DNA of 64,000 nucleotides from Bacteroides sp. (GTDB taxonomy: Bacteria > Bacteroidota > Bacteroidia > Bacteroidales > Muribaculaceae): positions 1 to 64,000 of the forward strand of contig JAAVEA010000031.1 of assembly GCA_014801535.1 (NCBI GenBank), read 5' to 3'. The notes under the pieces are model-generated. The model was not told the DNA's origin and searched no databases. It worked only from the letters and a program-made list of their open reading frames with translations. Both the position numbers and the translations under genes were made by a program. Positions within the stretch are counted from its first letter, which is position 1; each line of letters opens with the position of its first letter. This document shows positions 1 through 64,000 of this stretch, in pieces.

Positions 1-1254
1 GATATCCTGATAGAAAATTTTCTCTCCATCAAGGAGAAGGAATATGATATCACACCCACTCAACAGGATCATTCCGTCAGGTTCTCCAATCTGATAAAGG
101 GAATGTATGAAACAACCGGGAAAAGAGTCGTGATATTGGTTGATGAATATGACAAGCCACTGGTCAATAATATCCACAACCGCGAACGGTTTGAGATGTA
201 TCGCGATAAACTGGCAACCATATATTCCAACTTCAAGAGTTCTGCCGAGTATATCAGACTCGTTTTCCTGACAGGGGTGAGCCGTTTCGGAAAACTCAGT
301 GTCTTTTCGGGACTTAACAACATAAGCGATATTTCCTTCGACATTGATTTTTCTGCTATATGCGGGATTACAGAAGAGGAATTGACCGCCAATTTTAAAG
401 AGGGTATAGAGAATCTATCGCAAAGGTACAGCCGTAGTGCGGAGGAAGAACAACTGGAACTCAAACGCCATTATGACGGCTATCATTTCTCGGAAGAATG
501 CCCTGATATTTACAATCCATTCTCGCTGCTTCAAGTCTTTGCCAAAAAAAAATATGGGAACTACTGGATTTCGTCAGGCACACCGACCCTTCTGGCTGAA
601 CAACTGAAACGAACAGACACTGACTTAACACAACTACTGAATATAAGATGCAGTCAGAATGCTTTGGCAGGACTTGATATTGAGAATATAACCCCTGTTT
701 CACTTTTCTACCAGACAGGCTACCTTACCATCAAGGATTATGACCTTAACACTGATATCTATACTTTAGGTATTCCTAATGTAGAGGTAAAGAAAGGATT
801 TTTTGAATATCTTTTACCATATTATACCAGTGTGAAAGAGATAGAATCAAAAGTATTTGTGGTGGATTTTCGCAAAGAGATGGAAGAGGGGCGTGTGGAA
901 GCCTTTATGAAGCGTCTGGAGTCGATGTTTGCCGGCATAGGATATGACATGAAGTTTGATGAAGAGCGCAACGTTCAGAACGCTTTCCTTATCCTCTTCT
1001 CCCTCATAGGACTGAATGTTGATGCAGAAGTAAGAACTTCCGACGGCCGTATAGACATCCTTGTAAGGACCAATGATTATGTCTATATAATGGAGTTGAA
1101 ATATGACGGCACACCCGAAGAGGCTCTTGAACAGATAGAACGCAAGGGATACGCCCTCCCCTGGGCTGTTGACAGTCGCAGCGTTATAGAGATAGGCATA
1201 AACTATTCATCCGAAAAAAGACGCATAGACGGCTGGAAAGTAAAAAATGCGTAA
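1..1254 (+). CDS. AAA-ATPase-like / PD-(D/E)XK nuclease family protein (5'-truncated by window edge)
   Basis: The frame is open from base 1 through the TAA at 1252-1254, so the gene starts upstream; the ATG at 103 is internal. About 417 residues are visible. A Walker B-like strand VVILVDEYD lies at visible residues 43-51; the P-loop expected before it is off the edge. The C-terminal part carries a PD-(D/E)XK nuclease core: Asp352 in DGRID and Glu365-Leu-Lys367 in MELKYD. This matches the Bacteroidota families annotated as AAA-ATPase-like plus PD-(D/E)XK nuclease (DUF1703-type), often present in many copies and of unproven role. Followed by a separate promoter, so probably monocistronic or the last gene of its unit. 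Family assignment is good; function is unknown. Confidence 0.8.
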   Translation, partial: DILIENFLSIKEKEYDITPTQQDHSVRFSNLIKGMYETTGKRVVILVDEYDKPLVNNIHNRERFEMYRDKLATIYSNFKSSAEYIRLVFLTGVSRFGKLSVFSGLNNISDISFDIDFSAICGITEEELTANFKEGIENLSQRYSRSAEEEQLELKRHYDGYHFSEECPDIYNPFSLLQVFAKKKYGNYWISSGTPTLLAEQLKRTDTDLTQLLNIRCSQNALAGLDIENITPVSLFYQTGYLTIKDYDLNTDIYTLGIPNVEVKKGFFEYLLPYYTSVKEIESKVFVVDFRKEMEEGRVEAFMKRLESMFAGIGYDMKFDEERNVQNAFLILFSLIGLNVDAEVRTSDGRIDILVRTNDYVYIMELKYDGTPEEALEQIERKGYALPWAVDSRSVIEIGINYSSEKRRIDGWKVKNA

Positions 1255-1265
1255 TTGCTGAAAAA

Positions 1266-1297
1266 TTTGCGTATTGTGAAAAAAATATGTAATTTTG
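1266..1297 (+). promoter_or_regulatory. Promoter for the purE leader/purine operon
   Basis: TTTG at 1266-1269, a 20-base spacer, and TAATTTTG at 1290-1297 match the Bacteroidota -33/-7 consensus (TTTG / TAnnTTTG). It lies 12 bases after the upstream stop codon and predicts a start near 1304, giving a leader of about 255 bases before purE. Confidence 0.75.
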
Positions 1298-1317
1298 CAA
1301 TTCAAATGGATTGAAAT

Positions 1318-1460
1318 GATTCAGCATATAGGTCACATATCCGCACAGACATTCATCCGGAAGCGAAAACGCCCGGAGATTATGGCGGAGTGTGCTGAAA
1401 CATAAAAGGATAGATTGCGCGCGTCAGGCGAAAAAGACTGACGCGCGCAAAATTTTTATT
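1318..1460 (+). ncRNA. Candidate cis-regulatory leader RNA (aptamer-like stem plus terminator)
   Basis: Closing helix TTCAGCA (1320-1326) pairs with TGCTGAA (1393-1399). Inside it CAC (1334-1336) can pair with GTG (1390-1392), CCGC (1341-1344) with GCGG (1385-1388), and a cap CCGG/CCGG (1357-1360, 1373-1376) with GCG/CGC (1363-1365, 1370-1372) closes an AAAA loop. The 5' side has larger internal loops than the 3' side, which is typical of a ligand pocket rather than a simple hairpin. It is followed at 1414-1450 by a strong terminator-like hairpin. I do not recognise a known riboswitch consensus; ZTP, PRPP and purine aptamer signatures were looked for and not seen. The structure is seen in sequence; a regulatory role is inferred. 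Confidence 0.5.
1414..1460 (+). terminator. Terminator/attenuator hairpin in the purE leader
   Basis: A 13-bp perfect stem (TTGCGCGCGTCAG with CTGACGCGCGCAA; arms 1414-1426 and 1438-1450) is followed by AATTTTTATT. It sits downstream of the promoter at 1266-1297 and upstream of purE, so it would stop transcription of the purine operon unless read through. It could also end readthrough from the upstream gene. Confidence 0.7.
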
Positions 1461-1510
1461 AAAAATCCGATTATGGCATTAAAATGCCTTCCTAACTAAC
1501 CGCAAACAAA

Positions 1511-1536
1511 GCTGAATTCGGGCAACCTTGTTCAGC
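1511..1536 (+). promoter_or_regulatory. Third leader hairpin just upstream of purE
   Basis: GCTGAA (1511-1516) pairs with TTCAGC (1531-1536). The arms repeat the closing-helix sequences at 1320-1326 and 1393-1399, so alternative pairings are possible. It ends 24 bases before the purE ATG. A smaller hairpin GGCAT/ATGCC lies at about 1475-1488. Nothing else recognisable fills 1461-1560. Confidence 0.4.
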
Positions 1537-1560
1537 TATCAAAAATATTCAGGTAGAAAA

Positions 1561-2028
1561 ATGAAAGTAGGAATTGTGATGGGCTCGGCCAGCGACCTCG
1601 GAGTTATGAAGGGCGCAGGGGAGACACTTGCCAAATTCGGCGTAGAGTATGAACAGAAGATTTATAGTGCACACCGCACACCACGCGAACTCGAGGCGTG
1701 GGTGACAAGCCTCCGCGACCGTGGCTTCGGCGCCATCATCGCAGCAGCAGGAGGCGCGGCTCACCTTGCCGGTGTTGTAGCGGCTTTCACTACGCTTCCC
1801 GTGATCGGTGTTCCCGTAAAATCACGCTCTTTGGAGGGTCTTGACTCCCTTCTATCAATGGTTCAGATGCCAAGCGGCATCCCCGTGGCAACGGTGGCTA
1901 TCGACGGCTCGAAGAATGCCGCCCTCCTGGCGATCGAGATGCTTGCCATAACCGATGAAAACCTTAAAAACAAATTAGATGAATTCCGCGCCGAACAGGC
2001 CGCGAATGTATTAGCCAATAATAACTGA
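1561..2028 (+). CDS. purE: N5-carboxyaminoimidazole ribonucleotide mutase (PurE, class I)
   Basis: 155 aa. Converts N5-CAIR to CAIR in de novo purine synthesis, in the cytosol. The N-terminal MGSASDL motif (residues 8-14), SAHRTP (about 42-47) and the AAGGAAHL stretch (about 63-70) are the class I PurE active-site signatures. The start chosen is the ATG at 1561 (MKVGIVMG), which begins directly on the conserved fold; a TTG 33 bases upstream in frame would add an unconserved tail and falls inside a leader hairpin. First gene of the purine run, 4 bases before purL, and behind the candidate regulatory leader. A purK partner is not in the window. Confidence 0.96.
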   Translation: MKVGIVMGSASDLGVMKGAGETLAKFGVEYEQKIYSAHRTPRELEAWVTSLRDRGFGAIIAAAGGAAHLAGVVAAFTTLPVIGVPVKSRSLEGLDSLLSMVQMPSGIPVATVAIDGSKNAALLAIEMLAITDENLKNKLDEFRAEQAANVLANNN

Positions 2029-2032
2029 TCTG

Positions 2033-5000
2033 ATGAATCACCGCATTTTTGTTGAAAAACGCGATCCATACCGCATCGAGGCGGAAAGCCTCCGCAAGGA
2101 ACTCAATTCCAATCTGGGTCTCGATATAAAAGACCTGCGCTTCCTCTGCGTATATGACCTGTTCGGCTTCACTCCCGAACTGATCGAGAACAGCCGCTAC
2201 CGTGTGTTTGGCGAACCTGCCACCGACAACGTGACCGACAGTGTGGAAACCGACGGACGTCCTTTCCTTGCAATCGAATGCCTGCCGGGCCAGTTCGACC
2301 AGCGCGCCGCCTCTGCACGCGAATGCGTCAATCTCCTTCAGCCCGATGCTGATGTGGAGATCAGCAGTGCCACAATGATGATTTTTGATGACACTGTAGG
2401 GGAGGAGGAACTGAAAAAGATTGCCAAATATACCATCAATGCCGTTGAGTCGAGGGAAAAGAACCTCGACGTTCTTGCACGTCCGGAACGCGCCCACGCC
2501 AAACCGGTGGAACGCCTCGACGGTTTCCGCAACATAAAGGCTGAAGAGGCCGCGGCATACTGCAAGGAGAAAGGATTGGCAATGAATGGCGACGACCTGA
2601 TGGAGGTTGTGAAATATTTCACAGCAGAGGGTCGCGATCCCAATGAGACTGAGCTTCGCATCCTCGACACATATTGGAGCGACCATTGCCGTCACACCAC
2701 CTTCACCACAGAGCTTACCGACATCGAGGTTGAGGATTCACCTATGGCCGAGACGCTCAAAGAGAGCGTGGAGCAATGGAAGGAGATCCGCCGCGCGTTA
2801 GGACGCGAGAATAAGAGCCTTTGCCTTATGGATCTCGCCACAATCGGTGCGCGCTACCTCCGAAAGGAGGGTCTGCTCGACGACCTTGAACAGAGCGAGG
2901 AGAACAATGCTTGCTCAATATTCGTGGACGTTGATGTAGACGGCGAGACCGAACGCTGGCTTTTGCAATTCAAAAACGAGACTCATAACCATCCCACCGA
3001 GATAGAACCTTTCGGAGGGGCCTCAACCTGTCTTGGCGGCGCCATCCGCGACCCGTTGAGCGGACGAAGCTACGTATATCAGGCTATGCGCGTCACCGGT
3101 GCCGGCGACATATATCTACCAGTCAGCGAGACAATGGAAGGTAAGCTACCTCAGCGCGTGATTTCGCTCCGCGCCGCCGCCGGATATTCCAGCTATGGCA
3201 ACCAGATCGGTCTTGCCACAACTCATGTGCGTGAGATCTATCACCCCGGATATGTTGCAAAACGCCTTGAAGTAGGCGCAGTAGTGGGTGCGGTCAAAGC
3301 TTCTGACGTTCGTCGCGAGCGTCCCGAAGCCGGCGATGTAATCCTTATGTTCGGTGGACGCACCGGACGCGACGGCATAGGCGGAGCCACAGGTTCATCA
3401 AAAGAGCATAACACCAGCTCACTCGAAGAGTGCGGCAGCGAGGTGCAGAAAGGTAATGCCCCCGAAGAGCGCAAGATCGCTCGTCTTTTCCGTCGCCCGG
3501 AAGTGACTCGCCTTATAAAGAAATCCAACGACTTCGGCGCAGGCGGTGTCAGCGTGGCTATCGGTGAGCTCACCGACGGTCTGGACATCTACCTCGACCG
3601 TGTCACTACAAAATATAGCGGCCTTAACGCCACTGAGCTTGCCATCTCCGAATCTCAGGAACGTATGTCGGTGGTGGTAGAGGCAAAAGATAAGGAGGAA
3701 TTCGAGCGTTACTGCGCTGAGGAGAACCTTGAAATCCGCCACGTCGCAGATGTGACCGACAGCGGACGCATGAGAATGTATTATAATGGAGAGGTAGTGG
3801 CCGACCTAAGCCGTGAATTCATCGATTCAGCCGGTGCGCGCCATTACGCCAAGGTAAAGATAGGTGCCATAGAACCTAAGGATGCGTTCAACCGCACTCC
3901 GGAGGGAAGTACTCTCCGTGAGCGTTTCCTCAGTAACCTTGCCGACGACAACGTGACTTCTCAGAAAGGACTTATCGAGATGTTCGACTCCTCGATAGGT
4001 GCATCGACAGTGCTTATGCCTTTCGGCGGACGCACTCAGGGCACGGAGACACAGGTGAGTGTGCAGAAACTCCCCGTAGGGAATCATTTCACCAACACCG
4101 CCTCAATGATGGCCTACGGCTTCAATCCCTACCTGAGCAGTTGGAGCCCCTTCCACGGTTCACAATATGCAGTTATCAGCGCAATTGCAAAAGCAGTGGC
4201 CGCCGGTGCGGAATATCCCAAGATGCGTTTCTCATATCAGGAATATTTCGAGCGCATGCACAACGAGCTTTCCTGGGGGAAGCCACTTGCGGCTCTCTTG
4301 GGAACGCTAAAGATGCAACTCGATTTCGGACTTGCTTCAATCGGTGGCAAGGACTCTATGAGCGGCACTTTCGATAAGATTTCCGTACCCCCTACATTGA
4401 TAGCATTCGGGGTTGCACCCGTTGATGCCCGCAAGGTAATATCACCCGAATTTAAGAAAGCCGGCGATAACATATATCTTGTAAAACATACACCTAACGC
4501 TGACCTCACACCCGATACCGACGCACTCAAAGCCCTATTCACAGCCGTGACGGAGAATATCCATAACGGCAAGATTGTATCGGCCTATGCAGTTGATTTC
4601 GGTGGAGTAGGCGAGGCCGTGGCAAAAATGAGCTTCGGTAACGAGATCGGTGCCGAAATCAGCATCGATGAGAATGAACTCTTCGCCTCCGGCAACGGCT
4701 CTATCGTTGTAGAGACAGAGGGGGAACTCGATATTCCCGGTGCAATTCTCTTGGGACATACCCTCGACAAACCGGAACTTACTATCAACGGTGAGACAAT
4801 CACCATTGATGAGGCACGCGAGGCCAACACCGCCCGATTCACACAGGTCTATCCCGACAGAAGCGGAGTGAAGGGAGAGGTTGCAAATGCCACCTCGGGC
4901 CCCAACACCACAGTATGGCCCGGAGAACCAATTGAGCATCCACGTGTATATCTCCCCGTATTCCCCGGTACTAACTGCGATTACGATATGTGGAAAGCAT

Positions 5001-5740
5001 TCGAGAAAGAGGGGGCGAAAGTGAGCAGCAGCGTGTTCCGCAACCTCACGGCAGAGGATATCGAAGCTTCCGTGAAAGAGATGGCTGAGCATATCGACAA
5101 TTGCGAGATACTTGCATTCAGTGGCGGCTTCTCAGCCGGTGACGAACCCGACGGCAGCGGTAAGTTCATCGCTAACGTGATCATGAATGAAACCGTGAAG
5201 GGCGCTATCGAGCGTCTTATGGCTCGCGGAGGTCTTATTCTTGGAATCTGCAACGGTTTCCAGGCTCTCGTGAAATCCGGATTGTTACCCTATGGTAAGA
5301 TCGGCGAGCTGAATGCTGACTCTCCCACACTCTTCCACAACGATATCAATCGTCATATATCCCAGATCGTGTCTACACGCGTAGCCTCGGTAGCATCGCC
5401 CTGGCTTGCAGGTTTCCAGCTCGGGGAGCTTCACAGTGTTGCCGCCTCTCACGGAGAAGGTAAATTCACGGCATCTGCCGAACTCGCCAAGAGTCTCTTC
5501 GCCAACGGTCAGATCGCCTTCCAGTATGCCGATGCAGCCGGAAACGCCACAATGACTTCACCGGCCAATCCCAACGGCTCGACTGATGCCATCGAAGGTA
5601 TCATCTCCCCCGATGGCCGCATCTTAGGAAAGATGGCTCATTCAGAGCGTTTCCACGAAGGTCTGATGAAGAATATCGAAGGAAATAAGAACCAGAACTT
5701 ATTCCTGAATGCAATCAATTATTTCAGAAAACAGCAATAA
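2033..5740 (+). CDS. purL: Phosphoribosylformylglycinamidine synthase (PurL, large single-chain form)
   Basis: 1235 aa. Makes FGAM from FGAR, glutamine and ATP (purine step 4). This is the long fused form, with N-terminal, FGAM synthetase and C-terminal glutaminase domains in one chain, not the split PurS/PurL/PurQ set. The ETHNHPTEIEPFGGA motif lies near residue 320. The C-terminal class I amidotransferase has its nucleophile at Cys1073 (GICNGFQ) and the triad His1140 (AASHGEGK). The start at 2033 is 4 bases after purE. Length is close to the usual Bacteroidota form (about 1230). Confidence 0.97.
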   Translation: MNHRIFVEKRDPYRIEAESLRKELNSNLGLDIKDLRFLCVYDLFGFTPELIENSRYRVFGEPATDNVTDSVETDGRPFLAIECLPGQFDQRAASARECVNLLQPDADVEISSATMMIFDDTVGEEELKKIAKYTINAVESREKNLDVLARPERAHAKPVERLDGFRNIKAEEAAAYCKEKGLAMNGDDLMEVVKYFTAEGRDPNETELRILDTYWSDHCRHTTFTTELTDIEVEDSPMAETLKESVEQWKEIRRALGRENKSLCLMDLATIGARYLRKEGLLDDLEQSEENNACSIFVDVDVDGETERWLLQFKNETHNHPTEIEPFGGASTCLGGAIRDPLSGRSYVYQAMRVTGAGDIYLPVSETMEGKLPQRVISLRAAAGYSSYGNQIGLATTHVREIYHPGYVAKRLEVGAVVGAVKASDVRRERPEAGDVILMFGGRTGRDGIGGATGSSKEHNTSSLEECGSEVQKGNAPEERKIARLFRRPEVTRLIKKSNDFGAGGVSVAIGELTDGLDIYLDRVTTKYSGLNATELAISESQERMSVVVEAKDKEEFERYCAEENLEIRHVADVTDSGRMRMYYNGEVVADLSREFIDSAGARHYAKVKIGAIEPKDAFNRTPEGSTLRERFLSNLADDNVTSQKGLIEMFDSSIGASTVLMPFGGRTQGTETQVSVQKLPVGNHFTNTASMMAYGFNPYLSSWSPFHGSQYAVISAIAKAVAAGAEYPKMRFSYQEYFERMHNELSWGKPLAALLGTLKMQLDFGLASIGGKDSMSGTFDKISVPPTLIAFGVAPVDARKVISPEFKKAGDNIYLVKHTPNADLTPDTDALKALFTAVTENIHNGKIVSAYAVDFGGVGEAVAKMSFGNEIGAEISIDENELFASGNGSIVVETEGELDIPGAILLGHTLDKPELTINGETITIDEAREANTARFTQVYPDRSGVKGEVANATSGPNTTVWPGEPIEHPRVYLPVFPGTNCDYDMWKAFEKEGAKVSSSVFRNLTAEDIEASVKEMAEHIDNCEILAFSGGFSAGDEPDGSGKFIANVIMNETVKGAIERLMARGGLILGICNGFQALVKSGLLPYGKIGELNADSPTLFHNDINRHISQIVSTRVASVASPWLAGFQLGELHSVAASHGEGKFTASAELAKSLFANGQIAFQYADAAGNATMTSPANPNGSTDAIEGIISPDGRILGKMAHSERFHEGLMKNIEGNKNQNLFLNAINYFRKQQ

Positions 5741-5749
5741 CAGAATATA

Positions 5750-6781
5750 ATGGCAAAAAGTTATGAAGCATCCGGTGTGAATCTTGAAGCCGGATATGAG
5801 GTGGTAAGCCGCATCAAGAAGCATGTAAAGAGTACTGAACGCTCCGGAAGCATGGGCAACATCGGCTCCTTCGGAGGGATGTTCGATCTCGGAAGCCTTG
5901 GATACGAGCATCCGGTATTGGTCAGCGGCACTGACGGTGTCGGCACCAAACTTAAGATCGCTTTCGCCCTTGAAAAGCACGACACCATAGGTATCGACGC
6001 CGTTGCAATGTGTGTGAACGATGTGCTTGCACAAGGCGCCGAACCATTGTTGTTCCTCGACTACGTAGCCGTAGGCAAGAATCATCCGGAAGTGGTTGAA
6101 GCCATTGTATCGGGAGTGGCCGAAGGTTGCCGTCAGGCAGGATGTGCGCTTGTCGGAGGTGAGACAGCCGAGATGCCGGGCATGTATACTGTGGGTGAAT
6201 ATGATATTGCGGGCTTCACTGTCGGTGTCGTAGAAAAATCAAAACTTATCGACGGCTCGAAAGTAGCTCCCGGTGACCTTCTTATAGGTATCGCCTCCTC
6301 AGGTGTTCACTCTAACGGCTTCTCTCTTGTGAGAAAGGTGATTAGCGATGCTGACCTTGAATATGACCAGAAATATGAGGAGACCGGCGACCAGACCTTA
6401 GGCGAAATGCTTCTTACGCCTACAAAAATATATGTTAAGCAGGTGCTTGCCGTTTTAAAAGAAGTTGATGTACATGGAGTGGCCCATATCACAGGCGGTG
6501 GCTTCGATGAGAATATTCCTAGAATCCTAAAAGAGGGTCAGGGAGTAGAGATTGAGGAAGGAAGCTGGGAAATTCTTCCTGTGTTCGGACTGTTGGAGAA
6601 ATATGGTAAAATTCCTCACCGTGAGATGTTCAATATCTTCAATATGGGAATCGGAATGGTTCTCGCCGTGAAACCCGAAGATGCTCCCCGCGTGCTCGAA
6701 ATCCTTACAGAGAAAGGGGAGAAGGCATCTGTGATCGGAAAAATTGTAGAATCGGAAAACGGAGGCGTCACAATAAGATAA
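5750..6781 (+). CDS. purM: Phosphoribosylformylglycinamidine cyclo-ligase (AIR synthetase, PurM)
   Basis: 343 aa. Closes the imidazole ring: FGAM plus ATP gives AIR (purine step 5). Motifs typical of the PurM/SelD-like ATP-binding fold are present: [13 protein letters not shown] near residue 60, [19 protein letters not shown] near 84-102, and [11 protein letters not shown] near 137. [13 protein letters not shown] lies in the C-terminal half. The start 9 bases after purL supports co-transcription. The 85-base gap that follows holds a repeat described separately. Confidence 0.96.
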
Positions 6782-6840
6782 ATCATGACGAATCATGATG
6801 CAACTTGATTATACATGATGAATCTTGATGCTAAATGATT
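6782..6840. repeat. Intergenic ATCATGA/TCWWGATGC repeat cluster
   Basis: The purM-purH gap is filled by degenerate short units: AATCATGA twice (starting at 6781 and 6791), TCATGATGC (6793-6801) and TCTTGATGC (6823-6831), and it ends in ATGATT, the complement of its opening AATCAT. The same TCWWGATGC unit recurs twice in the murE-mraY gap and related units form the palindrome after purD. Confidence 0.6.
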
Positions 6841-6866
6841 AAAAAAGAATAATTTAAAATTTATAT

Positions 6867-8396
6867 ATGAGAGCATTAATCAGCGTAAGCGACAAAAGAG
6901 GCATCGTAGAGTTTGCCAAGTCACTCAAGGAACTCGGGTGGGACATCATAGCCACCGGGGGCACTATGACTAAACTCCGCGAGGCCGGTATCGAAGTAAT
7001 CAACATCAGCGACGTTACAGGTTTCCCAGAAATCTGCGACGGACGTGTGAAGACTCTTCATCCTAAAGTTCACGGAGGACTTCTCGGGCGCCGTGATCTT
7101 GCCGACCATATGGCTCAGCTTGAAGCCAACGGCATAGAGACAATCGAGATGGTTTGCGTCAATCTTTATCCGTTTGAGGCAACAATCGCAAAGGAGGGTG
7201 TGACACTGGAAGATGCCGTTGAAAATATCGATATAGGTGGTCCTTCAATGCTCCGTTCTGCCGCCAAGAACTTCCGCGACGTGACCGTGGTGTGCGATCC
7301 CGATGATTACGATAAAGTTCTCGCCGAACTTCGTGCCAACGGACACACAGAATACGAAACACGTTTCAAACTTTCCGCCAAAGCTTATACTCATACAGCG
7401 GAATATGACAGCCATATTGCAACCTACATGCGCAAGCATGCAGGGCTCGATGAGAAACTTTTCCTTGCCTTCGATGCTGTTCAGAGCCTCCGCTATGGTG
7501 AGAATCCTCATCAGAATGCTATGTTCTACCGTGCAGAGGAAGAGGTTCCTTTCTCGGTGGCCTTCGCAAAACAGCTCGGCGGCAAAGAGCTTTCATACAA
7601 TAACATCCAGGATGCAAACGCGGCGCTCCAGCTCGTGCGCGAATTTGACGCTCCTTTCTGTCTCGGCCTTAAGCACATGAATCCCTGCGGAGCCGCAATA
7701 GGCGAGACAATAAAAGAGGCTTGGGAAAAGACCTACGAAGCTGACAAGGTTTCAATATATGGTGGCATCGTGGCTATGAACCGTCCGTTGGATGCAGAGA
7801 CCGCCAAGCTTCTCAAACCGATCTTCCTTGAAATCGTGATGGCTCCCAAATTCGAGCCGGAAGCGCTTGAAGTACTCGCAAGCAAGAAGAATCTACGTCT
7901 GCTTGAAGTGAATATGGAGAAATCCGACAAGAAGCAGAAACAATATGTCGGTGTAACCGGTGGTCTGCTCGTCCAGGATGCCGACCTTGAATGCAAGGAG
8001 ATCACAGAGGATATGTGTGTCACAGAAGTTAAGCCTACAGCTGAACAGCTTGTTGACCTCAACTTCGGCTGGAAGGTTGTGAAACACGTTAAGTCTAACG
8101 CTATCGTTGTTGTCAAGAACGGTGCAACCGCAGGTGTTGGCGCAGGGCAGATGAACCGTGTGGGTTCGGCCCATATCGCCCTCGAAGAGGCAAAGGCAGC
8201 CGGACTGACAGAAGGACTTGTGCTTGCTTCCGACGGCTTCCTTCCTTTTGATGACACCGTTGAACTCGCTTCAAAATATGGTGTGACAGCAATCGTTCAG
8301 CCCGGTGGCTCTATCCGCGACGAGGATGCCATCAAGAAAGCCAACGAGAAAGGGATAACAATGTTGTTCACAGGCATGCGCCATTTCAAACACTGA
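6867..8396 (+). CDS. purH: Bifunctional AICAR transformylase / IMP cyclohydrolase (PurH)
   Basis: 509 aa. Carries out the last two steps to IMP: formyl transfer from 10-formyl-THF to AICAR, then ring closure. The N-terminal MGS-like IMP cyclohydrolase domain contains CVNLYPF (residues about 97-103) and GGPSMLRSAAKN; the C-terminal transformylase carries the catalytic KHMNPCG motif. Length is normal for bacteria (about 510-530). Its 10-formyl-THF donor depends on enzymes such as FolD, encoded at 59351. The stop is separated from purD by one base. Confidence 0.97.
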   Translation: MRALISVSDKRGIVEFAKSLKELGWDIIATGGTMTKLREAGIEVINISDVTGFPEICDGRVKTLHPKVHGGLLGRRDLADHMAQLEANGIETIEMVCVNLYPFEATIAKEGVTLEDAVENIDIGGPSMLRSAAKNFRDVTVVCDPDDYDKVLAELRANGHTEYETRFKLSAKAYTHTAEYDSHIATYMRKHAGLDEKLFLAFDAVQSLRYGENPHQNAMFYRAEEEVPFSVAFAKQLGGKELSYNNIQDANAALQLVREFDAPFCLGLKHMNPCGAAIGETIKEAWEKTYEADKVSIYGGIVAMNRPLDAETAKLLKPIFLEIVMAPKFEPEALEVLASKKNLRLLEVNMEKSDKKQKQYVGVTGGLLVQDADLECKEITEDMCVTEVKPTAEQLVDLNFGWKVVKHVKSNAIVVVKNGATAGVGAGQMNRVGSAHIALEEAKAAGLTEGLVLASDGFLPFDDTVELASKYGVTAIVQPGGSIRDEDAIKKANEKGITMLFTGMRHFKH

Positions 8397-8397
8397 T

Positions 8398-9645
8398 ATG
8401 AAGACACTTGTAATAGGTAGCGGAGGCCGCGAACACGCAATAGTGGAAGCATTAAGCCGAAGCCCTCAGGTAGATAAGATATATTGCGCACCCGGAAACG
8501 CCGGAATCTCAAAACTCGCTGAATGCGTCAACATCGGTGTAACCGATATTGACGCTCTTGCAGATTTCGCAGAGCGAGAAAAGATAGATATGACGGTTGT
8601 CGGTCCCGAAGCGGCCCTGGCAGCCGGAGTGGTGAATCTCTTCAACGAACGCGGTCTAAAAATCTTCGGGCCTACTAAAGAAGCAGCCCGCATAGAGAGC
8701 AGCAAGGAATATGCCAAGCAGGTTATGGAGCGTTTCAATGTTCCGACTGCCGGTTATCGCGCATTTGACAACTATGAGGAAGCTCTCGCATATATAAAAG
8801 CCGGCAAGATACCGACCGTGATCAAATATGACGGCCTGGCAGCCGGCAAAGGGGTTGTGGTGGCTATGTCGCTCGATGAGGCCGATGCCGCATTGAAGGA
8901 TATGCTTCTTGACTCCTCTTTCGGAAAAGGAAGAGTGGTAATCGAGGATTTCCTTGAGGGTCCGGAGTTCAGCTTCATGTGTGTTGTGTCAGGCGATAAG
9001 GTTTATCCTCTTGAACTCGCCCAGGATCACAAACGTGCATATGATGGCGACAAGGGACCGAATACCGGTGGGATGGGGGCGTATTCTCCTGTTCCTTTCA
9101 TTGGTGAGGATGTTAAAGACAGAGCTCTTAACGAAATTATCAAGCCTGTGGCCGAAGGTCTCGTTAAAGAGGGGAATCCCTTCACCGGCATTCTATACGG
9201 AGGCCTTATCCTGACGGAAGACGGTCCAAAGGTGATAGAATTCAACGCTCGCTTCGGTGATCCGGAGACAGAAGTGGTGCTCCCGAGAATGAAGAGCGAT
9301 ATTTATGCTCTTTTCGATGCCGCTCTAAAGGGTGAGGATTTCGAGATTGAATGGGACACAGACGCTGTGTTGGGAGTGGTTCTCGCTTCAAAAGGATATC
9401 CCGGCAGTTATGAGAAAGGGGCTGAGATAACAGGCCTTGATGTTGTGAAAGGCAGCGTTTATCATATGGGTACGGCTCTTAAAGATGGTAAACTTCTCAC
9501 TGCCGGTGGCCGTGTCCTTATGGTCACCGGAAAGGGAGCGACTCTCGATGAAGCTCATAAAGCAGCCATGGAAAGCCTTGGCAATATAGAATGTCCTTCG
9601 CTCTTCCATAGAAGCGATATCGGAAAAGCCGCAGTGAAAATTTAA
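8398..9645 (+). CDS. purD: Phosphoribosylamine-glycine ligase (GARS, PurD)
   Basis: 415 aa. ATP-grasp enzyme joining phosphoribosylamine and glycine (purine step 2). It begins MKTLVIGSGGREHAI, the standard PurD N-terminus, with GNAGI in the N domain, KYDGLAAGKGVVVA in the ATP-grasp domain and FNARFGDPE near residue 280. One base separates it from the purH stop, so translation is probably coupled. The gap that follows contains a perfect 46-bp palindrome. Confidence 0.97.
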   Translation: MKTLVIGSGGREHAIVEALSRSPQVDKIYCAPGNAGISKLAECVNIGVTDIDALADFAEREKIDMTVVGPEAALAAGVVNLFNERGLKIFGPTKEAARIESSKEYAKQVMERFNVPTAGYRAFDNYEEALAYIKAGKIPTVIKYDGLAAGKGVVVAMSLDEADAALKDMLLDSSFGKGRVVIEDFLEGPEFSFMCVVSGDKVYPLELAQDHKRAYDGDKGPNTGGMGAYSPVPFIGEDVKDRALNEIIKPVAEGLVKEGNPFTGILYGGLILTEDGPKVIEFNARFGDPETEVVLPRMKSDIYALFDAALKGEDFEIEWDTDAVLGVVLASKGYPGSYEKGAEITGLDVVKGSVYHMGTALKDGKLLTAGGRVLMVTGKGATLDEAHKAAMESLGNIECPSLFHRSDIGKAAVKI

Positions 9646-9660
9646 ATTCAGAAAGAGAGT

Positions 9661-9706
9661 TCATGAATCATCATGTTGAATCATGATTCAACATGATGAT
9701 TCATGA
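9661..9706. repeat. Perfect 46-bp palindrome between purD and purB
   Basis: Every base from 9661 to 9706 pairs with its mirror position with no mismatch and no central spacer; I checked it base by base. It is built from ATCATG/ATGATT words like those in the purM-purH gap. It starts 15 bases after the purD stop and ends 19 bases before the purB start. No T-tract follows directly (ATTAATTAAAAA), so it is not a classic terminator. Confidence 0.9.
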
Positions 9707-9725
9707 TTAATTAAAAAAAGAAAAA

Positions 9726-11024
9726 ATGATAGAAAGATATGGGCGCGAAGTGATGCGCCAGGTATGGACAGAAGAAAATAAGTTCAAGGCCTATCTTGAG
9801 GTGGAGATTCTTGCCGCCGAGGCCTGGAGCAAGCTCGGGGTTGTGCCCGAGGAGGATGTAAAGAAACTGCGCGACAACGCTCGTTTCGACATTGCCAGAA
9901 TCAAGGAGATTGAGCTTCAGACACGTCACGACATCGTGGCTTTCACAAGAGCTGTCAGCGAATCGCTTGGAGATGAAAGGAAATGGGTGCATTATGGCCT
10001 TACCTCAACAGACGTTGTTGACACAGCCAACGGTTATCTTTTCCTTCAGGCAAACAAGATTCTTCTCGCCGACATTGAGAACTATATTGAAATACTCCGC
10101 AAACAGGCCATAAAATATAAATACACACCCTGCATCGGACGCACCCACGGCATCCACGCCGACATCACCAGCTTCGGTTTGAAATGGGTGCTCTGGTATG
10201 AGGAGATGCGACGCAATCTCAAACGCTTCAAGGAGGCTGCCAGAGGTGTAGAAGTAGGTAAGATTTCGGGTGCCGTAGGCAATTTCGCCAATATCCCTCC
10301 ATTTGTACAGGATTATGTGTGCGAAAAACTCGGAATCGAAAGCTCCAATATCTCCACACAGGTGATACAGCGCGACCGCCACGCATATTACATGGCCACC
10401 ATTGCTCTTATCGGCGCTTCTCTTGAACAGATGGCTCTCGAAATCCGTAATCTCCAGCGCACAGAGGTGCATGAGGTGGAAGAAGCGTTCGGTAAGGGCC
10501 AGAAAGGTTCAAGCGCTATGCCCCACAAGCGTAACCCGATTTCTTCAGAGAATATCTGCGGATGTGCCCGCGTGCTGCGCGGATATATGGTCACAACCTA
10601 TGACAATGTGGCTTTATGGCACGAACGCGATATCTCTCACTCAGCCACAGAGCGCATACTTATGCCCGATGCCACAATACTTCTCGACTATATGCTGAAC
10701 CGAATGGGCGGCATTCTTGAGAATCTTGTGGTGTTCGAGGATAAGATGAAAAGTAATATCTATCTTACCAACGGCGTTATCTTCGCACAGCGCGTGATGA
10801 ATGCCCTCATCGGCAAAGGATTCGCCCGCGAGAAGGCCTATGACACTGTGCAGCCCATAGCCATGAAAGCCATGGCCACTAACTCCAACTATCATGATCT
10901 CCTCAAGGAAGATCCGACAGTAATGGGAGCCCTCACAGAAGAAGAACTCGACGGCTGCTTCACGCTCGACTACTATATGAAGAACGTAGATTACATTTAC
11001 AAACGCAATAAAATCGAAGACTGA
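9726..11024 (+). CDS. purB: Adenylosuccinate lyase (PurB)
   Basis: 432 aa. Cleaves SAICAR to AICAR and adenylosuccinate to AMP, acting in both the IMP pathway and AMP synthesis. The fumarase/aspartase superfamily signature [11 protein letters not shown] lies near residue 262. Upstream are [11 protein letters not shown] and RTHGIHAD, which hold the catalytic histidines. It begins [10 protein letters not shown], as expected. Its final base overlaps the purA ATG (TGATG), so the two are translationally coupled. Confidence 0.96.
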
Positions 11025-12316
11025 TGTCACAGAGATTAGTAGTGATCGGCTCCCAGTGGGGAGACGAAGGGAAAGGGAAAATCACTGATTATTTCGCATG
11101 CCGCGCCGATATGGTCGTAAGATATCAGGGAGGCAACAACGCCGGACACACCGTAGTGTTCGACGGACATAAATATTCCTTGCGTTCCATCCCCTCGGGT
11201 ATATTCAACCCGAAGACAGTTAACGTCATGGCCAATGGAATGGTCGTGAATCCCGAATCAGTCATCACGGAGCTTGGAAAACTCCATGATCAGGGAATCA
11301 CCGACTATCAGCTTTTCATATCCGATCGTGCGGCGATGGTCATGCCTTGGCATTCACAGCTCGACGGAGCGTATGAAAGCCTCAAAGGGAACGCACTTAT
11401 CGGCACCACAAAGAATGGCATCGGTCCGGCTTATTGCGACAAATACAGCCGCGACGGCCTCCGCATAGGCGATCTTCTGGAACCGGAATATTTCGCCGAA
11501 CGTCTAAAAGGTGCCTTAGCTGTCAAGAATCCTCAGCTTCGTATGCTCGGACTGCCGGAATATGATTTCCAGCAGGTTTACGACCGGTATATGGAGATAG
11601 CCAAGGAACTTGCACCTATGATCTGCGACACCTCCGACCTCATCAACCGCGCACTTCACACAGAAGCAAAAATCCTGTTTGAAGGAGCTCAGGGAATGAT
11701 GCTCTGTATCGACCATGGCACATATCCCTACGTCACTTCCTCAACACCCTCCTCTGCTTCAGTGCCTGTGGGTGCCGGCATATCACCGAAATGGATAGAC
11801 GAGGTTGTAGGCGTGGCAAAGGCTTACTGCACACGCGTGGGTGAAGGAGCCTTCCCCACAGAACTTTTCGATGAACGAGCTCATCAGATTCGTGAACGTG
11901 GACATGAATACGGAACCGTCACCGGCCGTCCGCGCCGCATCGGATGGTTTGACGCAGTAGTGGCCCGCTATACAAGCCGTCTTGCAGGTATCGACAACTG
12001 GGCACTCATGCTCTTCGATGTGCTTTCCGGTCTTGACAAGGTATGTATATGCACCGGATATGAGCTTGACGGCAAAGTTATAGATTATCCTCCATCTACT
12101 GTTTCAAAACTTGCCCGCTGTAAACCTGTGCTGATCGAGATGGAAGGCTGGAAAGAGGATCTTTCCGATATAAAGGATTATGATTCTCTACCGGAAGCTG
12201 CCAAGGCATATGTACGAAAGATCGAAGAGCTGACCGGTGTAAAGGTTGGTATCATATCAGTTGGTCCCGACCGTAAACAAACAATCATCATAGACGAAAA
12301 ACTAAAACAATTCTGA
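11024..12316 (+). CDS. purA: Adenylosuccinate synthetase (PurA)
   Basis: 430 aa. Commits IMP to AMP: IMP + Asp + GTP gives adenylosuccinate. The N-terminal GTP/IMP loop GSQWGDEGKGKITD is at residues 9-22, GTTKNGIGPAY is in the middle, and TVTGRPRRIGWFD near residue 300 is the C-terminal PurA signature. It overlaps the purB stop by one base and lies 7 bases before guaB, placing both branches from IMP in one transcript. Confidence 0.97.
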   Translation: MSQRLVVIGSQWGDEGKGKITDYFACRADMVVRYQGGNNAGHTVVFDGHKYSLRSIPSGIFNPKTVNVMANGMVVNPESVITELGKLHDQGITDYQLFISDRAAMVMPWHSQLDGAYESLKGNALIGTTKNGIGPAYCDKYSRDGLRIGDLLEPEYFAERLKGALAVKNPQLRMLGLPEYDFQQVYDRYMEIAKELAPMICDTSDLINRALHTEAKILFEGAQGMMLCIDHGTYPYVTSSTPSSASVPVGAGISPKWIDEVVGVAKAYCTRVGEGAFPTELFDERAHQIRERGHEYGTVTGRPRRIGWFDAVVARYTSRLAGIDNWALMLFDVLSGLDKVCICTGYELDGKVIDYPPSTVSKLARCKPVLIEMEGWKEDLSDIKDYDSLPEAAKAYVRKIEELTGVKVGIISVGPDRKQTIIIDEKLKQF

Positions 12317-12323
12317 TTCTGAG

Positions 12324-13799
12324 ATGGCATTTATAGATGAAAAAATCGTGCTCGAAGGAGTGACTTTCGACGACGTACTTCTGATACCGGCCTATTCTGA
12401 GGTAACACCCAATATGGTGATCCTGTCCGGTCGTTTCTCCCGTAATATCCCTCTAAATATACCTTTTGTATCGGCGGCAATGGATACCGTTACAGAGGCA
12501 GAGCTTGCAATCGCGATTGCCCGTGAGGGAGGAATAGGAGTGATCCATAAGAACATGTCGATCGCAGCGCAGGCCGCACAGGTCAGAAAAGTGAAACGTG
12601 CTGAAAGCGGCATGATCTACGATCCGATCACAATATCCAAAGATCAGACAGTAGGGGAGGCGCTTCAGCTCATGCACGACAACCGAATCGGCGGTATACC
12701 TGTGGTTGATGCCGATAACAAACTTATAGGTATAGTTACAAACCGCGATCTCCGTTTCCAGACTGATATGGACATGGCTATCGACAACGTAATGACAAAA
12801 GAGAATCTGGTAACTACCAACCGCACCGATCTCGCCTCCGCCGCAAATATTCTTCTCAAGAATAAAATAGAAAAACTTCCGGTGGTTGATGATGAAGGTC
12901 ATCTCTTGGGTCTGATCACATATCGCGATATAACAAAGGTTCAGGATTATCCTATGGCCTGTAAAGACTCTAAAGGTCGTTTGCGTGTTGCCGCCGGTGT
13001 GGGCGTGACAAGCGATACACTCGACCGCGTAAAGGCACTCGTTGAGGCCGATGTAGACGCGGTGGTCATAGATACAGCCCACGGTCATTCGGCAAACGTA
13101 GCCAATACTCTCAAAAAGGTAAAGGCAGCATATCCGGCACTTGATGTGGTGGTGGGAAATATCGCCACTGGAGAGGCCGCAAAGCATCTCATCGAGGCGG
13201 GAGCCGACGGTGTTAAGGTCGGTATCGGCCCTGGTTCGATATGCACAACCCGAATCGTGGCAGGCGTGGGCGTACCCCAGCTTTCAGCAATCTTCGAAGT
13301 GGCTAAGGTGGCACACCAGTATGACGTGCCTGTAATAGCCGACGGTGGATTACGCTATTCCGGAGATGTGGTCAAGGCTCTTGCCGCCGGGGGCGACTGC
13401 GTAATGATGGGTTCAATGTTTGCCGGAGTTGAAGAATCTCCGGGTGAAACCATCATCTATAACGGACGTAAGTTCAAGGCTTATCGTGGCATGGGATCAG
13501 TGGAGGCTATGGAGGCCGGTTCCAAAGACCGTTATTTCCAAAGCGAGAAAGCTGATTCAAGCAAATTTGTGCCTGAAGGTATCGTGGCCCGCGTTCCCTA
13601 TAAAGGAACTTTAAGCGAGACAATATACCAGCTTACAGGGGGACTGCGTTCAGGCATGGGATATTGTGGTGCTAAAGATATCGATGCCCTTCACAACGCG
13701 AAATTCACTAAAATAACCTCTGCCGGTGTAACTGAGAACCATCCTCATGACGTGACAATCACTAAGGAGGCACCCAATTACTCACGACGCGAAGCATAA
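12324..13799 (+). CDS. guaB: Inosine-5'-monophosphate dehydrogenase (GuaB)
   Basis: 491 aa. Oxidises IMP to XMP with NAD+, the first step toward GMP. It is a TIM barrel interrupted by a tandem CBS (Bateman) regulatory insert at about residues 95-210 ([10 protein letters not shown] and KIEKLPVVD repeats). The catalytic loop is GPGSICTTR with nucleophile Cys307. The flap region [10 protein letters not shown] is present. Full length; the CBS pair usually binds adenine or guanine nucleotides to tune activity (family knowledge). Four bases separate it from guaA. Confidence 0.97.
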
Positions 13800-13803
13800 A
13801 AAA

Positions 13804-15330
13804 ATGGAAAAAATTTTAATATTAGATTTCGGATCCCAGTATACTCAGCTAATCGCACGCCGTGTGCGGGAGCTGAATGTATATTGCGAGATTCATCCTT
13901 TCAATAAGATTCCGGAGATTGATGCCGATACTAAAGGCGTTATTCTTTCGGGTTCCCCCTCTTCGGTGCGCGATGAGGATGCACCCGTGCCCGATCTGAG
14001 CAATATAAAGGGAAAACTCCCGCTGCTCGGCGTATGCTATGGAGCCCAATATCTGGCCTATGCTTACGGTGGACATGTAGAAGGAGCGCCTTCAAGAGAA
14101 TATGGTCGCGCCATGCTGACAGTGGTGGATCCTGCGGATGCTCTCATGAAAGGCCTCCCTTCTCCCACTCAGGTATGGATGAGCCACGGCGACACAATCA
14201 CCGACGTGCCGGAAAACTATAAAGTTATCGGTTCGACTGAGAATGTAAAATATGCCGCATATCATATCGAAGGAGAGCAGACATGGGGAATTCAGTTCCA
14301 TCCCGAGGTGTACCATTCTACCGACGGGAAACAGCTTCTTGCCAACTACGTTCTCGGCATATGCGGTTGCTCCGGCACCTGGAGTCCGGCTTCATTCATC
14401 GAGACTACAGTAGAGGAACTGAAAGGGAAAATCGGCGACGAACGCGTGATTCTCGGTCTCTCCGGTGGTGTTGACTCTTCTGTAGCCGCCATGCTTCTCC
14501 ACAAAGCTATAGGCGACAAGCTAACATGTATATTCGTGAACAACGGGCTTCTGCGAAAGAATGAATTTGACGATGTTTTAGACTCCTACAAAGGGATGGG
14601 TCTGAACGTAATCGGTGTGGATGCCTCAGAGCGCTTCTATAACGATCTTAAAGGCATTACTGATCCGGAGCAGAAGCGCAAGATTATTGGCCGTGACTTT
14701 GTTGAAGTATTCAACGCGGAAGCCAAGAAGATTGAGAATGCACGATGGCTCGCCCAAGGCACCATCTATCCCGATGTTATTGAAAGCTGCTCAGTCAAAG
14801 GTCCTTCTGCCACCATCAAGAGTCACCACAATGTGGGAGGCCTCCCCAAGGAAATGAATCTCAAGATTGTAGAGCCGTTGCGTTTGCTCTTCAAAGATGA
14901 GGTTCGCCGTGTGGGGAAAGCAATGGATATGGATCCGCGTCTCTTGGGTCGTCATCCTTTCCCCGGCCCCGGACTTGGAATCCGCATCCTCGGAGAAGTC
15001 ACACCGGAGAAAGTGCGCATCCTCCAGGAAGCCGATGCAATATTCATCAACGGCCTTCGCGAAGCCGGCCTTTACGATCAGGTTTGGCAGGCGGGAGTCA
15101 TGCTCCTACCCGTGCAAAGTGTAGGCGTTATGGGTGATGAACGCACTTATGAAAGCTGTGTTGCCCTCCGCGCCGTAATCTCCACCGACGGGATGACAGC
15201 CGACTGGGTACATCTTCCATACGAATTCCTTGCCAAGACCAGCAACGAGATCATCAACAAAGTGCGTGGCATCAACCGCGTAGTCTATGATATCTCCTCC
15301 AAGCCACCAGCAACAATCGAGTGGGAGTAA
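13804..15330 (+). CDS. guaA: GMP synthase, glutamine-hydrolysing (GuaA)
   Basis: 508 aa. Converts XMP to GMP using glutamine and ATP. The N-terminal class I amidotransferase has its nucleophile at Cys78 (GVCYGAQ) and IQFHPEV with the catalytic His. The ATP-pyrophosphatase P-loop LSGGVDSS follows near residue 219, and the C-terminal dimerisation domain ends in KPPATIEWE, the normal GuaA terminus. Last gene of the + strand purine run; a bidirectional terminator follows at once. Confidence 0.98.
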
Positions 15331-15353
15331 TGCGCTCTCCACACACCACAAAT

Positions 15354-15391
15354 AAAAAGAAGCACCCGAAATCTGTGGTGCTTCTTTTTTT
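15354..15391. terminator. Bidirectional terminator between guaA and purF
   Basis: AAAAAGAAGCACC (15354-15366) pairs with GGTGCTTCTTTTT (15377-15389) across a 10-base loop. It is flanked by A-rich and T-rich runs, so it can stop the guaA transcript and the opposing purF-family transcript. Confidence 0.85.
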
Positions 15392-15414
15392 GATATTATC
15401 ACATTTTTTTGATA

Positions 15415-17289
15415 TTATCTCGCGTTGTGTCGTCCTTCATAGTAGTTGATGAAGGCTTTGGAGACGAGGCGGTTGCCACCGGGGGTGGGGTAGTCACCGG
15501 TGAAATACCAGTCACCGGGATGGTCTGGTATGGCACGGTGCATGTTATCTACGGTCTGATATACTATCTCCACTTCAGATTTGATCCCCTCGGGGCGTAA
15601 CAGCTCCGCTATCTTGGCAGCTATCTCTTCATCTGTGAAGGGAGCATATATCTCCTTGACATAGTTCACGCATTCCTCTTTGGGAAGGTTCTCCTGAGCC
15701 TTGCATTTGTGATATACGGAATCTATGATGTAACTCATTCCACGTTCTCTGAGAAGCTCTATGGCCGCCTTAAAGGCGATAAACTCCGACATGCGGCTCA
15801 TATCAATTCCATAACAGTCAGGATAACGAACCTGAGGCGATGAGGAAACGATTACCAGCTTGCGCGGTGAGAGGCGGTCGAGAATGCGGAGAATGGATTC
15901 ACGTAACGTGGTGCCACGCACTATGCTGTCGTCAATAGCGACCAGATTATCTCCCGGATTTATAGAGCCATATGTGATGTCATACACATGAGCCGCCAGA
16001 TCATTACGGGTGTTACCTTCGGCTATGAAGGTACGCAACTTGATATCCTTGATTGCAACCTTCTCCTTGCGCACCCTATGGGCAAGCACATCGCGTATGT
16101 TATCGTCGGTCAATGCACCGATTGAGGAAAGCCTTTGGATCTCTTCAATCTTTTTCTTGATAAGATTCTCCTCGATCCCTTCCACAAGACCATAAAATGC
16201 CACTTCCGCCGTATTGGGAATGAACGATATGACCGTCCTGTCTATGTCATTATTTACAGCTTTCAGCACCTGAGGCACCAGGTTTTTACCCAGTTGTTTA
16301 CGCTCACTATAAATATCTCTGTCAGAGCCGCGGGAGAAATATATCCTTTCGAAAGAACATCGTTTATTCGCACCGGCCGGCAAAATCTGTTCTATTCGCG
16401 ACGAACCGTCGCGGTCAACTATAATCGCTTCGCCCGGAAGAAGCTCCTTTATATCGGAAACCTGAAGGTCGAACGCAGTCTGAATCACGGGGCGCTCACT
16501 CGCCACCACCACAATCTCCTCGTCACGGTAATAGAAAGCAGGGCGGATCCCGTTGGGGTCGCGCATAGCCCAGAGGTCGCCATTTCCTACAATTCCGCAG
16601 ATCACATAACCGCCATCCCATGTCGGGGCGCAGCGATGAAGGATATTGGATACATTGAGGTCGCGCGCTATAGCCGCCGATCGCTCCAGGCCTGTAAGGC
16701 CAGCGGAGTTATGAATCTCAAAAAGACGCTCATTCTCCCGGTCGAGGGCGTGACCGAGCTGTTCGAGAAGAAGGAAAGTGTCGGCATAAAGGCGCGGATG
16801 CTGACCAACGGCTGTGATCTGATCGAAAATCTCATCAACATTAGTCATATTGAAATTACCGCATAGAAGAAGATTGCGCGCCGACCAGTTGTTGCGTCGC
16901 ATGAAAGGATGCACGTAGCTCATTCCGGAGCGTCCGGTGGTGCTGTAACGTAAATGACCCATATATACCTCTCCGAGGAACGGGGTGTCTTCCAAAGATT
17001 CTCCTCTCTTGCGTGCATCCTCAATCTGGGAACCGATAGAAGCAAAAATCGTCTGGATTGCATCAGAACCTTGCGCACGCTCGCGGAAGATGTATTCATG
17101 ACCCGGAGACGCATCCAGCTTGACAGAACCCACTCCGGCCGCCTCCTGCCCTCGGTTATGCTCCTTCTCCATAATGAGATAGAGCTTATTAAGACCATAC
17201 ATCGCAGTGCCATATTTCTCCTCGTAATAAGACAGAGGTTTGAGGAGGCGGATCATAGCTATTCCGCATTCGTGCTTGATCAGTTCCAT
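15415..17289 (-). CDS. purF: Amidophosphoribosyltransferase family protein (long Bacteroidota PurF variant)
   Basis: 624 aa, against about 470-505 for classical PurF. Expected to make phosphoribosylamine from PRPP and glutamine, the first committed purine step. The class II glutaminase nucleophile is Cys8 (HECGIAMI), so the first seven residues must be removed for it to become N-terminal. RYSTTGRSG and GNFNMTN support a glutaminase domain. The PRPP-binding motif VAIDDSIVRGTT lies near residue 460. Extra segments lie between and after the two domains. It faces guaA across a shared terminator. A short canonical PurF may exist elsewhere in the genome, so the exact division of labour is uncertain. 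Confidence 0.85.
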   Translation of the reverse strand: MELIKHECGIAMIRLLKPLSYYEEKYGTAMYGLNKLYLIMEKEHNRGQEAAGVGSVKLDASPGHEYIFRERAQGSDAIQTIFASIGSQIEDARKRGESLEDTPFLGEVYMGHLRYSTTGRSGMSYVHPFMRRNNWSARNLLLCGNFNMTNVDEIFDQITAVGQHPRLYADTFLLLEQLGHALDRENERLFEIHNSAGLTGLERSAAIARDLNVSNILHRCAPTWDGGYVICGIVGNGDLWAMRDPNGIRPAFYYRDEEIVVVASERPVIQTAFDLQVSDIKELLPGEAIIVDRDGSSRIEQILPAGANKRCSFERIYFSRGSDRDIYSERKQLGKNLVPQVLKAVNNDIDRTVISFIPNTAEVAFYGLVEGIEENLIKKKIEEIQRLSSIGALTDDNIRDVLAHRVRKEKVAIKDIKLRTFIAEGNTRNDLAAHVYDITYGSINPGDNLVAIDDSIVRGTTLRESILRILDRLSPRKLVIVSSSPQVRYPDCYGIDMSRMSEFIAFKAAIELLRERGMSYIIDSVYHKCKAQENLPKEECVNYVKEIYAPFTDEEIAAKIAELLRPEGIKSEVEIVYQTVDNMHRAIPDHPGDWYFTGDYPTPGGNRLVSKAFINYYEGRHNAR

Positions 17290-17308
17290 AAGTAATTGAA
17301 ATCTTCCG

Positions 17309-17339
17309 CAAAGTTACTATTACCTGTGAAATTATGCAA
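17309..17339 (-). promoter_or_regulatory. Promoter for the purF-family gene
   Basis: On the - strand TTG (17337-17339), a 20-base spacer and TAACTTTG (17309-17316) fit the Bacteroidota consensus. The -7 box is 20 bases from the start codon, giving a very short leader. Confidence 0.65.
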
Positions 17340-17340
17340 G

Positions 17341-17372
17341 AAAAAGGGAGCATGCAATAAAAAGACGCTCCC
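17341..17372 (-). terminator. Terminator-like hairpin in the divergent gap
   Basis: Read on the - strand, GGGAGCGT and ATGCTCCC form an 8-bp stem (one G-U pair) followed by five T. It sits just upstream of the purF-family promoter and could block antisense transcription from the acyltransferase side. Confidence 0.4.
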
Positions 17373-17415
17373 GACGTTACAATAGGATGAGCATTCTCAT
17401 TAACTCTTCTCATAT

Positions 17416-18576
17416 ATGAAAATGACTTTTAACATCAGAAATTACTTATCCGATCTGCGTGATTTTCTTTTTCTTCCCGGGTCGGAATTAAGAAACGGCA
17501 ATATCGATGGCCGTCTTGATTTTATCGACGGTCTGCGCGGTGTGACAATGATATTGGTGGTTTATTGGCACGTGCTCGTAATGAGTCTGGGTGTCACCAC
17601 CTACACAGCTATGACGCTTCAGCTCTTCCGGATGCCCCTATTCTTCTTCATCAGCGGTTTCTTTGCATATTCATTCAGCTATAACCGCGATAAATTGAAG
17701 AAACGACTCGGAAACCGATGGCATAAGCAATTGCTTCCCACGCTCATAATATTCACCTCATTCATCATCTTCGAGGTCTCATATAAAGGTTTTTATCCTG
17801 ATCCGGGAGAATTTATAAGCGAATTTTTCAGGGAATTTTCCGCCAACGGAATGAGTGAATTCAAATCAGGTTACTGGTTCACATTCGTTCTCGTGGAGGT
17901 GTTCTGCATCTTCGCTCTGATAAACTATCTCCTTTCGAGCCGTAATGTGAGCAGAAACAGGCAAGGTCTTGTATTTTTGGGAATAGCCCTCTTATGTGCA
18001 ATCCTCGAATGGGTCTATACCACCCATGTCACTCCCCGGAGCCCTAAAAGCCTGAGAGCCGTATGCGAATTTTTCAGTCTGACGCATCTCACGCGTTACC
18101 AGGTATTCTTCTATCTCGGGGCGGCGGCGCGCGCATTCGATCAGCAGCTATGGAAGTTGTTAAGCCGTAACATTTCGGCAATCATAATCACAGTCCTTAC
18201 CGTTGCCGTGTTCTGGTTCACTCCCCGTTTCCGGGTTCCTATTTGGGCGTTTTATGGATCCGCCTGCACAGGAATACTTTTCTCCATAACACTGTTTTTC
18301 TACCTTCGCCGCTTCTTCACCTGCAACAACGCTATCGGGCGACTCTTGAAATTTATAGGAAAAAACACGCTTCCCATATATCTGTTCCATTATTTCATCA
18401 TACGCATGATGAAAGATATTCAGCTGCCATGGCTGGTGAGTGGAATCAAGGCTGGGGCGTGGGCAGAGATACCCATTGTGGCGATTATCTCCTTAGCGAT
18501 AGTGCTCACAGTCTTAGGCATAGACTCACTGTTGAAAATAAAGCCGCGAATACACCGTATCATCTTCTCATACTGA
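17416..18576 (+). CDS. Acyltransferase-3 family membrane protein
   Basis: 386 aa, about ten hydrophobic segments. Near residue 38 it carries DGLRGVTMILVVYWHV, the family hallmark (a charged DGLRG-type turn before the first helix with a membrane histidine), as in OafA-like O-acetyltransferases of surface polysaccharides. Later positive loops (RNRQG, RFRV) and a hydrophobic C-terminus fit the fold. It is followed after 18 bases by a glycosyltransferase, which suggests a role in modifying a cell-surface glycan. Substrate unknown. No clear TAnnTTTG box is seen directly upstream. Confidence 0.8.
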   Translation: MKMTFNIRNYLSDLRDFLFLPGSELRNGNIDGRLDFIDGLRGVTMILVVYWHVLVMSLGVTTYTAMTLQLFRMPLFFFISGFFAYSFSYNRDKLKKRLGNRWHKQLLPTLIIFTSFIIFEVSYKGFYPDPGEFISEFFREFSANGMSEFKSGYWFTFVLVEVFCIFALINYLLSSRNVSRNRQGLVFLGIALLCAILEWVYTTHVTPRSPKSLRAVCEFFSLTHLTRYQVFFYLGAAARAFDQQLWKLLSRNISAIIITVLTVAVFWFTPRFRVPIWAFYGSACTGILFSITLFFYLRRFFTCNNAIGRLLKFIGKNTLPIYLFHYFIIRMMKDIQLPWLVSGIKAGAWAEIPIVAIISLAIVLTVLGIDSLLKIKPRIHRIIFSY

Positions 18577-18594
18577 CCCATTAAACTCGAACCG

Positions 18595-19758
18595 ATGAGA
18601 ATAGGCTATGACGGCAAAAGAGCCGTAAACAATATGACAGGATTAGGGAATTATTCCCGTCTCGTAATAGAGGGTATCGCCGAGGAATTTCCCGGTGACA
18701 CCCTTTTACTATATACTCCCGGCCAAAGCGATAACCCGAGGCTTGAAAAGATAATGTCTTTCCCGAATATCGAGTTCCGCTATCCGGCTCCCCAAGGGCT
18801 CAAAGGAAGCCTTTGGCGTACATATGGAATCACCAATCACCTTCGGGCCGACAAAGTCGACATCTTTCACGGCCTGAGCAACGAACTCCCCCTGAATATC
18901 AGTTCATCCGGAGTTCCATCGGTCGTTACCATGCACGATGTAATCTATCGCAGACTGCCGGAATGCTACAAAAGAATCGACCGGATGATATATGATTTCA
19001 AATATGGGCGAAGTTGCCGAAACGCAGACCATATCATAGCCGTGTCGCAACGCACCAAAGATGATGTGGTAGAACTTTACGGTGTAGACCCTGATAAAGT
19101 GACCGTAGTGTATCAGGGTTGCGACCCTCAGTTCCGAATCCAATGGAGCGCTGAAGAACTCCGGGCATTGAAAAAGCGTCTCGATCTCCCCGAAAGATAT
19201 ATACTTCAGGTCGGAACCATCGAGAAACGCAAAAACCTGGAAGTGACCGTAAGAGCGTTAAGCAACATATCCCCCGACATGAATCTTGTGGTGGTTGGAA
19301 AAGACAATAACGGATATAAGCAATACATAGAACGTCTGGCTGCCCGAAACGGGGTGACATCAAGAATAAAATTTATTGAAGGACTCCCTTTCAAAGACCT
19401 GCCGGGAGTGAATCAGGCTGCTGAAATCGTGGTTTACCCATCACGTTATGAAGGTTTCGGCATTCCCATTCTCGAAGCTCTTGAAAGCAGCCGACCTGTG
19501 ATAGCCGCCACAGGCAGCTGTCTTGAAGAAGCCGGAGGCTCCGACTCACTCTATATAGACCCGGAAAACCCGGTGGAGATGGTGCAGGCCGTGCATTCCA
19601 TACTCAGCGACCCCGCCGCCGCAAGAATGATGGGTGAGGCCGGGAAAGAATATGCCCGGAAATTCCACGGAGAGGCGATGGCCGCGAAGATCATGGAAGT
19701 ATATGAGAATACAATTGAGAATTTTAAAAGCAAGATATTACCCAACAAAAACTGTTGA
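18595..19758 (+). CDS. GT4-type glycosyltransferase
   Basis: 387 aa, two-Rossmann (GT-B) architecture. The N-terminus MRIGYDGKRAVNNMTGLGNY resembles mannosyltransferase-like GT4 enzymes with a glycine-rich acceptor-side loop. The C-terminal half has QVGTIEKRKN and the nucleotide-sugar motif YEGFGIPILEALE with its E-x7-E pattern. Soluble or peripheral; no membrane segment. Probably acts with the neighbouring acyltransferase in building a surface polysaccharide (inference from position). Donor sugar cannot be read from sequence. Confidence 0.85.
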   Translation: MRIGYDGKRAVNNMTGLGNYSRLVIEGIAEEFPGDTLLLYTPGQSDNPRLEKIMSFPNIEFRYPAPQGLKGSLWRTYGITNHLRADKVDIFHGLSNELPLNISSSGVPSVVTMHDVIYRRLPECYKRIDRMIYDFKYGRSCRNADHIIAVSQRTKDDVVELYGVDPDKVTVVYQGCDPQFRIQWSAEELRALKKRLDLPERYILQVGTIEKRKNLEVTVRALSNISPDMNLVVVGKDNNGYKQYIERLAARNGVTSRIKFIEGLPFKDLPGVNQAAEIVVYPSRYEGFGIPILEALESSRPVIAATGSCLEEAGGSDSLYIDPENPVEMVQAVHSILSDPAAARMMGEAGKEYARKFHGEAMAAKIMEVYENTIENFKSKILPNKNC

Positions 19759-19822
19759 TAAGTTTTTTCAAAAAAATAATTAAACGGCTCTCATTTATAA
19801 CGCATTGTTGGCAAAAAATAGC

Positions 19823-19830
19823 TAACTTTA
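19823..19830 (+). promoter_or_regulatory. Possible -7 box for the dcw cluster
   Basis: TAACTTTA differs from TAnnTTTG at the last base, and no clean TTTG lies 20 bases upstream. It would give a leader of about 160 bases before rsmH. The gap 19759-19996 holds no gene; the leader has a CCTCCG/CGGAGG pairing (19904-19909 with 19936-19941). Confidence 0.4.
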
Positions 19831-19996
19831 CACATTGAATTTGTTAAAGATAATTTGCAATTGTAAATTATTGCACATTCAGCTTATGTTTTCCTGCGGG
19901 CTGCCTCCGGAATTTCCGATAAATAGGTCACAGCACGGAGGATTTAGAGTATATACAATAAACAGTTCCTGTCGGAGTTCGTAAAATAAGGAAAAG

Positions 19997-20905
19997 ATGA
20001 ACGAAGAGATATATCATATACCCGCATTATTTGAAGAAGCCCTTGAAGGTCTTGCAATTAAACCTGACGGTGTCTATGTTGATGTCACTTTCGGAGGCGG
20101 AGGCCATTCCAGAGGAATCCTTTCGCATCTCGGAATGCACGGCAAGCTCTACGGATTCGACCGCGATATGGATGCATTCGCTAATGTTCCCGACGACAGC
20201 CGCTTCACCTTCGTTCATTCAAATTACCGATATCTCTCAAATTTCCTGCGTTATCACGGGGAGGATAAGGTAGATGGCATCTTAGCTGATCTGGGGGTAT
20301 CTTTCCATCATTTCGATTCTGCAGAAAGAGGTTTTTCCTTCCGCACCGATGCTCCTCTCGATATGCGGATGAACCGTAAAGGAGGAGTAACGGCCGCCGA
20401 TATTCTTGCAGAATATGACGAAAAGGCCCTGACCACACTTTTCCGCACCTATACCGACCTCAAGAAACCGTATGCTCTTGCCAAAGCCTTGACAGCCGCA
20501 CGGGCCAAAGGCGCAATCACTACAACTTTCGAACTGGCCGATACCGTGCGTCCTTGTCTGAATCCACGTCAGGAAAAGAAAGATCTGGCCCAGGTGTTTC
20601 AGGCTCTGCGGATAGAGGTCAACGGAGAGATGGATTCGCTCAAGCAACTCCTCACTGCATCGGAAAAGAATCTGAGGCAAGGCGGACGTCTCGCAGTGAT
20701 CACATATCACTCCATCGAAGACCGGATAGTCAAGAACTTCATTAAGACCGGAAATGTAGAGGGGATAGAGGAAAAAGATTTCTTCGGAAAAGTCTCCACT
20801 CCTTGGAAAGCCATAACGCGCAGCCCGATTGTTCCGGGTGAAGAGGAGGTGGAACGCAATCCGCGGAGCAGAAGCGCCAAGCTAAGAATCGCCGAGAAAC
20901 TTTAA
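19997..20905 (+). CDS. rsmH: 16S rRNA (cytosine1402-N4)-methyltransferase (RsmH/MraW)
   Basis: 302 aa. Methylates N4 of C1402 in the 16S rRNA decoding centre using SAM. YHIPALFEEAL at the N-terminus and the SAM-binding TFGGGGHSRGIL (residues 31-42) are the family signature. LADLGVSFHHFD and the C-terminal RNPRSRSAKLRIAEK motif complete it. It opens the dcw cluster; mraZ, which usually precedes it, is absent. The stop shares a base with the next ATG (TAATG). Confidence 0.97.
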   Translation: MNEEIYHIPALFEEALEGLAIKPDGVYVDVTFGGGGHSRGILSHLGMHGKLYGFDRDMDAFANVPDDSRFTFVHSNYRYLSNFLRYHGEDKVDGILADLGVSFHHFDSAERGFSFRTDAPLDMRMNRKGGVTAADILAEYDEKALTTLFRTYTDLKKPYALAKALTAARAKGAITTTFELADTVRPCLNPRQEKKDLAQVFQALRIEVNGEMDSLKQLLTASEKNLRQGGRLAVITYHSIEDRIVKNFIKTGNVEGIEEKDFFGKVSTPWKAITRSPIVPGEEEVERNPRSRSAKLRIAEKL

Positions 20906-21306
20906 TGCGCTCCGCATCCGGAATAAACCGTAAGAGCAAAAATAACAGAATGGCTAAAGAAAAAAAACAGAATAAGAATAAAAAAGAACGCAGCACCGGC
21001 TGGATGAGCGAACTCCGCTACGGACGGTCGGTGAGTCTTGAGTTTTTCAAGACCCACGCATGGCTCATGCTTATTTTCGTTGTGGCTGTGATCTCACTCA
21101 TGGGTCTGCGCTACAAGACCAAGACCAAGATGAGTGAAATCAAACAACTGAACAAGGAACTACAGCGTGTGGAGAGCGAAAAGCTGCAGGAAAAAGCGAG
21201 ATACATGTCGCTGATACGCGAAACGGAGATGCGTAAAATGGTGGCCGAGAAAGGACTTGACCTCCAATATCAGGATCAGCCCCCATATGAGCTGACCGAC
21301 GAATAG
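20905..21306 (+). CDS. ftsL: FtsL-like cell division protein
   Basis: 133 aa. A basic, Lys/Asn-rich N-terminal tail, one transmembrane helix at about residues 52-69 and a periplasmic coiled coil (about 74-105) give the bitopic FtsL/DivIC layout. Position between rsmH and the division transpeptidase is that of ftsL. In the divisome FtsL pairs with FtsQ and FtsB and activates FtsW-FtsI (family knowledge). The ATG at 20905 overlaps the rsmH stop; an in-frame ATG at 20950 (MAKEKKQN) is an equally plausible start. Sequence identity to FtsL is weak by nature, so the call rests on topology and context. Confidence 0.8.
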   Translation: MRSASGINRKSKNNRMAKEKKQNKNKKERSTGWMSELRYGRSVSLEFFKTHAWLMLIFVVAVISLMGLRYKTKTKMSEIKQLNKELQRVESEKLQEKARYMSLIRETEMRKMVAEKGLDLQYQDQPPYELTDE

Positions 21307-21346
21307 GATTTTATTGGAAGAGGGGAACCCGCAAAGAACAGAATAA

Positions 21347-23470
21347 ATGGCTAAACAGAATAACAAGAAACACATACTTTTCCGTTACGGACTTATTTGT
21401 ATCGGCTTTGTGCTTTTCAGCATCTTAGTGGTGTTCAAGATGTTCAAGACCACTGTCATTGATGCCGGGGCATGGAATCAACGCGCCAAATCGGAGCTTT
21501 CGAAGGTGGATACAATAGCTCCCGAACGCGGAAATATTCTTGCTGACAATGGCAATATACTTGCCTGCAACCTGAAAGTATACGATATAAAAATCGACCT
21601 TCGCCATAACAAGATAAAAGCTCTCAAAAGCGTGCCTTGGGAGAAGGTGGATTCTCTTGCCGACTCACTCGATGTTTATTTCCCGAGAATCGCAAATCTG
21701 CGTCAGCATCCCGACACATTTGCAAAATACTCATGGCACACCCGACTCAAGAAAGAATTCGACAAACCTCATGAAAAGCGTCCGCGTGCGTTGAGATTCG
21801 TGCAGAAAGGAACAATGGAGGATTTCGAGAAAATCAAAACTTTCCCGTTCGTCAAAGACTTCAAGGGCTCAGGATTCCGCAACCCGCTTTATAAAGAAGA
21901 GCGGAAGATAAGGATGTATCCTTATGGAAGAATGGCCTATCGAAGCATCGGTCGTGTGAACGAAAATGAGAAGACAAGAGAGATTCACGGCTATTCCGGT
22001 CTTGAAAAAGACCTCGACACACTTCTTTACGGTAAGCCTGGGCTCGCCAAGAAAGTGGCTCTGACCAACGGCATCACCAACTGGGTGGCTACCCCGGCAC
22101 AGAGAGGTTATGACATACGCACCACCATCGACATAGACCTTCAGGATATGCTGGAGGAGGAGTTGTATAATATATGCTCGGAAGCAAACGCGGAATGGGG
22201 TACGGCAATCCTCATGGAAGTTGAAACCGGAGAAATAAAGGCAATCTCCAATATAGAGCTGCTGGAAAACGGCACATATGGAGAAGCCCTGAACAGAGCC
22301 GTGCTTCCGTTTGAACCGGGATCGGTGATGAAACCGATTTCGCTCATGATCGCATTTGAAGACGGATTGGTGAAAAACGTGACCGACATGGTGAGTTGCG
22401 CGCCTTTCCAAAAGACGAGCGACCCTCACGGCAGCGGCATGAAAACGATGAAACAGGTGATCGAGCAATCTTCAAACCCCGGCATCGCACGCGTGATTTT
22501 CAGAGGATATGAAACCAATCCGGCAAAATTCTACGACCGTATGGCTGAGATGGGATTCTTCGAGCCTATACGCTCCGGTATAGCGGGCGAGTGTACGCCT
22601 CGCATCCGCAAATTAGTGCCTAAGGATTCAAAAGGGAACAATATAACCATGACAGCCCGCCATCTTGACCTTGCGCGTCAGGCATATGGATATAACACGG
22701 AACTACCTCCGCTCTTCACTCTTTCGGTGTATAATGCCATAGCGAACGGAGGGAAGTATGTGCGTCCGCATCTTGTGAAAGCCCTCATTGACGAAGAGGG
22801 GCGCGACTCGGTTATTCCGATCCAATACATCCGCGATCGGATCTGCTCGGAAGAAACCGCGAGAAAAGTGAGGGAATGCATAAAAGAGGTGGTCTGGGGA
22901 GAACACGGCACCGCCAAACTCGTCCGCGATGACCGCGTGATGGTTGTTGGAAAGACAGGAACAGCATATCCGGTTGAAAACGGTGTCTACAATAAAGCCA
23001 AAAGACGCTATGCGTTCGCAGGATTCTTCCCTTACGAAGACCCGAAATACAGTTGCATAGCTCTTGTTTTAGCCAATGGAGGAAACTCAGCCAACCGCAC
23101 ATCGGGACAAGTGGTGAAGAACATGGCGGTAAAAATGTATTCTCGTGGACTGCTTGACAATTCCTCCACCTACACGGCGGTTAGAAAAGAAAGCCGTCCG
23201 GTATTGGCTGCCTCACAGACATTCGATGCTAAAAAGCTGTCGAAGAAACTGAATCTTGAAAGAGTAAAAAAGGTGAAGAGCCCGACACCTGCGTCAAGCG
23301 GGGCAGTGCCGAGTGTAATAGGATATGACGCCACCACAGCGGTGAAGATTCTGGAAGAGGCCGGAATCGAAGTAAGACTCCGTGGAAGCGGCATAGTAAG
23401 AGGACAATCGGTAGAAGCCGGGACACCACTGAAAAAAGGGATGGTAATGACACTTACCTTGAAAGTATAA
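21347..23470 (+). CDS. ftsI: Division-type transpeptidase (PBP, FtsI) with PASTA domain
   Basis: 707 aa. Class B penicillin-binding protein cross-linking septal peptidoglycan. A short cytoplasmic tail, one membrane helix (about residues 11-31), a dimerisation domain with APERGNILADNG (about 58-69), then the transpeptidase: SxxK Ser326-Lys329, SxN Ser375-Asn377, KTG 536-538. The C-terminus (about 650-707) is a PASTA domain starting VPSVIGYDA. The fold usually senses or binds cell wall; its presence here is typical of Bacteroidota FtsI. Works with FtsW encoded at 27651. Confidence 0.95.
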   Translation: MAKQNNKKHILFRYGLICIGFVLFSILVVFKMFKTTVIDAGAWNQRAKSELSKVDTIAPERGNILADNGNILACNLKVYDIKIDLRHNKIKALKSVPWEKVDSLADSLDVYFPRIANLRQHPDTFAKYSWHTRLKKEFDKPHEKRPRALRFVQKGTMEDFEKIKTFPFVKDFKGSGFRNPLYKEERKIRMYPYGRMAYRSIGRVNENEKTREIHGYSGLEKDLDTLLYGKPGLAKKVALTNGITNWVATPAQRGYDIRTTIDIDLQDMLEEELYNICSEANAEWGTAILMEVETGEIKAISNIELLENGTYGEALNRAVLPFEPGSVMKPISLMIAFEDGLVKNVTDMVSCAPFQKTSDPHGSGMKTMKQVIEQSSNPGIARVIFRGYETNPAKFYDRMAEMGFFEPIRSGIAGECTPRIRKLVPKDSKGNNITMTARHLDLARQAYGYNTELPPLFTLSVYNAIANGGKYVRPHLVKALIDEEGRDSVIPIQYIRDRICSEETARKVRECIKEVVWGEHGTAKLVRDDRVMVVGKTGTAYPVENGVYNKAKRRYAFAGFFPYEDPKYSCIALVLANGGNSANRTSGQVVKNMAVKMYSRGLLDNSSTYTAVRKESRPVLAASQTFDAKKLSKKLNLERVKKVKSPTPASSGAVPSVIGYDATTAVKILEEAGIEVRLRGSGIVRGQSVEAGTPLKKGMVMTLTLKV

Positions 23471-23516
23471 ATCAATCACCGGCCTGCTAAAGCCGGAAAA
23501 CATAAATAAAGGAGCA

Positions 23517-24968
23517 ATGGCAGTAAAATTATCTCACCTGCTGAAGGGGATCGAAACCCTCGAGGTGATAGGCGATACAGATAAGATAATAGTAGACCTT
23601 CAAAGCGACTCACGTAAGGTATGCAAGGAAGGTATGTTTGTGGCTGTGCGTGGAGTGACCACCGACGGTCATAAATATATACCCGTCGTAGCCTCCGCCC
23701 ATGTAGGGGCAATAGTGTGTGAAGACCTTCCGGCCTCCCTTGAGAAAGGGGTGACCTATATCCGTGTTAAGGATTCAAGCGTGGCTTTGGGCAAACTCGC
23801 CTCGGCATGGTTCGGCCACCCATCATCCAAGCTGAAACTTGTCGGAGTGACCGGAACAAACGGTAAGACCACCACTGCCACTCTTCTATATGAGATGGCC
23901 AAACTCGAAGGCTATAAGGCAGGCCTTCTCTCCACTGTATGCAACTATATTCATGACCGTGCCGTGCCGGCTACTCACACCACACCCGATCCTCTCACTC
24001 TCAATGCTCTTCTGGCAGAGATGGTGGAGACCGGTTGTGACTACGCATTTATGGAGGTTTCCTCTCACGCTGCCCAGCAGCATCGCATCGCCGGCCTTAC
24101 GTTTGCCGGTGGAGTCTTCTCCAACCTCACACGCGATCACCTCGACTATCACGGCACGGTGGAGAACTACATGAATGCCAAAAAGATGTTCTTCGATATG
24201 CTTCCCGCTGAAGCTTTCGCGCTTGTAAACGCCGATGACAAAGCAGGGGCATATATGGTTCAGAACACAAAGGCACGTAAATATACCTACTCCCTCCGTA
24301 GCGATGCCGATTTCAGATGCAGGATTCTGGAAACACGTCTCGATGGCACACTACTCATGCTTAATAATCATGAGGTGGAGGTGCGTTTCACCGGAAAATT
24401 CAATGCCTATAACCTTACAGCAGTCTACGGCGCTTCAATACTGACCGGCTTTAATGAGGAGGAGGTGCTGGTGAATATGAGCAAGCTTGTGCCGGTTGCC
24501 GGACGCTTCCAGACCATCAGAGGTGGTAACGACGTTACGGCAATCGTAGACTATGCCCACACCCCGGATGCTCTTGCGAATGTGCTTGACACCATCCGTG
24601 AGATTGTCGGGGCAGGAGGCGAGATAACCACTGTAGTCGGCGCAGGAGGGAACCGCGACCATGGTAAACGTCCGATAATGGCACGCGAAGCCGCTTGCCG
24701 CAGCGACCTCCTCATTCTTACCAGCGACAATCCGCGCGATGAAGAACCGGAGGCGATAATAGCAGATATGAAAGAAGGGCTCACATCAGAAGAATTGCGC
24801 CGCACCATCTGCATTACAGACCGAAGGGAGGCGATACGCACCGCTCTCAGAATGGCTAAACCGGGCAGCGTGGTGCTCGTGGCCGGAAAAGGACATGAGA
24901 CTTATCAGGAAGTGAAAGGGGTGAGACATCACTTCGATGATAGAGAAGAAGTGAGAGAGGGGTTTTAA
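23517..24968 (+). CDS. murE: UDP-MurNAc-L-Ala-D-Glu:meso-diaminopimelate ligase (MurE)
   Basis: 483 aa. Adds the third residue to the peptidoglycan stem peptide. ATP-binding TGTNGKTT is at residues 112-119. The substrate-selecting motif DNPR (404-407) is the meso-diaminopimelate form, so this organism has an A1-gamma, Gram-negative-type wall. HTTPDPL and the THF-ligase-like C-terminal domain (GKGHETYQ) are intact. The following 54-base gap contains TCAAGATGC repeats. Confidence 0.97.
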   Translation: MAVKLSHLLKGIETLEVIGDTDKIIVDLQSDSRKVCKEGMFVAVRGVTTDGHKYIPVVASAHVGAIVCEDLPASLEKGVTYIRVKDSSVALGKLASAWFGHPSSKLKLVGVTGTNGKTTTATLLYEMAKLEGYKAGLLSTVCNYIHDRAVPATHTTPDPLTLNALLAEMVETGCDYAFMEVSSHAAQQHRIAGLTFAGGVFSNLTRDHLDYHGTVENYMNAKKMFFDMLPAEAFALVNADDKAGAYMVQNTKARKYTYSLRSDADFRCRILETRLDGTLLMLNNHEVEVRFTGKFNAYNLTAVYGASILTGFNEEEVLVNMSKLVPVAGRFQTIRGGNDVTAIVDYAHTPDALANVLDTIREIVGAGGEITTVVGAGGNRDHGKRPIMAREAACRSDLLILTSDNPRDEEPEAIIADMKEGLTSEELRRTICITDRREAIRTALRMAKPGSVVLVAGKGHETYQEVKGVRHHFDDREEVREGF

Positions 24969-24970
24969 AT

Positions 24971-25003
24971 AATCAAGATGCGACAAGATTAGTCAAGATG
25001 CAA
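24971..25003. repeat. TCAAGATGC direct repeat in the murE-mraY gap
   Basis: TCAAGATGC occurs at 24973-24981 and 24993-25001, exactly 20 bases apart, with ACAAGATT between them. The unit matches TCWWGATGC of the purM-purH gap, about 18 kb away. Confidence 0.5.
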
Positions 25004-25022
25004 ACAACATAAACAACCCAAA

Positions 25023-26291
25023 ATGTTATACGCTTTATTGGAACAATGGGAAGGATGGAATTTCCCGGGGCATAATCTTATGAGCTATCTGACCTTCCGG
25101 TCAGGCATCGCCTTCTCACTGGCGCTTTTGATAGCGCTTGTGTTCGGACAGAAAATTATCCACCGTCTTCAACGTATGCAGGTAGGCGAAGAGATACGTA
25201 ACCTTGGTCTTGAGGGTCAGATGCAGAAGAAAGGCACCCCTACTATGGGTGGTGTGATAATCATACTCGCGATCCTTGTTCCATGTCTGCTTCTGGGCAA
25301 CCTTTCCAACATTTACATGCTGCTGATGATTGTGGCCACTGTCTGGATGGGAGTGATAGGTTTTCTTGACGATTACAGGAAACTTAAATATCATAATAAA
25401 GACGGACTGCAGGGTAAATATAAAGTGACCGGTCAAGTCGGGCTCGGACTGTTGGTGGGAATCACCATGTGGCTATCGCCAGATATTGTAATGAGCGAAA
25501 ACTTTGAGGTGGAGAATATTACCAGCCACGAAACCGAGATTGTGGTGTCGAAAGACGAGATAAAATCGCCTCAGACCACCATCCCCTTCGTGAAGAACAA
25601 TAACTTCAACTACGAATGGCTTACAGGATGGGTGAAGAATAAAGATGCAGCCCAGACCTTAGGCTGGCTTGTCTTCGTTCTTGTAGTCATAATAGTGGTG
25701 ACGGCAGTGAGCAACGGAGCCAACCTTACCGACGGTGTTGACGGATTATGCGCCGGAACTTCTGCCATAATCGGTGTGTCGCTTCTTATAATGGCCTATC
25801 TGGGTGGTAACGTTATATACTCTAAATATTTGAATATAATGTATATACCCGGATCTGAAGAGTTGTGTGTATATGCAGCCGCATTCATAGGTGCGCTTGT
25901 AGGCTTCCTATGGTATAATGCATTTCCGGCTCAGGTATTTATGGGCGATACGGGTAGCCTCACTTTAGGGGGAATAATCGCAGTATTCGCCATCCTGATC
26001 AGAAAAGAGTTACTTATCCCGCTTCTCTGCCTGATATTCTTCCTCGAAGACCTGTCGGTTATGATTCAGGTGGGATACTTTAAATATACCAAAAAGAAAT
26101 ATGGGGAGGGCAGGCGCGTCTTCAAGATGACACCTCTTCACCACCATTTCCAGAAAGATGTCGATCCCACAGCCAAAGTGCTCCTTCGCACTCCGGCACG
26201 CGGAATACCGGAATCCAAAATCGTGACCCGATTCTGGATTGTGGGTATCCTTCTGGCTGTATTAACTTTTGTAACACTGAAAATAAGATAA
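25023..26291 (+). CDS. mraY: Phospho-N-acetylmuramoyl-pentapeptide transferase (MraY)
   Basis: 422 aa, polytopic inner-membrane enzyme making lipid I from UDP-MurNAc-pentapeptide and undecaprenyl phosphate. Catalytic motifs: DDY at 116-118, NLTDGVDGL at 234-242, GDTGSL at 308-313 and HHHFQ at 373-377. Longer than the E. coli enzyme (360 aa) because of a hydrophilic insert at about residues 155-210, which is usual in Bacteroidota. Ten or so membrane helices are apparent. Confidence 0.97.
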   Translation: MLYALLEQWEGWNFPGHNLMSYLTFRSGIAFSLALLIALVFGQKIIHRLQRMQVGEEIRNLGLEGQMQKKGTPTMGGVIIILAILVPCLLLGNLSNIYMLLMIVATVWMGVIGFLDDYRKLKYHNKDGLQGKYKVTGQVGLGLLVGITMWLSPDIVMSENFEVENITSHETEIVVSKDEIKSPQTTIPFVKNNNFNYEWLTGWVKNKDAAQTLGWLVFVLVVIIVVTAVSNGANLTDGVDGLCAGTSAIIGVSLLIMAYLGGNVIYSKYLNIMYIPGSEELCVYAAAFIGALVGFLWYNAFPAQVFMGDTGSLTLGGIIAVFAILIRKELLIPLLCLIFFLEDLSVMIQVGYFKYTKKKYGEGRRVFKMTPLHHHFQKDVDPTAKVLLRTPARGIPESKIVTRFWIVGILLAVLTFVTLKIR

Positions 26292-26302
26292 AATTAAGAT
26301 AG

Positions 26303-27640
26303 ATGGAGAAATTGGTAGTGCTTGGCGGAGGCGAGAGTGGTGTGGGTGCCGCTATCCTCGGTAAAGAGAAAGGGATGGAAGTCTTCCTGAGCGATATGGG
26401 AAACATACCCGAAAAATATAGATCCGTACTTATTGAAGAAGGGATAGAATTCGAGGAAGGGAAGCACACTGAAAATCGTATCCTTGATGCCGATATCGTG
26501 GTGAAGAGTCCCGGAATTCCGCCATATGCTCCCATGGTGGAGAAAATCGTGGCCAAAGGGATCCCTGTTCTTTCCGAGATAGAATTTGCCGGCAGATACA
26601 CAAATGCACGGATGGTCTGCATCACCGGTTCAAACGGAAAGACCACCACCACCCTTCTGATTTATCACATACTCAGAAAAGCGGGTCTTAACGTGGGTCT
26701 GGCAGGAAACGTAGGGAAAAGCCTGGCATTGCAGGTGGCACGCGAACATCACGACTACTATGTGATAGAGCTTTCCAGTTTCCAGCTGGAGAATATGTAT
26801 GACTTCAAGGCCGATATAGCTGTCATAATGAATATAACTCCCGATCATATGGACCGCTACGACCATAAGATGGAAAATTATGTGAATGCCAAGTTCCGTA
26901 TCCTTCAGAATCAGACCTCCGAAGATTATTTCATTTATTGGCAGGATGACCCTATCGTAACAGAACAGATAAAACGCATTCAGACTGAAGCGATGCTTAT
27001 GCCGTTCAGCGAGTTCCGTCAGGAAGACAGCAAAGCATATGTGGAAAACGGAATTGTGAAATTCATAGGTCCCAATGAGGTATGGGAGATTCCACGCGAC
27101 AAACTTGCCTTGCGTGGTCTTCATAATCTCTACAACTCAATGGCGGCCGGCCTGTCGGCATCTATTCTCAACATCAAGGATGATAAGATAAGAGGTGCGC
27201 TTGAGGATTTCGAAGCCGTCGAACACCGTCTGGAATATGTGGCCACCGTAGGAGGCGTGAAATATGTGAACGACTCCAAGGCGACAAACGTCAACTCCAC
27301 ATGGTATGCGCTTGAAAGCATGACCACTCCGACGGTTCTTATTCTGGGAGGGAAAGACAAAGGAAACGACTACACCGAGATAGAGGAACTTGTAAAAGAG
27401 AAAGTGAAAGCTATCGTGTGCATGGGTAAAGACAACTCAAAGCTACTCGATTTCTTCACCGGCAAGGTGCCTTTGATCTCCGATACTCATTCTATCGAAG
27501 AAGCCGTAAAAGAATGCGCCCGCATAGCTGAAGATGGAGATACGGTGCTCCTCTCACCCTGCTGTGCAAGCTTCGATCTATTTAGAAGCTATGAGGACCG
27601 TGGAGAAAAATTCAAAGCTGAAGTAAGAAAACTATCTTGA
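26303..27640 (+). CDS. murD: UDP-MurNAc-L-alanine:D-glutamate ligase (MurD)
   Basis: 445 aa. Adds D-Glu to UDP-MurNAc-L-Ala in the cytosol. The N-terminal nucleotide fold starts MEKLVVLGGGESGVGAA. ATP loop GSNGKTT is at residues 109-115. YVIELSSFQLE, NITPDHMDRY and the C-terminal HRLEYV and NDSKATN motifs are all present. Length is standard. It lies 11 bases after mraY and 10 before ftsW. Confidence 0.97.
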   Translation: MEKLVVLGGGESGVGAAILGKEKGMEVFLSDMGNIPEKYRSVLIEEGIEFEEGKHTENRILDADIVVKSPGIPPYAPMVEKIVAKGIPVLSEIEFAGRYTNARMVCITGSNGKTTTTLLIYHILRKAGLNVGLAGNVGKSLALQVAREHHDYYVIELSSFQLENMYDFKADIAVIMNITPDHMDRYDHKMENYVNAKFRILQNQTSEDYFIYWQDDPIVTEQIKRIQTEAMLMPFSEFRQEDSKAYVENGIVKFIGPNEVWEIPRDKLALRGLHNLYNSMAAGLSASILNIKDDKIRGALEDFEAVEHRLEYVATVGGVKYVNDSKATNVNSTWYALESMTTPTVLILGGKDKGNDYTEIEELVKEKVKAIVCMGKDNSKLLDFFTGKVPLISDTHSIEEAVKECARIAEDGDTVLLSPCCASFDLFRSYEDRGEKFKAEVRKLS

Positions 27641-27650
27641 CAAAAAATAT

Positions 27651-29063
27651 ATGAACGACACACGCAATACATTCTCCGGACTTGACATTCATGAAACAAT
27701 CGATGGCAAGAATGTTGAGACCGGGAAGATGGCTCCGGCCGAAAGCGCGGTAGCAGCTGTTGCCGCTGCGGCTGAAAGAGCCAAAAAGGCAACGAAACCC
27801 TCTCGTCCGGACCACTACATATGGGGGATATATATAATGTTCCTTCTGATCAGTGTGGTGGAACTGTTCAGCGCCTCCAGTTCTGAAGTCTCGGCATCGA
27901 ACGTATACAGTCCTCTGATTCGCCATGGCATTTTCCTGGTGATCGGCGTCGGAATCGTTCTCGGTCTGCAGAAGACACATTATGTGGTTATGCGGCGGAT
28001 GGCATGGATTGTGGCGATATTTTCTTTAGGACTTCTTGTGCTCTCCTCGGTGATGGGAATCGAAATCAACGGAGCGCAGAGAGCCATACGAATCGCCGGA
28101 ATGACAATTCAGCCGGCAGAGATGATAAAGCTGGCCGCAGTGCTCCTCCTGGCCGCGATCCTGTCAAAAAACCAGGCACCCGGCGGAGTGACAAACAGTG
28201 GCGTGATACAATGCGCTATAGTGGTCGTGGTCTTCGGTGCGCTGTTGTGGAGAAACGGTCTGACCAATATGATTCTTCTAATGGGTGTCAGTATAAGCAT
28301 GTTCCTCATTGGTGGAATTCAATGGCGCAAGTTCGGTATAGTAATGCTGGTGTATATGGTCTGCGCAGGAGCCCTTATGATGGTAAAATATATGCGTCCC
28401 GACACATCGCAGTTCGACGAGGTGAAGAAAGAACAGATGATAGCCGGTGCCACCACTTCAAGCGAGAAAGGAGGGGGACGCGCCGACACACATAAAGGAC
28501 GTCTCTCACGCTGGCTCGAGGGCACGAGCCCCGATGACCCCATCGACGACATGAACCGGCAGGTGGTGTTCTCCAATTTCGCGCAAGCCCACGGGGGAGT
28601 GCTTGGTCAGGGACCCGGAAACTCTCGCGAAAGCGCGCGTCTGCCTCTGGCATTCTCCGATTATATATTCTCTATTATAATAGAGGATACCGGATTTGTG
28701 GGAGGCTGCTGTCTGCTGCTTCTATATCTGCTGCTTGTGGCACGCGCCGGAAGAGTGGCGTATAAATGTTCACGTGCATTCCCCGCATTCCTTATAATGG
28801 GTTGCGCTGTGCTGATTGTGTTTCAGGCTCTGGTTCACATGGCGATCGTGACCGGTCTTTTCCCCGTGTCGGGCCAACCGTTGCCATTCATCTCAAAAGG
28901 TGGAACATCGATACTGGTGATGTCGGCTGCTATAGGGATGATGCTCTCTGTGAGCCGATATGCCGTAACAAGCGGTAACAAACAGGAAATAAAGGCTGAG
29001 ATGAAGGCTCTTCCGGAAGATCTTCAGGCAGCCAACATAAGTAACTATACAAACAATGGCTGA
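27651..29063 (+). CDS. ftsW: Septal peptidoglycan polymerase FtsW (SEDS family)
   Basis: 470 aa. A lipid II-polymerising SEDS glycosyltransferase acting with FtsI. A roughly 60-residue Ala-rich cytoplasmic N-terminus precedes about ten membrane helices. The SEDS signature GQPLPFISKGGTS lies near the C-terminus, and a long periplasmic loop (about residues 255-305) precedes it. The start at 27651 gives an N-terminal extension compared with E. coli FtsW (414 aa). Its last 8 bases overlap murG. Confidence 0.95.
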   Translation: MNDTRNTFSGLDIHETIDGKNVETGKMAPAESAVAAVAAAAERAKKATKPSRPDHYIWGIYIMFLLISVVELFSASSSEVSASNVYSPLIRHGIFLVIGVGIVLGLQKTHYVVMRRMAWIVAIFSLGLLVLSSVMGIEINGAQRAIRIAGMTIQPAEMIKLAAVLLLAAILSKNQAPGGVTNSGVIQCAIVVVVFGALLWRNGLTNMILLMGVSISMFLIGGIQWRKFGIVMLVYMVCAGALMMVKYMRPDTSQFDEVKKEQMIAGATTSSEKGGGRADTHKGRLSRWLEGTSPDDPIDDMNRQVVFSNFAQAHGGVLGQGPGNSRESARLPLAFSDYIFSIIIEDTGFVGGCCLLLLYLLLVARAGRVAYKCSRAFPAFLIMGCAVLIVFQALVHMAIVTGLFPVSGQPLPFISKGGTSILVMSAAIGMMLSVSRYAVTSGNKQEIKAEMKALPEDLQAANISNYTNNG

Positions 29064-30159
29064 AAAATATAACATACTTATAAGCGGAGGCGGCACCGGA
29101 GGACATATCTTCCCGGCTTTATCCATTGCCAATGCTCTTAAACGTCGACTCGACTGCAACATCCTCTTTGTTGGCGCAGACAACAGGATGGAAATGGAGA
29201 AAGTGCCGGCAGCGGGCTATGAAATCACAGGACTTCCTGTGGCAGGCTTCAACCGCAAGAATCTCTTGAAGAATGTTCCGGTGCTTTTGAAATTATGGAA
29301 AAGTATCCGAAAAGCGCGTCGGATAGTAAAAGATTTCAAACCTGATATTGCAATCGGGGTGGGAGGTTACGCTTCTGGTCCGACCCTGAAAGCAGCACAG
29401 AAAGCCGGAGTGCCGACGTTGTTGCAGGAACAGAATTCATATGCCGGAGTCACCAACAAACTTCTTGCCGCAAAGGCAGCCAAAATCTGTGTGGCCTACG
29501 ATGGCATGGAGAGATTCTTTCCGGCCGACAGAATTATAAAGACCGGTAATCCGGTGAGAAAGGATCTTCTGGAAGCAAAAAAAGAGAAAGGGAAGGCACG
29601 CGACAGTTTCGGCCTGGCCGCTGAAAGACCCACAGTGCTTGTAGTAGGCGGGAGTCTCGGTGCCCGCACTCTCAACGAAAGCATGGAAGCGCGTATACGT
29701 GAATTTGCAGACCGCGGCATACAGGTTATCTGGCAGACAGGAAAAAACTTCGGCGACAGAGGCCCGAAGGCAGCCAAAGGATTGAAAGGGATAGTAGTGA
29801 CTCAGTTCATCACCGACATGGCATCGGCCTACGCAGCAGCTGATCTCGTAGTGTCGCGAGCAGGAGCAAGCTCAATAAGCGAATTGCAGAATCTTGGCAA
29901 GCCATGCATCCTTGTGCCTTCTCCCAACGTAGCTGAAGATCATCAGACCAAAAACGCTCTCGCTCTTGTGGAGCGTGATGCGGCGGTTATGGTGACAGAT
30001 GCCGAAGCTCCCCGGAAACTTGCCGACACGGTAATCTCGCTAATATCAGATAAGGAACGACTGAAAAATATGGGGCACAACATCTCTGAAATGGCATTGC
30101 TCAACAGTGATGAAACAATTGTCGACGAAGTGATGAAAGTGCTCAGAAATCAGCAATAA
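29056..30159 (+). CDS. murG: UDP-GlcNAc:lipid I N-acetylglucosaminyltransferase (MurG)
   Basis: 367 aa, GT28 family, membrane-peripheral. Adds GlcNAc to lipid I to form lipid II. The glycine-rich SGGGTGGHIFPAL at residues 9-21 is the MurG lipid-binding G-loop; GGYASGP, LQEQNSYAG and VVGGSLGARTLNE follow, and the donor-site SRAGASSISEL lies near residue 272. The ATG is 8 bases inside ftsW, so translation is coupled. Confidence 0.97.
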   Translation: MAEKYNILISGGGTGGHIFPALSIANALKRRLDCNILFVGADNRMEMEKVPAAGYEITGLPVAGFNRKNLLKNVPVLLKLWKSIRKARRIVKDFKPDIAIGVGGYASGPTLKAAQKAGVPTLLQEQNSYAGVTNKLLAAKAAKICVAYDGMERFFPADRIIKTGNPVRKDLLEAKKEKGKARDSFGLAAERPTVLVVGGSLGARTLNESMEARIREFADRGIQVIWQTGKNFGDRGPKAAKGLKGIVVTQFITDMASAYAAADLVVSRAGASSISELQNLGKPCILVPSPNVAEDHQTKNALALVERDAAVMVTDAEAPRKLADTVISLISDKERLKNMGHNISEMALLNSDETIVDEVMKVLRNQQ

Positions 30160-30180
30160 CCAGAAGAAATATCCGAGACG

Positions 30181-31599
30181 ATGGAAAAAGGATTTAACCC
30201 ATTAAATAACACTGAGGATACAAAACAGAAAAGTCTCTATTTCGTTGGAGCCGGCGGAATCGGAATGGCCAATCTCGTAAGATATTATCTGCGTCACGGG
30301 GCAGCTACAGGGGGCTACGACCGCACCCCTTCCGATCTCACCTCCGCCCTTGAGAAAGAGGGAGCCATACTCACATTCACCGACTCCGAAGACGAGATTC
30401 CGCAGAAATTCCGGAATCCTGAGAAAACTTTGGTAGTCTACACCCCCGCCGTACCGGAAAGCAACCGTATTTTGAGATGGTTCCGTAAAAACGGTTTCGA
30501 GGTGATCAAACGCGCCGCACTACTCGGAAAAATCACCCGGCATACCGAAGCCATATGCATAGCCGGAAGCCACGGCAAAACCACCACATGCTCAATGACA
30601 GCCAACATACTCAGAAATTCATCTAAAGGCTGCACAGCTTTTCTTGGAGGAATACTTCGCAACACCGGGAGTAATCTTGTGCTCGACGAGAAGTCTGAAC
30701 TCAGCGTCATTGAAGCAGACGAATATGACCGCTCTTTCCATCACCTCAGCCCTAAAATAGCTGTCGTAACATCAACAGATCCTGATCATCTTGACATATA
30801 CGGAGATAAAGAACACTATCTCGAAGCCTTTTCCATTTTCACATCGCTTATCAGAGAAGGGGGGACTCTGATCACCCACACAGGGCTTGAATATACACCC
30901 GATGTAAAACCTGGAGTGTCGGTGGAAACCTACAGCGGAGGTTCTGAAGGGGACTGGCATACGGAAAATATACGCTACACCCATGGAAAGATATTCTTCG
31001 ATCTCATAGGACCCGGAATAAGGATCAACGATATAGAACCCGGGGTGCCGGTTGAGATAAATGTGGATAACGCTGTGGCCGCAGCAGCGGCAGCCATACA
31101 TGCCGGAGCCACGCCCGAGGAGGTAAAGGAAGGACTTAAGAGTTTCAGAGGCGCACGCAGAAGATTCGAGATCTATCTCGACGGAAGCGAAAGAGAGAAC
31201 GGCCCTGTGCTGATCGATGACTACGCTCATTCGCCTAATGAAGTGAAGGCTTCAATAGAATCTGTCAAGAAACTCTATCCCGGCCGAAAACTGAGTGTCA
31301 TCTTCCAACCGCATCTCTATACGCGCACCCGCGATTTCGCAAAGGAATTCGCAGAGGCTCTCTCCGGAGCCGACGAAGTGATAATGCCTGAAATCTATCC
31401 CGCACGCGAGCTGCCTATTGAAGGAATAACCTCCTCAATCATCCTCGATAACGTAAAAAGCAAAGAAAAAAGCTTTTGCGCGAGAAAAGATTTGTTGAAT
31501 CTGATAAAAAATAGTAATTTTGAAATCTTAATGACATTGGGTGCAGCCGACATAGACCGACTACTCCCCGATATCAAATCGATCCTTGAAAACAAATAA
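30181..31599 (+). CDS. murC: UDP-N-acetylmuramate:L-alanine ligase (MurC)
   Basis: 472 aa. First ligase of the stem peptide. Rossmann motif FVGAGGIGMANL is at residues 21-32; ATP loop GSHGKTTT is at 129-136; IEADEYDRSF and DDYAHSPNEV are the metal and C-domain motifs. The last base of its stop codon is the A of the ftsQ ATG (TAATG). The final 100 bases are AT-rich with unusual codons and contain a promoter-like pair described separately. A related ligase (Mpl) was considered, but length and context favour MurC. Confidence 0.94.
   Translation: MEKGFNPLNNTEDTKQKSLYFVGAGGIGMANLVRYYLRHGAATGGYDRTPSDLTSALEKEGAILTFTDSEDEIPQKFRNPEKTLVVYTPAVPESNRILRWFRKNGFEVIKRAALLGKITRHTEAICIAGSHGKTTTCSMTANILRNSSKGCTAFLGGILRNTGSNLVLDEKSELSVIEADEYDRSFHHLSPKIAVVTSTDPDHLDIYGDKEHYLEAFSIFTSLIREGGTLITHTGLEYTPDVKPGVSVETYSGGSEGDWHTENIRYTHGKIFFDLIGPGIRINDIEPGVPVEINVDNAVAAAAAAIHAGATPEEVKEGLKSFRGARRRFEIYLDGSERENGPVLIDDYAHSPNEVKASIESVKKLYPGRKLSVIFQPHLYTRTRDFAKEFAEALSGADEVIMPEIYPARELPIEGITSSIILDNVKSKEKSFCARKDLLNLIKNSNFEILMTLGAADIDRLLPDIKSILENK
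31491..31522 (+). promoter_or_regulatory. Internal promoter inside the 3' end of murC
   Basis: TTTG (31491-31494), a 20-base spacer and TAATTTTG (31515-31522) form a full consensus match inside the murC reading frame, 77 bases before ftsQ. It would let ftsQ-ftsA-ftsZ be transcribed separately. Confidence 0.55.
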
Positions 31600-32453
31600 T
31601 GACAGCGACGGGTAAAACCATAATGAAATGGAGTATTCTGCTACTCCTCTTCGCCTACTGTATCACCATGAGTGTATGGGCAAAGGGGGAGGCAGATCGT
31701 CATGTGTGCGAAGGGATAGATATTGAAGTCAAAGGGAACAGGAATATGGATACTGTGGTGGTGCGCGGTGTGGCCAAAGAGCTCGCGAAATACCCCCACC
31801 GCTTAAAAGGAGCAAGGCTTAATGAGATAAACACCGTCGAAATAGAAAAATATCTTACAGCACTCAACACTTTTGAAAGTGTGAACTGCATGATTTCGTC
31901 GGGCGGACGTCTGAAAATAGAGATTGTTCCTCTGGTTCCGGTGATGAGAGTCTTCATAGGAAACAAATCATATTACATCAACAAGGATGGAAAACAGATT
32001 GACTCCAAGGCTGAATTCTATACGGAAGCACCGGTAGTAACCGGCAATTTCAATTCAGAATTTCAACCCAAGGCCATTCTCCCCTTGGTGAAATACATTG
32101 ATAAAGACCCCATGCTCCGAGAACTGGTGTCGATGATCGAAGCCCGAGATGCCAACAATCTGCTGCTTGTGCCCAGAATGTTGGGACATGTGGTGAATTT
32201 TGGCGACACCACACGACTTCAGGAGAAAAAAGAGGCTCTTCAATTGTTCTATAAGAAAGTTATGCCATATAAGGGATGGGAGGAATATGATACCATCTCG
32301 GTAAAATTCCGCGATCAGGTTGTGGCGACACGACGAATCAAGCCGATTGCACCGGCACCGATTGAAGACAGTGAGGATATTGATCCGGATGAAACAACAT
32401 TAGGCGACCATCTGAACTCCACAGATGAGGATATAGCAAAAACAGAAGAATAG
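31599..32453 (+). CDS. ftsQ: Cell division protein FtsQ (DivIB)
   Basis: 284 aa. A short cytoplasmic tail, one membrane helix at about residues 9-27, then a POTRA-like segment (about 38-110) and beta domain in the periplasm. An acidic C-terminal tail (EDSEDIDPDE) ends the protein. The match to FtsQ is by topology and by position between murC and ftsA, as in most dcw clusters. FtsQ scaffolds FtsL/FtsB and recruits FtsW-FtsI (family knowledge). Confidence 0.87.
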   Translation: MTATGKTIMKWSILLLLFAYCITMSVWAKGEADRHVCEGIDIEVKGNRNMDTVVVRGVAKELAKYPHRLKGARLNEINTVEIEKYLTALNTFESVNCMISSGGRLKIEIVPLVPVMRVFIGNKSYYINKDGKQIDSKAEFYTEAPVVTGNFNSEFQPKAILPLVKYIDKDPMLRELVSMIEARDANNLLLVPRMLGHVVNFGDTTRLQEKKEALQLFYKKVMPYKGWEEYDTISVKFRDQVVATRRIKPIAPAPIEDSEDIDPDETTLGDHLNSTDEDIAKTEE

Positions 32454-32460
32454 ACGGGAT

Positions 32461-33807
32461 ATGAACGAAGATAGATATGTCGCTGCGATTGAGATAAGCA
32501 GTTCAAAGATAATAGGGGTTGTGGGAAAACTGCGACCTACAAACCAGCTCGACATCATAGCTTGTGAGCAGGATCACGGAGTTGAAGGTGTGAGATACGG
32601 AGTAATACAGAATCTTGAAGATACCTCGCTCCGCATTCAGCATCTGCTCAATAAGCTTCAGCGACGCGCCACGGTGCAGCCGCGCCAGATCACGGGCGTA
32701 TACATCGGTCTATCAGGACGCTCACTGCGCTCACTGACCACAGAAGTGAGCAAGAACCTTCCCGACGACACAGAGATAACCCAGGATATAATAGCAGGCT
32801 TACGCGCCCAGGCTCTGAAGACTGCAATCGATAACTCTCTCGAAGTGGTAGATGCCATTCCACGCATTTTTAAGGTGGGGAAAACCGAGACAAGAGCCCC
32901 CAAGGGGATGATCGGCAACAGCATCAAAGCCACCTATGACCTGATTGTCTGCCGCCCGGAACTTAAACGGAATCTCGTCAGAACCCTTCACGATAAGCTT
33001 GGAATACAGATAAACGGGGCGATGGTTACGGCGTTATGCACAGGTCAGCTAATACTCCGCTCCGATGAAAAGAATCTCGGCTGTATGCTCGTCGACATGG
33101 GAGCCGAAACCACAACGGTCACGATATACAAGGGTGGTCATCTGCGTTATTTCGCTACCCTCCCCCTTGGCGGACGCAACATCACACGTGACATCACATC
33201 GCTGCATATCCTTGAAGACAAGGCGGAAGACCTGAAAAAGACATCAGGAGATGCGATAGCCCGCGATTCCGTCTCTTCGCTGAATATGAACGGGGTGAAA
33301 ATGACCGACGTATCAAATCTCATAGTGGCTCGGGCTGAAGAGATCGTAGCCAATATCATAGAGCAGATAGCCTATGCCGACTTGAAGGAAAAAGATATAC
33401 CGGGGGGTATAATCTGTATAGGCGGAGGCTCGCAGCTCAGAGGTATACTTGAACTTCTCGGCGACCGAAGCAAACTCTCGGTGCGCCGCGGACAGCTTCC
33501 AAGTTATATCCGTCTTGAAGACAACAGCAAGGCTCCGGCACTTGAAATCATAGAAGTGGCAAGTGTGTTATACACCGGTGCTACAAACAATAATGCCGAA
33601 TGTCTTGTAATTCCACAACGTGAGGCGTTGCCCGTAAACGGTGATCCCCATGCGGAAGAAATAGTGGAAGAAGAAGAAAGCCGACGCAAAAGAGGTTCTG
33701 ACAAGAAACCCAAGAAGAAAGGACCTTCAATCTTCGACAAATGGAGCAACAAGCTTTCTTCTTTCTTTACAGGCAACGAAGATGATGACGACGACATCAT
33801 CGAATAA
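32461..33807 (+). CDS. ftsA: Cell division protein FtsA
   Basis: 448 aa. Actin-like ATPase that tethers FtsZ to the membrane. The N-terminal phosphate motif reads AIEISSSKI (residues 9-17), with Glu11 where many FtsA have Asp; a Glu here is also known in Bacteroidota. The second phosphate motif VDMGAETTT and adenosine loop CIGGGSQLRG are intact, and the SHS2/1C domain lies at about 85-165. A long charged tail (EEEESRRKRGSDKKPKKKG) precedes the end SIFDKWSNKLSSFF, a likely amphipathic membrane-targeting helix. Confidence 0.95.
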   Translation: MNEDRYVAAIEISSSKIIGVVGKLRPTNQLDIIACEQDHGVEGVRYGVIQNLEDTSLRIQHLLNKLQRRATVQPRQITGVYIGLSGRSLRSLTTEVSKNLPDDTEITQDIIAGLRAQALKTAIDNSLEVVDAIPRIFKVGKTETRAPKGMIGNSIKATYDLIVCRPELKRNLVRTLHDKLGIQINGAMVTALCTGQLILRSDEKNLGCMLVDMGAETTTVTIYKGGHLRYFATLPLGGRNITRDITSLHILEDKAEDLKKTSGDAIARDSVSSLNMNGVKMTDVSNLIVARAEEIVANIIEQIAYADLKEKDIPGGIICIGGGSQLRGILELLGDRSKLSVRRGQLPSYIRLEDNSKAPALEIIEVASVLYTGATNNNAECLVIPQREALPVNGDPHAEEIVEEEESRRKRGSDKKPKKKGPSIFDKWSNKLSSFFTGNEDDDDDIIE

Positions 33808-33831
33808 TTCACTTACTCATCTCCAACACCA

Positions 33832-35226
33832 ATGACAGAAGACTTTACATCAGATATAGATATCCGCGATATCAACGACACCTCCGGCTTCGCCGAGGAG
33901 AGAAACGACGCCATCATAAAGGTGGTGGGCGTAGGTGGTGGCGGCTGCAATGCTGTGAGCTATATGTATAATCTTCAGATTCCACATATCAACTTTGTTG
34001 TATGCAACACCGATAAGCAGAGTCTGGAGATGTCGCCCGTACCTAACAAAATACTTCTCGGTCCGGGGCGCGGAGCGGGAAACAAACCTGAAGTGGGAAG
34101 ACAGTATGCTGAAGAATATCAGGATAAGATTGCCGAACTTTTCACCGACAAGACGGAAATGGTCTTCATCACCGCAGGTATGGGTGGCGGAACCGGAACG
34201 GGAGCAAGCCCGGTCGTGGCAAAAATAGCCAAAGACTCAGGAATGCTTACCATAGGAATTGTGACCGTGCCGTTCCTTTTCGAAGGAGAGAAGAAAATTT
34301 TAAAAGCGCTTGACGGTGCCAAAGAGATGAAGAAACATGTGGATGCGCTGCTGGTTATCAATAACGAGAACCTCGTAGAGCTCTACAAAGACCTGAATTT
34401 CTTCAATGCGTTCGGCAAAGCCGATGACACGCTTGCTAATGCAGCCCGCTCAATCTCAGAAATCATTTCCGACCCCTGCTACATCAATGTCGACTTCCAG
34501 GATGTCAAAACCACTCTCAAGGACTCCGGAACTGCAATCATATCCACAGCATACGGCGAAGGCGAACACCGAATTTCCAATGCAATCCAGAATGCACTGC
34601 ATTCCCCTTTGCTGAAAACCCATGATATCTACAGTTCCAAGCGACTCCTATTCAAATTCATGTGCTGGAAGGATTCTCCAAATCCGCTGCGCACGGAAGA
34701 GATTTCGGAAATCACGCAATTCACCAATAAGCTGCCATCGAGCATTGATGTGAAATGGGGTATAGGTGATGACCCTTCCTTAGGAGATAAAGTAAAGATC
34801 ACCGTGCTCGCTTCCGGATTTGACGTGACCCTCCGCGAAGGAGAGGAAGACAAACCGGGAGGAAAAGGGAAGATAATAGTCATGGGCAATAATGGCGAAG
34901 ACGACAAGAAAGCCCAGGCACAGAAGCAGGAAGAACGTGTGGCCATAGAGGAATATTATGGTGGCGACCGCCTCACAAAACAGGCTCGCGACGCCGATAA
35001 GCTCCGCTATGCCGTGCTCACTCCATCGATGTTCGATGATTACGAAATCATCGCACGTCTCGAACGCACTCCCGCTTATAACAGACCGACGAACTTCAAC
35101 GAAACTCTCAAGAAATTGAGTGAGGCCACTGTTATGCCCGAATCAAAACCGGAACCAAGAAATGGATACCGTCCAGACAGCTCGTCATCTTCCGGCTCGA
35201 GCGGAGAAAACGTAATAACATTCTGA
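33832..35226 (+). CDS. ftsZ: Cell division protein FtsZ
   Basis: 464 aa. Tubulin-like GTPase forming the Z ring. GTP-binding VGVGGGGCNAVS lies at about residues 30-41, the tubulin signature GGGTGTG at 118-124, and the catalytic T7 loop NVDFQDVKTTLKDSG near 220. The core ends near residue 330. A linker follows with charged and Ser/Gly-rich stretches, and the protein ends GENVITF; the common FtsZ tail peptide of the IPAFLRK type is not seen. Last gene of the dcw cluster. Confidence 0.97.
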   Translation: MTEDFTSDIDIRDINDTSGFAEERNDAIIKVVGVGGGGCNAVSYMYNLQIPHINFVVCNTDKQSLEMSPVPNKILLGPGRGAGNKPEVGRQYAEEYQDKIAELFTDKTEMVFITAGMGGGTGTGASPVVAKIAKDSGMLTIGIVTVPFLFEGEKKILKALDGAKEMKKHVDALLVINNENLVELYKDLNFFNAFGKADDTLANAARSISEIISDPCYINVDFQDVKTTLKDSGTAIISTAYGEGEHRISNAIQNALHSPLLKTHDIYSSKRLLFKFMCWKDSPNPLRTEEISEITQFTNKLPSSIDVKWGIGDDPSLGDKVKITVLASGFDVTLREGEEDKPGGKGKIIVMGNNGEDDKKAQAQKQEERVAIEEYYGGDRLTKQARDADKLRYAVLTPSMFDDYEIIARLERTPAYNRPTNFNETLKKLSEATVMPESKPEPRNGYRPDSSSSSGSSGENVITF

Positions 35227-35263
35227 TAAATAGAAAACCTACTTACAACCAGAATAAGCATTA

Positions 35264-36979
35264 ATGGAAAATAAATTTTCAATGGTGGCCAAGACATTTC
35301 AGGGTCTTGAAGATGTGCTCCGCGACGAGCTCATCTCCTTGGGTGCTGAAAATGTAGAGATGGGCCGCCGTATGGTTAGCTTCGAAGGCGACCTCGCTCT
35401 TATGTATAAGGCTAATCTCTGCTGCCGCACAGCTCTGAGGATTCTGAAGCCGATTGAAAAATTCACGGCTCATGATCCCGACGAACTGTATGATATCGTA
35501 AGAGATATTCCATGGGAGAAATATATGACTCCCGAAACCACATTCTCTATCGATTCAACCGTCAATAGCGATGAATTCACCCATTCCAAGTTTGTGACCT
35601 ACCGGGTGAAGGATGGAATAGTGGATCACTTCCGCGACCTCACCGGAGAGCGTCCATCGATCAGAGTTACAGGAGCTGACCTGATGCTTAATGTCCATAT
35701 ATTTGAAGACCGCGTCACCATCTCGCTCGATTCAAGCGGAGAACCCCTTTCAAAACGCGGTTATCGTGTGGCACAGACCGAGGCTCCCATTAATGAAGTG
35801 CTGGCCGCCGGAATCATCATGAAAACCGGTTGGAGAGGAGATTGTAATTTTGTAGACCCGATGTGCGGCTCAGGAACATTCCTAATTGAAGCCGCGCTCA
35901 TAGCCGGAAATATAAATCCGGGTATATATCGCGAAAATTTCGCCTTTGAAAAATGGACCGATTTCGACAAGGAGCTTTTTGAAGAACTCTACAATGACGA
36001 CAGCGCCGAGCGTGAATTCGATTTCAAGATCTATGGAGGTGACATTGATCCGGAGGCGGTGAGCATAGCCCGCAGGAATATAAAGATGGCGAAAGTGGAC
36101 GATATGGTGGAACTTACCTGCCGTCCGATGCGCGACTGGGTGGATAATCCGGAAGATGGGATCCTTGTCATGAATCCGCCCTACGGAGCAAGACTCAAAC
36201 CCGATGATATGACCGAGCTCTATAAAGGGATCGGTAGCTGCCTTAAAAAGAACTTCCCCGGCTATCATGCATGGATCATCGGCATGAACGATGAGGATTT
36301 TGCAAATATCGGTCTGAAACCGTCATTGAAGATTCCATTGCTTAACGGAAGCATCGAATGTTCGCTGCGTGAGTATGTGCTCTTCGATGGCTCTTATTCA
36401 GATTTCCGTGCAGAAGGAGGTAAAGTGAGCCATTATGATGAAGAGGATGCGGAGGAGCGCCGTCCACGCAAAATGCGTCATCTTTCAGACGATGAATGGA
36501 AAGCTGAAACCCGGAAGTTCGGACACGGGAAAGAGAGATCGTCAAAAGCCGGTAAAGGAGCAAAGGGTAGTTTTGGAAACGACCGTAGATTTGATAAGAA
36601 AAACAAACCTGCGAGAGCCGAACGCAAACGTTTTGACTCAACTGTAGACATGGATGGCTTCGCAGAACAGGATTTTTCACGTAAAAGCGACAGCCGTAAG
36701 GAAAGACGCTCTTTCGACACAGACCGCAAATTCGGTGGCGATCGTAAACCCGGCGGTGACCGCAGATTTAGCAACGACCGCAAACCGTCCGGAGATCGTA
36801 AATTCAACGATGACCGTAAATTCAGCGATAACCGTAAATTCAGCGGAAAGCGTGATTATAAGAAAATCGAACCGCAAGGACCTAAGATCTCAGCCGACAG
36901 AGCATATGTATTCTCAGATGTGCCTATGCGCTCACGAAAAAAGAAATATCGCTCTGACGAGGATAGCACAGCCGAATGA
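35264..36979 (+). CDS. THUMP-domain class I RNA methyltransferase with basic repetitive tail
   Basis: 571 aa. N-terminal THUMP RNA-binding domain (about residues 40-165), then a Rossmann methyltransferase with SAM site DPMCGSGTFLIEAA (about 193-206) and target-base motif NPPYG (304-308). This resembles the N-terminal half of RlmL, the 23S rRNA m2G2445 methyltransferase; the E. coli fusion also has the RlmK half, which is absent here. From about residue 385 the protein becomes highly charged, including seven 6-residue units of the DRKFxx type (about 487-528). The tail probably binds RNA (inference). Confidence 0.88.
   Translation: MENKFSMVAKTFQGLEDVLRDELISLGAENVEMGRRMVSFEGDLALMYKANLCCRTALRILKPIEKFTAHDPDELYDIVRDIPWEKYMTPETTFSIDSTVNSDEFTHSKFVTYRVKDGIVDHFRDLTGERPSIRVTGADLMLNVHIFEDRVTISLDSSGEPLSKRGYRVAQTEAPINEVLAAGIIMKTGWRGDCNFVDPMCGSGTFLIEAALIAGNINPGIYRENFAFEKWTDFDKELFEELYNDDSAEREFDFKIYGGDIDPEAVSIARRNIKMAKVDDMVELTCRPMRDWVDNPEDGILVMNPPYGARLKPDDMTELYKGIGSCLKKNFPGYHAWIIGMNDEDFANIGLKPSLKIPLLNGSIECSLREYVLFDGSYSDFRAEGGKVSHYDEEDAEERRPRKMRHLSDDEWKAETRKFGHGKERSSKAGKGAKGSFGNDRRFDKKNKPARAERKRFDSTVDMDGFAEQDFSRKSDSRKERRSFDTDRKFGGDRKPGGDRRFSNDRKPSGDRKFNDDRKFSDNRKFSGKRDYKKIEPQGPKISADRAYVFSDVPMRSRKKKYRSDEDSTAE
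36722..36847 (+). repeat. In-frame 18-bp tandem repeat (DRKFxx units)
   Basis: Seven consecutive 18-bp units encode DRKFGG, DRKPGG, DRRFSN, DRKPSG, DRKFND, DRKFSD and NRKFSG in the methyltransferase tail. Units have diverged in DNA as well as protein, so this is not a recent slippage event. Confidence 0.85.
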
Positions 36980-37018
36980 AGTCTCGATTAGGCGACTTCA
37001 AAAAATCAGCAGCAGCCA

Positions 37019-37984
37019 ATGAAGCATAAGACATTAGGAACAGAAGAATTTTTAGGGGCTGTGGTGTTAGCCATAGCCCTTTCAATTATATATTACTTCT
37101 CGGAAGCACACACGGCAAACACCTCAAATCTGGGAGTGTGTCTCCCGTCTCCGAACCTCTGGCCTATTCCGGAACTCTGGTCGTGGGGATTGAATCTCGC
37201 CCTGATCTTAGGCACCGGGATAGCGCTTCATTTCTTCAATAAAGCCTTTTCGGTGATTCAGACCGCCGACATGGTGCTTCCGTCGATGTTTCTGATACTG
37301 ACTGTGAGCAATCCCTGGGCCGATGGAATGCTCGGCTCATCATCGCTTATGGTGGCGATCAACCTCCTCTGTATGTCGACCATATTCACATGCTACAAAT
37401 CCAATAACGCCACTCAGGAGATTTTCGTTGTAGCAACAATGCTCTCTTTAGGAAGTATGTTCCAATATGGATTCATATTCCTTATGCCCGGCTATATACT
37501 CATAGCAATAATGATGAAATGTTTCCACATCCGTGAATTAGTTTCATTCATTATGGGAATATGCGCCCCTTACTGGATAGCGATAGGAATGGGAATAGTG
37601 CCTTTAGATTCATTCCATTTTCCGGAATTCACAAGTCTATTCAACAGTTTTTCCTCAAAGGGTGATATACTTGTGGGGGGAATAAGCATCGGGCTGACAG
37701 CACTTGTGGCGATACTTATGGCCCTGAACAATGCTGTGAAACTTTATGCCGGAAACACCCAGAGAAGACTTTACAATAATGCCATAGCCATCATAGGGTT
37801 GGTCTGTGCGGCCGGGATAGCAGTAGATTTCAACAATCTCACCACCTATCTCGCATCGTTCTATCTGGCAGCGGCCGTGCAGATAGCCAACACATTCGCT
37901 CTCTGGAATATAAGAAAAGCCACTCTTTGGCTGGGGATAATAACAGCAATATATGTCATATTGTTCCTGATCATGGTGTTGTAA
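37019..37984 (+). CDS. Unknown polytopic membrane protein
   Basis: 321 aa with roughly nine hydrophobic segments covering almost the whole chain; loops are short. I do not recognise a catalytic motif. It resembles in layout the uncharacterised Bacteroidota membrane proteins of the DUF6427 kind, but I cannot confirm the family by eye. It lies 39 bases after the THUMP methyltransferase and 20 before pdxB on the same strand, so it is probably co-transcribed with one or both. Transport or membrane-assembly roles are possible; none is shown. Confidence 0.75.
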   Translation: MKHKTLGTEEFLGAVVLAIALSIIYYFSEAHTANTSNLGVCLPSPNLWPIPELWSWGLNLALILGTGIALHFFNKAFSVIQTADMVLPSMFLILTVSNPWADGMLGSSSLMVAINLLCMSTIFTCYKSNNATQEIFVVATMLSLGSMFQYGFIFLMPGYILIAIMMKCFHIRELVSFIMGICAPYWIAIGMGIVPLDSFHFPEFTSLFNSFSSKGDILVGGISIGLTALVAILMALNNAVKLYAGNTQRRLYNNAIAIIGLVCAAGIAVDFNNLTTYLASFYLAAAVQIANTFALWNIRKATLWLGIITAIYVILFLIMVL

Positions 37985-38004
37985 AATAGCTCTACAGAAA
38001 TCTC

Positions 38005-39075
38005 ATGCATAATAACAGACCCCGATTAAAGATTGACAAAAACATCCCCTATATAAAAAACCGTCTGGAAGATGTTGCGGATGTGGATTATCTCGACCAG
38101 CATGATTTTACAAAAGAATCTGTAAAAGATGCCGATGCCCTCATAGTACGGACTCGGACACTGTGTGACGCCGATCTTCTTGAGGGTTCCGATGTCAGAC
38201 TTGTTGTCACTGCAACCATAGGAACCGACCATATCGACCTGAATTATTGTAGGGAAAATGGGATTGAAGTGCATAACAGCCCCGGGTGCAACGCTCCCGG
38301 TGTGGCGCAATATGTATGGAGTTCAATCCTTCATTTGGGTTTCCGCCCCGGCAAAGATAAGATAGGAGTAGTGGGATATGGAAATGTAGGAAGCATCGTT
38401 GCCGACTGGGGCAGGCAGACCGGAACAGAAGTTCTTGTGTCAGACCCTCCCAAATCGCGTAAAGCACTCGATGAAGGGAAGAGAATGATTCAAGAGAAAA
38501 AAGATGAAGCCGATATACGTGAAGCCTCACTTACGGAGATTCTCAGGGAATGCGATGTGATAACACTTCACACGCCGCTCATAAAAGAAGGGAACGACCC
38601 AACATACCATCTCATTGGTGAAAAAGAATTGAATCTGATGAAGCCCGGAGCTATCCTCGTCAACGCTGCCCGCGGTCCGGTTGTAGATTCCAAAGCACTC
38701 AAGGAGGCTTTGAAAGAGAAACGTATAAGAGCCGTGATCGACACATGGGAAGGGGAGCCGGAGATCGATAGAGAATTGCTTGAACAGACCTCAATAGCCA
38801 CTCCTCATATAGCCGGATACTCACGTCAGGGAAAAGAACGAGCCACAAGAATGGCGATAGAGGCGGTGAATCAATTCTTCAGAACAGATGGTGATACATG
38901 CGGACTTACAGGAAATTATGAACCTCCGCTTAAGCTTACACCTGAGGAAATAATGGAATCCTACAATCCATATGAGGATGATTGCATGTTAAGGGACAAC
39001 CCCGCTGCGTTCGAACAGCTAAGGCATGATTATAAATATCGCGAAGAGACCGGAAATAAACACGTCTGCTTATGA
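38005..39075 (+). CDS. pdxB: 4-phosphoerythronate dehydrogenase (PdxB)
   Basis: 356 aa, D-isomer-specific 2-hydroxyacid dehydrogenase family. Oxidises 4-phospho-D-erythronate in the DXP-dependent route to pyridoxal phosphate. ATIGTDHIDL and NSPGCNAPGVAQYV (about residues 72-98) are PdxB-type substrate motifs; the NAD site is VVGYGNVGSIV (about 121-131). Catalytic Arg (NAARGP), Glu (GEPE) and His (TPHIAGYS) are present. The C-terminal dimerisation tail is shorter than in E. coli PdxB (378 aa). The stop overlaps the next ATG by 4 bases. Confidence 0.9.
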   Translation: MHNNRPRLKIDKNIPYIKNRLEDVADVDYLDQHDFTKESVKDADALIVRTRTLCDADLLEGSDVRLVVTATIGTDHIDLNYCRENGIEVHNSPGCNAPGVAQYVWSSILHLGFRPGKDKIGVVGYGNVGSIVADWGRQTGTEVLVSDPPKSRKALDEGKRMIQEKKDEADIREASLTEILRECDVITLHTPLIKEGNDPTYHLIGEKELNLMKPGAILVNAARGPVVDSKALKEALKEKRIRAVIDTWEGEPEIDRELLEQTSIATPHIAGYSRQGKERATRMAIEAVNQFFRTDGDTCGLTGNYEPPLKLTPEEIMESYNPYEDDCMLRDNPAAFEQLRHDYKYREETGNKHVCL

Positions 39076-39746
39076 AGAATTACAGCAAAAGATTTTATGT
39101 GGTCTGGAAAGGCCGTGAACCCGGGGTCTATGATGATTTCAACGATGCCATGGCACAAGTTGATGATTTTCCCGGAGCGATGTTCAAGAGCTATGAGACA
39201 TCTGCAGAAGCAGCCGCTGCATTCCGCAAAGGAGAGAGCCGTCAGGATCGTTCCGAACTAACCAATCTGCTTGTAGGAGCAGGAGAACATAATCTTCCGA
39301 AGGCAGGTCAGCCAGACTATTTCCAGTTTCAAGAGATCGATCTCAACGGATGGGCCGTAGATGCATCATGCCTGGGGAATCCCGGAAAAATGGAATATCG
39401 TGGTGTGGAGCTTATGACCGGGAAGGAGATTTTCCGTGTGGGTCCTTTCGAACAATCCACCAACAATATAGGGGAATTCTTAGCTATTGTCCATGCTTTG
39501 GCATTGCAGAATCAAAGCGGCGAACGTCACACCATCTACAGCGACTCAAAGACCGGGATGGCATGGGTGAGAAACAGGAAGGTGAAGACCCAGCTCACGC
39601 GTAATTCAAAGAATGAGAAATGTTTCCGCATGATGGAGCGCGCCCTGTCGTGGCTCAACAGTCATCCGGCCTCAGAATATCCCAAGATATTGAAGTGGGA
39701 AACAGACCGTTGGGGGGAAGTGCCGGCCGATTTCGGGAGAAAGTGA
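39072..39746 (+). CDS. rnhA: RNase H1 with viroplasmin-type N-terminal domain
   Basis: 224 aa. Cleaves the RNA strand of RNA-DNA hybrids. The N-terminal 50 residues (FYVVWKGREPGVYDDF, FKSYETSAEAAAAF) are the viroplasmin/HBD hybrid-binding domain. The RNase H domain supplies Asp97 (VDAS), Glu135 (NIGEF), Asp158 (YSDSK) and Asp220 (PADFG) as the metal-binding set. The C-terminal WGEVPADFGRK ending is typical of Bacteroidota members. The ATGA overlap with pdxB and TGATG overlap with queG indicate translational coupling of all three. Confidence 0.93.
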   Translation: MKNYSKRFYVVWKGREPGVYDDFNDAMAQVDDFPGAMFKSYETSAEAAAAFRKGESRQDRSELTNLLVGAGEHNLPKAGQPDYFQFQEIDLNGWAVDASCLGNPGKMEYRGVELMTGKEIFRVGPFEQSTNNIGEFLAIVHALALQNQSGERHTIYSDSKTGMAWVRNRKVKTQLTRNSKNEKCFRMMERALSWLNSHPASEYPKILKWETDRWGEVPADFGRK

Positions 39747-40684
39747 TGATTGGAGAGATTACTTCCATATTGGAACAAAGCGGAGCTGTGGCCGTAGGGT
39801 TAGCCAAGGCGGCTCCGGTGGAGGAGAGTGCGTGGAAAGGTTTCCTCGACTGGATAAGGAGGAGAGGACATGCCGGAATGGGATATATGGAGAATCATAG
39901 CGCCATACGTCGTGATCCGCGACTCCTTCTGGAAAGTGCAAAGAGCATCATATCCTTGGCATTTCCATTCAAACCTCCACAATTCAGGGAAAAGGATAAG
40001 GAGATGATAGCCTGCTATGCCTACGGACTCGACTACCACGACGTGATAAGGAAACGCCTTAACCGGGCAGTGGAGGAGATGCGGGAATCTTTTGGAGGAG
40101 AATATAGGATATGCGTTGATTCAGCTCCTATAATGGAGCGGTATTGGGCTGTAAAGGCAGGAATAGGAAAGATTGGAGCTAACGGTGCCGTGATTGTTCC
40201 GGGTCATGGGAATATGGTGTTTCTGGCAGAAATAGTCACGACACTCGATATCGACTGCTCAGGAAATCCTTTAAAACTTGATAATGATTACCGGCATTGT
40301 CTTCATTGCGGTGAATGCATCGGCGAGTGCCCGGCGAGTGCGCTGCTCACAGACGGAACGGTGGAATCATCACGATGCCTTAGCTATCTCACCATCGAAC
40401 ATCGCGGAGAATGGACCGAACCGGAAGCAATCGAGGCCATGAATACAGATGCCGGGAAAAACCTCATATTCGGTTGCGACCTTTGCCTGAGAAACTGCCC
40501 ACTGAACTATGACACACCATCCACTGCAATTCATGAATTCCTACCTTCAAGAGAAGTGATGGAGCTAAGCAAGGAAAAGATAGCGGAACTAAAACAGGAA
40601 GATTTTTCCCGCATTTTCAAAGGTTCTCCCATAAAAAGGTGCAAACTTAGCGGATTGAAACGAAATATCGGTGAAAACTTATAA
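39746..40684 (+). CDS. queG: Epoxyqueuosine reductase (QueG)
   Basis: 312 aa. Reduces epoxyqueuosine to queuosine in the wobble base of tRNA Asp, Asn, His and Tyr; cobalamin- and Fe-S-dependent. Two 4Fe-4S clusters are visible: Cys185, 188, 191, 195 and Cys211, 244, 247, 251. The start chosen is the ATG at 39746, which overlaps the RNase H stop; the frame stays open upstream to 39620, but that part lies inside rnhA and is not conserved. It lacks the long C-terminal HEAT-like extension found in some QueG. The window's own tRNA-Asp (GTC) is a predicted substrate. Confidence 0.93.
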   Translation: MIGEITSILEQSGAVAVGLAKAAPVEESAWKGFLDWIRRRGHAGMGYMENHSAIRRDPRLLLESAKSIISLAFPFKPPQFREKDKEMIACYAYGLDYHDVIRKRLNRAVEEMRESFGGEYRICVDSAPIMERYWAVKAGIGKIGANGAVIVPGHGNMVFLAEIVTTLDIDCSGNPLKLDNDYRHCLHCGECIGECPASALLTDGTVESSRCLSYLTIEHRGEWTEPEAIEAMNTDAGKNLIFGCDLCLRNCPLNYDTPSTAIHEFLPSREVMELSKEKIAELKQEDFSRIFKGSPIKRCKLSGLKRNIGENL

Positions 40685-40701
40685 TAATTTAGTGTTTAAA
40701 C

Positions 40702-40733
40702 TTGCAAAATTCCATAAAAATTAATTAAATTTG
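40702..40733 (+). promoter_or_regulatory. Promoter for the first endonuclease I gene
   Basis: CTTG ending at 40704 (TTG 40702-40704), a 21-base spacer and TAAATTTG (40726-40733) fit the Bacteroidota consensus. The predicted leader is about 90 bases to the ATG at 40828. Confidence 0.65.
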
Positions 40734-40827
40734 AAGCCGTAAACCTACCATTCAAGGCCTCCCCCCATACATGAAGCCCCAAAGAGGCACAACGGGAGAA
40801 GGACTAACCAAAAAAGACTCAATCATC

Positions 40828-42405
40828 ATGAATATAAGAAATAATTTTATCCTTTTCGGAACACTTATCCTTTCAGCGGCCGGTCTCATGGCACAAGCCC
40901 CTGCGGGCTATTATGACTCCCTCGACGGAAAGAGTGGAGCAGAACTTAAAAAGGCTGTAAAAAACATAGGAAAAAAAGGCTTTCACGCTATTTCCTACAG
41001 CAGCGGCACATGGAATGCCTTCCGTACAACCGATGTAAGAATGATTGACGGGAAAGAATGTTGGTGGGATATGTACAGCTCCAATAATGTAGCTGTTTCC
41101 TCCGGCCATTCAGGCATGAATGTGGAACATTCCGTCGCCAACTCCTGGTGGGGTAAAACCCAAAATGATGCCTATAAAGACATCGTGCATCTCAATCCTT
41201 CAAATGCGGATGCCAACAGCAGAAAGGCGAATTTCCCGCTTGGTGAGATAGCCACAGGGAAATGGGACAACGGCATAACCTTCGTGGGCACGCCCAAGAG
41301 CGGCCAAGGTGGCGGATGCACCACCGTCTACGAACCTCACGATATGTATAAGGGAGATTTCGCACGCGTCTTCATGTACATGTTCACCATCTATGATGAC
41401 ATAAGCTGGCAAAACGCCACCAATACAGGTGACGGACGCGGAAGAATGTATACATATTCAGGTGGAGTGGCCGAACTCCAGCCATGGGCATACAACCTCA
41501 TGCTCGCCTGGAGTGCAAACGACCCGGTGAGCGAAAAGGAGATAAACCGTAACAACGGTATCCAGAAAGAACAAGGAAACCGCAATCCATTTATCGACCT
41601 TCCCGATCTGGCCGACTATATATGGGGATCAAAGAAAAATGAAGTTTATCATATTGACGGCGCACATATCCCCGATCCGACTCCGAACCCCGGAGAAACA
41701 GATCCCGATCCTGTAATTCCGGAAAATCCCGTCACCCCGGATATGGAAGGTAAGTATATACTTGTTGAAAATCAGAATGATCTGATTGACGGCGAGAAAT
41801 ATATAATGGTATCTCATGATACTAACCTCGCTCTCTCTATCACAACCGGAAACAATTGTCTGAATCCTACCACTCAGATTAGCATCGTCAACGGAATGAT
41901 TGAGGAAACACCCGAACAGACAGCCCTGATAACACTCGAGGTCTCAGGCAACAGCTATCGTCTGCGCTTATCGGATATGAACGGTCATGACCTCGGCTAT
42001 CTTGCGTCGCCTAAGTCAAAGGTGCTTAGCATAGCGGCCTCGGCAGAAGAGACCGGCACAGAAGCCACAATCAGCGTTTCCGGTGACAAAACTGATATAA
42101 TCTACGGCACAGCCGGACACCTGAAGTATAATGCAAGCGCAAAAATGTGGCGTACATATCCCAGTGGTCAGGAAGATCTGAATCTCTATAAGTTCATACC
42201 AAAGAACACAACGACAGGAATCATGGAAGTTTCCGACACACCTTTCTGCGTCACCATCTCAGGTAACAGCATCATTGCTCCCGAGGGCAGTCTTATCTTC
42301 GACCTAAACGGCCGTGCAGTGAATGGTGAGAACCTCGAGAAAGGAGTCTATATCGTTGTCTCACCCGAAAGAGCCAAGACAGTGAAAGCTATGGTGGGAT
42401 TCTGA
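40828..42405 (+). CDS. Secreted endonuclease I family protein, paralog 1
   Basis: 525 aa. The signal peptide (MNIRNNFILFGTLILSAAGLMAQA, described here by its hydrophobic core at residues 8-19 and AQA site near 23) sets the start at 40828; an in-frame ATG at 40771 would bury it. Endonuclease I core: VEHSVANSWWG with His101, then VHLNPSNADANSRK and FPLGEI. After about residue 290 comes a Pro-rich linker, a beta-rich domain with LKYNAS, and a C-terminal module LIFDLNGRAV...GVYIV that resembles a type IX sorting domain. Predicted exported DNase or RNase, perhaps for nucleotide scavenging. Confidence 0.87.
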   Translation: MNIRNNFILFGTLILSAAGLMAQAPAGYYDSLDGKSGAELKKAVKNIGKKGFHAISYSSGTWNAFRTTDVRMIDGKECWWDMYSSNNVAVSSGHSGMNVEHSVANSWWGKTQNDAYKDIVHLNPSNADANSRKANFPLGEIATGKWDNGITFVGTPKSGQGGGCTTVYEPHDMYKGDFARVFMYMFTIYDDISWQNATNTGDGRGRMYTYSGGVAELQPWAYNLMLAWSANDPVSEKEINRNNGIQKEQGNRNPFIDLPDLADYIWGSKKNEVYHIDGAHIPDPTPNPGETDPDPVIPENPVTPDMEGKYILVENQNDLIDGEKYIMVSHDTNLALSITTGNNCLNPTTQISIVNGMIEETPEQTALITLEVSGNSYRLRLSDMNGHDLGYLASPKSKVLSIAASAEETGTEATISVSGDKTDIIYGTAGHLKYNASAKMWRTYPSGQEDLNLYKFIPKNTTTGIMEVSDTPFCVTISGNSIIAPEGSLIFDLNGRAVNGENLEKGVYIVVSPERAKTVKAMVGF

Positions 42406-42443
42406 TAGCACTACATTTTCTATAACCTGACAAAAACGATAAA

Positions 42444-44246
42444 ATGAAAAAAATTATATTGGCCGCCAGCATCGCCACCGCTATAATTGCACAGGCTGAA
42501 ATCCCGGCAGGTTATTACAATTCTTTATCCGGCAAAAAGGGTGAGGAATTGAAAACCGCCGTGAAAGCTGTGGCTCATCCCGACGACTATATCAGAGTGG
42601 AATATGGTAAAAACACCACATGGGAAGCATTCCGGAACACCGATGTGAGAACTATCAATGGAATGACTATCTGGTGGGACATGTATAGCAATAAAATGGT
42701 TCCTACCTCCACTACTGACGGATTAAACATAGAGCATTCAGTGGCTAATTCATGGTTTGGTGCCAAAGATGCCAAGGATGCCTACGCTGATCTTATACAT
42801 CTTAACCCGTCTAACGAGGCGGCCAATAATCAGAAAGGAGACCTCCCCTTGGGTGAGGTGGCTACCATTTCATGGCAAAATGAACTTGTAAAGATAGGAG
42901 CGCCAAAAGCAGGAACAGCCGGCTCTGCATCAAAGGTATTTGAACCGGCCGACGAATATAAAGGGGACTTCGCCCGAGCATATTTCTATATCTTCACCGT
43001 ATATGATGGGGAGACCTGGAAAAGCGACCAGCCAATGTATAAATATGATGAAGTCGCCACATTAGAGCCATGGGCTGTGGATCTGCTCTGTCGCTGGGCC
43101 GCTGAAGACCCCGTTGACTCCAAGGAGATAAAACGAAACGACGAGATCTTCAAGATTCAGAAGAACCGCAATCCTTTCATAGATTATCCGGAGCTGATCG
43201 ACCATATATGGGGTGGCAAGAAGGATGTGGCTTTCACACCCGGTAAGCAGGCCGAAGCAATCGACCGCCCGGCCGAACCGGTATTCACATCACGCCGCCT
43301 TACTGCGGTGAATACATACTCTTCACGTTGGTGGGACAGTGAGGTTATTGGAATCACTCACGGAGATGGCGACCTATGGGTGAGCATCAATGGTGGCGAT
43401 TACCAGCAATACGGACCCGGAGTGGAGATCCCCTCCGCATCGAGTCATGGAGCAACGATGTCATTATCTGCCTACACGGAGGCTGAGAGCAACGGCCTAA
43501 CATTAAGAAGCTCGACCGCTTATCTCACGCTTACCGGCCGCGACCCGCAGATTGACGACTATACTGAAGCTCTCTATACCCCCGTTACCTCCGATTCAGA
43601 ATTAATCATCACACCCGAAACCTTATATATCCTCTATTCCTCCTCCAACGGCCACATAATGGGACATAACGGAGGAACATCCTCTTCAAGCTTTATGCCC
43701 GATGCAGGAGAAGTGGATTTCCAAGGTGACGAGATAAACCGTCTCCCCATGGAAGCTGCCATAATCCGCTTCAAGCAGAGCGAAGGGGGGAAATATCTCC
43801 TGGAGGTTCTGGATGCCCTGAATAACAGATCCAAGGGATTCTGGAATGTGGGAGGCTCAGGCAATAAGAATACACTTAAATCTAATACAGGGACAAGCAC
43901 TGAAGTCAAAATCGATGATGACGGCACTGCCCTTATCACCTTCGATGGAGGCAGAACATTAAAGTATAATGCCTCACAACCACGCTTCACCAACTACAAC
44001 ACAGCACAGACTCCGGTGAAGCTGGCCCGTTTCTCATCATTTCTGGATATTGCGTCAGCAATTGAAAACGTGGATGGTGACGACGAGGGTTGCATCGCTA
44101 TCGATGGCAATAACATCCACCTCCCTCAAGGCTGGTCTCTCTTTGAATTAAACGGCCGTCAGTCAGAAGGCAAATCTCTCGAGCCGGGCATATATATTGC
44201 TCGTTCGGCAAAAGGGAAAGCTGTCAAGATACTGATAACCAAATAA
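42444..44246 (+). CDS. Secreted endonuclease I family protein, paralog 2
   Basis: 600 aa. Signal peptide ending AQA at about residue 18. Same plan as paralog 1: IEHSVANSWFG with His98, LIHLNPSNEAANNQK and LPLGEV in the nuclease core, then a linker, an added region (about residues 275-370: SRRLTAVNTYS, YLTLTGR) not present in paralog 1, a beta-rich domain with LKYNAS, and a terminal FELNGRQ...GIYIARS module. It starts 38 bases after paralog 1, so it arose by tandem duplication and probably shares its transcript. The cores have diverged well beyond recent copies. Confidence 0.87.
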   Translation: MKKIILAASIATAIIAQAEIPAGYYNSLSGKKGEELKTAVKAVAHPDDYIRVEYGKNTTWEAFRNTDVRTINGMTIWWDMYSNKMVPTSTTDGLNIEHSVANSWFGAKDAKDAYADLIHLNPSNEAANNQKGDLPLGEVATISWQNELVKIGAPKAGTAGSASKVFEPADEYKGDFARAYFYIFTVYDGETWKSDQPMYKYDEVATLEPWAVDLLCRWAAEDPVDSKEIKRNDEIFKIQKNRNPFIDYPELIDHIWGGKKDVAFTPGKQAEAIDRPAEPVFTSRRLTAVNTYSSRWWDSEVIGITHGDGDLWVSINGGDYQQYGPGVEIPSASSHGATMSLSAYTEAESNGLTLRSSTAYLTLTGRDPQIDDYTEALYTPVTSDSELIITPETLYILYSSSNGHIMGHNGGTSSSSFMPDAGEVDFQGDEINRLPMEAAIIRFKQSEGGKYLLEVLDALNNRSKGFWNVGGSGNKNTLKSNTGTSTEVKIDDDGTALITFDGGRTLKYNASQPRFTNYNTAQTPVKLARFSSFLDIASAIENVDGDDEGCIAIDGNNIHLPQGWSLFELNGRQSEGKSLEPGIYIARSAKGKAVKILITK

Positions 44247-44255
44247 CCTTAAATC

Positions 44256-44286
44256 TTGGTTTTCTAAGAATTATTATTTAATTTTG
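44256..44286 (+). promoter_or_regulatory. Promoter for korAB
   Basis: TTG (44256-44258), a 20-base spacer and TAATTTTG (44279-44286) match the consensus. Predicted leader of about 75 bases before the ATG at 44368. Confidence 0.7.
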
Positions 44287-44367
44287 CGCAAGACAAGACC
44301 CGTGAGGCGTCTTGCGCTCCGGCAGAGGCCGGGAGTTCCACAATTTTATTTAACAAAACTATTCGTT

Positions 44368-46221
44368 ATGTCAAAAGAAACGAATGTAAAGACCATCGAC
44401 AGAGTGGTTATCCGATTCGCCGGCGACTCCGGCGACGGAATGCAGCTTGCCGGAAATATATTCTCTAATATTTCGGCAGGAGAAGGGAACGAGATATCCA
44501 CATTCCCCGATTATCCGGCGGAAATACGCGCCCCGCAAGGTTCGCTTAGTGGAGTGTCAGGATATCAGGTTAGCGTCGGAAGGGATGTGCATACTCCCGG
44601 AGATGCGGCTGATGTGCTTGTGGCGATGAATCCCGCAGCTTTGAAAACCAACCTGAAATATCTCCGTCCCGACGGAATCATCATCTGCGATGAAGAATCA
44701 TTTACCCCTGCTAATCTGAAAAAAGCGGAATATACCACTGATAATCCCATAGAGGAATTAGGTATCAACCCCGATCGAATTCTGCTCGTGCCTATGGCGA
44801 CGCTGCTGAAGCACACTCTGGCCGATTCAGGTCTCGACCAGAAAGCGATGATGAAATGCAAGAATATGCTTGCACTGGGTGTGATCTGCTGGCTTTTCGA
44901 CCGTCCGGTGGAAAGCGTGCTTAAAAAACTTCAGGCCAAGTTCGCAAAGAAACCTGCCGTTTATGAGGCTAATGCGAAAGTGGTGCAGGCCGGTTGGGAT
45001 TACGGCCACAACACCCACAGCTCTATGCCCGTATATCGTATAGAGTCTTCTGAATCAGCTCCCGGAACATATATAGACATAACCGGCAACACCGCCACAG
45101 CATGGGGTCTGATAATGGCCTCTGAGAAAAGTGGTCGCCCGCTATTCTTAGGCTCATATCCTATCACTCCGGCCACCGATATTCTTCACGAACTCGCCAA
45201 ACGCAAAGACCTCGGCGTGAAAGCTATCCAGATGGAAGATGAGATAGCAGGTGTGTGCTCGGCAATAGGCGCTTCCTATGCCGGTCGCCTGGCCGTTACC
45301 TCTACTTCCGGTCCCGGTCTCTCACTTAAATCAGAGGGAATAGGTCTTGCCGTTATGGCTGAGCTTCCCCTGGTTGTAGTGGATGTTCAGCGTGGAGGAC
45401 CTTCTACGGGTCTCCCCACGAAGACAGAACAGACCGACCTTATGCAGGCACTCTACGGCCGCAACGGTGAGTCTCCTCTCTGCGTTGTAGCCGCCACAAG
45501 CCCCACCGACTGCTTCGACATGGCCTTCAATGCCGCCAAGATAGCTGTTGAACATATGACTCCCGTCATCCTCCTTACAGATGCCTTCATCGCCAACGGC
45601 TCATCTGCATGGAGAGTGCCTGAAGAGAAAGACTATCCCGAAATCACTCCGCGCTTCGTGTCGGAAGATCAGATCAAAGCCGGATGGAAACCCTACGACC
45701 GCACTGGAGAAGACTTCTCACGCTTCTGGGCGGTGCCCGGCACAGAGGGCGCAATGCACCGTGTGGGAGGTCTTGAAAAAGACTTCAACACCTCCGTGAT
45801 CTCTACCGATGGCCCCAACCATCAGAAAATGGTTGAAGCTCGCCGCCGTAAAGTTGCTGCAATAGCTAACGACATACCCCTGATGAAACCTCTCTTCGAT
45901 GAAGAAGACACCGACACTATATTGATAGGATGGGGTGGAACATACGGCCATCTCCGCACTGCGGCAACAGCCCTCAATGCCGAAGGGAAGAAAGTGGCTT
46001 TCTATCAGTTCCAGTATATCAACCCGATGCCCGAAAACGCTATTGAGTGCATCAGCCGTTACAAACGCATTATAGTTGCCGAGCTCAACACCGGTATGTT
46101 TGCCGACTACCTGCAGATGCATCTCCCGGGCAAAGAGATTCTTCGCATCAACAAAGTGGAGGGCCAGCCCTTCCTCGTGAAAGAGATTGTAGACGGTGTT
46201 AAAAAATTTATGGAGGATTAA
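44368..46221 (+). CDS. korA: 2-oxoacid:ferredoxin oxidoreductase, fused gamma-alpha subunit (KorA type)
   Basis: 617 aa. With the next gene forms a TPP and Fe-S enzyme that oxidises a 2-oxoacid, most likely 2-oxoglutarate, to its acyl-CoA with reduction of ferredoxin (or the reverse). The N-terminal gamma domain (about residues 10-190) begins RFAGDSGDGMQLAG; the alpha domain has YPITPATDILHEL, MEDEIAGV and TSTSGPGLSLKSEG. The ATG at 44368 (MSKETN) is the start; the frame is open upstream from a TTG at 44284, which lies at the promoter's -7 box. Substrate assignment is by family resemblance. Confidence 0.9.
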   Translation: MSKETNVKTIDRVVIRFAGDSGDGMQLAGNIFSNISAGEGNEISTFPDYPAEIRAPQGSLSGVSGYQVSVGRDVHTPGDAADVLVAMNPAALKTNLKYLRPDGIIICDEESFTPANLKKAEYTTDNPIEELGINPDRILLVPMATLLKHTLADSGLDQKAMMKCKNMLALGVICWLFDRPVESVLKKLQAKFAKKPAVYEANAKVVQAGWDYGHNTHSSMPVYRIESSESAPGTYIDITGNTATAWGLIMASEKSGRPLFLGSYPITPATDILHELAKRKDLGVKAIQMEDEIAGVCSAIGASYAGRLAVTSTSGPGLSLKSEGIGLAVMAELPLVVVDVQRGGPSTGLPTKTEQTDLMQALYGRNGESPLCVVAATSPTDCFDMAFNAAKIAVEHMTPVILLTDAFIANGSSAWRVPEEKDYPEITPRFVSEDQIKAGWKPYDRTGEDFSRFWAVPGTEGAMHRVGGLEKDFNTSVISTDGPNHQKMVEARRRKVAAIANDIPLMKPLFDEEDTDTILIGWGGTYGHLRTAATALNAEGKKVAFYQFQYINPMPENAIECISRYKRIIVAELNTGMFADYLQMHLPGKEILRINKVEGQPFLVKEIVDGVKKFMED

Positions 46222-46222
46222 T

Positions 46223-46230
46223 AAAGGAGG
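46223..46230 (+). promoter_or_regulatory. Strong Shine-Dalgarno for korB
   Basis: AAAGGAGG is an unusually good ribosome site for this window. It is 9 bases before the ATG at 46240 and only 3 before the ATG at 46234, favouring the later start. Confidence 0.6.
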
Positions 46231-46239
46231 AAAATGATT

Positions 46240-47265
46240 ATGGAAGATAACAAAAACACAGGCTTCGCGCCTGCCGACTATAAGAACAGCCAGAGCGCAC
46301 GCTGGTGTCCCGGCTGTGGTGACCACGCAATCCTCAACGTGCTCCACAAAGCAATGGCCGAACTCGGTGTGGCTCCCAAAGACACCGCAGTGATTTCGGG
46401 CATAGGTTGCAGCTCACGCCTCCCATATTATATGAACACCTATGGCATGCACACCATCCACGGACGTGCAGCAGCAATCGCAACCGGAGTGAAGACCGCT
46501 AATCCGGAGCTAACCGTGTGGCAGGTTTCGGGCGACGGCGACGGCCTCGCTATCGGTGGTAACCACTTCATCCATGCAGTGAGAAGAAATGTGGATATCA
46601 ATATCCTTCTATTCAACAATAAGATTTACGGTCTGACCAAAGGTCAATACTCCCCGACATCAGATCGTGGCTTTGTATCAAAATCTTCTCCCTACGGCAC
46701 GGTCGAAGATCCTTTTATTCCTGCTGAACTCTGCTTCGGCGCACGCGGAAACTTCTTCGCACGCTCCATCGACATCCTTCTCGACACCTCACGCGAATGT
46801 ATGGTTGCGGCCGCTCGCCACAAAGGCACGGCAGTGGTCGAGATCATGCAGAACTGCGTTATCTTCAATCATGGCATACATGAATTCTTCGCCAATAAGG
46901 ATAACCGCGCCGAACACACCATCATTCTCCGCCACGGTGAGAAAATGCTCTTCGGCAAGGATAATTCGAAAGGTCTGGTGCAGGATGGCTTCGGTCTGAA
47001 GGCCGTGACAATAGGGGAAGACGGCTACACTATCGATGATGTGCTTGTCCATGATGCCCACTCTGCTTCCAACTTCCTTCAGCAGCAGCTCGCCATGATG
47101 GATGGCCACGAACTCCCTCTGGCCCTCGGGGTGATACGCGATTACTCCGCTCCCGTATACGATCAGGAGGTTGAACGTCAGACCGCTGAAATCAAAGCCA
47201 AGAAAGGATTCTCCAATCTTCGCGATATGATTCTTAAAACCTGCGAACACTGGGAAATCAAATAA
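46240..47265 (+). CDS. korB: 2-oxoacid:ferredoxin oxidoreductase, beta subunit (KorB type)
   Basis: 341 aa. The TPP-binding subunit partner of the preceding gene. RWCPGCGDHAILN near residue 22 provides the CxxC of the family; GDGDGLAIGGNHF and FNNKIYGLTKGQYSPTS form the TPP/Mg2+ motif. The start is placed at 46240 because of Shine-Dalgarno spacing; an ATG two codons earlier (46234) is possible. Only 18 bases after korA, so co-transcribed. A long perfect inverted repeat follows the stop. Confidence 0.92.
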   Translation: MEDNKNTGFAPADYKNSQSARWCPGCGDHAILNVLHKAMAELGVAPKDTAVISGIGCSSRLPYYMNTYGMHTIHGRAAAIATGVKTANPELTVWQVSGDGDGLAIGGNHFIHAVRRNVDINILLFNNKIYGLTKGQYSPTSDRGFVSKSSPYGTVEDPFIPAELCFGARGNFFARSIDILLDTSRECMVAAARHKGTAVVEIMQNCVIFNHGIHEFFANKDNRAEHTIILRHGEKMLFGKDNSKGLVQDGFGLKAVTIGEDGYTIDDVLVHDAHSASNFLQQQLAMMDGHELPLALGVIRDYSAPVYDQEVERQTAEIKAKKGFSNLRDMILKTCEHWEIK

Positions 47266-47269
47266 AAAA

Positions 47270-47318
47270 TTCCACAATTTTTGCACAAACCAAAAATATT
47301 TGTGCAAAAATTGTGGAA
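47270..47318. repeat. 20-bp perfect inverted repeat after korB
   Basis: Arms 47270-47289 and 47299-47318 pair without mismatch around a 9-base loop. Sequence is AT-rich (TTTTTGCACAAA in the arm). No clean T-run follows, so it is either a weak terminator or an RNA-stabilising hairpin. Confidence 0.8.
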
Positions 47319-47321
47319 AAA

Positions 47322-47353
47322 TTTCATTATTAGGATTTTTTTTATTTACTTTG
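47322..47353 (+). promoter_or_regulatory. Probable acpP promoter
   Basis: TTTC (47322-47325), a 21-base spacer and TACTTTG (47347-47353), one base short of TAnnTTTG. It predicts a leader of about 140 bases with two hairpins: 47365-47374 with 47388-47396, and GGCAAAC/GTTTGCC at 47417-47423 with 47435-47441. Confidence 0.5.
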
Positions 47354-47500
47354 CAGCCTGAAACTTAGCGAAAGACCCTAAGAGTGACTTTGCTAAACCA
47401 TAAAAGGTCAGAAAACGGCAAACCGCAAAGAGATGTTTGCCTGTCAAGGTAAAAAGATAGAAAAGAAACTAAATACTCACAACATCAAAATTTTACAGAT

Positions 47501-47737
47501 ATGTCAGATATCGAAAACAAAGTAAAAGAGATTATCGTAGACAAGCTCACAGTAGATGAGGCAGAGGTAACCCCCAATGCAGAGTTCAGCAAGGATCTCG
47601 GTGCAGATTCACTCGACACCGTAGAGCTTATCATGGAGTTTGAGAAAGCCTTCGACATCACAATTCCCGATTCAGATGCTGAGAAAATCACCACTGTAGG
47701 TGACGCTATCGCATATATCGAGAAGGCAAAGGCCTAA
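47501..47737 (+). CDS. acpP: Acyl carrier protein
   Basis: 78 aa, acidic, all-helical. Carries growing fatty acyl chains on a phosphopantetheine arm attached to Ser37 in [10 protein letters not shown]. Length and motif are exactly those of AcpP. It is separated from fabF by 108 bases containing two hairpins; the acpP-fabF pair is conserved across bacteria. Both flanks are structured, as might be expected for a very highly expressed message. Confidence 0.98.
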
Positions 47738-47746
47738 AACCAAATT

Positions 47747-47823
47747 AGCCGGCATCAACGCATACCGGCTTAAAAACAGACGAAAATCATTCCGGCATCG
47801 GGAACGGATGTTCCCGGTGTCGG
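47747..47823 (+). promoter_or_regulatory. Two hairpins in the acpP-fabF gap
   Basis: AGCCGG/CCGGCT (47747-47752, 47765-47770) and a 14-bp stem 47792-47805 with 47810-47823 (two G-U pairs, GGAT loop). Neither is followed by a T-run, so they are more likely processing or stability elements than full terminators. Confidence 0.55.
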
Positions 47824-47845
47824 ATTCCAAACATAAAATCCGGAT

Positions 47846-49111
47846 ATGGAATTAAAAAGAGTTGTAGTAACCGGTCTCGGCACCTTGTCACCGATCGGCA
47901 ACGATGTTGCGACAACATGGGAAAACGCCAAGAAAGGCGTGAGCGGGGCAGGCCCGATTACACACTTCGACGCCAGCAAGTTCAAGACACAGTTTGCATG
48001 TGAGGTAAAGGATTTTGATCCTTCCGCTCATTTCGACCGCAAGAAAGCACGCCAGCTTGATCTTTATGCAATGTATGCTCTTGTAGCTGCAGACGAAGCG
48101 ATCGCTGACGCAGGTCTTGAAAACGAAGGAATCGACAAAGACCGTGTGGGTGTGATCTTTGCAGCCGGTATCGGCGGTCTTCACACATTCGAAGAGGAGG
48201 CAGGCTACTTTGCGCTCCATGGAGAAGAGCAGGGACCCAAATACAATCCTTTCTTCATCCCTAAGATGATTGCCGACATCGCCGCAGGTCAGATTTCTAT
48301 CGACCATAGTTTCCGCGGCCCGAATTTCGGCACTGTTTCAGCATGCGCGTCATCAAACAATGCCCTCATCGATGCCTTCAACTATATCCGCCTCGGCATG
48401 GCAGATGCCATTGTTACAGGAGGAGCTGAAGCCGCAGTCTTCCCTGCGGGAGTTGGCGGATTCAACTCTATGAAGGCCCTTTCCACCCGTAATGACGATG
48501 CCCAGGGTGCTTCTCGTCCGTTCAGCGGAAGCCGTGACGGTTTCGTGATCGGTGAAGGCGCGGCAGCTCTCGTGCTCGAAGAGCTTGAGCATGCAAAAGC
48601 GCGCGGTGCTCATATTTATGCGGAAGTGGCAGGCGCGGGAATGAGCGCGGATGCCTATCACATCACCGCTACTCACCCGGAGGGTCTCGGTGCGAAACTC
48701 GTTATGGAGAATGCACTTAAAGATGCAGGCATGAAACCCGAGGATATCGACTACATCAACATGCACGGCACATCAACTCCCGTAGGAGACCGCTCGGAAG
48801 CAAAAGCTGTGGTTGAAGTGTTCGGCGACCATGCCTACAAGATGAACCTCAGCTCCACAAAATCAATGACAGGACACCTTCTCGGTGCAGCCGGAGCAAT
48901 TGAAGCCCTCTTCAGCATCAAAGCAATGAACGACGGCATTGTGCCTCCCACAATCAACCACGTAGAGGGAGACAATGATCCTGAAATCGACTATAACCTC
49001 AACTTCACTTTCAACGAACCTCAGAAACGTGAAATCAAAGCCGTGCTTTCCAATACCTTCGGATTCGGCGGCCACAACGCTTCTGTAATCTTCAAGAAAT
49101 ACGAGGAATAA
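47846..49111 (+). CDS. fabF: Beta-ketoacyl-ACP synthase II (FabF)
   Basis: 421 aa. Condenses malonyl-ACP with acyl-ACP in fatty acid elongation. The thiolase-fold catalytic triad is Cys167 (SACASSN), His307 (MHGTSTPVGD) and His344 (MTGHLLGAAGAIE). The N-terminus RVVVTGLGTLSPIGN is the standard FabF start. Full length. A good terminator follows at 49151-49190. Confidence 0.97.
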   Translation: MELKRVVVTGLGTLSPIGNDVATTWENAKKGVSGAGPITHFDASKFKTQFACEVKDFDPSAHFDRKKARQLDLYAMYALVAADEAIADAGLENEGIDKDRVGVIFAAGIGGLHTFEEEAGYFALHGEEQGPKYNPFFIPKMIADIAAGQISIDHSFRGPNFGTVSACASSNNALIDAFNYIRLGMADAIVTGGAEAAVFPAGVGGFNSMKALSTRNDDAQGASRPFSGSRDGFVIGEGAAALVLEELEHAKARGAHIYAEVAGAGMSADAYHITATHPEGLGAKLVMENALKDAGMKPEDIDYINMHGTSTPVGDRSEAKAVVEVFGDHAYKMNLSSTKSMTGHLLGAAGAIEALFSIKAMNDGIVPPTINHVEGDNDPEIDYNLNFTFNEPQKREIKAVLSNTFGFGGHNASVIFKKYEE

Positions 49112-49150
49112 AATAGCTTGGATTATCGATTAAATCGAGCTAAGATCTTT

Positions 49151-49199
49151 ATCAGGAGCATACTTGATTCTTTTCAGGTATGCTCCTGATTAATTATGT
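49151..49199 (+). terminator. fabF terminator
   Basis: ATCAGGAGCATAC (49151-49163) pairs with GTATGCTCCTGAT (49178-49190), 13 bp, followed by TAATTATGTTTTTATG. Confidence 0.75.
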
Positions 49200-49239
49200 T
49201 TTTATGCCTATATATCCCCTTAATGTCATATTTTTTTAT

Positions 49240-49247
49240 TATCTTTG
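49240..49247 (+). promoter_or_regulatory. gyrB promoter -7 box
   Basis: TATCTTTG fits TAnnTTTG and lies 34 bases before the gyrB ATG. No clear TTTG is seen 20 bases upstream. Confidence 0.55.
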
Positions 49248-49281
49248 TAAATTGAAGAAATAGAGCTTAAAAAGCTGAATT

Positions 49282-51243
49282 ATGGCAATAGAAGAAGAGA
49301 ATAAGAAATCATATCAGGCCGATAATATCCAGGTGCTCGAAGGCCTGGAAGCCGTTCGCAAACGTCCTTCAATGTATATCGGAGACACCGGTGTGCGCGG
49401 TCTCCATCATCTTGTCTATGAAGTGGTGGACAACTCGATTGATGAGGCGCTTGCCGGCTATGCAAACCATATCGAGGTAACAATTCTTGAAAACAACTCG
49501 ATAAAGGTTGTAGATAACGGTCGAGGCATCCCTGTTGACATGCACGAGAAGATGCACAAACCGGCTCTTGAAGTGGTTCTCACCGTGCTCCACGCAGGAG
49601 GAAAGTTCGATAAGGGTTCATATAAGGTTTCCGGTGGTCTCCACGGTGTGGGTGTGAGTTGTGTGAACGCCCTTTCCGACTATCTCCGAGCCGAGATTCA
49701 CCGCGATGGTAAAGTGCATATGCAGGAATACGCCTTCGGAAAGCCCACAAGCGAGCTTTGCGTGATAGGAGAGACAGACCATACCGGAACAACAATAATA
49801 TTCCACCCGGACGCCACAATCTTCTCGGAAACAATCTATGATTACGAAACTCTGGCCAACCGTATGCGCGACCTCGCCTTCCTTAACGCCGGCATAACGC
49901 TCAAACTTACCGATATGCGTGTGCTCGATGAAGAGGGCAATCCAAGAAGCGAGGTGTTCCACAGCGATGAAGGTCTGAAAGAGTTTGTAAAATATATCGA
50001 TGAAGGGAAAACACCGCTCATTGAAGACATAATCCATCTCAACACTGAGAAAAACGGGGTGCCTATCGAGGTGGCTATGACATATAACACCGACTTCAAC
50101 GAGAATATATACTCCTACGTCAATAATATCAACACTATCGAGGGAGGAACCCATCTCACCGGTTTCAGACGCGGTCTCACCACCACACTCAAGAAATATG
50201 CCGAAGACAACGGAATGCTTGAGAAAATGAAAATCGAACTTTCCAAGGAAGACTTCCGCGACGGTCTTACAGCAGTTATCTCCGTCAAGGTTGCCGAACC
50301 GCAGTTTGAAGGTCAGACCAAAACAAAACTCGGTAACAATGAGGTGTCGGGAGCCGTGCAAAGCTCTGTGAGCGAAGCCTTGCGCATATATCTTGAAGAG
50401 CATCCAAATCAGGCAAAGACTATCGTAAACAAGGTTAAATTAGCAGCCGAGGCTCGCCACGCCGCATACTCAGCCCGTATGCGTGTTCAGAACAAAAGCT
50501 CCTTCTCCGGAGCAGGACTCCCCGGTAAACTGGCACCTTGCAAAAGCCGCGATGCGGTGGAATGCGAGCTCTTCCTTGTCGAGGGAGATTCAGCGGGCGG
50601 CTCAGCAAAACAGGGTCGCAACCCACATTATCAGGCAATCCTTCCCTTGCGCGGTAAGATTCTGAATGTGGAGAAAGCCAACGACAGCAAGGTTCTCAGC
50701 TCCGACGAAATTGTGAACATATATAAAGCCCTTGGAGTGACAATAGGCACCGAGGAGGATGAGAAGGCACCCAACATGACAAAACTGCGCTATCACAAGA
50801 TAGTGATCATGACAGATGCCGATGTCGACGGAGCGCATATCGCAACACTCCTCATGACATTCTTCTATCGTCGCATGCGTCCGATAATCGAAAACGGTTA
50901 TCTCTATATAGCCACTCCGCCGCTTTATAAATGCTCGCTGAAGAATAAGAAGAATGTAGAGGAATATTGCTGGACTGATCAGCAGGTGCAGCGCTTCGTA
51001 GACGATAAATGTAACGGTGAACGCAACCGTCTCGTGCTCCAGAGATATAAAGGTCTTGGTGAGATGAATCCCGAGCAACTTTGGGAAACCACTATGGATC
51101 CTGAAAACCGTATGCTGAAGCAGGTGACTCTTACAAATGCAGCCGAGGCAGACCGCACTTTCAACGTTCTCATGGGAGAAGAGGTTGGCCCGCGCAGGGA
51201 TTTCATCGAAACACACGCAACCTATGCTAATATTGATGCATAG
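49282..51243 (+). CDS. gyrB: DNA gyrase subunit B
   Basis: 653 aa. ATPase subunit of gyrase, introducing negative supercoils with GyrA. GHKL ATPase motifs: DNSIDEALAGY, DNGRGIPVD and GGLHGVGVSCVNAL; Toprim domain with VEGDSAGGSA and MTDADVDGAHI; ends with the usual RRDFIETHATYANIDA-type tail. Length (653) is in the short GyrB class, without the E. coli insert. It could be confused with ParE, but the QRYKGLGEMNPEQLWETTM motif and tail favour GyrB. gyrA is not in the window. Confidence 0.95.
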   Translation: MAIEEENKKSYQADNIQVLEGLEAVRKRPSMYIGDTGVRGLHHLVYEVVDNSIDEALAGYANHIEVTILENNSIKVVDNGRGIPVDMHEKMHKPALEVVLTVLHAGGKFDKGSYKVSGGLHGVGVSCVNALSDYLRAEIHRDGKVHMQEYAFGKPTSELCVIGETDHTGTTIIFHPDATIFSETIYDYETLANRMRDLAFLNAGITLKLTDMRVLDEEGNPRSEVFHSDEGLKEFVKYIDEGKTPLIEDIIHLNTEKNGVPIEVAMTYNTDFNENIYSYVNNINTIEGGTHLTGFRRGLTTTLKKYAEDNGMLEKMKIELSKEDFRDGLTAVISVKVAEPQFEGQTKTKLGNNEVSGAVQSSVSEALRIYLEEHPNQAKTIVNKVKLAAEARHAAYSARMRVQNKSSFSGAGLPGKLAPCKSRDAVECELFLVEGDSAGGSAKQGRNPHYQAILPLRGKILNVEKANDSKVLSSDEIVNIYKALGVTIGTEEDEKAPNMTKLRYHKIVIMTDADVDGAHIATLLMTFFYRRMRPIIENGYLYIATPPLYKCSLKNKKNVEEYCWTDQQVQRFVDDKCNGERNRLVLQRYKGLGEMNPEQLWETTMDPENRMLKQVTLTNAAEADRTFNVLMGEEVGPRRDFIETHATYANIDA

Positions 51244-51270
51244 TTATAGAGCTACTATGATTTAGAAACT

Positions 51271-51319
51271 TTTTTTGGAGATAAGAGATAAAGACTCTTT
51301 ATCTCTTATCTCCAAAAAA
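51271..51319. repeat. Long inverted repeat downstream of gyrB
   Basis: A 22-bp perfect stem (51271-51292 with 51298-51319) around GACTC: six T, then GGAGATAAGAGATAAA, and its complement ending in six A. The T-run is on the 5' arm, so it is not a standard terminator. Confidence 0.75.
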
Positions 51320-51329
51320 TTTAAAACTT

Positions 51330-51367
51330 AAATATCAGCGCCTTATATAATCGCTGATATTTTTTTT
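51330..51367 (+). terminator. gyrB terminator
   Basis: AAATATCAGCG (51330-51340) pairs with CGCTGATATTT (51352-51362), followed by a run of T to 51367. Confidence 0.8.
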
Positions 51368-51375
51368 CAAAAAGA

Positions 51376-51407
51376 TTTGGTAGTCTCGGAAAAAAGAACT
51401 AACTTTG
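51376..51407 (+). promoter_or_regulatory. tRNA-Asp promoter
   Basis: TTTG (51376-51379), a 20-base spacer and TAACTTTG (51400-51407): an exact consensus match placed 45 bases before the mature tRNA. Confidence 0.8.
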
Positions 51408-51451
51408 CATTCGCAAACGGGAAGGAAAGCCTGACCGGAAATAAAATCCTT

Positions 51452-51525
51452 GGTGCGGTAGTTCAGTTGGTTAGAATACATGCCTGTCACGCATGGGGTC
51501 GCGGGTTCGAGTCCCGTCCGCACCG
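51452..51525 (+). tRNA. tRNA-Asp (GTC)
   Basis: 74 bases. Acceptor arms GGTGCGG and CCGCACC, anticodon loop CTGTCAC (anticodon GTC), T-arm GCGGGTTCGAGTCCCGT with the invariant TTCGA. Discriminator G; the CCA end is not encoded. A single-gene unit between its own promoter and terminator. GTC tRNA-Asp is a target of queuosine, completed by QueG encoded at 39746. Confidence 0.97.
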
Positions 51526-51538
51526 CTGAGGAGAGAGG

Positions 51539-51583
51539 AAGAGCAGCATTGTTAACATTTTTGTTACGTGCTGCTCTTTTTCG
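51539..51583 (+). terminator. tRNA-Asp terminator
   Basis: AAGAGCAGCA (51539-51548) pairs with TGCTGCTCTT (51569-51578), followed by TTTC. The A-rich side and short convergent gap suggest it also serves the opposing gene. Confidence 0.75.
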
Positions 51584-51629
51584 TTATAGGAAATGATAGG
51601 GGCTTGGGGCCGGATAAGCCATTATGCTT

Positions 51630-52895
51630 TTACGAATTGATCAGGTCAATGTAAGCTTTTGCCACTCTATCTTCATTAAACCGATTGAAAGCACTCTTCC
51701 ACATCCTTTCCCTTGTCTCCTTAAACGAGGGGGAGATACCCTTTTCATAAGCCCACACAAGCCCTTCAGCTATATTTTCTGCCCTGTTCTTCAACACGTC
51801 GCTCCATTCCACAAGGAAGCCCGTAGAAAGATGGTCTATTATATCAGCTTGTCCACCGCGCGAAAAAGCTACAGGTATGCACCCATATGCCTGACCCTCG
51901 ACAAGAGTGCCGGGGAGAGTTTCATAATGTGAAGTAGAGACTACACATTCCGCATCTTCATAAACTTTTCTCAACGCATCCCTGCCGGAGATACGACCGA
52001 GATGAGTATGAGATATTGCTATGCCATCGAGCGATCGCGGATCTTTTGCTTCTCCGAATGTGACAAGTCGCATGCGTGCCGCCAGCTCCGGATATTTCTC
52101 TCTCAACACCCGTGTAGCCTCCACGAGGGTAGGAAGGCCTTTCACAGTGTCATCTAATCGGGCAGCTCCGAAGAGAATCCTGAATTCTCGATTCTCAGTC
52201 GCTGGAGAAACACCTTTTTTTACCTTATATTCTTTATTTTCAAAAGGAAAAGCATTAGGTATAACGGTGGGACGCACGCCATTGAATAAAGTCGACCTCA
52301 TTCCTCGGTCGGCAAGCCAGTTGCTGACTGCCACAAAATGGATGTCGGCCTCTGAATAGAGTCTGGTTTTACGCTTCTGCGTCCTTTCAGCAAGTTTCTT
52401 ATCAAGAGCACGCTTCAATAGAGGGCAGCAGTCACATACAGTTTCGTATCTATCGCATTCTCCGGAATGATGACATATTCCGGTAAAGCACCACATATCG
52501 TGCATGGTCCAGATTATTTTCTTCCCTGCGCGTGCCAATCTCCTGATACCGTTTAAAGATAGCATCCCCTGGTTGATCCAGTTGAGCATAATCACGTCCG
52601 CTTCTCTCACCACAGAATTATGCAGAAGGTCAAGACCATCGGAAGCCGTGTCGATCTTGAAAAGAGTGTCGCGGTCAAAACCGTTTTCAATAAAAATTTT
52701 CAAACGCTCCTCAAGAAAGGGGATTCTGCATTTCAACTCCGAAGCAGCCTCCACAACATAGGGGGAATCGCTCAGTTTCTCCACGACAACCATACGCGCG
52801 TCCATGCCGGCCCGACGTAATGCTTCCATAAGACGGAAGCTCACCACGGCAGCTCCACCCGTTGAATCCGATTTATTAATAATGGCAATCTTCAC
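51630..52895 (-). CDS. GT4-type glycosyltransferase
   Basis: 421 aa. GT-B fold: the N-terminus KIAIINKSDSTGGAAVVSFRL contains the acceptor-side GG loop; a Cys-rich segment with CHHSGECDRYETVCDCCP near residue 150 is typical of Bacteroidota wcaC-like colanic/capsule transferases; the C-terminal donor site ETLPGTLVEGQAYG has the E-x7-E spacing. It starts with GTG at 52895, whose GTGA overlaps the folA stop; this fixes the start. Coupling to folA looks incidental rather than functional. Donor and acceptor unknown. Confidence 0.86.
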   Translation of the reverse strand: MKIAIINKSDSTGGAAVVSFRLMEALRRAGMDARMVVVEKLSDSPYVVEAASELKCRIPFLEERLKIFIENGFDRDTLFKIDTASDGLDLLHNSVVREADVIMLNWINQGMLSLNGIRRLARAGKKIIWTMHDMWCFTGICHHSGECDRYETVCDCCPLLKRALDKKLAERTQKRKTRLYSEADIHFVAVSNWLADRGMRSTLFNGVRPTVIPNAFPFENKEYKVKKGVSPATENREFRILFGAARLDDTVKGLPTLVEATRVLREKYPELAARMRLVTFGEAKDPRSLDGIAISHTHLGRISGRDALRKVYEDAECVVSTSHYETLPGTLVEGQAYGCIPVAFSRGGQADIIDHLSTGFLVEWSDVLKNRAENIAEGLVWAYEKGISPSFKETRERMWKSAFNRFNEDRVAKAYIDLINS

Positions 52896-53482
52896 TGTTT
52901 CCTAATCTTGGTTAAGAATCTATATTTTATGCCGTTTTTTGAAGTGAGTATCTCCGACTCATCTGTAGATTCCCAATCGGCATCCGGAAGAGCCGGAAAG
53001 AATGCATCTGCATCATCGGCATCCGCATCTACCATTGTAATAAACACTTTCGACCAGAATGGAACAGACTGTTCATATATCTGAGCCCCTCCAATAATAA
53101 AAGGAATTTCCCTACAGGCATCCACAGCCTCTTCAATCGACCCGAACACCTCAGCCCCGTCGGCATGATAGGCCGGATTTCCCGACACCACTATATTTCT
53201 TCTTCCCGGCAAAGGGCGCTTTGGAATAGATTCCCATGTCTTGCGGCCCATAATCACCGGATGTCCCATGGTCAATTCCTTGAAATGACGCAGGTCTTCA
53301 GGAAGATGCCATGGCATGTCACCGTTTCTCCCGATAGCATTATCACAGTTCATGGCCACGATAGCCCATACTTCTCGTCTGCGGGAAGTGCGGGAATTGA
53401 ACGTAGAGAAAGGATGCAGCTGCAGCAGATCTTTTTCCGAAATCATATCCGGATCAGAGGGGAAAAGAACGGATGTTTCCAT
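52892..53482 (-). CDS. folA: Dihydrofolate reductase (FolA) with N-terminal extension
   Basis: 196 aa from 53482. NADPH-dependent reduction of dihydrofolate to tetrahydrofolate. The DHFR core begins at about residue 38 (VWAIVAMNCDNAIGRNGDMPWHLPEDL), with GRKTWESIP and FIIGGAQIYEQ for NADPH binding. About 37 extra residues precede it; a second Met at residue 13 (53446) would shorten this to 25. The core needs no such extension, so the true start is uncertain. THF made here feeds PurH and FolD. Confidence 0.9.
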   Translation of the reverse strand: METSVLFPSDPDMISEKDLLQLHPFSTFNSRTSRRREVWAIVAMNCDNAIGRNGDMPWHLPEDLRHFKELTMGHPVIMGRKTWESIPKRPLPGRRNIVVSGNPAYHADGAEVFGSIEEAVDACREIPFIIGGAQIYEQSVPFWSKVFITMVDADADDADAFFPALPDADWESTDESEILTSKNGIKYRFLTKIRKQ

Positions 53483-53591
53483 TTATCAGGAGTGTTGATG
53501 ATGATTGAATAGGGGAGATGAACAGTTATGACGAATGATCCGGACAGCAGTCTTACACCTTTAATGATGAAAAAAATCTCCGGAATCTTCG

Positions 53592-53599
53592 TAAAGTTA
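53592..53599 (-). promoter_or_regulatory. Possible folA -7 box
   Basis: TAACTTTA on the - strand, one base off TAnnTTTG, 110 bases before the 53482 start. No good -33 partner. Confidence 0.35.
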
Positions 53600-53612
53600 A
53601 TAAAAATTTCCC

Positions 53613-53620
53613 TAAATTTG
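53613..53620 (+). promoter_or_regulatory. -7 box for the Na/Pi symporter operon
   Basis: TAAATTTG matches TAnnTTTG and lies 99 bases before the ATG at 53719. It overlaps the divergent folA promoter region. Confidence 0.5.
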
Positions 53621-53718
53621 CGGAAAAGGAGGATAATAAAGCCTTCAGGCAATAGAAAATCCGGAAGATTATCAAAGCCATGACCATAATAAATGAAAGT
53701 CACAAAAAATCCAAATAA

Positions 53719-55509
53719 ATGAATTATAGCATAATAGACTTCATAAGCCTATTAGGAGCGGTGTGCCTGTTCCTCTATGGCATGAAGGTAATGAGTGAGG
53801 GTCTGCAGAAAGTGGCCGGCGACAGGCTGCGTAATATCCTCGGAGCAATGACCCGCAACCGTGTAGCCGGTGTATTGACCGGTATAGCCATTACCGCCCT
53901 TATCCAGAGTTCAAGTGCATCTACCGTAATGGTTGTGAGCTTCGTGAATGCGGGTCTCATGACTTTGCAACAGGCCATGGCGGTGATTTTCGGTGCCAAT
54001 GTCGGCACTACCGTCACCACATGGATCATCTCGGCTTTTTCTTTCGAAGTCAGCATCTCCGATTACAGCATCCTGCTTCTTGCCATAGGCGTGCCCATGC
54101 TGTTCATGAAAAAGAGCGGTTACAAGAGCTTCGGTGAGTTTCTTATCGGATTCTGCTTCCTATTCATGGGTCTTGACCTTATCAGCCGCTATGTGCCGAA
54201 TCTTCAGGAAAATCCCCAGATGCTGGAATTCGTTACCAACTATACCCAGCTTGGTGTCGGATCTATCCTCATATTCTTCGTTCTCGGTATAGTGGTGACG
54301 ATGGTGGCCCAAAGTTCTGCCGCCACATTTGCCATCACCCTTATAATGTGCTCGCAGGGATGGATTTCATTCTCTCTCGGATGCGCCATAATCCTGGGTG
54401 GAAACATCGGAACGACCATCACACCGGTGCTCGCCTCATTAAGCGGTAATCTCGCAGCAAAACGAACCGCGATGGGCCATGTGCTCTTCAATGTGCTCGG
54501 TTCCATAATAGCCCTTTGTGTTTTCCAACCTTTCGTGGAACTTGTGGGCGATATAACAAAGGCCTGCAACGGCATCAATCCTCTTGACATAAGTAAGGCT
54601 CAGGAAGCCGGACTCGCTGATTCTACCCTTCTCAATCCGAAAGGCGGTCTGACTTCAGCCGCACAGGGATGCATAGCCTTCGGTCTGGCAATGTTCCCGA
54701 CAGTCTTCAATGCCGTCAACTTGTTGATAATGATATGGTTCACAAAACTATACGTTAAGATTGTATGCTGGATTATGCCTGCTCACCATAAAGATGAAGA
54801 GGAAGATTTCTCACTCAAATTCATCGGACGCGGAATCCTTTCTGCTTCCGAGCTCAATATAACGCAGGCTCAGAAAGAGATTTATCTCTACGGACAGCGT
54901 GTCGACAGGATGCTGACTATGGCCCGGGAGCTTATACATATGGATCCTTCCGATGATAAATACACCAAGACCTATTCCCGTCTTGAAAAATATGAAGAGA
55001 TTTCCGACAAGATGGAGATTGAGATAGGAAGCTATCTGAATAAAGTGTCGGAAGGGCGTCTTTCCCCGGAAGGTAAGATGCGGATTGCAGGGATGCTCCG
55101 CATAATCAGCGAGATTGAATCTATCGCCGACGGATGTTTCAATGTAGCAAAGACATTGGGTAGAAAGAACCAGATTCAGGTTAAATTCGACGAACCGGTG
55201 CTCAAGGAGATCGACACGATGTTTGATCTCGTTTCAGACGCGATGGCGAATATGCTTGAAATATTGAAGGAGATGGAGACTCCCGATGGAGCGCTGGTGG
55301 TGAAGGCCTACAACCGCGAGCGTGAGATCAATAATCTGCGTAATAAACTTCGTGATGGCAATATATTCAATATCAATAATAAAACCTACGACTATCAGGA
55401 AGGCATATTCTTCATGGATCTTATCGGCGAAGCTGAAAAGTTAGGCGATTACATGATAAATGTGGTGGAAGGTGTGAAGCACCAGTTCAAACCCGCCGTA
55501 GCCGAATAA
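53719..55509 (+). CDS. Na+/phosphate symporter family protein with PhoU-like domain
   Basis: 596 aa. Two inverted Na/Pi cotransporter repeats, each with the QSSSA signature: ALIQSSSASTVMVVSF near residue 63 and VAQSSAATFAITL near 200. About eight membrane segments. From about residue 385 the protein is soluble and helical (PhoU-like: RVDRMLTMARELIHM, ISEIESIADGCFNVAK). Such proteins import phosphate or, in some cases, related anions (family knowledge). First of a + strand run with manC, a lipoprotein and a ComM-like gene. Confidence 0.9.
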   Translation: MNYSIIDFISLLGAVCLFLYGMKVMSEGLQKVAGDRLRNILGAMTRNRVAGVLTGIAITALIQSSSASTVMVVSFVNAGLMTLQQAMAVIFGANVGTTVTTWIISAFSFEVSISDYSILLLAIGVPMLFMKKSGYKSFGEFLIGFCFLFMGLDLISRYVPNLQENPQMLEFVTNYTQLGVGSILIFFVLGIVVTMVAQSSAATFAITLIMCSQGWISFSLGCAIILGGNIGTTITPVLASLSGNLAAKRTAMGHVLFNVLGSIIALCVFQPFVELVGDITKACNGINPLDISKAQEAGLADSTLLNPKGGLTSAAQGCIAFGLAMFPTVFNAVNLLIMIWFTKLYVKIVCWIMPAHHKDEEEDFSLKFIGRGILSASELNITQAQKEIYLYGQRVDRMLTMARELIHMDPSDDKYTKTYSRLEKYEEISDKMEIEIGSYLNKVSEGRLSPEGKMRIAGMLRIISEIESIADGCFNVAKTLGRKNQIQVKFDEPVLKEIDTMFDLVSDAMANMLEILKEMETPDGALVVKAYNREREINNLRNKLRDGNIFNINNKTYDYQEGIFFMDLIGEAEKLGDYMINVVEGVKHQFKPAVAE

Positions 55510-55556
55510 ATCAATATTTCAAAGCAAATCACACCTCAAAAATTCAGAAAACTATT

Positions 55557-56639
55557 ATGAATCACAGATATTGCGTTATAATGTGTGGGGGTGTAGGCTC
55601 CCGTTTCTGGCCTTTCAGCCGTAATGACAGGCCAAAACAGTTTCTTGATTTCTTCGGCACCGGACGCACTCTGCTGCAGATGACAGTCGACCGCATCCTG
55701 CCTCTGATTCCGGCCGATAATATAATACTTGTGACCAACAGTGCCTATGCCGGCATTATACGCGAACAGCTACCGGACATCAAGGAGAGCAATATTCTTC
55801 TCGAACCGGCACGCCGCAACACAGCTCCCTGCATATGCTGGGCCGCACACCATATTCAGGCTCTCGACCCGGAAGCTTCTATAGTGACTCTTCCTTCGGA
55901 CCATCTTATCCTGAAGGAAGATATTTTCCGCGATGTTCTTGAAGAAGGTCTCCGGTTTGTGGAAGGGGGCGACCGCCTGCTTACCATCGGACTGCGTCCG
56001 GGGTCGCCGCATACCGGCTATGGATATATACAGCTCGGCCATCCTCTTGATGAATACCCTGGAATATGCAAGGTGAAATCATTCACCGAGAAACCCGACC
56101 TTGAGATGGCCAGGGTATTTGTGGAAAGCGGTGAATTCTACTGGAATTCCGGAATGTTTCTCTGGACGGCAAAAAGCATTCTCAATGCTTTCAACAGGTT
56201 CGCACCCGAAACGGCCGCAATATTCCAGGAGGGTGAAAAAATGTATGGCACACCGCAGGAAACCGCTTTCATCGACACCGAGTTTCCACGCACCCCTTCT
56301 ATCAGCATAGACTATGCCATAATGGAAAAGGCCGACAACGTTTATGTAAAGACAGCCGATATCGGATGGAGCGATCTCGGAAGCTGGAAAGCCCTTTATG
56401 AAACCTCCCCAAAAAACCGTGATGGAAATGTGACGCAGAGGTGTAAGGTGCTTACTCACGAATGCCGCAACAATGTTTTTGCCGTTACAGGCGATAAACT
56501 CGTCGTAGCCTCCGGACTTGAAGGATATGTAGTGGCCGAAAACAAAAATGCTCTTCTGATATATCCTATCTCGGAAGAGCAGAAAATACGTCAGGTTGTT
56601 AATGACGTACGCGCACGCTTCGGTGAAGATTACGTATGA
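55557..56639 (+). CDS. manC: Mannose-1-phosphate guanylyltransferase
   Basis: 360 aa. Makes GDP-mannose from GTP and mannose-1-phosphate, the precursor for GDP-fucose and mannosylated surface glycans. The pyrophosphorylase motif CGGVGSRFWPFSRNDRPKQF is at residues 10-29, FTEKP near 179 and the product-binding VKTADIGWSDLGSW near 270. It lacks the C-terminal isomerase domain of bifunctional ManC (about 470 aa), so it is the single-function form. The stop overlaps the next ATG (ATGA). Confidence 0.94.
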   Translation: MNHRYCVIMCGGVGSRFWPFSRNDRPKQFLDFFGTGRTLLQMTVDRILPLIPADNIILVTNSAYAGIIREQLPDIKESNILLEPARRNTAPCICWAAHHIQALDPEASIVTLPSDHLILKEDIFRDVLEEGLRFVEGGDRLLTIGLRPGSPHTGYGYIQLGHPLDEYPGICKVKSFTEKPDLEMARVFVESGEFYWNSGMFLWTAKSILNAFNRFAPETAAIFQEGEKMYGTPQETAFIDTEFPRTPSISIDYAIMEKADNVYVKTADIGWSDLGSWKALYETSPKNRDGNVTQRCKVLTHECRNNVFAVTGDKLVVASGLEGYVVAENKNALLIYPISEEQKIRQVVNDVRARFGEDYV

Positions 56640-57664
56640 TTATGAAAAAGTTCCTCTTTATTTTACTTTCGGCATTTATTATCGTGGGGTGTGCCAAACC
56701 TAAGTTTGATGTAATTTTCGAACTCCCTGAATCGGTGCATGCCGCATATACATTCACCTATTACGCTTCCTCTTCAAAACAGGGGAAATGGATCGAAACA
56801 GGGGTAATGGTTCAGGGTGGACGTGGCAAAATGACGCTTCCTGCCGCCAATCCAACCGTTGTCTCCCTCTCGGCCGGTAGCAACGTGGTGTATTTTTATG
56901 TGGAGCGCGGCGATAAGATAAAGATAAAAGGGGAGAGTGCTGATATATATTCCTGGCAGATAGAGGGGAATTCCATTAATGAGGAGTGGAGCGCGTGGAG
57001 ACGCGAAAACGTGGGCTCGCTGAGTGCGGGAAATGTAAAAAAAATAAACGATGCCGTGGAGAAATATGTGAAGAAAAACCCTTCCAATCCGCTCTCGGCT
57101 CTTCTCCTTCTCTATGACTATGACAGGAGTGAGAACAATATCGGCTTCCTTAACCTTTGGAAAAGTCTGAAGGGAGATGCGGCAAAAGAGAAATGGATCA
57201 CTATTTCCGGACGCACCGATCTTTATACCAACACTCCTCTCACCCCTCCCGATCTGAAAAAGAAACATACCCTCATTCTCAAGTCGCTCGGCAATGGAGC
57301 CGATACGGTTGTTACAGGCAAAGTGCCCGTCGCTCTTCTTTTCTGGCACAATTCCGACAACGAGCGCACAAAGATGATTGATTCGCTTAAGGCTTTGAGG
57401 AAGGCTCATCCCGATTCGGCTTCATATATCATAGCCGACATCTGCCTCGATCCTGATTCACTCAGCTGGGTCTCCCCTTTAGGACGAGATTCTCTTGAAC
57501 ACACCATACGCGCCTGGAATCCGATAGCCGAGGCCGACTCGGTGATACGCTCTCTGGGTGTGGAGAAAACTCCGTCACTTATTCTTTTTCCGGCCATAGC
57601 ATCCACTCCCAAGAAAACAGACGACAAAAAGAAAGACTCTTCAGTAAAAAAGTCTAAGAAATAA
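56636..57664 (+). CDS. Predicted lipoprotein with thioredoxin-like C-terminal region
   Basis: 342 aa. Lipobox IIVGC with Cys19 after a short hydrophobic signal; a start at 56642 (MKKFLF) is as good. The N-terminal part (about 20-115) is beta-rich, of the type seen in DUF4369 domains that precede thioredoxins in Bacteroidota lipoproteins. The C-terminal half has a thioredoxin-like layout (VPVALLFWHNSDNERTKM, VEKTPSLILF with a cis-Pro-like TPS), but HNSD stands where CxxC would be, so no redox activity is expected. It ends in a Lys/Asp-rich tail. Function unknown. Confidence 0.75.
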   Translation: MIMKKFLFILLSAFIIVGCAKPKFDVIFELPESVHAAYTFTYYASSSKQGKWIETGVMVQGGRGKMTLPAANPTVVSLSAGSNVVYFYVERGDKIKIKGESADIYSWQIEGNSINEEWSAWRRENVGSLSAGNVKKINDAVEKYVKKNPSNPLSALLLLYDYDRSENNIGFLNLWKSLKGDAAKEKWITISGRTDLYTNTPLTPPDLKKKHTLILKSLGNGADTVVTGKVPVALLFWHNSDNERTKMIDSLKALRKAHPDSASYIIADICLDPDSLSWVSPLGRDSLEHTIRAWNPIAEADSVIRSLGVEKTPSLILFPAIASTPKKTDDKKKDSSVKKSKK

Positions 57665-57676
57665 AATCTACTACTC

Positions 57677-59284
57677 ATGCTCACAAAGATATATTCGGCT
57701 GCCATAAGCGGCATAGATGCGTTTCCGGTCACGATAGAGACCGAAATATGGAAAGGAGCCGGATTCACTATCGTGGGTATGGCCGATACCTCTATCCGTG
57801 AAAGCTACGAACGTATGCTCTCGGCTATCCGACATTCCGGATATGAGTTCCCTCACCATCGCATAACCATCAATCTTGCTCCGGCCGATATAAAGAAGGA
57901 GGGGGCGCAGTTCGACCTCCCTATGGCCATAGGAATCCTTACTTCGGCAGAGTTTGTGCGCCCGGCCGATTTATCCTCATCCATGCTTACGGGCGAACTT
58001 TCTCTCGACGGATCTGTGTTGCCGGTGAAAGGTGTGCTCCCTATGGCTATAAAGGCTCGTGAGATGGGTCTTAAACGATTGATCGTGCCTGAAGGTAATG
58101 TAACCGAAGCTGCTGTGGTGAATAAGATTGACGTTTACGGTGTGAAGACCCTTCAGGAGGCGGTGGCTATTCTCGAGGGTTCATCCGATCTGTCACCGGT
58201 AAGGATAGACACACGCGCCCTTTTTCTCGCCTCTCAGGAGGAATTCGATTATGATTTTTCCGAAGTGAAGGGACAGGAGAGTGTGAAGCGCGCGTTTGAG
58301 ATCGGATGTGCCGGTGGACATAATCTAATAATGGTGGGGCCTCCAGGAGCAGGAAAATCAATGATGGCTAAACGTCTTCCCTCGATAATGCCCCCTTTGA
58401 GCATGGCCGAGGCGCTGGAGACAACTAAGATTCATTCCGTGGCCGGAAAACTGTCGCGTGGTTCCATGCTTATGACCAAACGTCCATTCCGCACCCCTCA
58501 TCACACTGTTTCTCCCGTGGCTCTTGTAGGTGGAGGTGCCAATCCGATGCCCGGTGAGATCTCACTGGCTCATAACGGTGTTCTTTTTCTGGACGAATTT
58601 CCTGAGTTTCCACGCCAGGTGCTCGAAGTTTTGCGTCAGCCTATTGAAGATCGTATAATCACCGTGGCACGCGCGAAATATACCGTAAATTATCCTTCAA
58701 GCTTTATGCTCGTGGCCTCGATGAACCCGTGTCCATGCGGCTATTACGGACACCCCTCGCGACCATGCACTTGCACTCCGGGAGCCGTAAGTAAATATGT
58801 AAACCGAATATCAGGTCCTCTGCTCGACCGCATCGACCTGCAGGTGGAGATCGAGCCCGTGGCATTCGACGACATGGCCGATCCTACACCTACCGAACCC
58901 AGTGCCTCCATACGCGAGCGGGTGATGAAAGCCCGAGAAATTCAACAGGAACGATACCGCGAAATAAAGGAGATCCACTGCAACGCACAGATGAATTCAC
59001 GCCTTTTAAAGAGATATGCATGGCCTGATTCCGAAGGAATGGCCAAACTGAAAGACCGCATGACAAAACTCAATATGTCAGCGCGTGCCTTCGACCGTAT
59101 CCTGCGTGTGGCTCGCACCATCGCAGATCTCGAATCAGCCTGTGAGATAATCTCATCATCGCCGGAAAAAGCCTCTCTTACCTTGCAGGAAGCCGCCTCA
59201 CGCCCCGTGCTTGTGAGACATATAGCCGAAGCCATAAGCTACCGCGCTCTCGACCGCGGCTCCTATGGCTCCACTTTCGGCTGA
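57677..59284 (+). CDS. comM: YifB/ComM family Mg-chelatase-like AAA+ ATPase
   Basis: 535 aa. N-terminal ribosomal S5/Lon-like domain (about 1-170), Mg-chelatase AAA+ core with Walker A GPPGAGKS (221-228), Walker B VLFLDEFPEF and a C-terminal helical domain. A Cys-rich NPCPCGYYGHPSRPCTC loop inside the core is the family hallmark and may bind zinc. In naturally competent bacteria ComM is a hexameric branch-migration helicase; its role in Bacteroidota is not established. Slightly longer than the usual 505-515 aa. Confidence 0.9.
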   Translation: MLTKIYSAAISGIDAFPVTIETEIWKGAGFTIVGMADTSIRESYERMLSAIRHSGYEFPHHRITINLAPADIKKEGAQFDLPMAIGILTSAEFVRPADLSSSMLTGELSLDGSVLPVKGVLPMAIKAREMGLKRLIVPEGNVTEAAVVNKIDVYGVKTLQEAVAILEGSSDLSPVRIDTRALFLASQEEFDYDFSEVKGQESVKRAFEIGCAGGHNLIMVGPPGAGKSMMAKRLPSIMPPLSMAEALETTKIHSVAGKLSRGSMLMTKRPFRTPHHTVSPVALVGGGANPMPGEISLAHNGVLFLDEFPEFPRQVLEVLRQPIEDRIITVARAKYTVNYPSSFMLVASMNPCPCGYYGHPSRPCTCTPGAVSKYVNRISGPLLDRIDLQVEIEPVAFDDMADPTPTEPSASIRERVMKAREIQQERYREIKEIHCNAQMNSRLLKRYAWPDSEGMAKLKDRMTKLNMSARAFDRILRVARTIADLESACEIISSSPEKASLTLQEAASRPVLVRHIAEAISYRALDRGSYGSTFG

Positions 59285-59293
59285 TTTTTTAAC

Positions 59294-59323
59294 TTGCCCA
59301 ATATAAAATTTTTATTAATTTTG
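59294..59323 (+). promoter_or_regulatory. folD-topA promoter
   Basis: TTG (59294-59296), a 19-base spacer and TAATTTTG (59316-59323), 28 bases before the folD ATG at 59351. Confidence 0.65.
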
Positions 59324-59350
59324 CTCTTTGAATTTAAACAACTTCATGAT

Positions 59351-60220
59351 ATGACATTAATCGACGGTAAAAAGACAGCGGCTGAAATCAAACAGGAGAT
59401 AGCCGCACAAGTTAAGGAGATGGAGAGCCGTGGCGAACGCGCTCCACATCTTGCCGCCATCCTTGTAGGCCACGACGGCGGATCGGAGACTTACGTAGCC
59501 AATAAAGTCAAGGCTTGTGGTGAATGCGGATTCCGCAGCTCTCTCATTCGTTTCGAGGACGACGTTACTGAAGAACGTCTGCTTGATGAGATTAAGCGTC
59601 TCAATGAAGATGATGAAGTGGATGGCTTCATCGTTCAGCTTCCCCTTCCGCGTCATATCGACGAACAGCGTATAATCCGCGCCATAGATCCCGAAAAAGA
59701 TGTCGACGGCTTCCACCCTGTCAATGTGGGTAACATGTCTATCGGTCTTCCGGGTTTCGTATCGGCCACCCCTGCCGGAATCATGGAGCTTCTGCGCCGT
59801 TATGGTGTGGAGACCAAAGGTAAGCATGCCGTGGTGCTCGGCCGCAGCAATATAGTGGGCAAGCCGATGGCTACCCTCCTCATGCAGAAAAGTAACCCCG
59901 GCAACTGCACTGTAACCGTATGTCATTCCGCCACTCCAAATATCAAGGAGATATGTCGTGAGGCCGATATAATCGTGGCCGCCCTCGGTGTGCCCGGATT
60001 CGTTACCGAAGATATGGTAAAACCCGGTGCCACAGTGATTGATGTCGGCACAACACGTGTGCCCGATTCAACACGCAAATCAGGATGGCGTCTGCGTGGA
60101 GATGTCGATTTCGAGAATGTGGCTCCCAAATGCGCCTTCATCACTCCCGTGCCCGGGGGTGTCGGGCCGATGACCATCTGTTCCCTCATGATGAACACCC
60201 TCAAAGCGAAGCAAAAATAA
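59351..60220 (+). CDS. folD: Methylenetetrahydrofolate dehydrogenase/cyclohydrolase (FolD)
   Basis: 289 aa. Interconverts 5,10-methylene-THF and 10-formyl-THF, the formyl donor for Pur[14 protein letters not shown] holds the catalytic Tyr-x-x-x-Lys; [11 protein letters not shown] and [11 protein letters not shown] are the folate-site motifs; [11 protein letters not shown] binds NADP. The ATG at 59351 (MTLIDGKK) is the start; upstream in-frame TTG at 59294 lies in the promoter. It lies 14 bases before topA. Confidence 0.97.
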
Positions 60221-60234
60221 CATAATTCCCTCGG

Positions 60235-62568
60235 ATGAAAAACCTTGTGATAGTAGAGTCGCCGGCCAAGGCGAAGACCATAGAGAAATTTTTAGGACCC
60301 GACTATAAGGTTATGTCGAGTATAGGCCACATCCGCGATTTGAAATCGAAAGGGATGAGCGTGGAGATCGACAAGGATTTCTCTCCGGTCTATGAAATTC
60401 CGGCAGAAAAAAGAGATGTGGTCCGTGCATTGAAGACCGAGGCTGCCAAGGCCGACACCGTGTGGCTCGCTTCCGATGAGGACCGCGAGGGGGAGGCTAT
60501 CGCATGGCATCTCGCTGAAGTGCTTGGTCTCGATCCGCAGAAGACAAAGCGAATAGTATTCCACGAGATTACAAAGCCTGCAATATTGGAGGCTATCGCC
60601 AATCCACGCACAATAGATATCGACCGTGTAAACGCTCAGCAGGCACGCCGTGTGCTCGACCGAATAGTAGGATTCGAGCTTTCGCCGGTGCTCTGGAAGA
60701 AGATTAAGCCGGCTCTTTCGGCCGGCCGCGTGCAGAGCGTGGCCGTAAGGCTTATATGTGAGAGGGAGAAGGAGATAGATGCTTTCAAGCCTGAGCCTTT
60801 CTATCGCGTAAACGGTATATTCTCCACCTCCGCCGGAGAGGCTATGAAAGCCGAACTAAAACATCGCATCGATAATAAGGAGACTGCCTTACGCCTTCTT
60901 CATGAATGCGCCGATGCGGAATTTGAAGTGTCGGAAGTAGCCGTCAAGCCGGTGAAGAGATCTCCCGCACCGCCATTTACCACCTCTACTCTCCAGCAGG
61001 AGGCCGGCAAACGACTCGGTTTCTCCGTGAAACAGACCATGCGTACCGCCCAGAAACTATATGAGGAGGGACGCATCACATACATGCGTACCGACTCCAC
61101 CAATCTGTCGGCGCTCGCATTGCGCGATATAAAGAGCGTGGTCGAAGAGGATTATGGCAGCCAATATCACAAGGAACGTCATTACCACACCCATTCAAAG
61201 GGTGCGCAGGAGGCTCACGAAGCAATCCGCCCTACATACATATCCAACCGCGACATACCGGGTGATGAACGCGAGCGTCGTCTCTACGATCTGATATGGA
61301 AGCGTGCGGTGGCTTCTCAGATGAGCGATGCTCTCCTTGAGAAGACCAACGTCGATATTGAGGTGCGCCGTAATGGAAAGGGCACAGGCGAGGAATTCCG
61401 GGCCGAGGGTGAAGTGATCACTTTCGAAGGGTTCATGAAAGCTTACGGTGCCGATTCCACGGATGAGAGCGGACTTCTGCCTAAAGTGGAGAAAGGTGAG
61501 AAACTATCTGATATTCAGATCACCGCAACAGAACGATTCACTCTCCCTCCGGCACGCTACACCGAAGCTTCTTTAGTGAAAAAGATGGAAGACCTCGGAA
61601 TAGGACGTCCTTCCACATATGCTCCCACTATCTCCACTATCCAGGATCGCGACTACATACGTCACGGTGAGAAACGTGGGGAACCACGCGAATACGATAT
61701 TCTCACTCTCAAGGATGGGAAGATTTCCTCAGAAACTGTCACCGAAATGGCCGGAAGTGAGAAAGGTAAACTTATACCTACCGATGTGGGTATGGTGGTC
61801 AACGACTTCCTTACAGCCAATTTCCCCGATATTCTCGATTATAATTTCACTGCACGTGTTGAGGAGAAGTTCGATGAGATTGCCGAAGGGAAGCTGGGTT
61901 GGAAAAATGAGCTGTCGGGCTTCTACGATGATTTCCACCCGTCCATAGACCGCGTAAACGCAATGCGCACCGAACATAAGGTAGGCGAACGTATCCTTGG
62001 CACCGACCCCGCTTCCGGACGCCCTGTTTCTGTCAAGATCGGACGATTCGGACCCGTAGTGCAGATAGGGGAGGCCACCGATGAGGAGAAACCGCAGTTT
62101 GCGAGTCTGAATGCAGATCAGAGCATATATGATATAACTCTTGAAGATGCCTTGAAACTTTTCGAGCTTCCACGTGTGCTTGGAGAATTGGAGGGTAATG
62201 AGGTAAAGGCTGCCATCGGTCGCTTCGGGCCTTACGTTCAGATAGGGAAGGAATATGTATCCATACCCAAAGATATGGCTCCACAGACCATAACTCTCGA
62301 GGAGGCTGCAGAGCTGATCCGCGCCAAACGCGAGGCAGATGCCAACCGTCTGATCAAGACCTTCGACGAAATGCCGGGACTTGAAATCCTCAACGGCCGC
62401 TTCGGCCCCTACATCGCCTATAAGAAAGAGGGTGCCCGTAAAGCCGTAAACTATAAGATTCCCAAAGGAACCGACCCCGCTTCTCTCTCTCTCGATGAAG
62501 TGAAGGCTCTCATGGAGGCTCCCGCTCCCGCCAAGCGCAAAACTTCCACACGCGCCAAAAAGAAATAA
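60235..62568 (+). CDS. topA: DNA topoisomerase I (type IA)
   Basis: 777 aa. Relaxes negative supercoils, balancing gyrase. The Toprim domain starts KNLVIVESPAKAKTIEKFLG; acidic DEDREGEA near residue 80; the catalytic Tyr283 is in ITYMRTDST. The C-terminus replaces the Cys zinc fingers of E. coli with zinc-free repeats (ASGRPVSVKIGRFGPVVQIG, IGRFGPYVQIGKEY, LNGRFGPYIAYKKE) and a Lys-rich end, the usual Bacteroidota form. A minisatellite follows the stop. Confidence 0.97.
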   Translation: MKNLVIVESPAKAKTIEKFLGPDYKVMSSIGHIRDLKSKGMSVEIDKDFSPVYEIPAEKRDVVRALKTEAAKADTVWLASDEDREGEAIAWHLAEVLGLDPQKTKRIVFHEITKPAILEAIANPRTIDIDRVNAQQARRVLDRIVGFELSPVLWKKIKPALSAGRVQSVAVRLICEREKEIDAFKPEPFYRVNGIFSTSAGEAMKAELKHRIDNKETALRLLHECADAEFEVSEVAVKPVKRSPAPPFTTSTLQQEAGKRLGFSVKQTMRTAQKLYEEGRITYMRTDSTNLSALALRDIKSVVEEDYGSQYHKERHYHTHSKGAQEAHEAIRPTYISNRDIPGDERERRLYDLIWKRAVASQMSDALLEKTNVDIEVRRNGKGTGEEFRAEGEVITFEGFMKAYGADSTDESGLLPKVEKGEKLSDIQITATERFTLPPARYTEASLVKKMEDLGIGRPSTYAPTISTIQDRDYIRHGEKRGEPREYDILTLKDGKISSETVTEMAGSEKGKLIPTDVGMVVNDFLTANFPDILDYNFTARVEEKFDEIAEGKLGWKNELSGFYDDFHPSIDRVNAMRTEHKVGERILGTDPASGRPVSVKIGRFGPVVQIGEATDEEKPQFASLNADQSIYDITLEDALKLFELPRVLGELEGNEVKAAIGRFGPYVQIGKEYVSIPKDMAPQTITLEEAAELIRAKREADANRLIKTFDEMPGLEILNGRFGPYIAYKKEGARKAVNYKIPKGTDPASLSLDEVKALMEAPAPAKRKTSTRAKKK

Positions 62569-62578
62569 GGAAGAGAGA

Positions 62579-62714
62579 ATGAGAAGAGAGCGGATGAGAA
62601 GATGAGCGGATGAGAAGAGAGCGGATGAGGAGAGAGCAGATGAGGAGAGAGCGGATGAGGAGAGAGCAGATGAGGAGAGAGCAGATGAGGAAAGAGCAGA
62701 TGAGGAGAGAATGA
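62579..62714. repeat. 15-bp minisatellite after topA
   Basis: About eight copies of a 15-bp purine-rich unit (ATGAGGAGAGAGCRG type), diverged at the 5' end and nearly perfect from 62610. It makes a 34-codon frame (62610-62714, MRRE(R/Q) repeats), probably by chance. The rest of 62569-62800 holds GGCC-rich short repeats and no gene. Confidence 0.85.
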
Positions 62715-62799
62715 AGTAGCCGTCTCTGTTTGTTTCGGCGTAGGCCGCCTTCGGTGGCCGATTAGGCCGATTAGCCGCTCAGGCCTGATAATGATAAAG

Positions 62800-62839
62800 A
62801 AAACACAACAAAAATTTGTTAATTTTTGTTGTGTTTTTA
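62800..62839 (+). terminator. Terminator-like hairpin abutting the next start codon
   Basis: 17-bp perfect AT-rich stem (62800-62816 with 62821-62837) with a TGTT loop; the 3' arm ends in a T-run. The ATG of the next gene begins 3 bases later. Confidence 0.7.
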
Positions 62840-62840
62840 T

Positions 62841-64000
62841 ATGAAAGAGATTCCTGAAGAGAAAAATATAGATTCCACCCCGCAGCCGGCCGATAAGAAG
62901 CGTTCATTAGCTGCACGGATAGCCATTGTCTCCGCCTGGACCATTGGAGGGTTCATAGCCCTTGTCATTCTCCTGCTCGCCGGAGCCACATGGTGGCTAA
63001 CCCCCGCGCGCCTCACCGAAATTGTAAACCGAGAGGCAAGCCGCAATCTATATGCCGATGTAGAAACTCATAACATCCGGTTCACCCTCTGGAGTTCCTG
63101 GCCTCACCTCCGCGTCGAAATGGATTCAATGACAATCCGTTCACGCGTATTCGACAGCATCCCTTCTTCTATCAGATCCACACTACCTGCCGATGCAGAT
63201 TTCCTGGCTTCCTCCGGAAGATTCAGCGGCGGCATAAACCTCCTCTCGCTTCTGAGAGGAGAGATCTCCCTGCATGATGTCGACCTCGGATCGTTGCGTC
63301 TGAATCTCGTAACTGTAAACGATTCTCTCTCCAATTTCAATATCGTTCCCCCCGATTCGGTGAAGACAAAGATACCGCATTTCACAGCCAACCGCGTGCG
63401 TCTACTCAATCCGGGCTCCATCAGATACCGTTCACTCGCCGACAGTGCCAGCGCAAATGTCGACCTACGCGCTCTCTCACTCAACCTTACCGATAAAAAG
63501 AAAAACCGTAAAGATCCCTCCCTTCCGCGTTATTCCGACAACTATTCTCTGAAAATTCTCGGCAACGTGGATGCCTCCGTGGGAGATCTATCCATACTCC
63601 GTGGTTTTCCGTTCGAACTCGGAGGAGATGTTGCCCTGGGGTTCGATCCTCTCCGCTTCGCCACAAGCGATTACCACGTCAATCTCGGTGCCCTCCACGG
63701 CAATATAGATATGAGAATGCAGGTGGGAGGCGATTCAAGTCTCGATTCATTCTCCTGGCATTTCGACAATTTCGATCTTCTGCGCATATTGGCTTATATA
63801 CCCGGGCTTGATCTCTCCTCTATCGAGAGCCTCGATGCGCCCGTCACTGTCAATGCCACCGCGCGCCTCACCTCTCCCTGGCGTCTTTCTTCAAATGTGC
63901 TTCCTTCCGCTGAAGTGGACTTCAATATAGTCGACGGCAATATGAGCTATACCATGAGCGACGGCCGCACCTGCACCCTACGCCATGAAGGAGCCGGCGG
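62841..64000 (+). CDS. AsmA-like membrane-anchored protein (3'-truncated by window edge)
   Basis: The frame is open from the ATG at 62841 to the right edge (386 codons and continuing). A charged cytoplasmic tail (EEKNIDSTPQPADKKRS) precedes one membrane helix at about residues 27-52 ending WWLTPARLTEIVNREAS, the AsmA-type entry into the periplasmic region. What follows is beta-rich with LRVEMDSMTIRS, ISLHDVDLGSLRLNLV and repeated short strands, as in AsmA/TamB-like bridge proteins that move lipids between membranes (family knowledge). No internal stop. The match is by architecture; the C-terminal half is not visible. Confidence 0.78.
   Translation, partial: MKEIPEEKNIDSTPQPADKKRSLAARIAIVSAWTIGGFIALVILLLAGATWWLTPARLTEIVNREASRNLYADVETHNIRFTLWSSWPHLRVEMDSMTIRSRVFDSIPSSIRSTLPADADFLASSGRFSGGINLLSLLRGEISLHDVDLGSLRLNLVTVNDSLSNFNIVPPDSVKTKIPHFTANRVRLLNPGSIRYRSLADSASANVDLRALSLNLTDKKKNRKDPSLPRYSDNYSLKILGNVDASVGDLSILRGFPFELGGDVALGFDPLRFATSDYHVNLGALHGNIDMRMQVGGDSSLDSFSWHFDNFDLLRILAYIPGLDLSSIESLDAPVTVNATARLTSPWRLSSNVLPSAEVDFNIVDGNMSYTMSDGRTCTLRHEGAG

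Follow-up and report, generated by a model that had tools for sequence, protein, structure and literature searches.

A short open reading frame that ends at the foot of a terminator points to probable ribosome-based attenuation of a Muribaculaceae purine operon

The sequence ahead of nine purine genes in this DNA (the window, meaning the whole stretch of 64,000 nucleotides that was analysed) is probably a tiny gene that ends at the foot of a terminator, and not a metabolite-binding RNA. Our preferred interpretation, which we hold with reasonable though not high confidence, is that this leader is a pause-synchronised, translation-coupled transcription attenuator read by the leading ribosome, following the logic of hisL and pyrBI. 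The sequence statistics that back it are the open frame, the position of its stop codon at the terminator, a motif near the N-terminus and a pause-like motif, along with the lack of a detectable antiterminator and the fact that the leader is missing from nearly all of the purF and other-type purE genes examined. Translation, pausing, readthrough and a GTP or purine signal are the parts of the attenuator that we infer. The features of the locus are as follows:

1266..1297, + strand: predicted Bacteroidales-type promoter, from its sequence (TTTG at 1266-1269, 20-nt spacer, TAATTTTG at 1290-1297)
1316..1405, + strand: leader short open reading frame (sORF) of 29 codons plus TAA, predicted peptide MIQHIGHISAQTFIRKRKRPEIMAECAET; open from ATG to TAA, with clade A relatives aligned
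1334..1342, + strand: codons CAC ATA TCC (His-Ile-Ser), the in-frame N-terminal motif [HNYD]-I-S
1358..1372, + strand: Arg-Lys-Arg-Lys-Arg, codons 15-19, from the sequence
1384..1395, + strand: pause-like element GGCGGAGTGTGC (G-10 at 1384, T-3 G-2 at 1391-1392, T-1 at 1393, G+1 at 1394)
1415..1457, + strand: intrinsic terminator (stem 1415-1427/1438-1450, T tract 1453-1457), 9 nt past the sORF stop
1458..1560, + strand: spacer to purE without TAnnTTTG, with a GCTGAA/TTCAGC hairpin at 1511-1536
1561..15330, + strand: operon purE-purL-purM-purH-purD-purB-purA-guaB-guaA, named by NCBIfam

The first-pass annotation had read the region as a promoter, an aptamer-like stem, a terminator hairpin and nine purine genes, in the order of a transcriptional riboswitch or attenuator. 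Much of this is borne out: the order promoter, leader, terminator and genes is supported, as is attenuation, but the aptamer is not. The candidate promoter fits what we take to be the Bacteroidales consensus, the 13-bp GC-rich hairpin with its T-rich stretch is present (-25.2 kcal/mol, z -6.0 in a shuffle comparison), and all nine genes follow in the order given. A simple motif and hairpin scan of the window reported neither promoter nor terminator, because it covers only sigma-70 hexamers and loops of 3-8 nt, and the terminator loop is 10 nt. The leader element has a single match in the window's own genome (65.6% complete). Upstream, an ORF at 103-1254 that matches PDDEXK_9 and AAA-ATPase_like stops 61 nt ahead of the sORF start; its true start is probably outside the window edge. 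At 15415-17289 (- strand), a 624-aa ORF convergent with guaA had weak purF-model matches in a genome search and no Pfam match at 1e-5.

Leaders in relatives were located with the motif TAnnTTTG. From 212 loci we obtained 83 leaders (duplicates included) in which TAnnTTTGY lies 150 nt or more ahead of a purE with an identity of at least 59%, and these were reduced to 52 cluster representatives with less than 12% of 9-mers common to any two. The source records of seven representatives bear the labels Alistipes, Rikenellaceae or Tidjanibacter, and those of a few bear other labels. Many of the 52 have an sORF just ahead of an intrinsic terminator. The sORF has 29 codons in clade A, which includes the window, and 45 in clade C; in clade B it has 56 in nine of 12 and the remainder run on. 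Other sORFs start M[RS]QSKHIS or MRQPRNIS. Two leaders are very short, L207 (MMSKPRNISQ, then the terminator) and L190 (MEISSMKISISM), and are perhaps minimal or decaying forms. L033 has a tRNA gene (1709-1793) downstream of its promoter-like element and ahead of the purE sORF, and L198 has the same leader.

For 46 of the 52 representatives a terminator of -13 kcal/mol or better was found. An ORF of at least 20 aa ends between -12 and +3 nt from the stem in 33 of these 46, compared with a mean of 4.5 and a maximum of 10 in 200 rounds of dinucleotide-shuffled leaders. The longest ORF is the one that ends at the terminator foot in 30 (shuffle mean 3.9). No 20-aa ORF ends there in the other 13. 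Some terminators among the 16 longest-ORF misses look mis-called (e.g. L176), the frame passes through the terminator in L007, L008, L170 and L179, and some clade B frames have no stop.

The same geometry was found in a second family, f112. Of its 26 window-type loci, eight have no promoter motif at least 150 nt upstream and one has no terminator, which leaves 17 that could be tested, the motif here being TAnnTTTG with the Y dropped and terminators being accepted at any energy (that of L319 is at -12.0). Fourteen of the 17 were positive (shuffle mean 2.2, maximum 7, 300 rounds), ten by the longest-ORF count (shuffles 1.8), and three have no 20-aa ORF ending there. One leader, L312, is identical to L046 of the first set, and excluding it gives 13 of 16; the other 16 have at most 7% of 9-mers in common with any first-set representative. 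Counted by clusters, 12 of 15 are positive.

Since genes normally end ahead of terminators, the sORF could be a separate small gene that has a terminator to itself, with purE expressed, unregulated, through incomplete termination or an unrecognised second promoter. The conserved N-terminal motif described below would suit a functional small protein, and the 103 nt between the T tract and purE in the window could hold a promoter. We nevertheless consider this very unlikely. Among 321 ordinary genes, 79 have a terminator, with quartiles of 19, 26 and 40 nt for the gap from stop to stem, and only eight of the 79 have a gap of 10 nt or less. The fair contrast is with the 33 of 46 leaders in which the stop abuts the hairpin, because the sORF gaps themselves were preselected at -3 to 13 nt. 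The distance from terminator to purE start is at most 60 nt in 13 of the 17 second-family leaders, TAnnTTTG occurs 3' of the terminator in just one of the 46 representatives (L172; a motif-based count), and the constraint on the peptide is weak.

That constraint was estimated within clades. Six clade A relatives have 29-codon sORFs and the frame is open in all seven rows of the alignment; after column permutation, all rows remained open in 6 of 1000 trials for clade A and in 0 of 1000 each for clades B and C. The pN/pS ratio is 0.63 in clade A (51 of 1000 permutations as low) and 0.67 in clade C (54 of 1000); in clade B it is 0.92 (343 of 1000) and constraint on the peptide is undetectable. 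Overall, these values suggest weak to modest constraint, and an open frame with so little peptide constraint would fit a device in which translating itself matters. Directly ahead of the sORF start, at 1306-1314 of the window, is a two-codon ORF, ATG GAT TGA, also present in three of six close relatives (L003, L168 and L006).

The bases that the first-pass annotation had folded into an aptamer are those of the open reading frame at 1316-1405, which it had overlooked. Its helices (closing helix 1320-1326/1393-1399 and inner helices) are those of the minimum free energy fold, with correct coordinates, and the fold at 1316-1405 is stable (-33.5 kcal/mol, z -5.3, 0 of 200 shuffles as stable). The proposal that followed, an unclassified riboswitch with its aptamer at 1316-1403, can point to this strong fold in the window and in four tested clade A relatives (five clade A sORFs have z values from -2.3 to -5.3) and to the order of the parts. 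Strong folding is not general, though: z lies above -2 in 24 of 32 sORFs and below -2 in eight, with a mean of -1.0, a partial folding that an RNA-sensor view also predicts. Forming a pause hairpin is one possible use of sORF folding.

Covariation in the proposed helices, by which the first-pass annotation would have been judged, was not in excess among seven clade A leaders, a weak test with so few rows: the score was 0.114 vs 0.111 in shuffled alignments, with 209 of 500 as high, the structure was paired in 82.4% of cells vs 81.3%, and two pairs had changed on both sides vs 1.6. Of 13 outer pairs, five are broken in L169, three in L004 and one each in L003 and L005, with none or one in the other relatives. 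The 5' strand of the outer helix varies in 7 of 13 columns and the 3' strand in 3 of 13; the latter encodes a rather constant peptide end, [AMS]EC[AV][ED]T. A possible alternative helix between ACATATC and GGAGTGTG in clade A (90% of cells paired) would also suit a riboswitch, but it too showed no excess covariation in the seven sequences. The pairs in the leader part of the clade C consensus fold are mostly invariant or changed on one side. At gathering score, a search of the window and 36 loci against Rfam, the route suggested for finding a known riboswitch class, returned only two tRNAs (window and L033); for 1200-1620 there were weak matches only, far below cut-off. Rfam, covariation and the clade C consensus fold speak against an aptamer, which would also have no place for frame-locked N-terminal motifs or the stop-terminator geometry, and we consider a riboswitch improbable, even though a frame-independent conserved string (GTGTGC, below) would be natural for one. 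A search for an antiterminator, pairing the sORF with the 5' arm of the terminator, gave a mean z of 0.13 over 32 leaders, with no excess over shuffles. The TTCAGC/GCTGAA pair of the outer helix occurs twice in the window, in the sORF (1320-1325, 1394-1399) and in the post-terminator hairpin (1511-1516, 1531-1536); no second pair was seen in the spacers of L003, L004, L005 and L006.

The N-terminal half of the sORF appears, from codon patterns, to be constrained as a peptide, [HNYD]-I-S followed by basic residues. In 58 sORFs, which were picked for ending near a hairpin, are non-redundant across residues 1-15 only and contain a few short ORFs of doubtful status (L007, L021, L047 and L205), Ile is present at codons 6-10 in 39, and H, N, Y or D directly precedes it in 28 of these 39 vs 18 of 109 for later Ile; the sORFs share descent, so these counts are not independent. 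The string ACATATC is in a single frame in 17 of 18 occurrences within sORFs, as is CGAAAGC in 12 of 13 within those of relatives. The motif codons vary synonymously (CAG/CAA, AGG/CGG, CCC/CCT and CGA/CGC, in a table selected by the motif), and the in-frame motif with varied codons is present in both leader families. Because H, N, Y and D are the amino acids of NAY codons, a link to queuosine was considered and rejected, as the motif alone backs it and the conserved ACATA string explains the motif equally well.

These features raise the alternative of a ligand- or codon-sensing leader peptide, in which ribosome arrest at (H/N/Y/D)-Ile-Ser or at the basic segment would set terminator folding in answer to a purine-linked signal; TnaC, SpeFL, Erm-like or his-like systems are the models. 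Besides a motif common to two families, such a peptide could account for the composition of 37 sORF peptides, which are basic, rich in Met and Cys and poor in Pro and Trp, and for their use of CGA, AGG and ATA codons, higher than in four window operon genes. It would also suit L207, which keeps little beyond the motif (MMSKPRNISQ) before its terminator. Against it, the motif sits near the sORF start, which in long leaders is a long way from the terminator, whereas in L207 the two adjoin. No run of a single regulatory or end-product codon occurs in the 37 peptides, the antiterminator was not found, and the C-terminal halves look different between clades, so that we regard a sensing peptide as unlikely, if less so than a riboswitch. 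No known peptide family emerged for three sORFs: NCBIfam gave none, and the single Pfam match (E 0.062, below cut-off) was at chance level.

The second conserved element is placed in the 3' half of the sORF. The most enriched 6-mer in the 58 sORFs is GTGTGC, with 30 copies in 29 sORFs vs 2.5 expected from a 464-kb background made up of the window and 400 kb of G147, which belongs to a different genus of the family; GTGTGC is missing from the other 29, and its reverse complement is not enriched (3 vs 2.5 expected). Its copies lie 67-149 nt from the ATG on one side and 20-101 nt from the terminator on the other, and their frames (11/8/11) are independent of the reading frame, unlike those of the N-terminal motifs. 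RNA-polymerase pause cores carry T-3 and G-2 as well as the bases at -10, -1 and +1, and GTGTGC fits this consensus, which is of E. coli origin. The full pattern G-10 T-3G-2Y-1G+1 is present in 41 of the 58 sORFs, vs 14.5 (maximum 24) in gene starts and 13.6 (maximum 23) inside genes over 300 draws, and in 10 of 13 second-family sORFs. A G at -10 in some register accompanies 26 of the 30 GTGTGC copies vs 46% of 286 genomic GTGTGC. The bare G-10 Y-1 G+1 is so common that it has no discriminating power (55 of 58 vs 55.0; 415 copies vs 285). The consulted portions of PMC9291695 give the published consensus as G-10 Y-1 G+1, with G+1 most important, place the hisL pause within its leader peptide, where it is proposed to allow the ribosome to reach the polymerase, and list leuL, pheL, thrL, pheM and pyrL pauses that bear the consensus.

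In the attenuator that we favor, polymerase would start near 1304 and transcribe the 29-codon leader gene, and the pause-like element (U1393|G1394) in the 3' half of the sORF would give a ribosome time to load and catch up. When GTP, the next nucleotide, or purine nucleotides in general are scarce, polymerase would be slow, the ribosome would follow closely to the stop at the terminator foot, the hairpin would be hindered and the purine genes would be transcribed; when purines are plentiful, polymerase would escape first, the hairpin would fold and transcription would end. No antiterminator being detectable, the simplest actuator would be the ribosome itself, as in pyrBI, and a stop codon at the hairpin foot would bring a following ribosome maximally near without the hairpin being translated. 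A ribosome covers about 10 nt beyond the stop codon and the gap in the window is 9 nt, so a ribosome at the stop would only just reach the stem and direct occlusion would be marginal; here a ribosome pushing the polymerase would count for more.

A more specific version, about which we are tentative and which we rate clearly below attenuation as such, is that GTP is what is sensed, with polymerase, by virtue of clustered G+1 pause cores in the leader gene, as sensor and the ribosome halted at the hairpin-foot stop as actuator. Pause cores with G+1 would, we presume, tie polymerase speed to GTP, whose precursor GMP comes from the last two operon genes, guaB and guaA. If true, at least two families of Bacteroidales would regulate their purine/GMP operon in this way, with no repressor, riboswitch or antiterminator involved, and the leader would be a purine counterpart of the UTP-sensing pyrBI leader.

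Among the closest known systems is E. coli pyrBI. There, according to the accessible sections of the sources, a pausing polymerase gives the ribosome the chance to keep the hairpin from forming, in a translated leader ORF with an intrinsic terminator (PMC10135430, PMC5021804), and 49% of the pyrL template requires U (PMC10135430). The purE leader would share the leader ORF (here predicted to be translated), the terminator and the logic of ribosome and pausing, and its ORF likewise reaches the terminator, to within 9 nt of the stem in the window. It differs in preceding purine genes, in its phylum, in having candidate pause cores with G at +1 and in not being strongly enriched in the limiting nucleotide: the leaders are not clearly purine-rich, with A+G at 55.6% vs 53.2% in four operon genes. 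The geometry also differs, in that the stop abuts the hairpin in the purE leader and the pyrL ORF runs through it.

The his, trp and leu attenuators likewise have a short leader gene, and the consensus pause inside it is proposed, in the portions of the source consulted, to synchronise ribosome and polymerase (PMC9291695). As in those systems, a predicted translatable short ORF lies between promoter and terminator, and the terminator lies between the ORF and purE with no promoter motif between them but for the one exception among 46. In contrast to them, the purE leader precedes purine synthesis, has no product codon run (the product is a nucleotide) and no detected antiterminator. Purine-linked riboswitches (the ZTP, PRPP, purine and xanthine classes) have the pathway and the place before biosynthetic genes in common with the purE leader; the latter differs in being an ORF and in having no Rfam match at gathering score beyond the two tRNAs. 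Within the Bacteroidota, Bacteroides thetaiotaomicron has sORFs within long 5' UTRs that have been described as reminiscent of attenuation, with BT_4401 as an example that was not validated, and no purine leader is among those in the consulted part of that source (PMC7366714).

Leader-peptide attenuation is known for amino acids and pyrimidines; what would be new here is its use for purine synthesis and in this phylum, with the stop codon at the hairpin foot. In the open-licence literature (most subscription journals are outside it, and purE is a weak search term) we found no description of purine leader-peptide attenuation or of a purE, Bacteroidetes or Muribaculaceae riboswitch. A leader-peptide attenuator would give gut Bacteroidales a purine regulator of a kind undescribed in that literature, add purines to the amino acids and pyrimidines as targets of ribosome-based attenuation, and suggest that transcription and translation in Bacteroidota are coupled tightly enough for gene regulation. 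The locus also illustrates that a stable fold can mimic a riboswitch though it is really a coding leader.

The distribution of the leader was compared like for like by scoring a terminator at or below -13 kcal/mol located within 430 nt and an ORF of at least 20 aa ending at -12 to +3, with at least 300 nt of upstream sequence and no promoter demanded. Positive loci numbered 44 of 68 for window-type purE (identity at least 66%; 66 with a terminator; duplicates kept), 2 of 63 for type-2 purE (18 with a terminator) and 0 of 12 for the window-type purE of family f9 (four with a terminator). With the promoter demanded as well, 46 of 58 were positive and zero control loci qualified; looser limits gave 3 of 64 type-2 purE and 1 of 12 in family f9. 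In that family TAnnTTTGY is at most 50 nt from purE in 7 of 12, and f9 seems to be without this leader. Of 28 purF genes, two have an ORF of at least 9 aa (29 and 15 aa) whose end is close to a called hairpin.

In 13 of the 52 clusters, though not in the window's leader, the 5' UTR carries a motif around ATAACCG that precedes the sORF start. A DNA operator or second locus sought through it was rejected: a 13-base pattern had five matches in eight genomes, two in purE leaders and three without a recognised purine gene in about 3 kb (2.1 kb for L267), and no regulon was found.

Of 111 genomes of the window's genus, 83 have the window-type purE (at least 60% identity over at least 150 of 155 residues). 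The rest comprise one with a partial copy, 15 with a type that is about 50% identical and 12 in which no purE was found. The two purE types (83 vs 15 genomes) seem to replace each other, and a history of replacement or transfer is likely.
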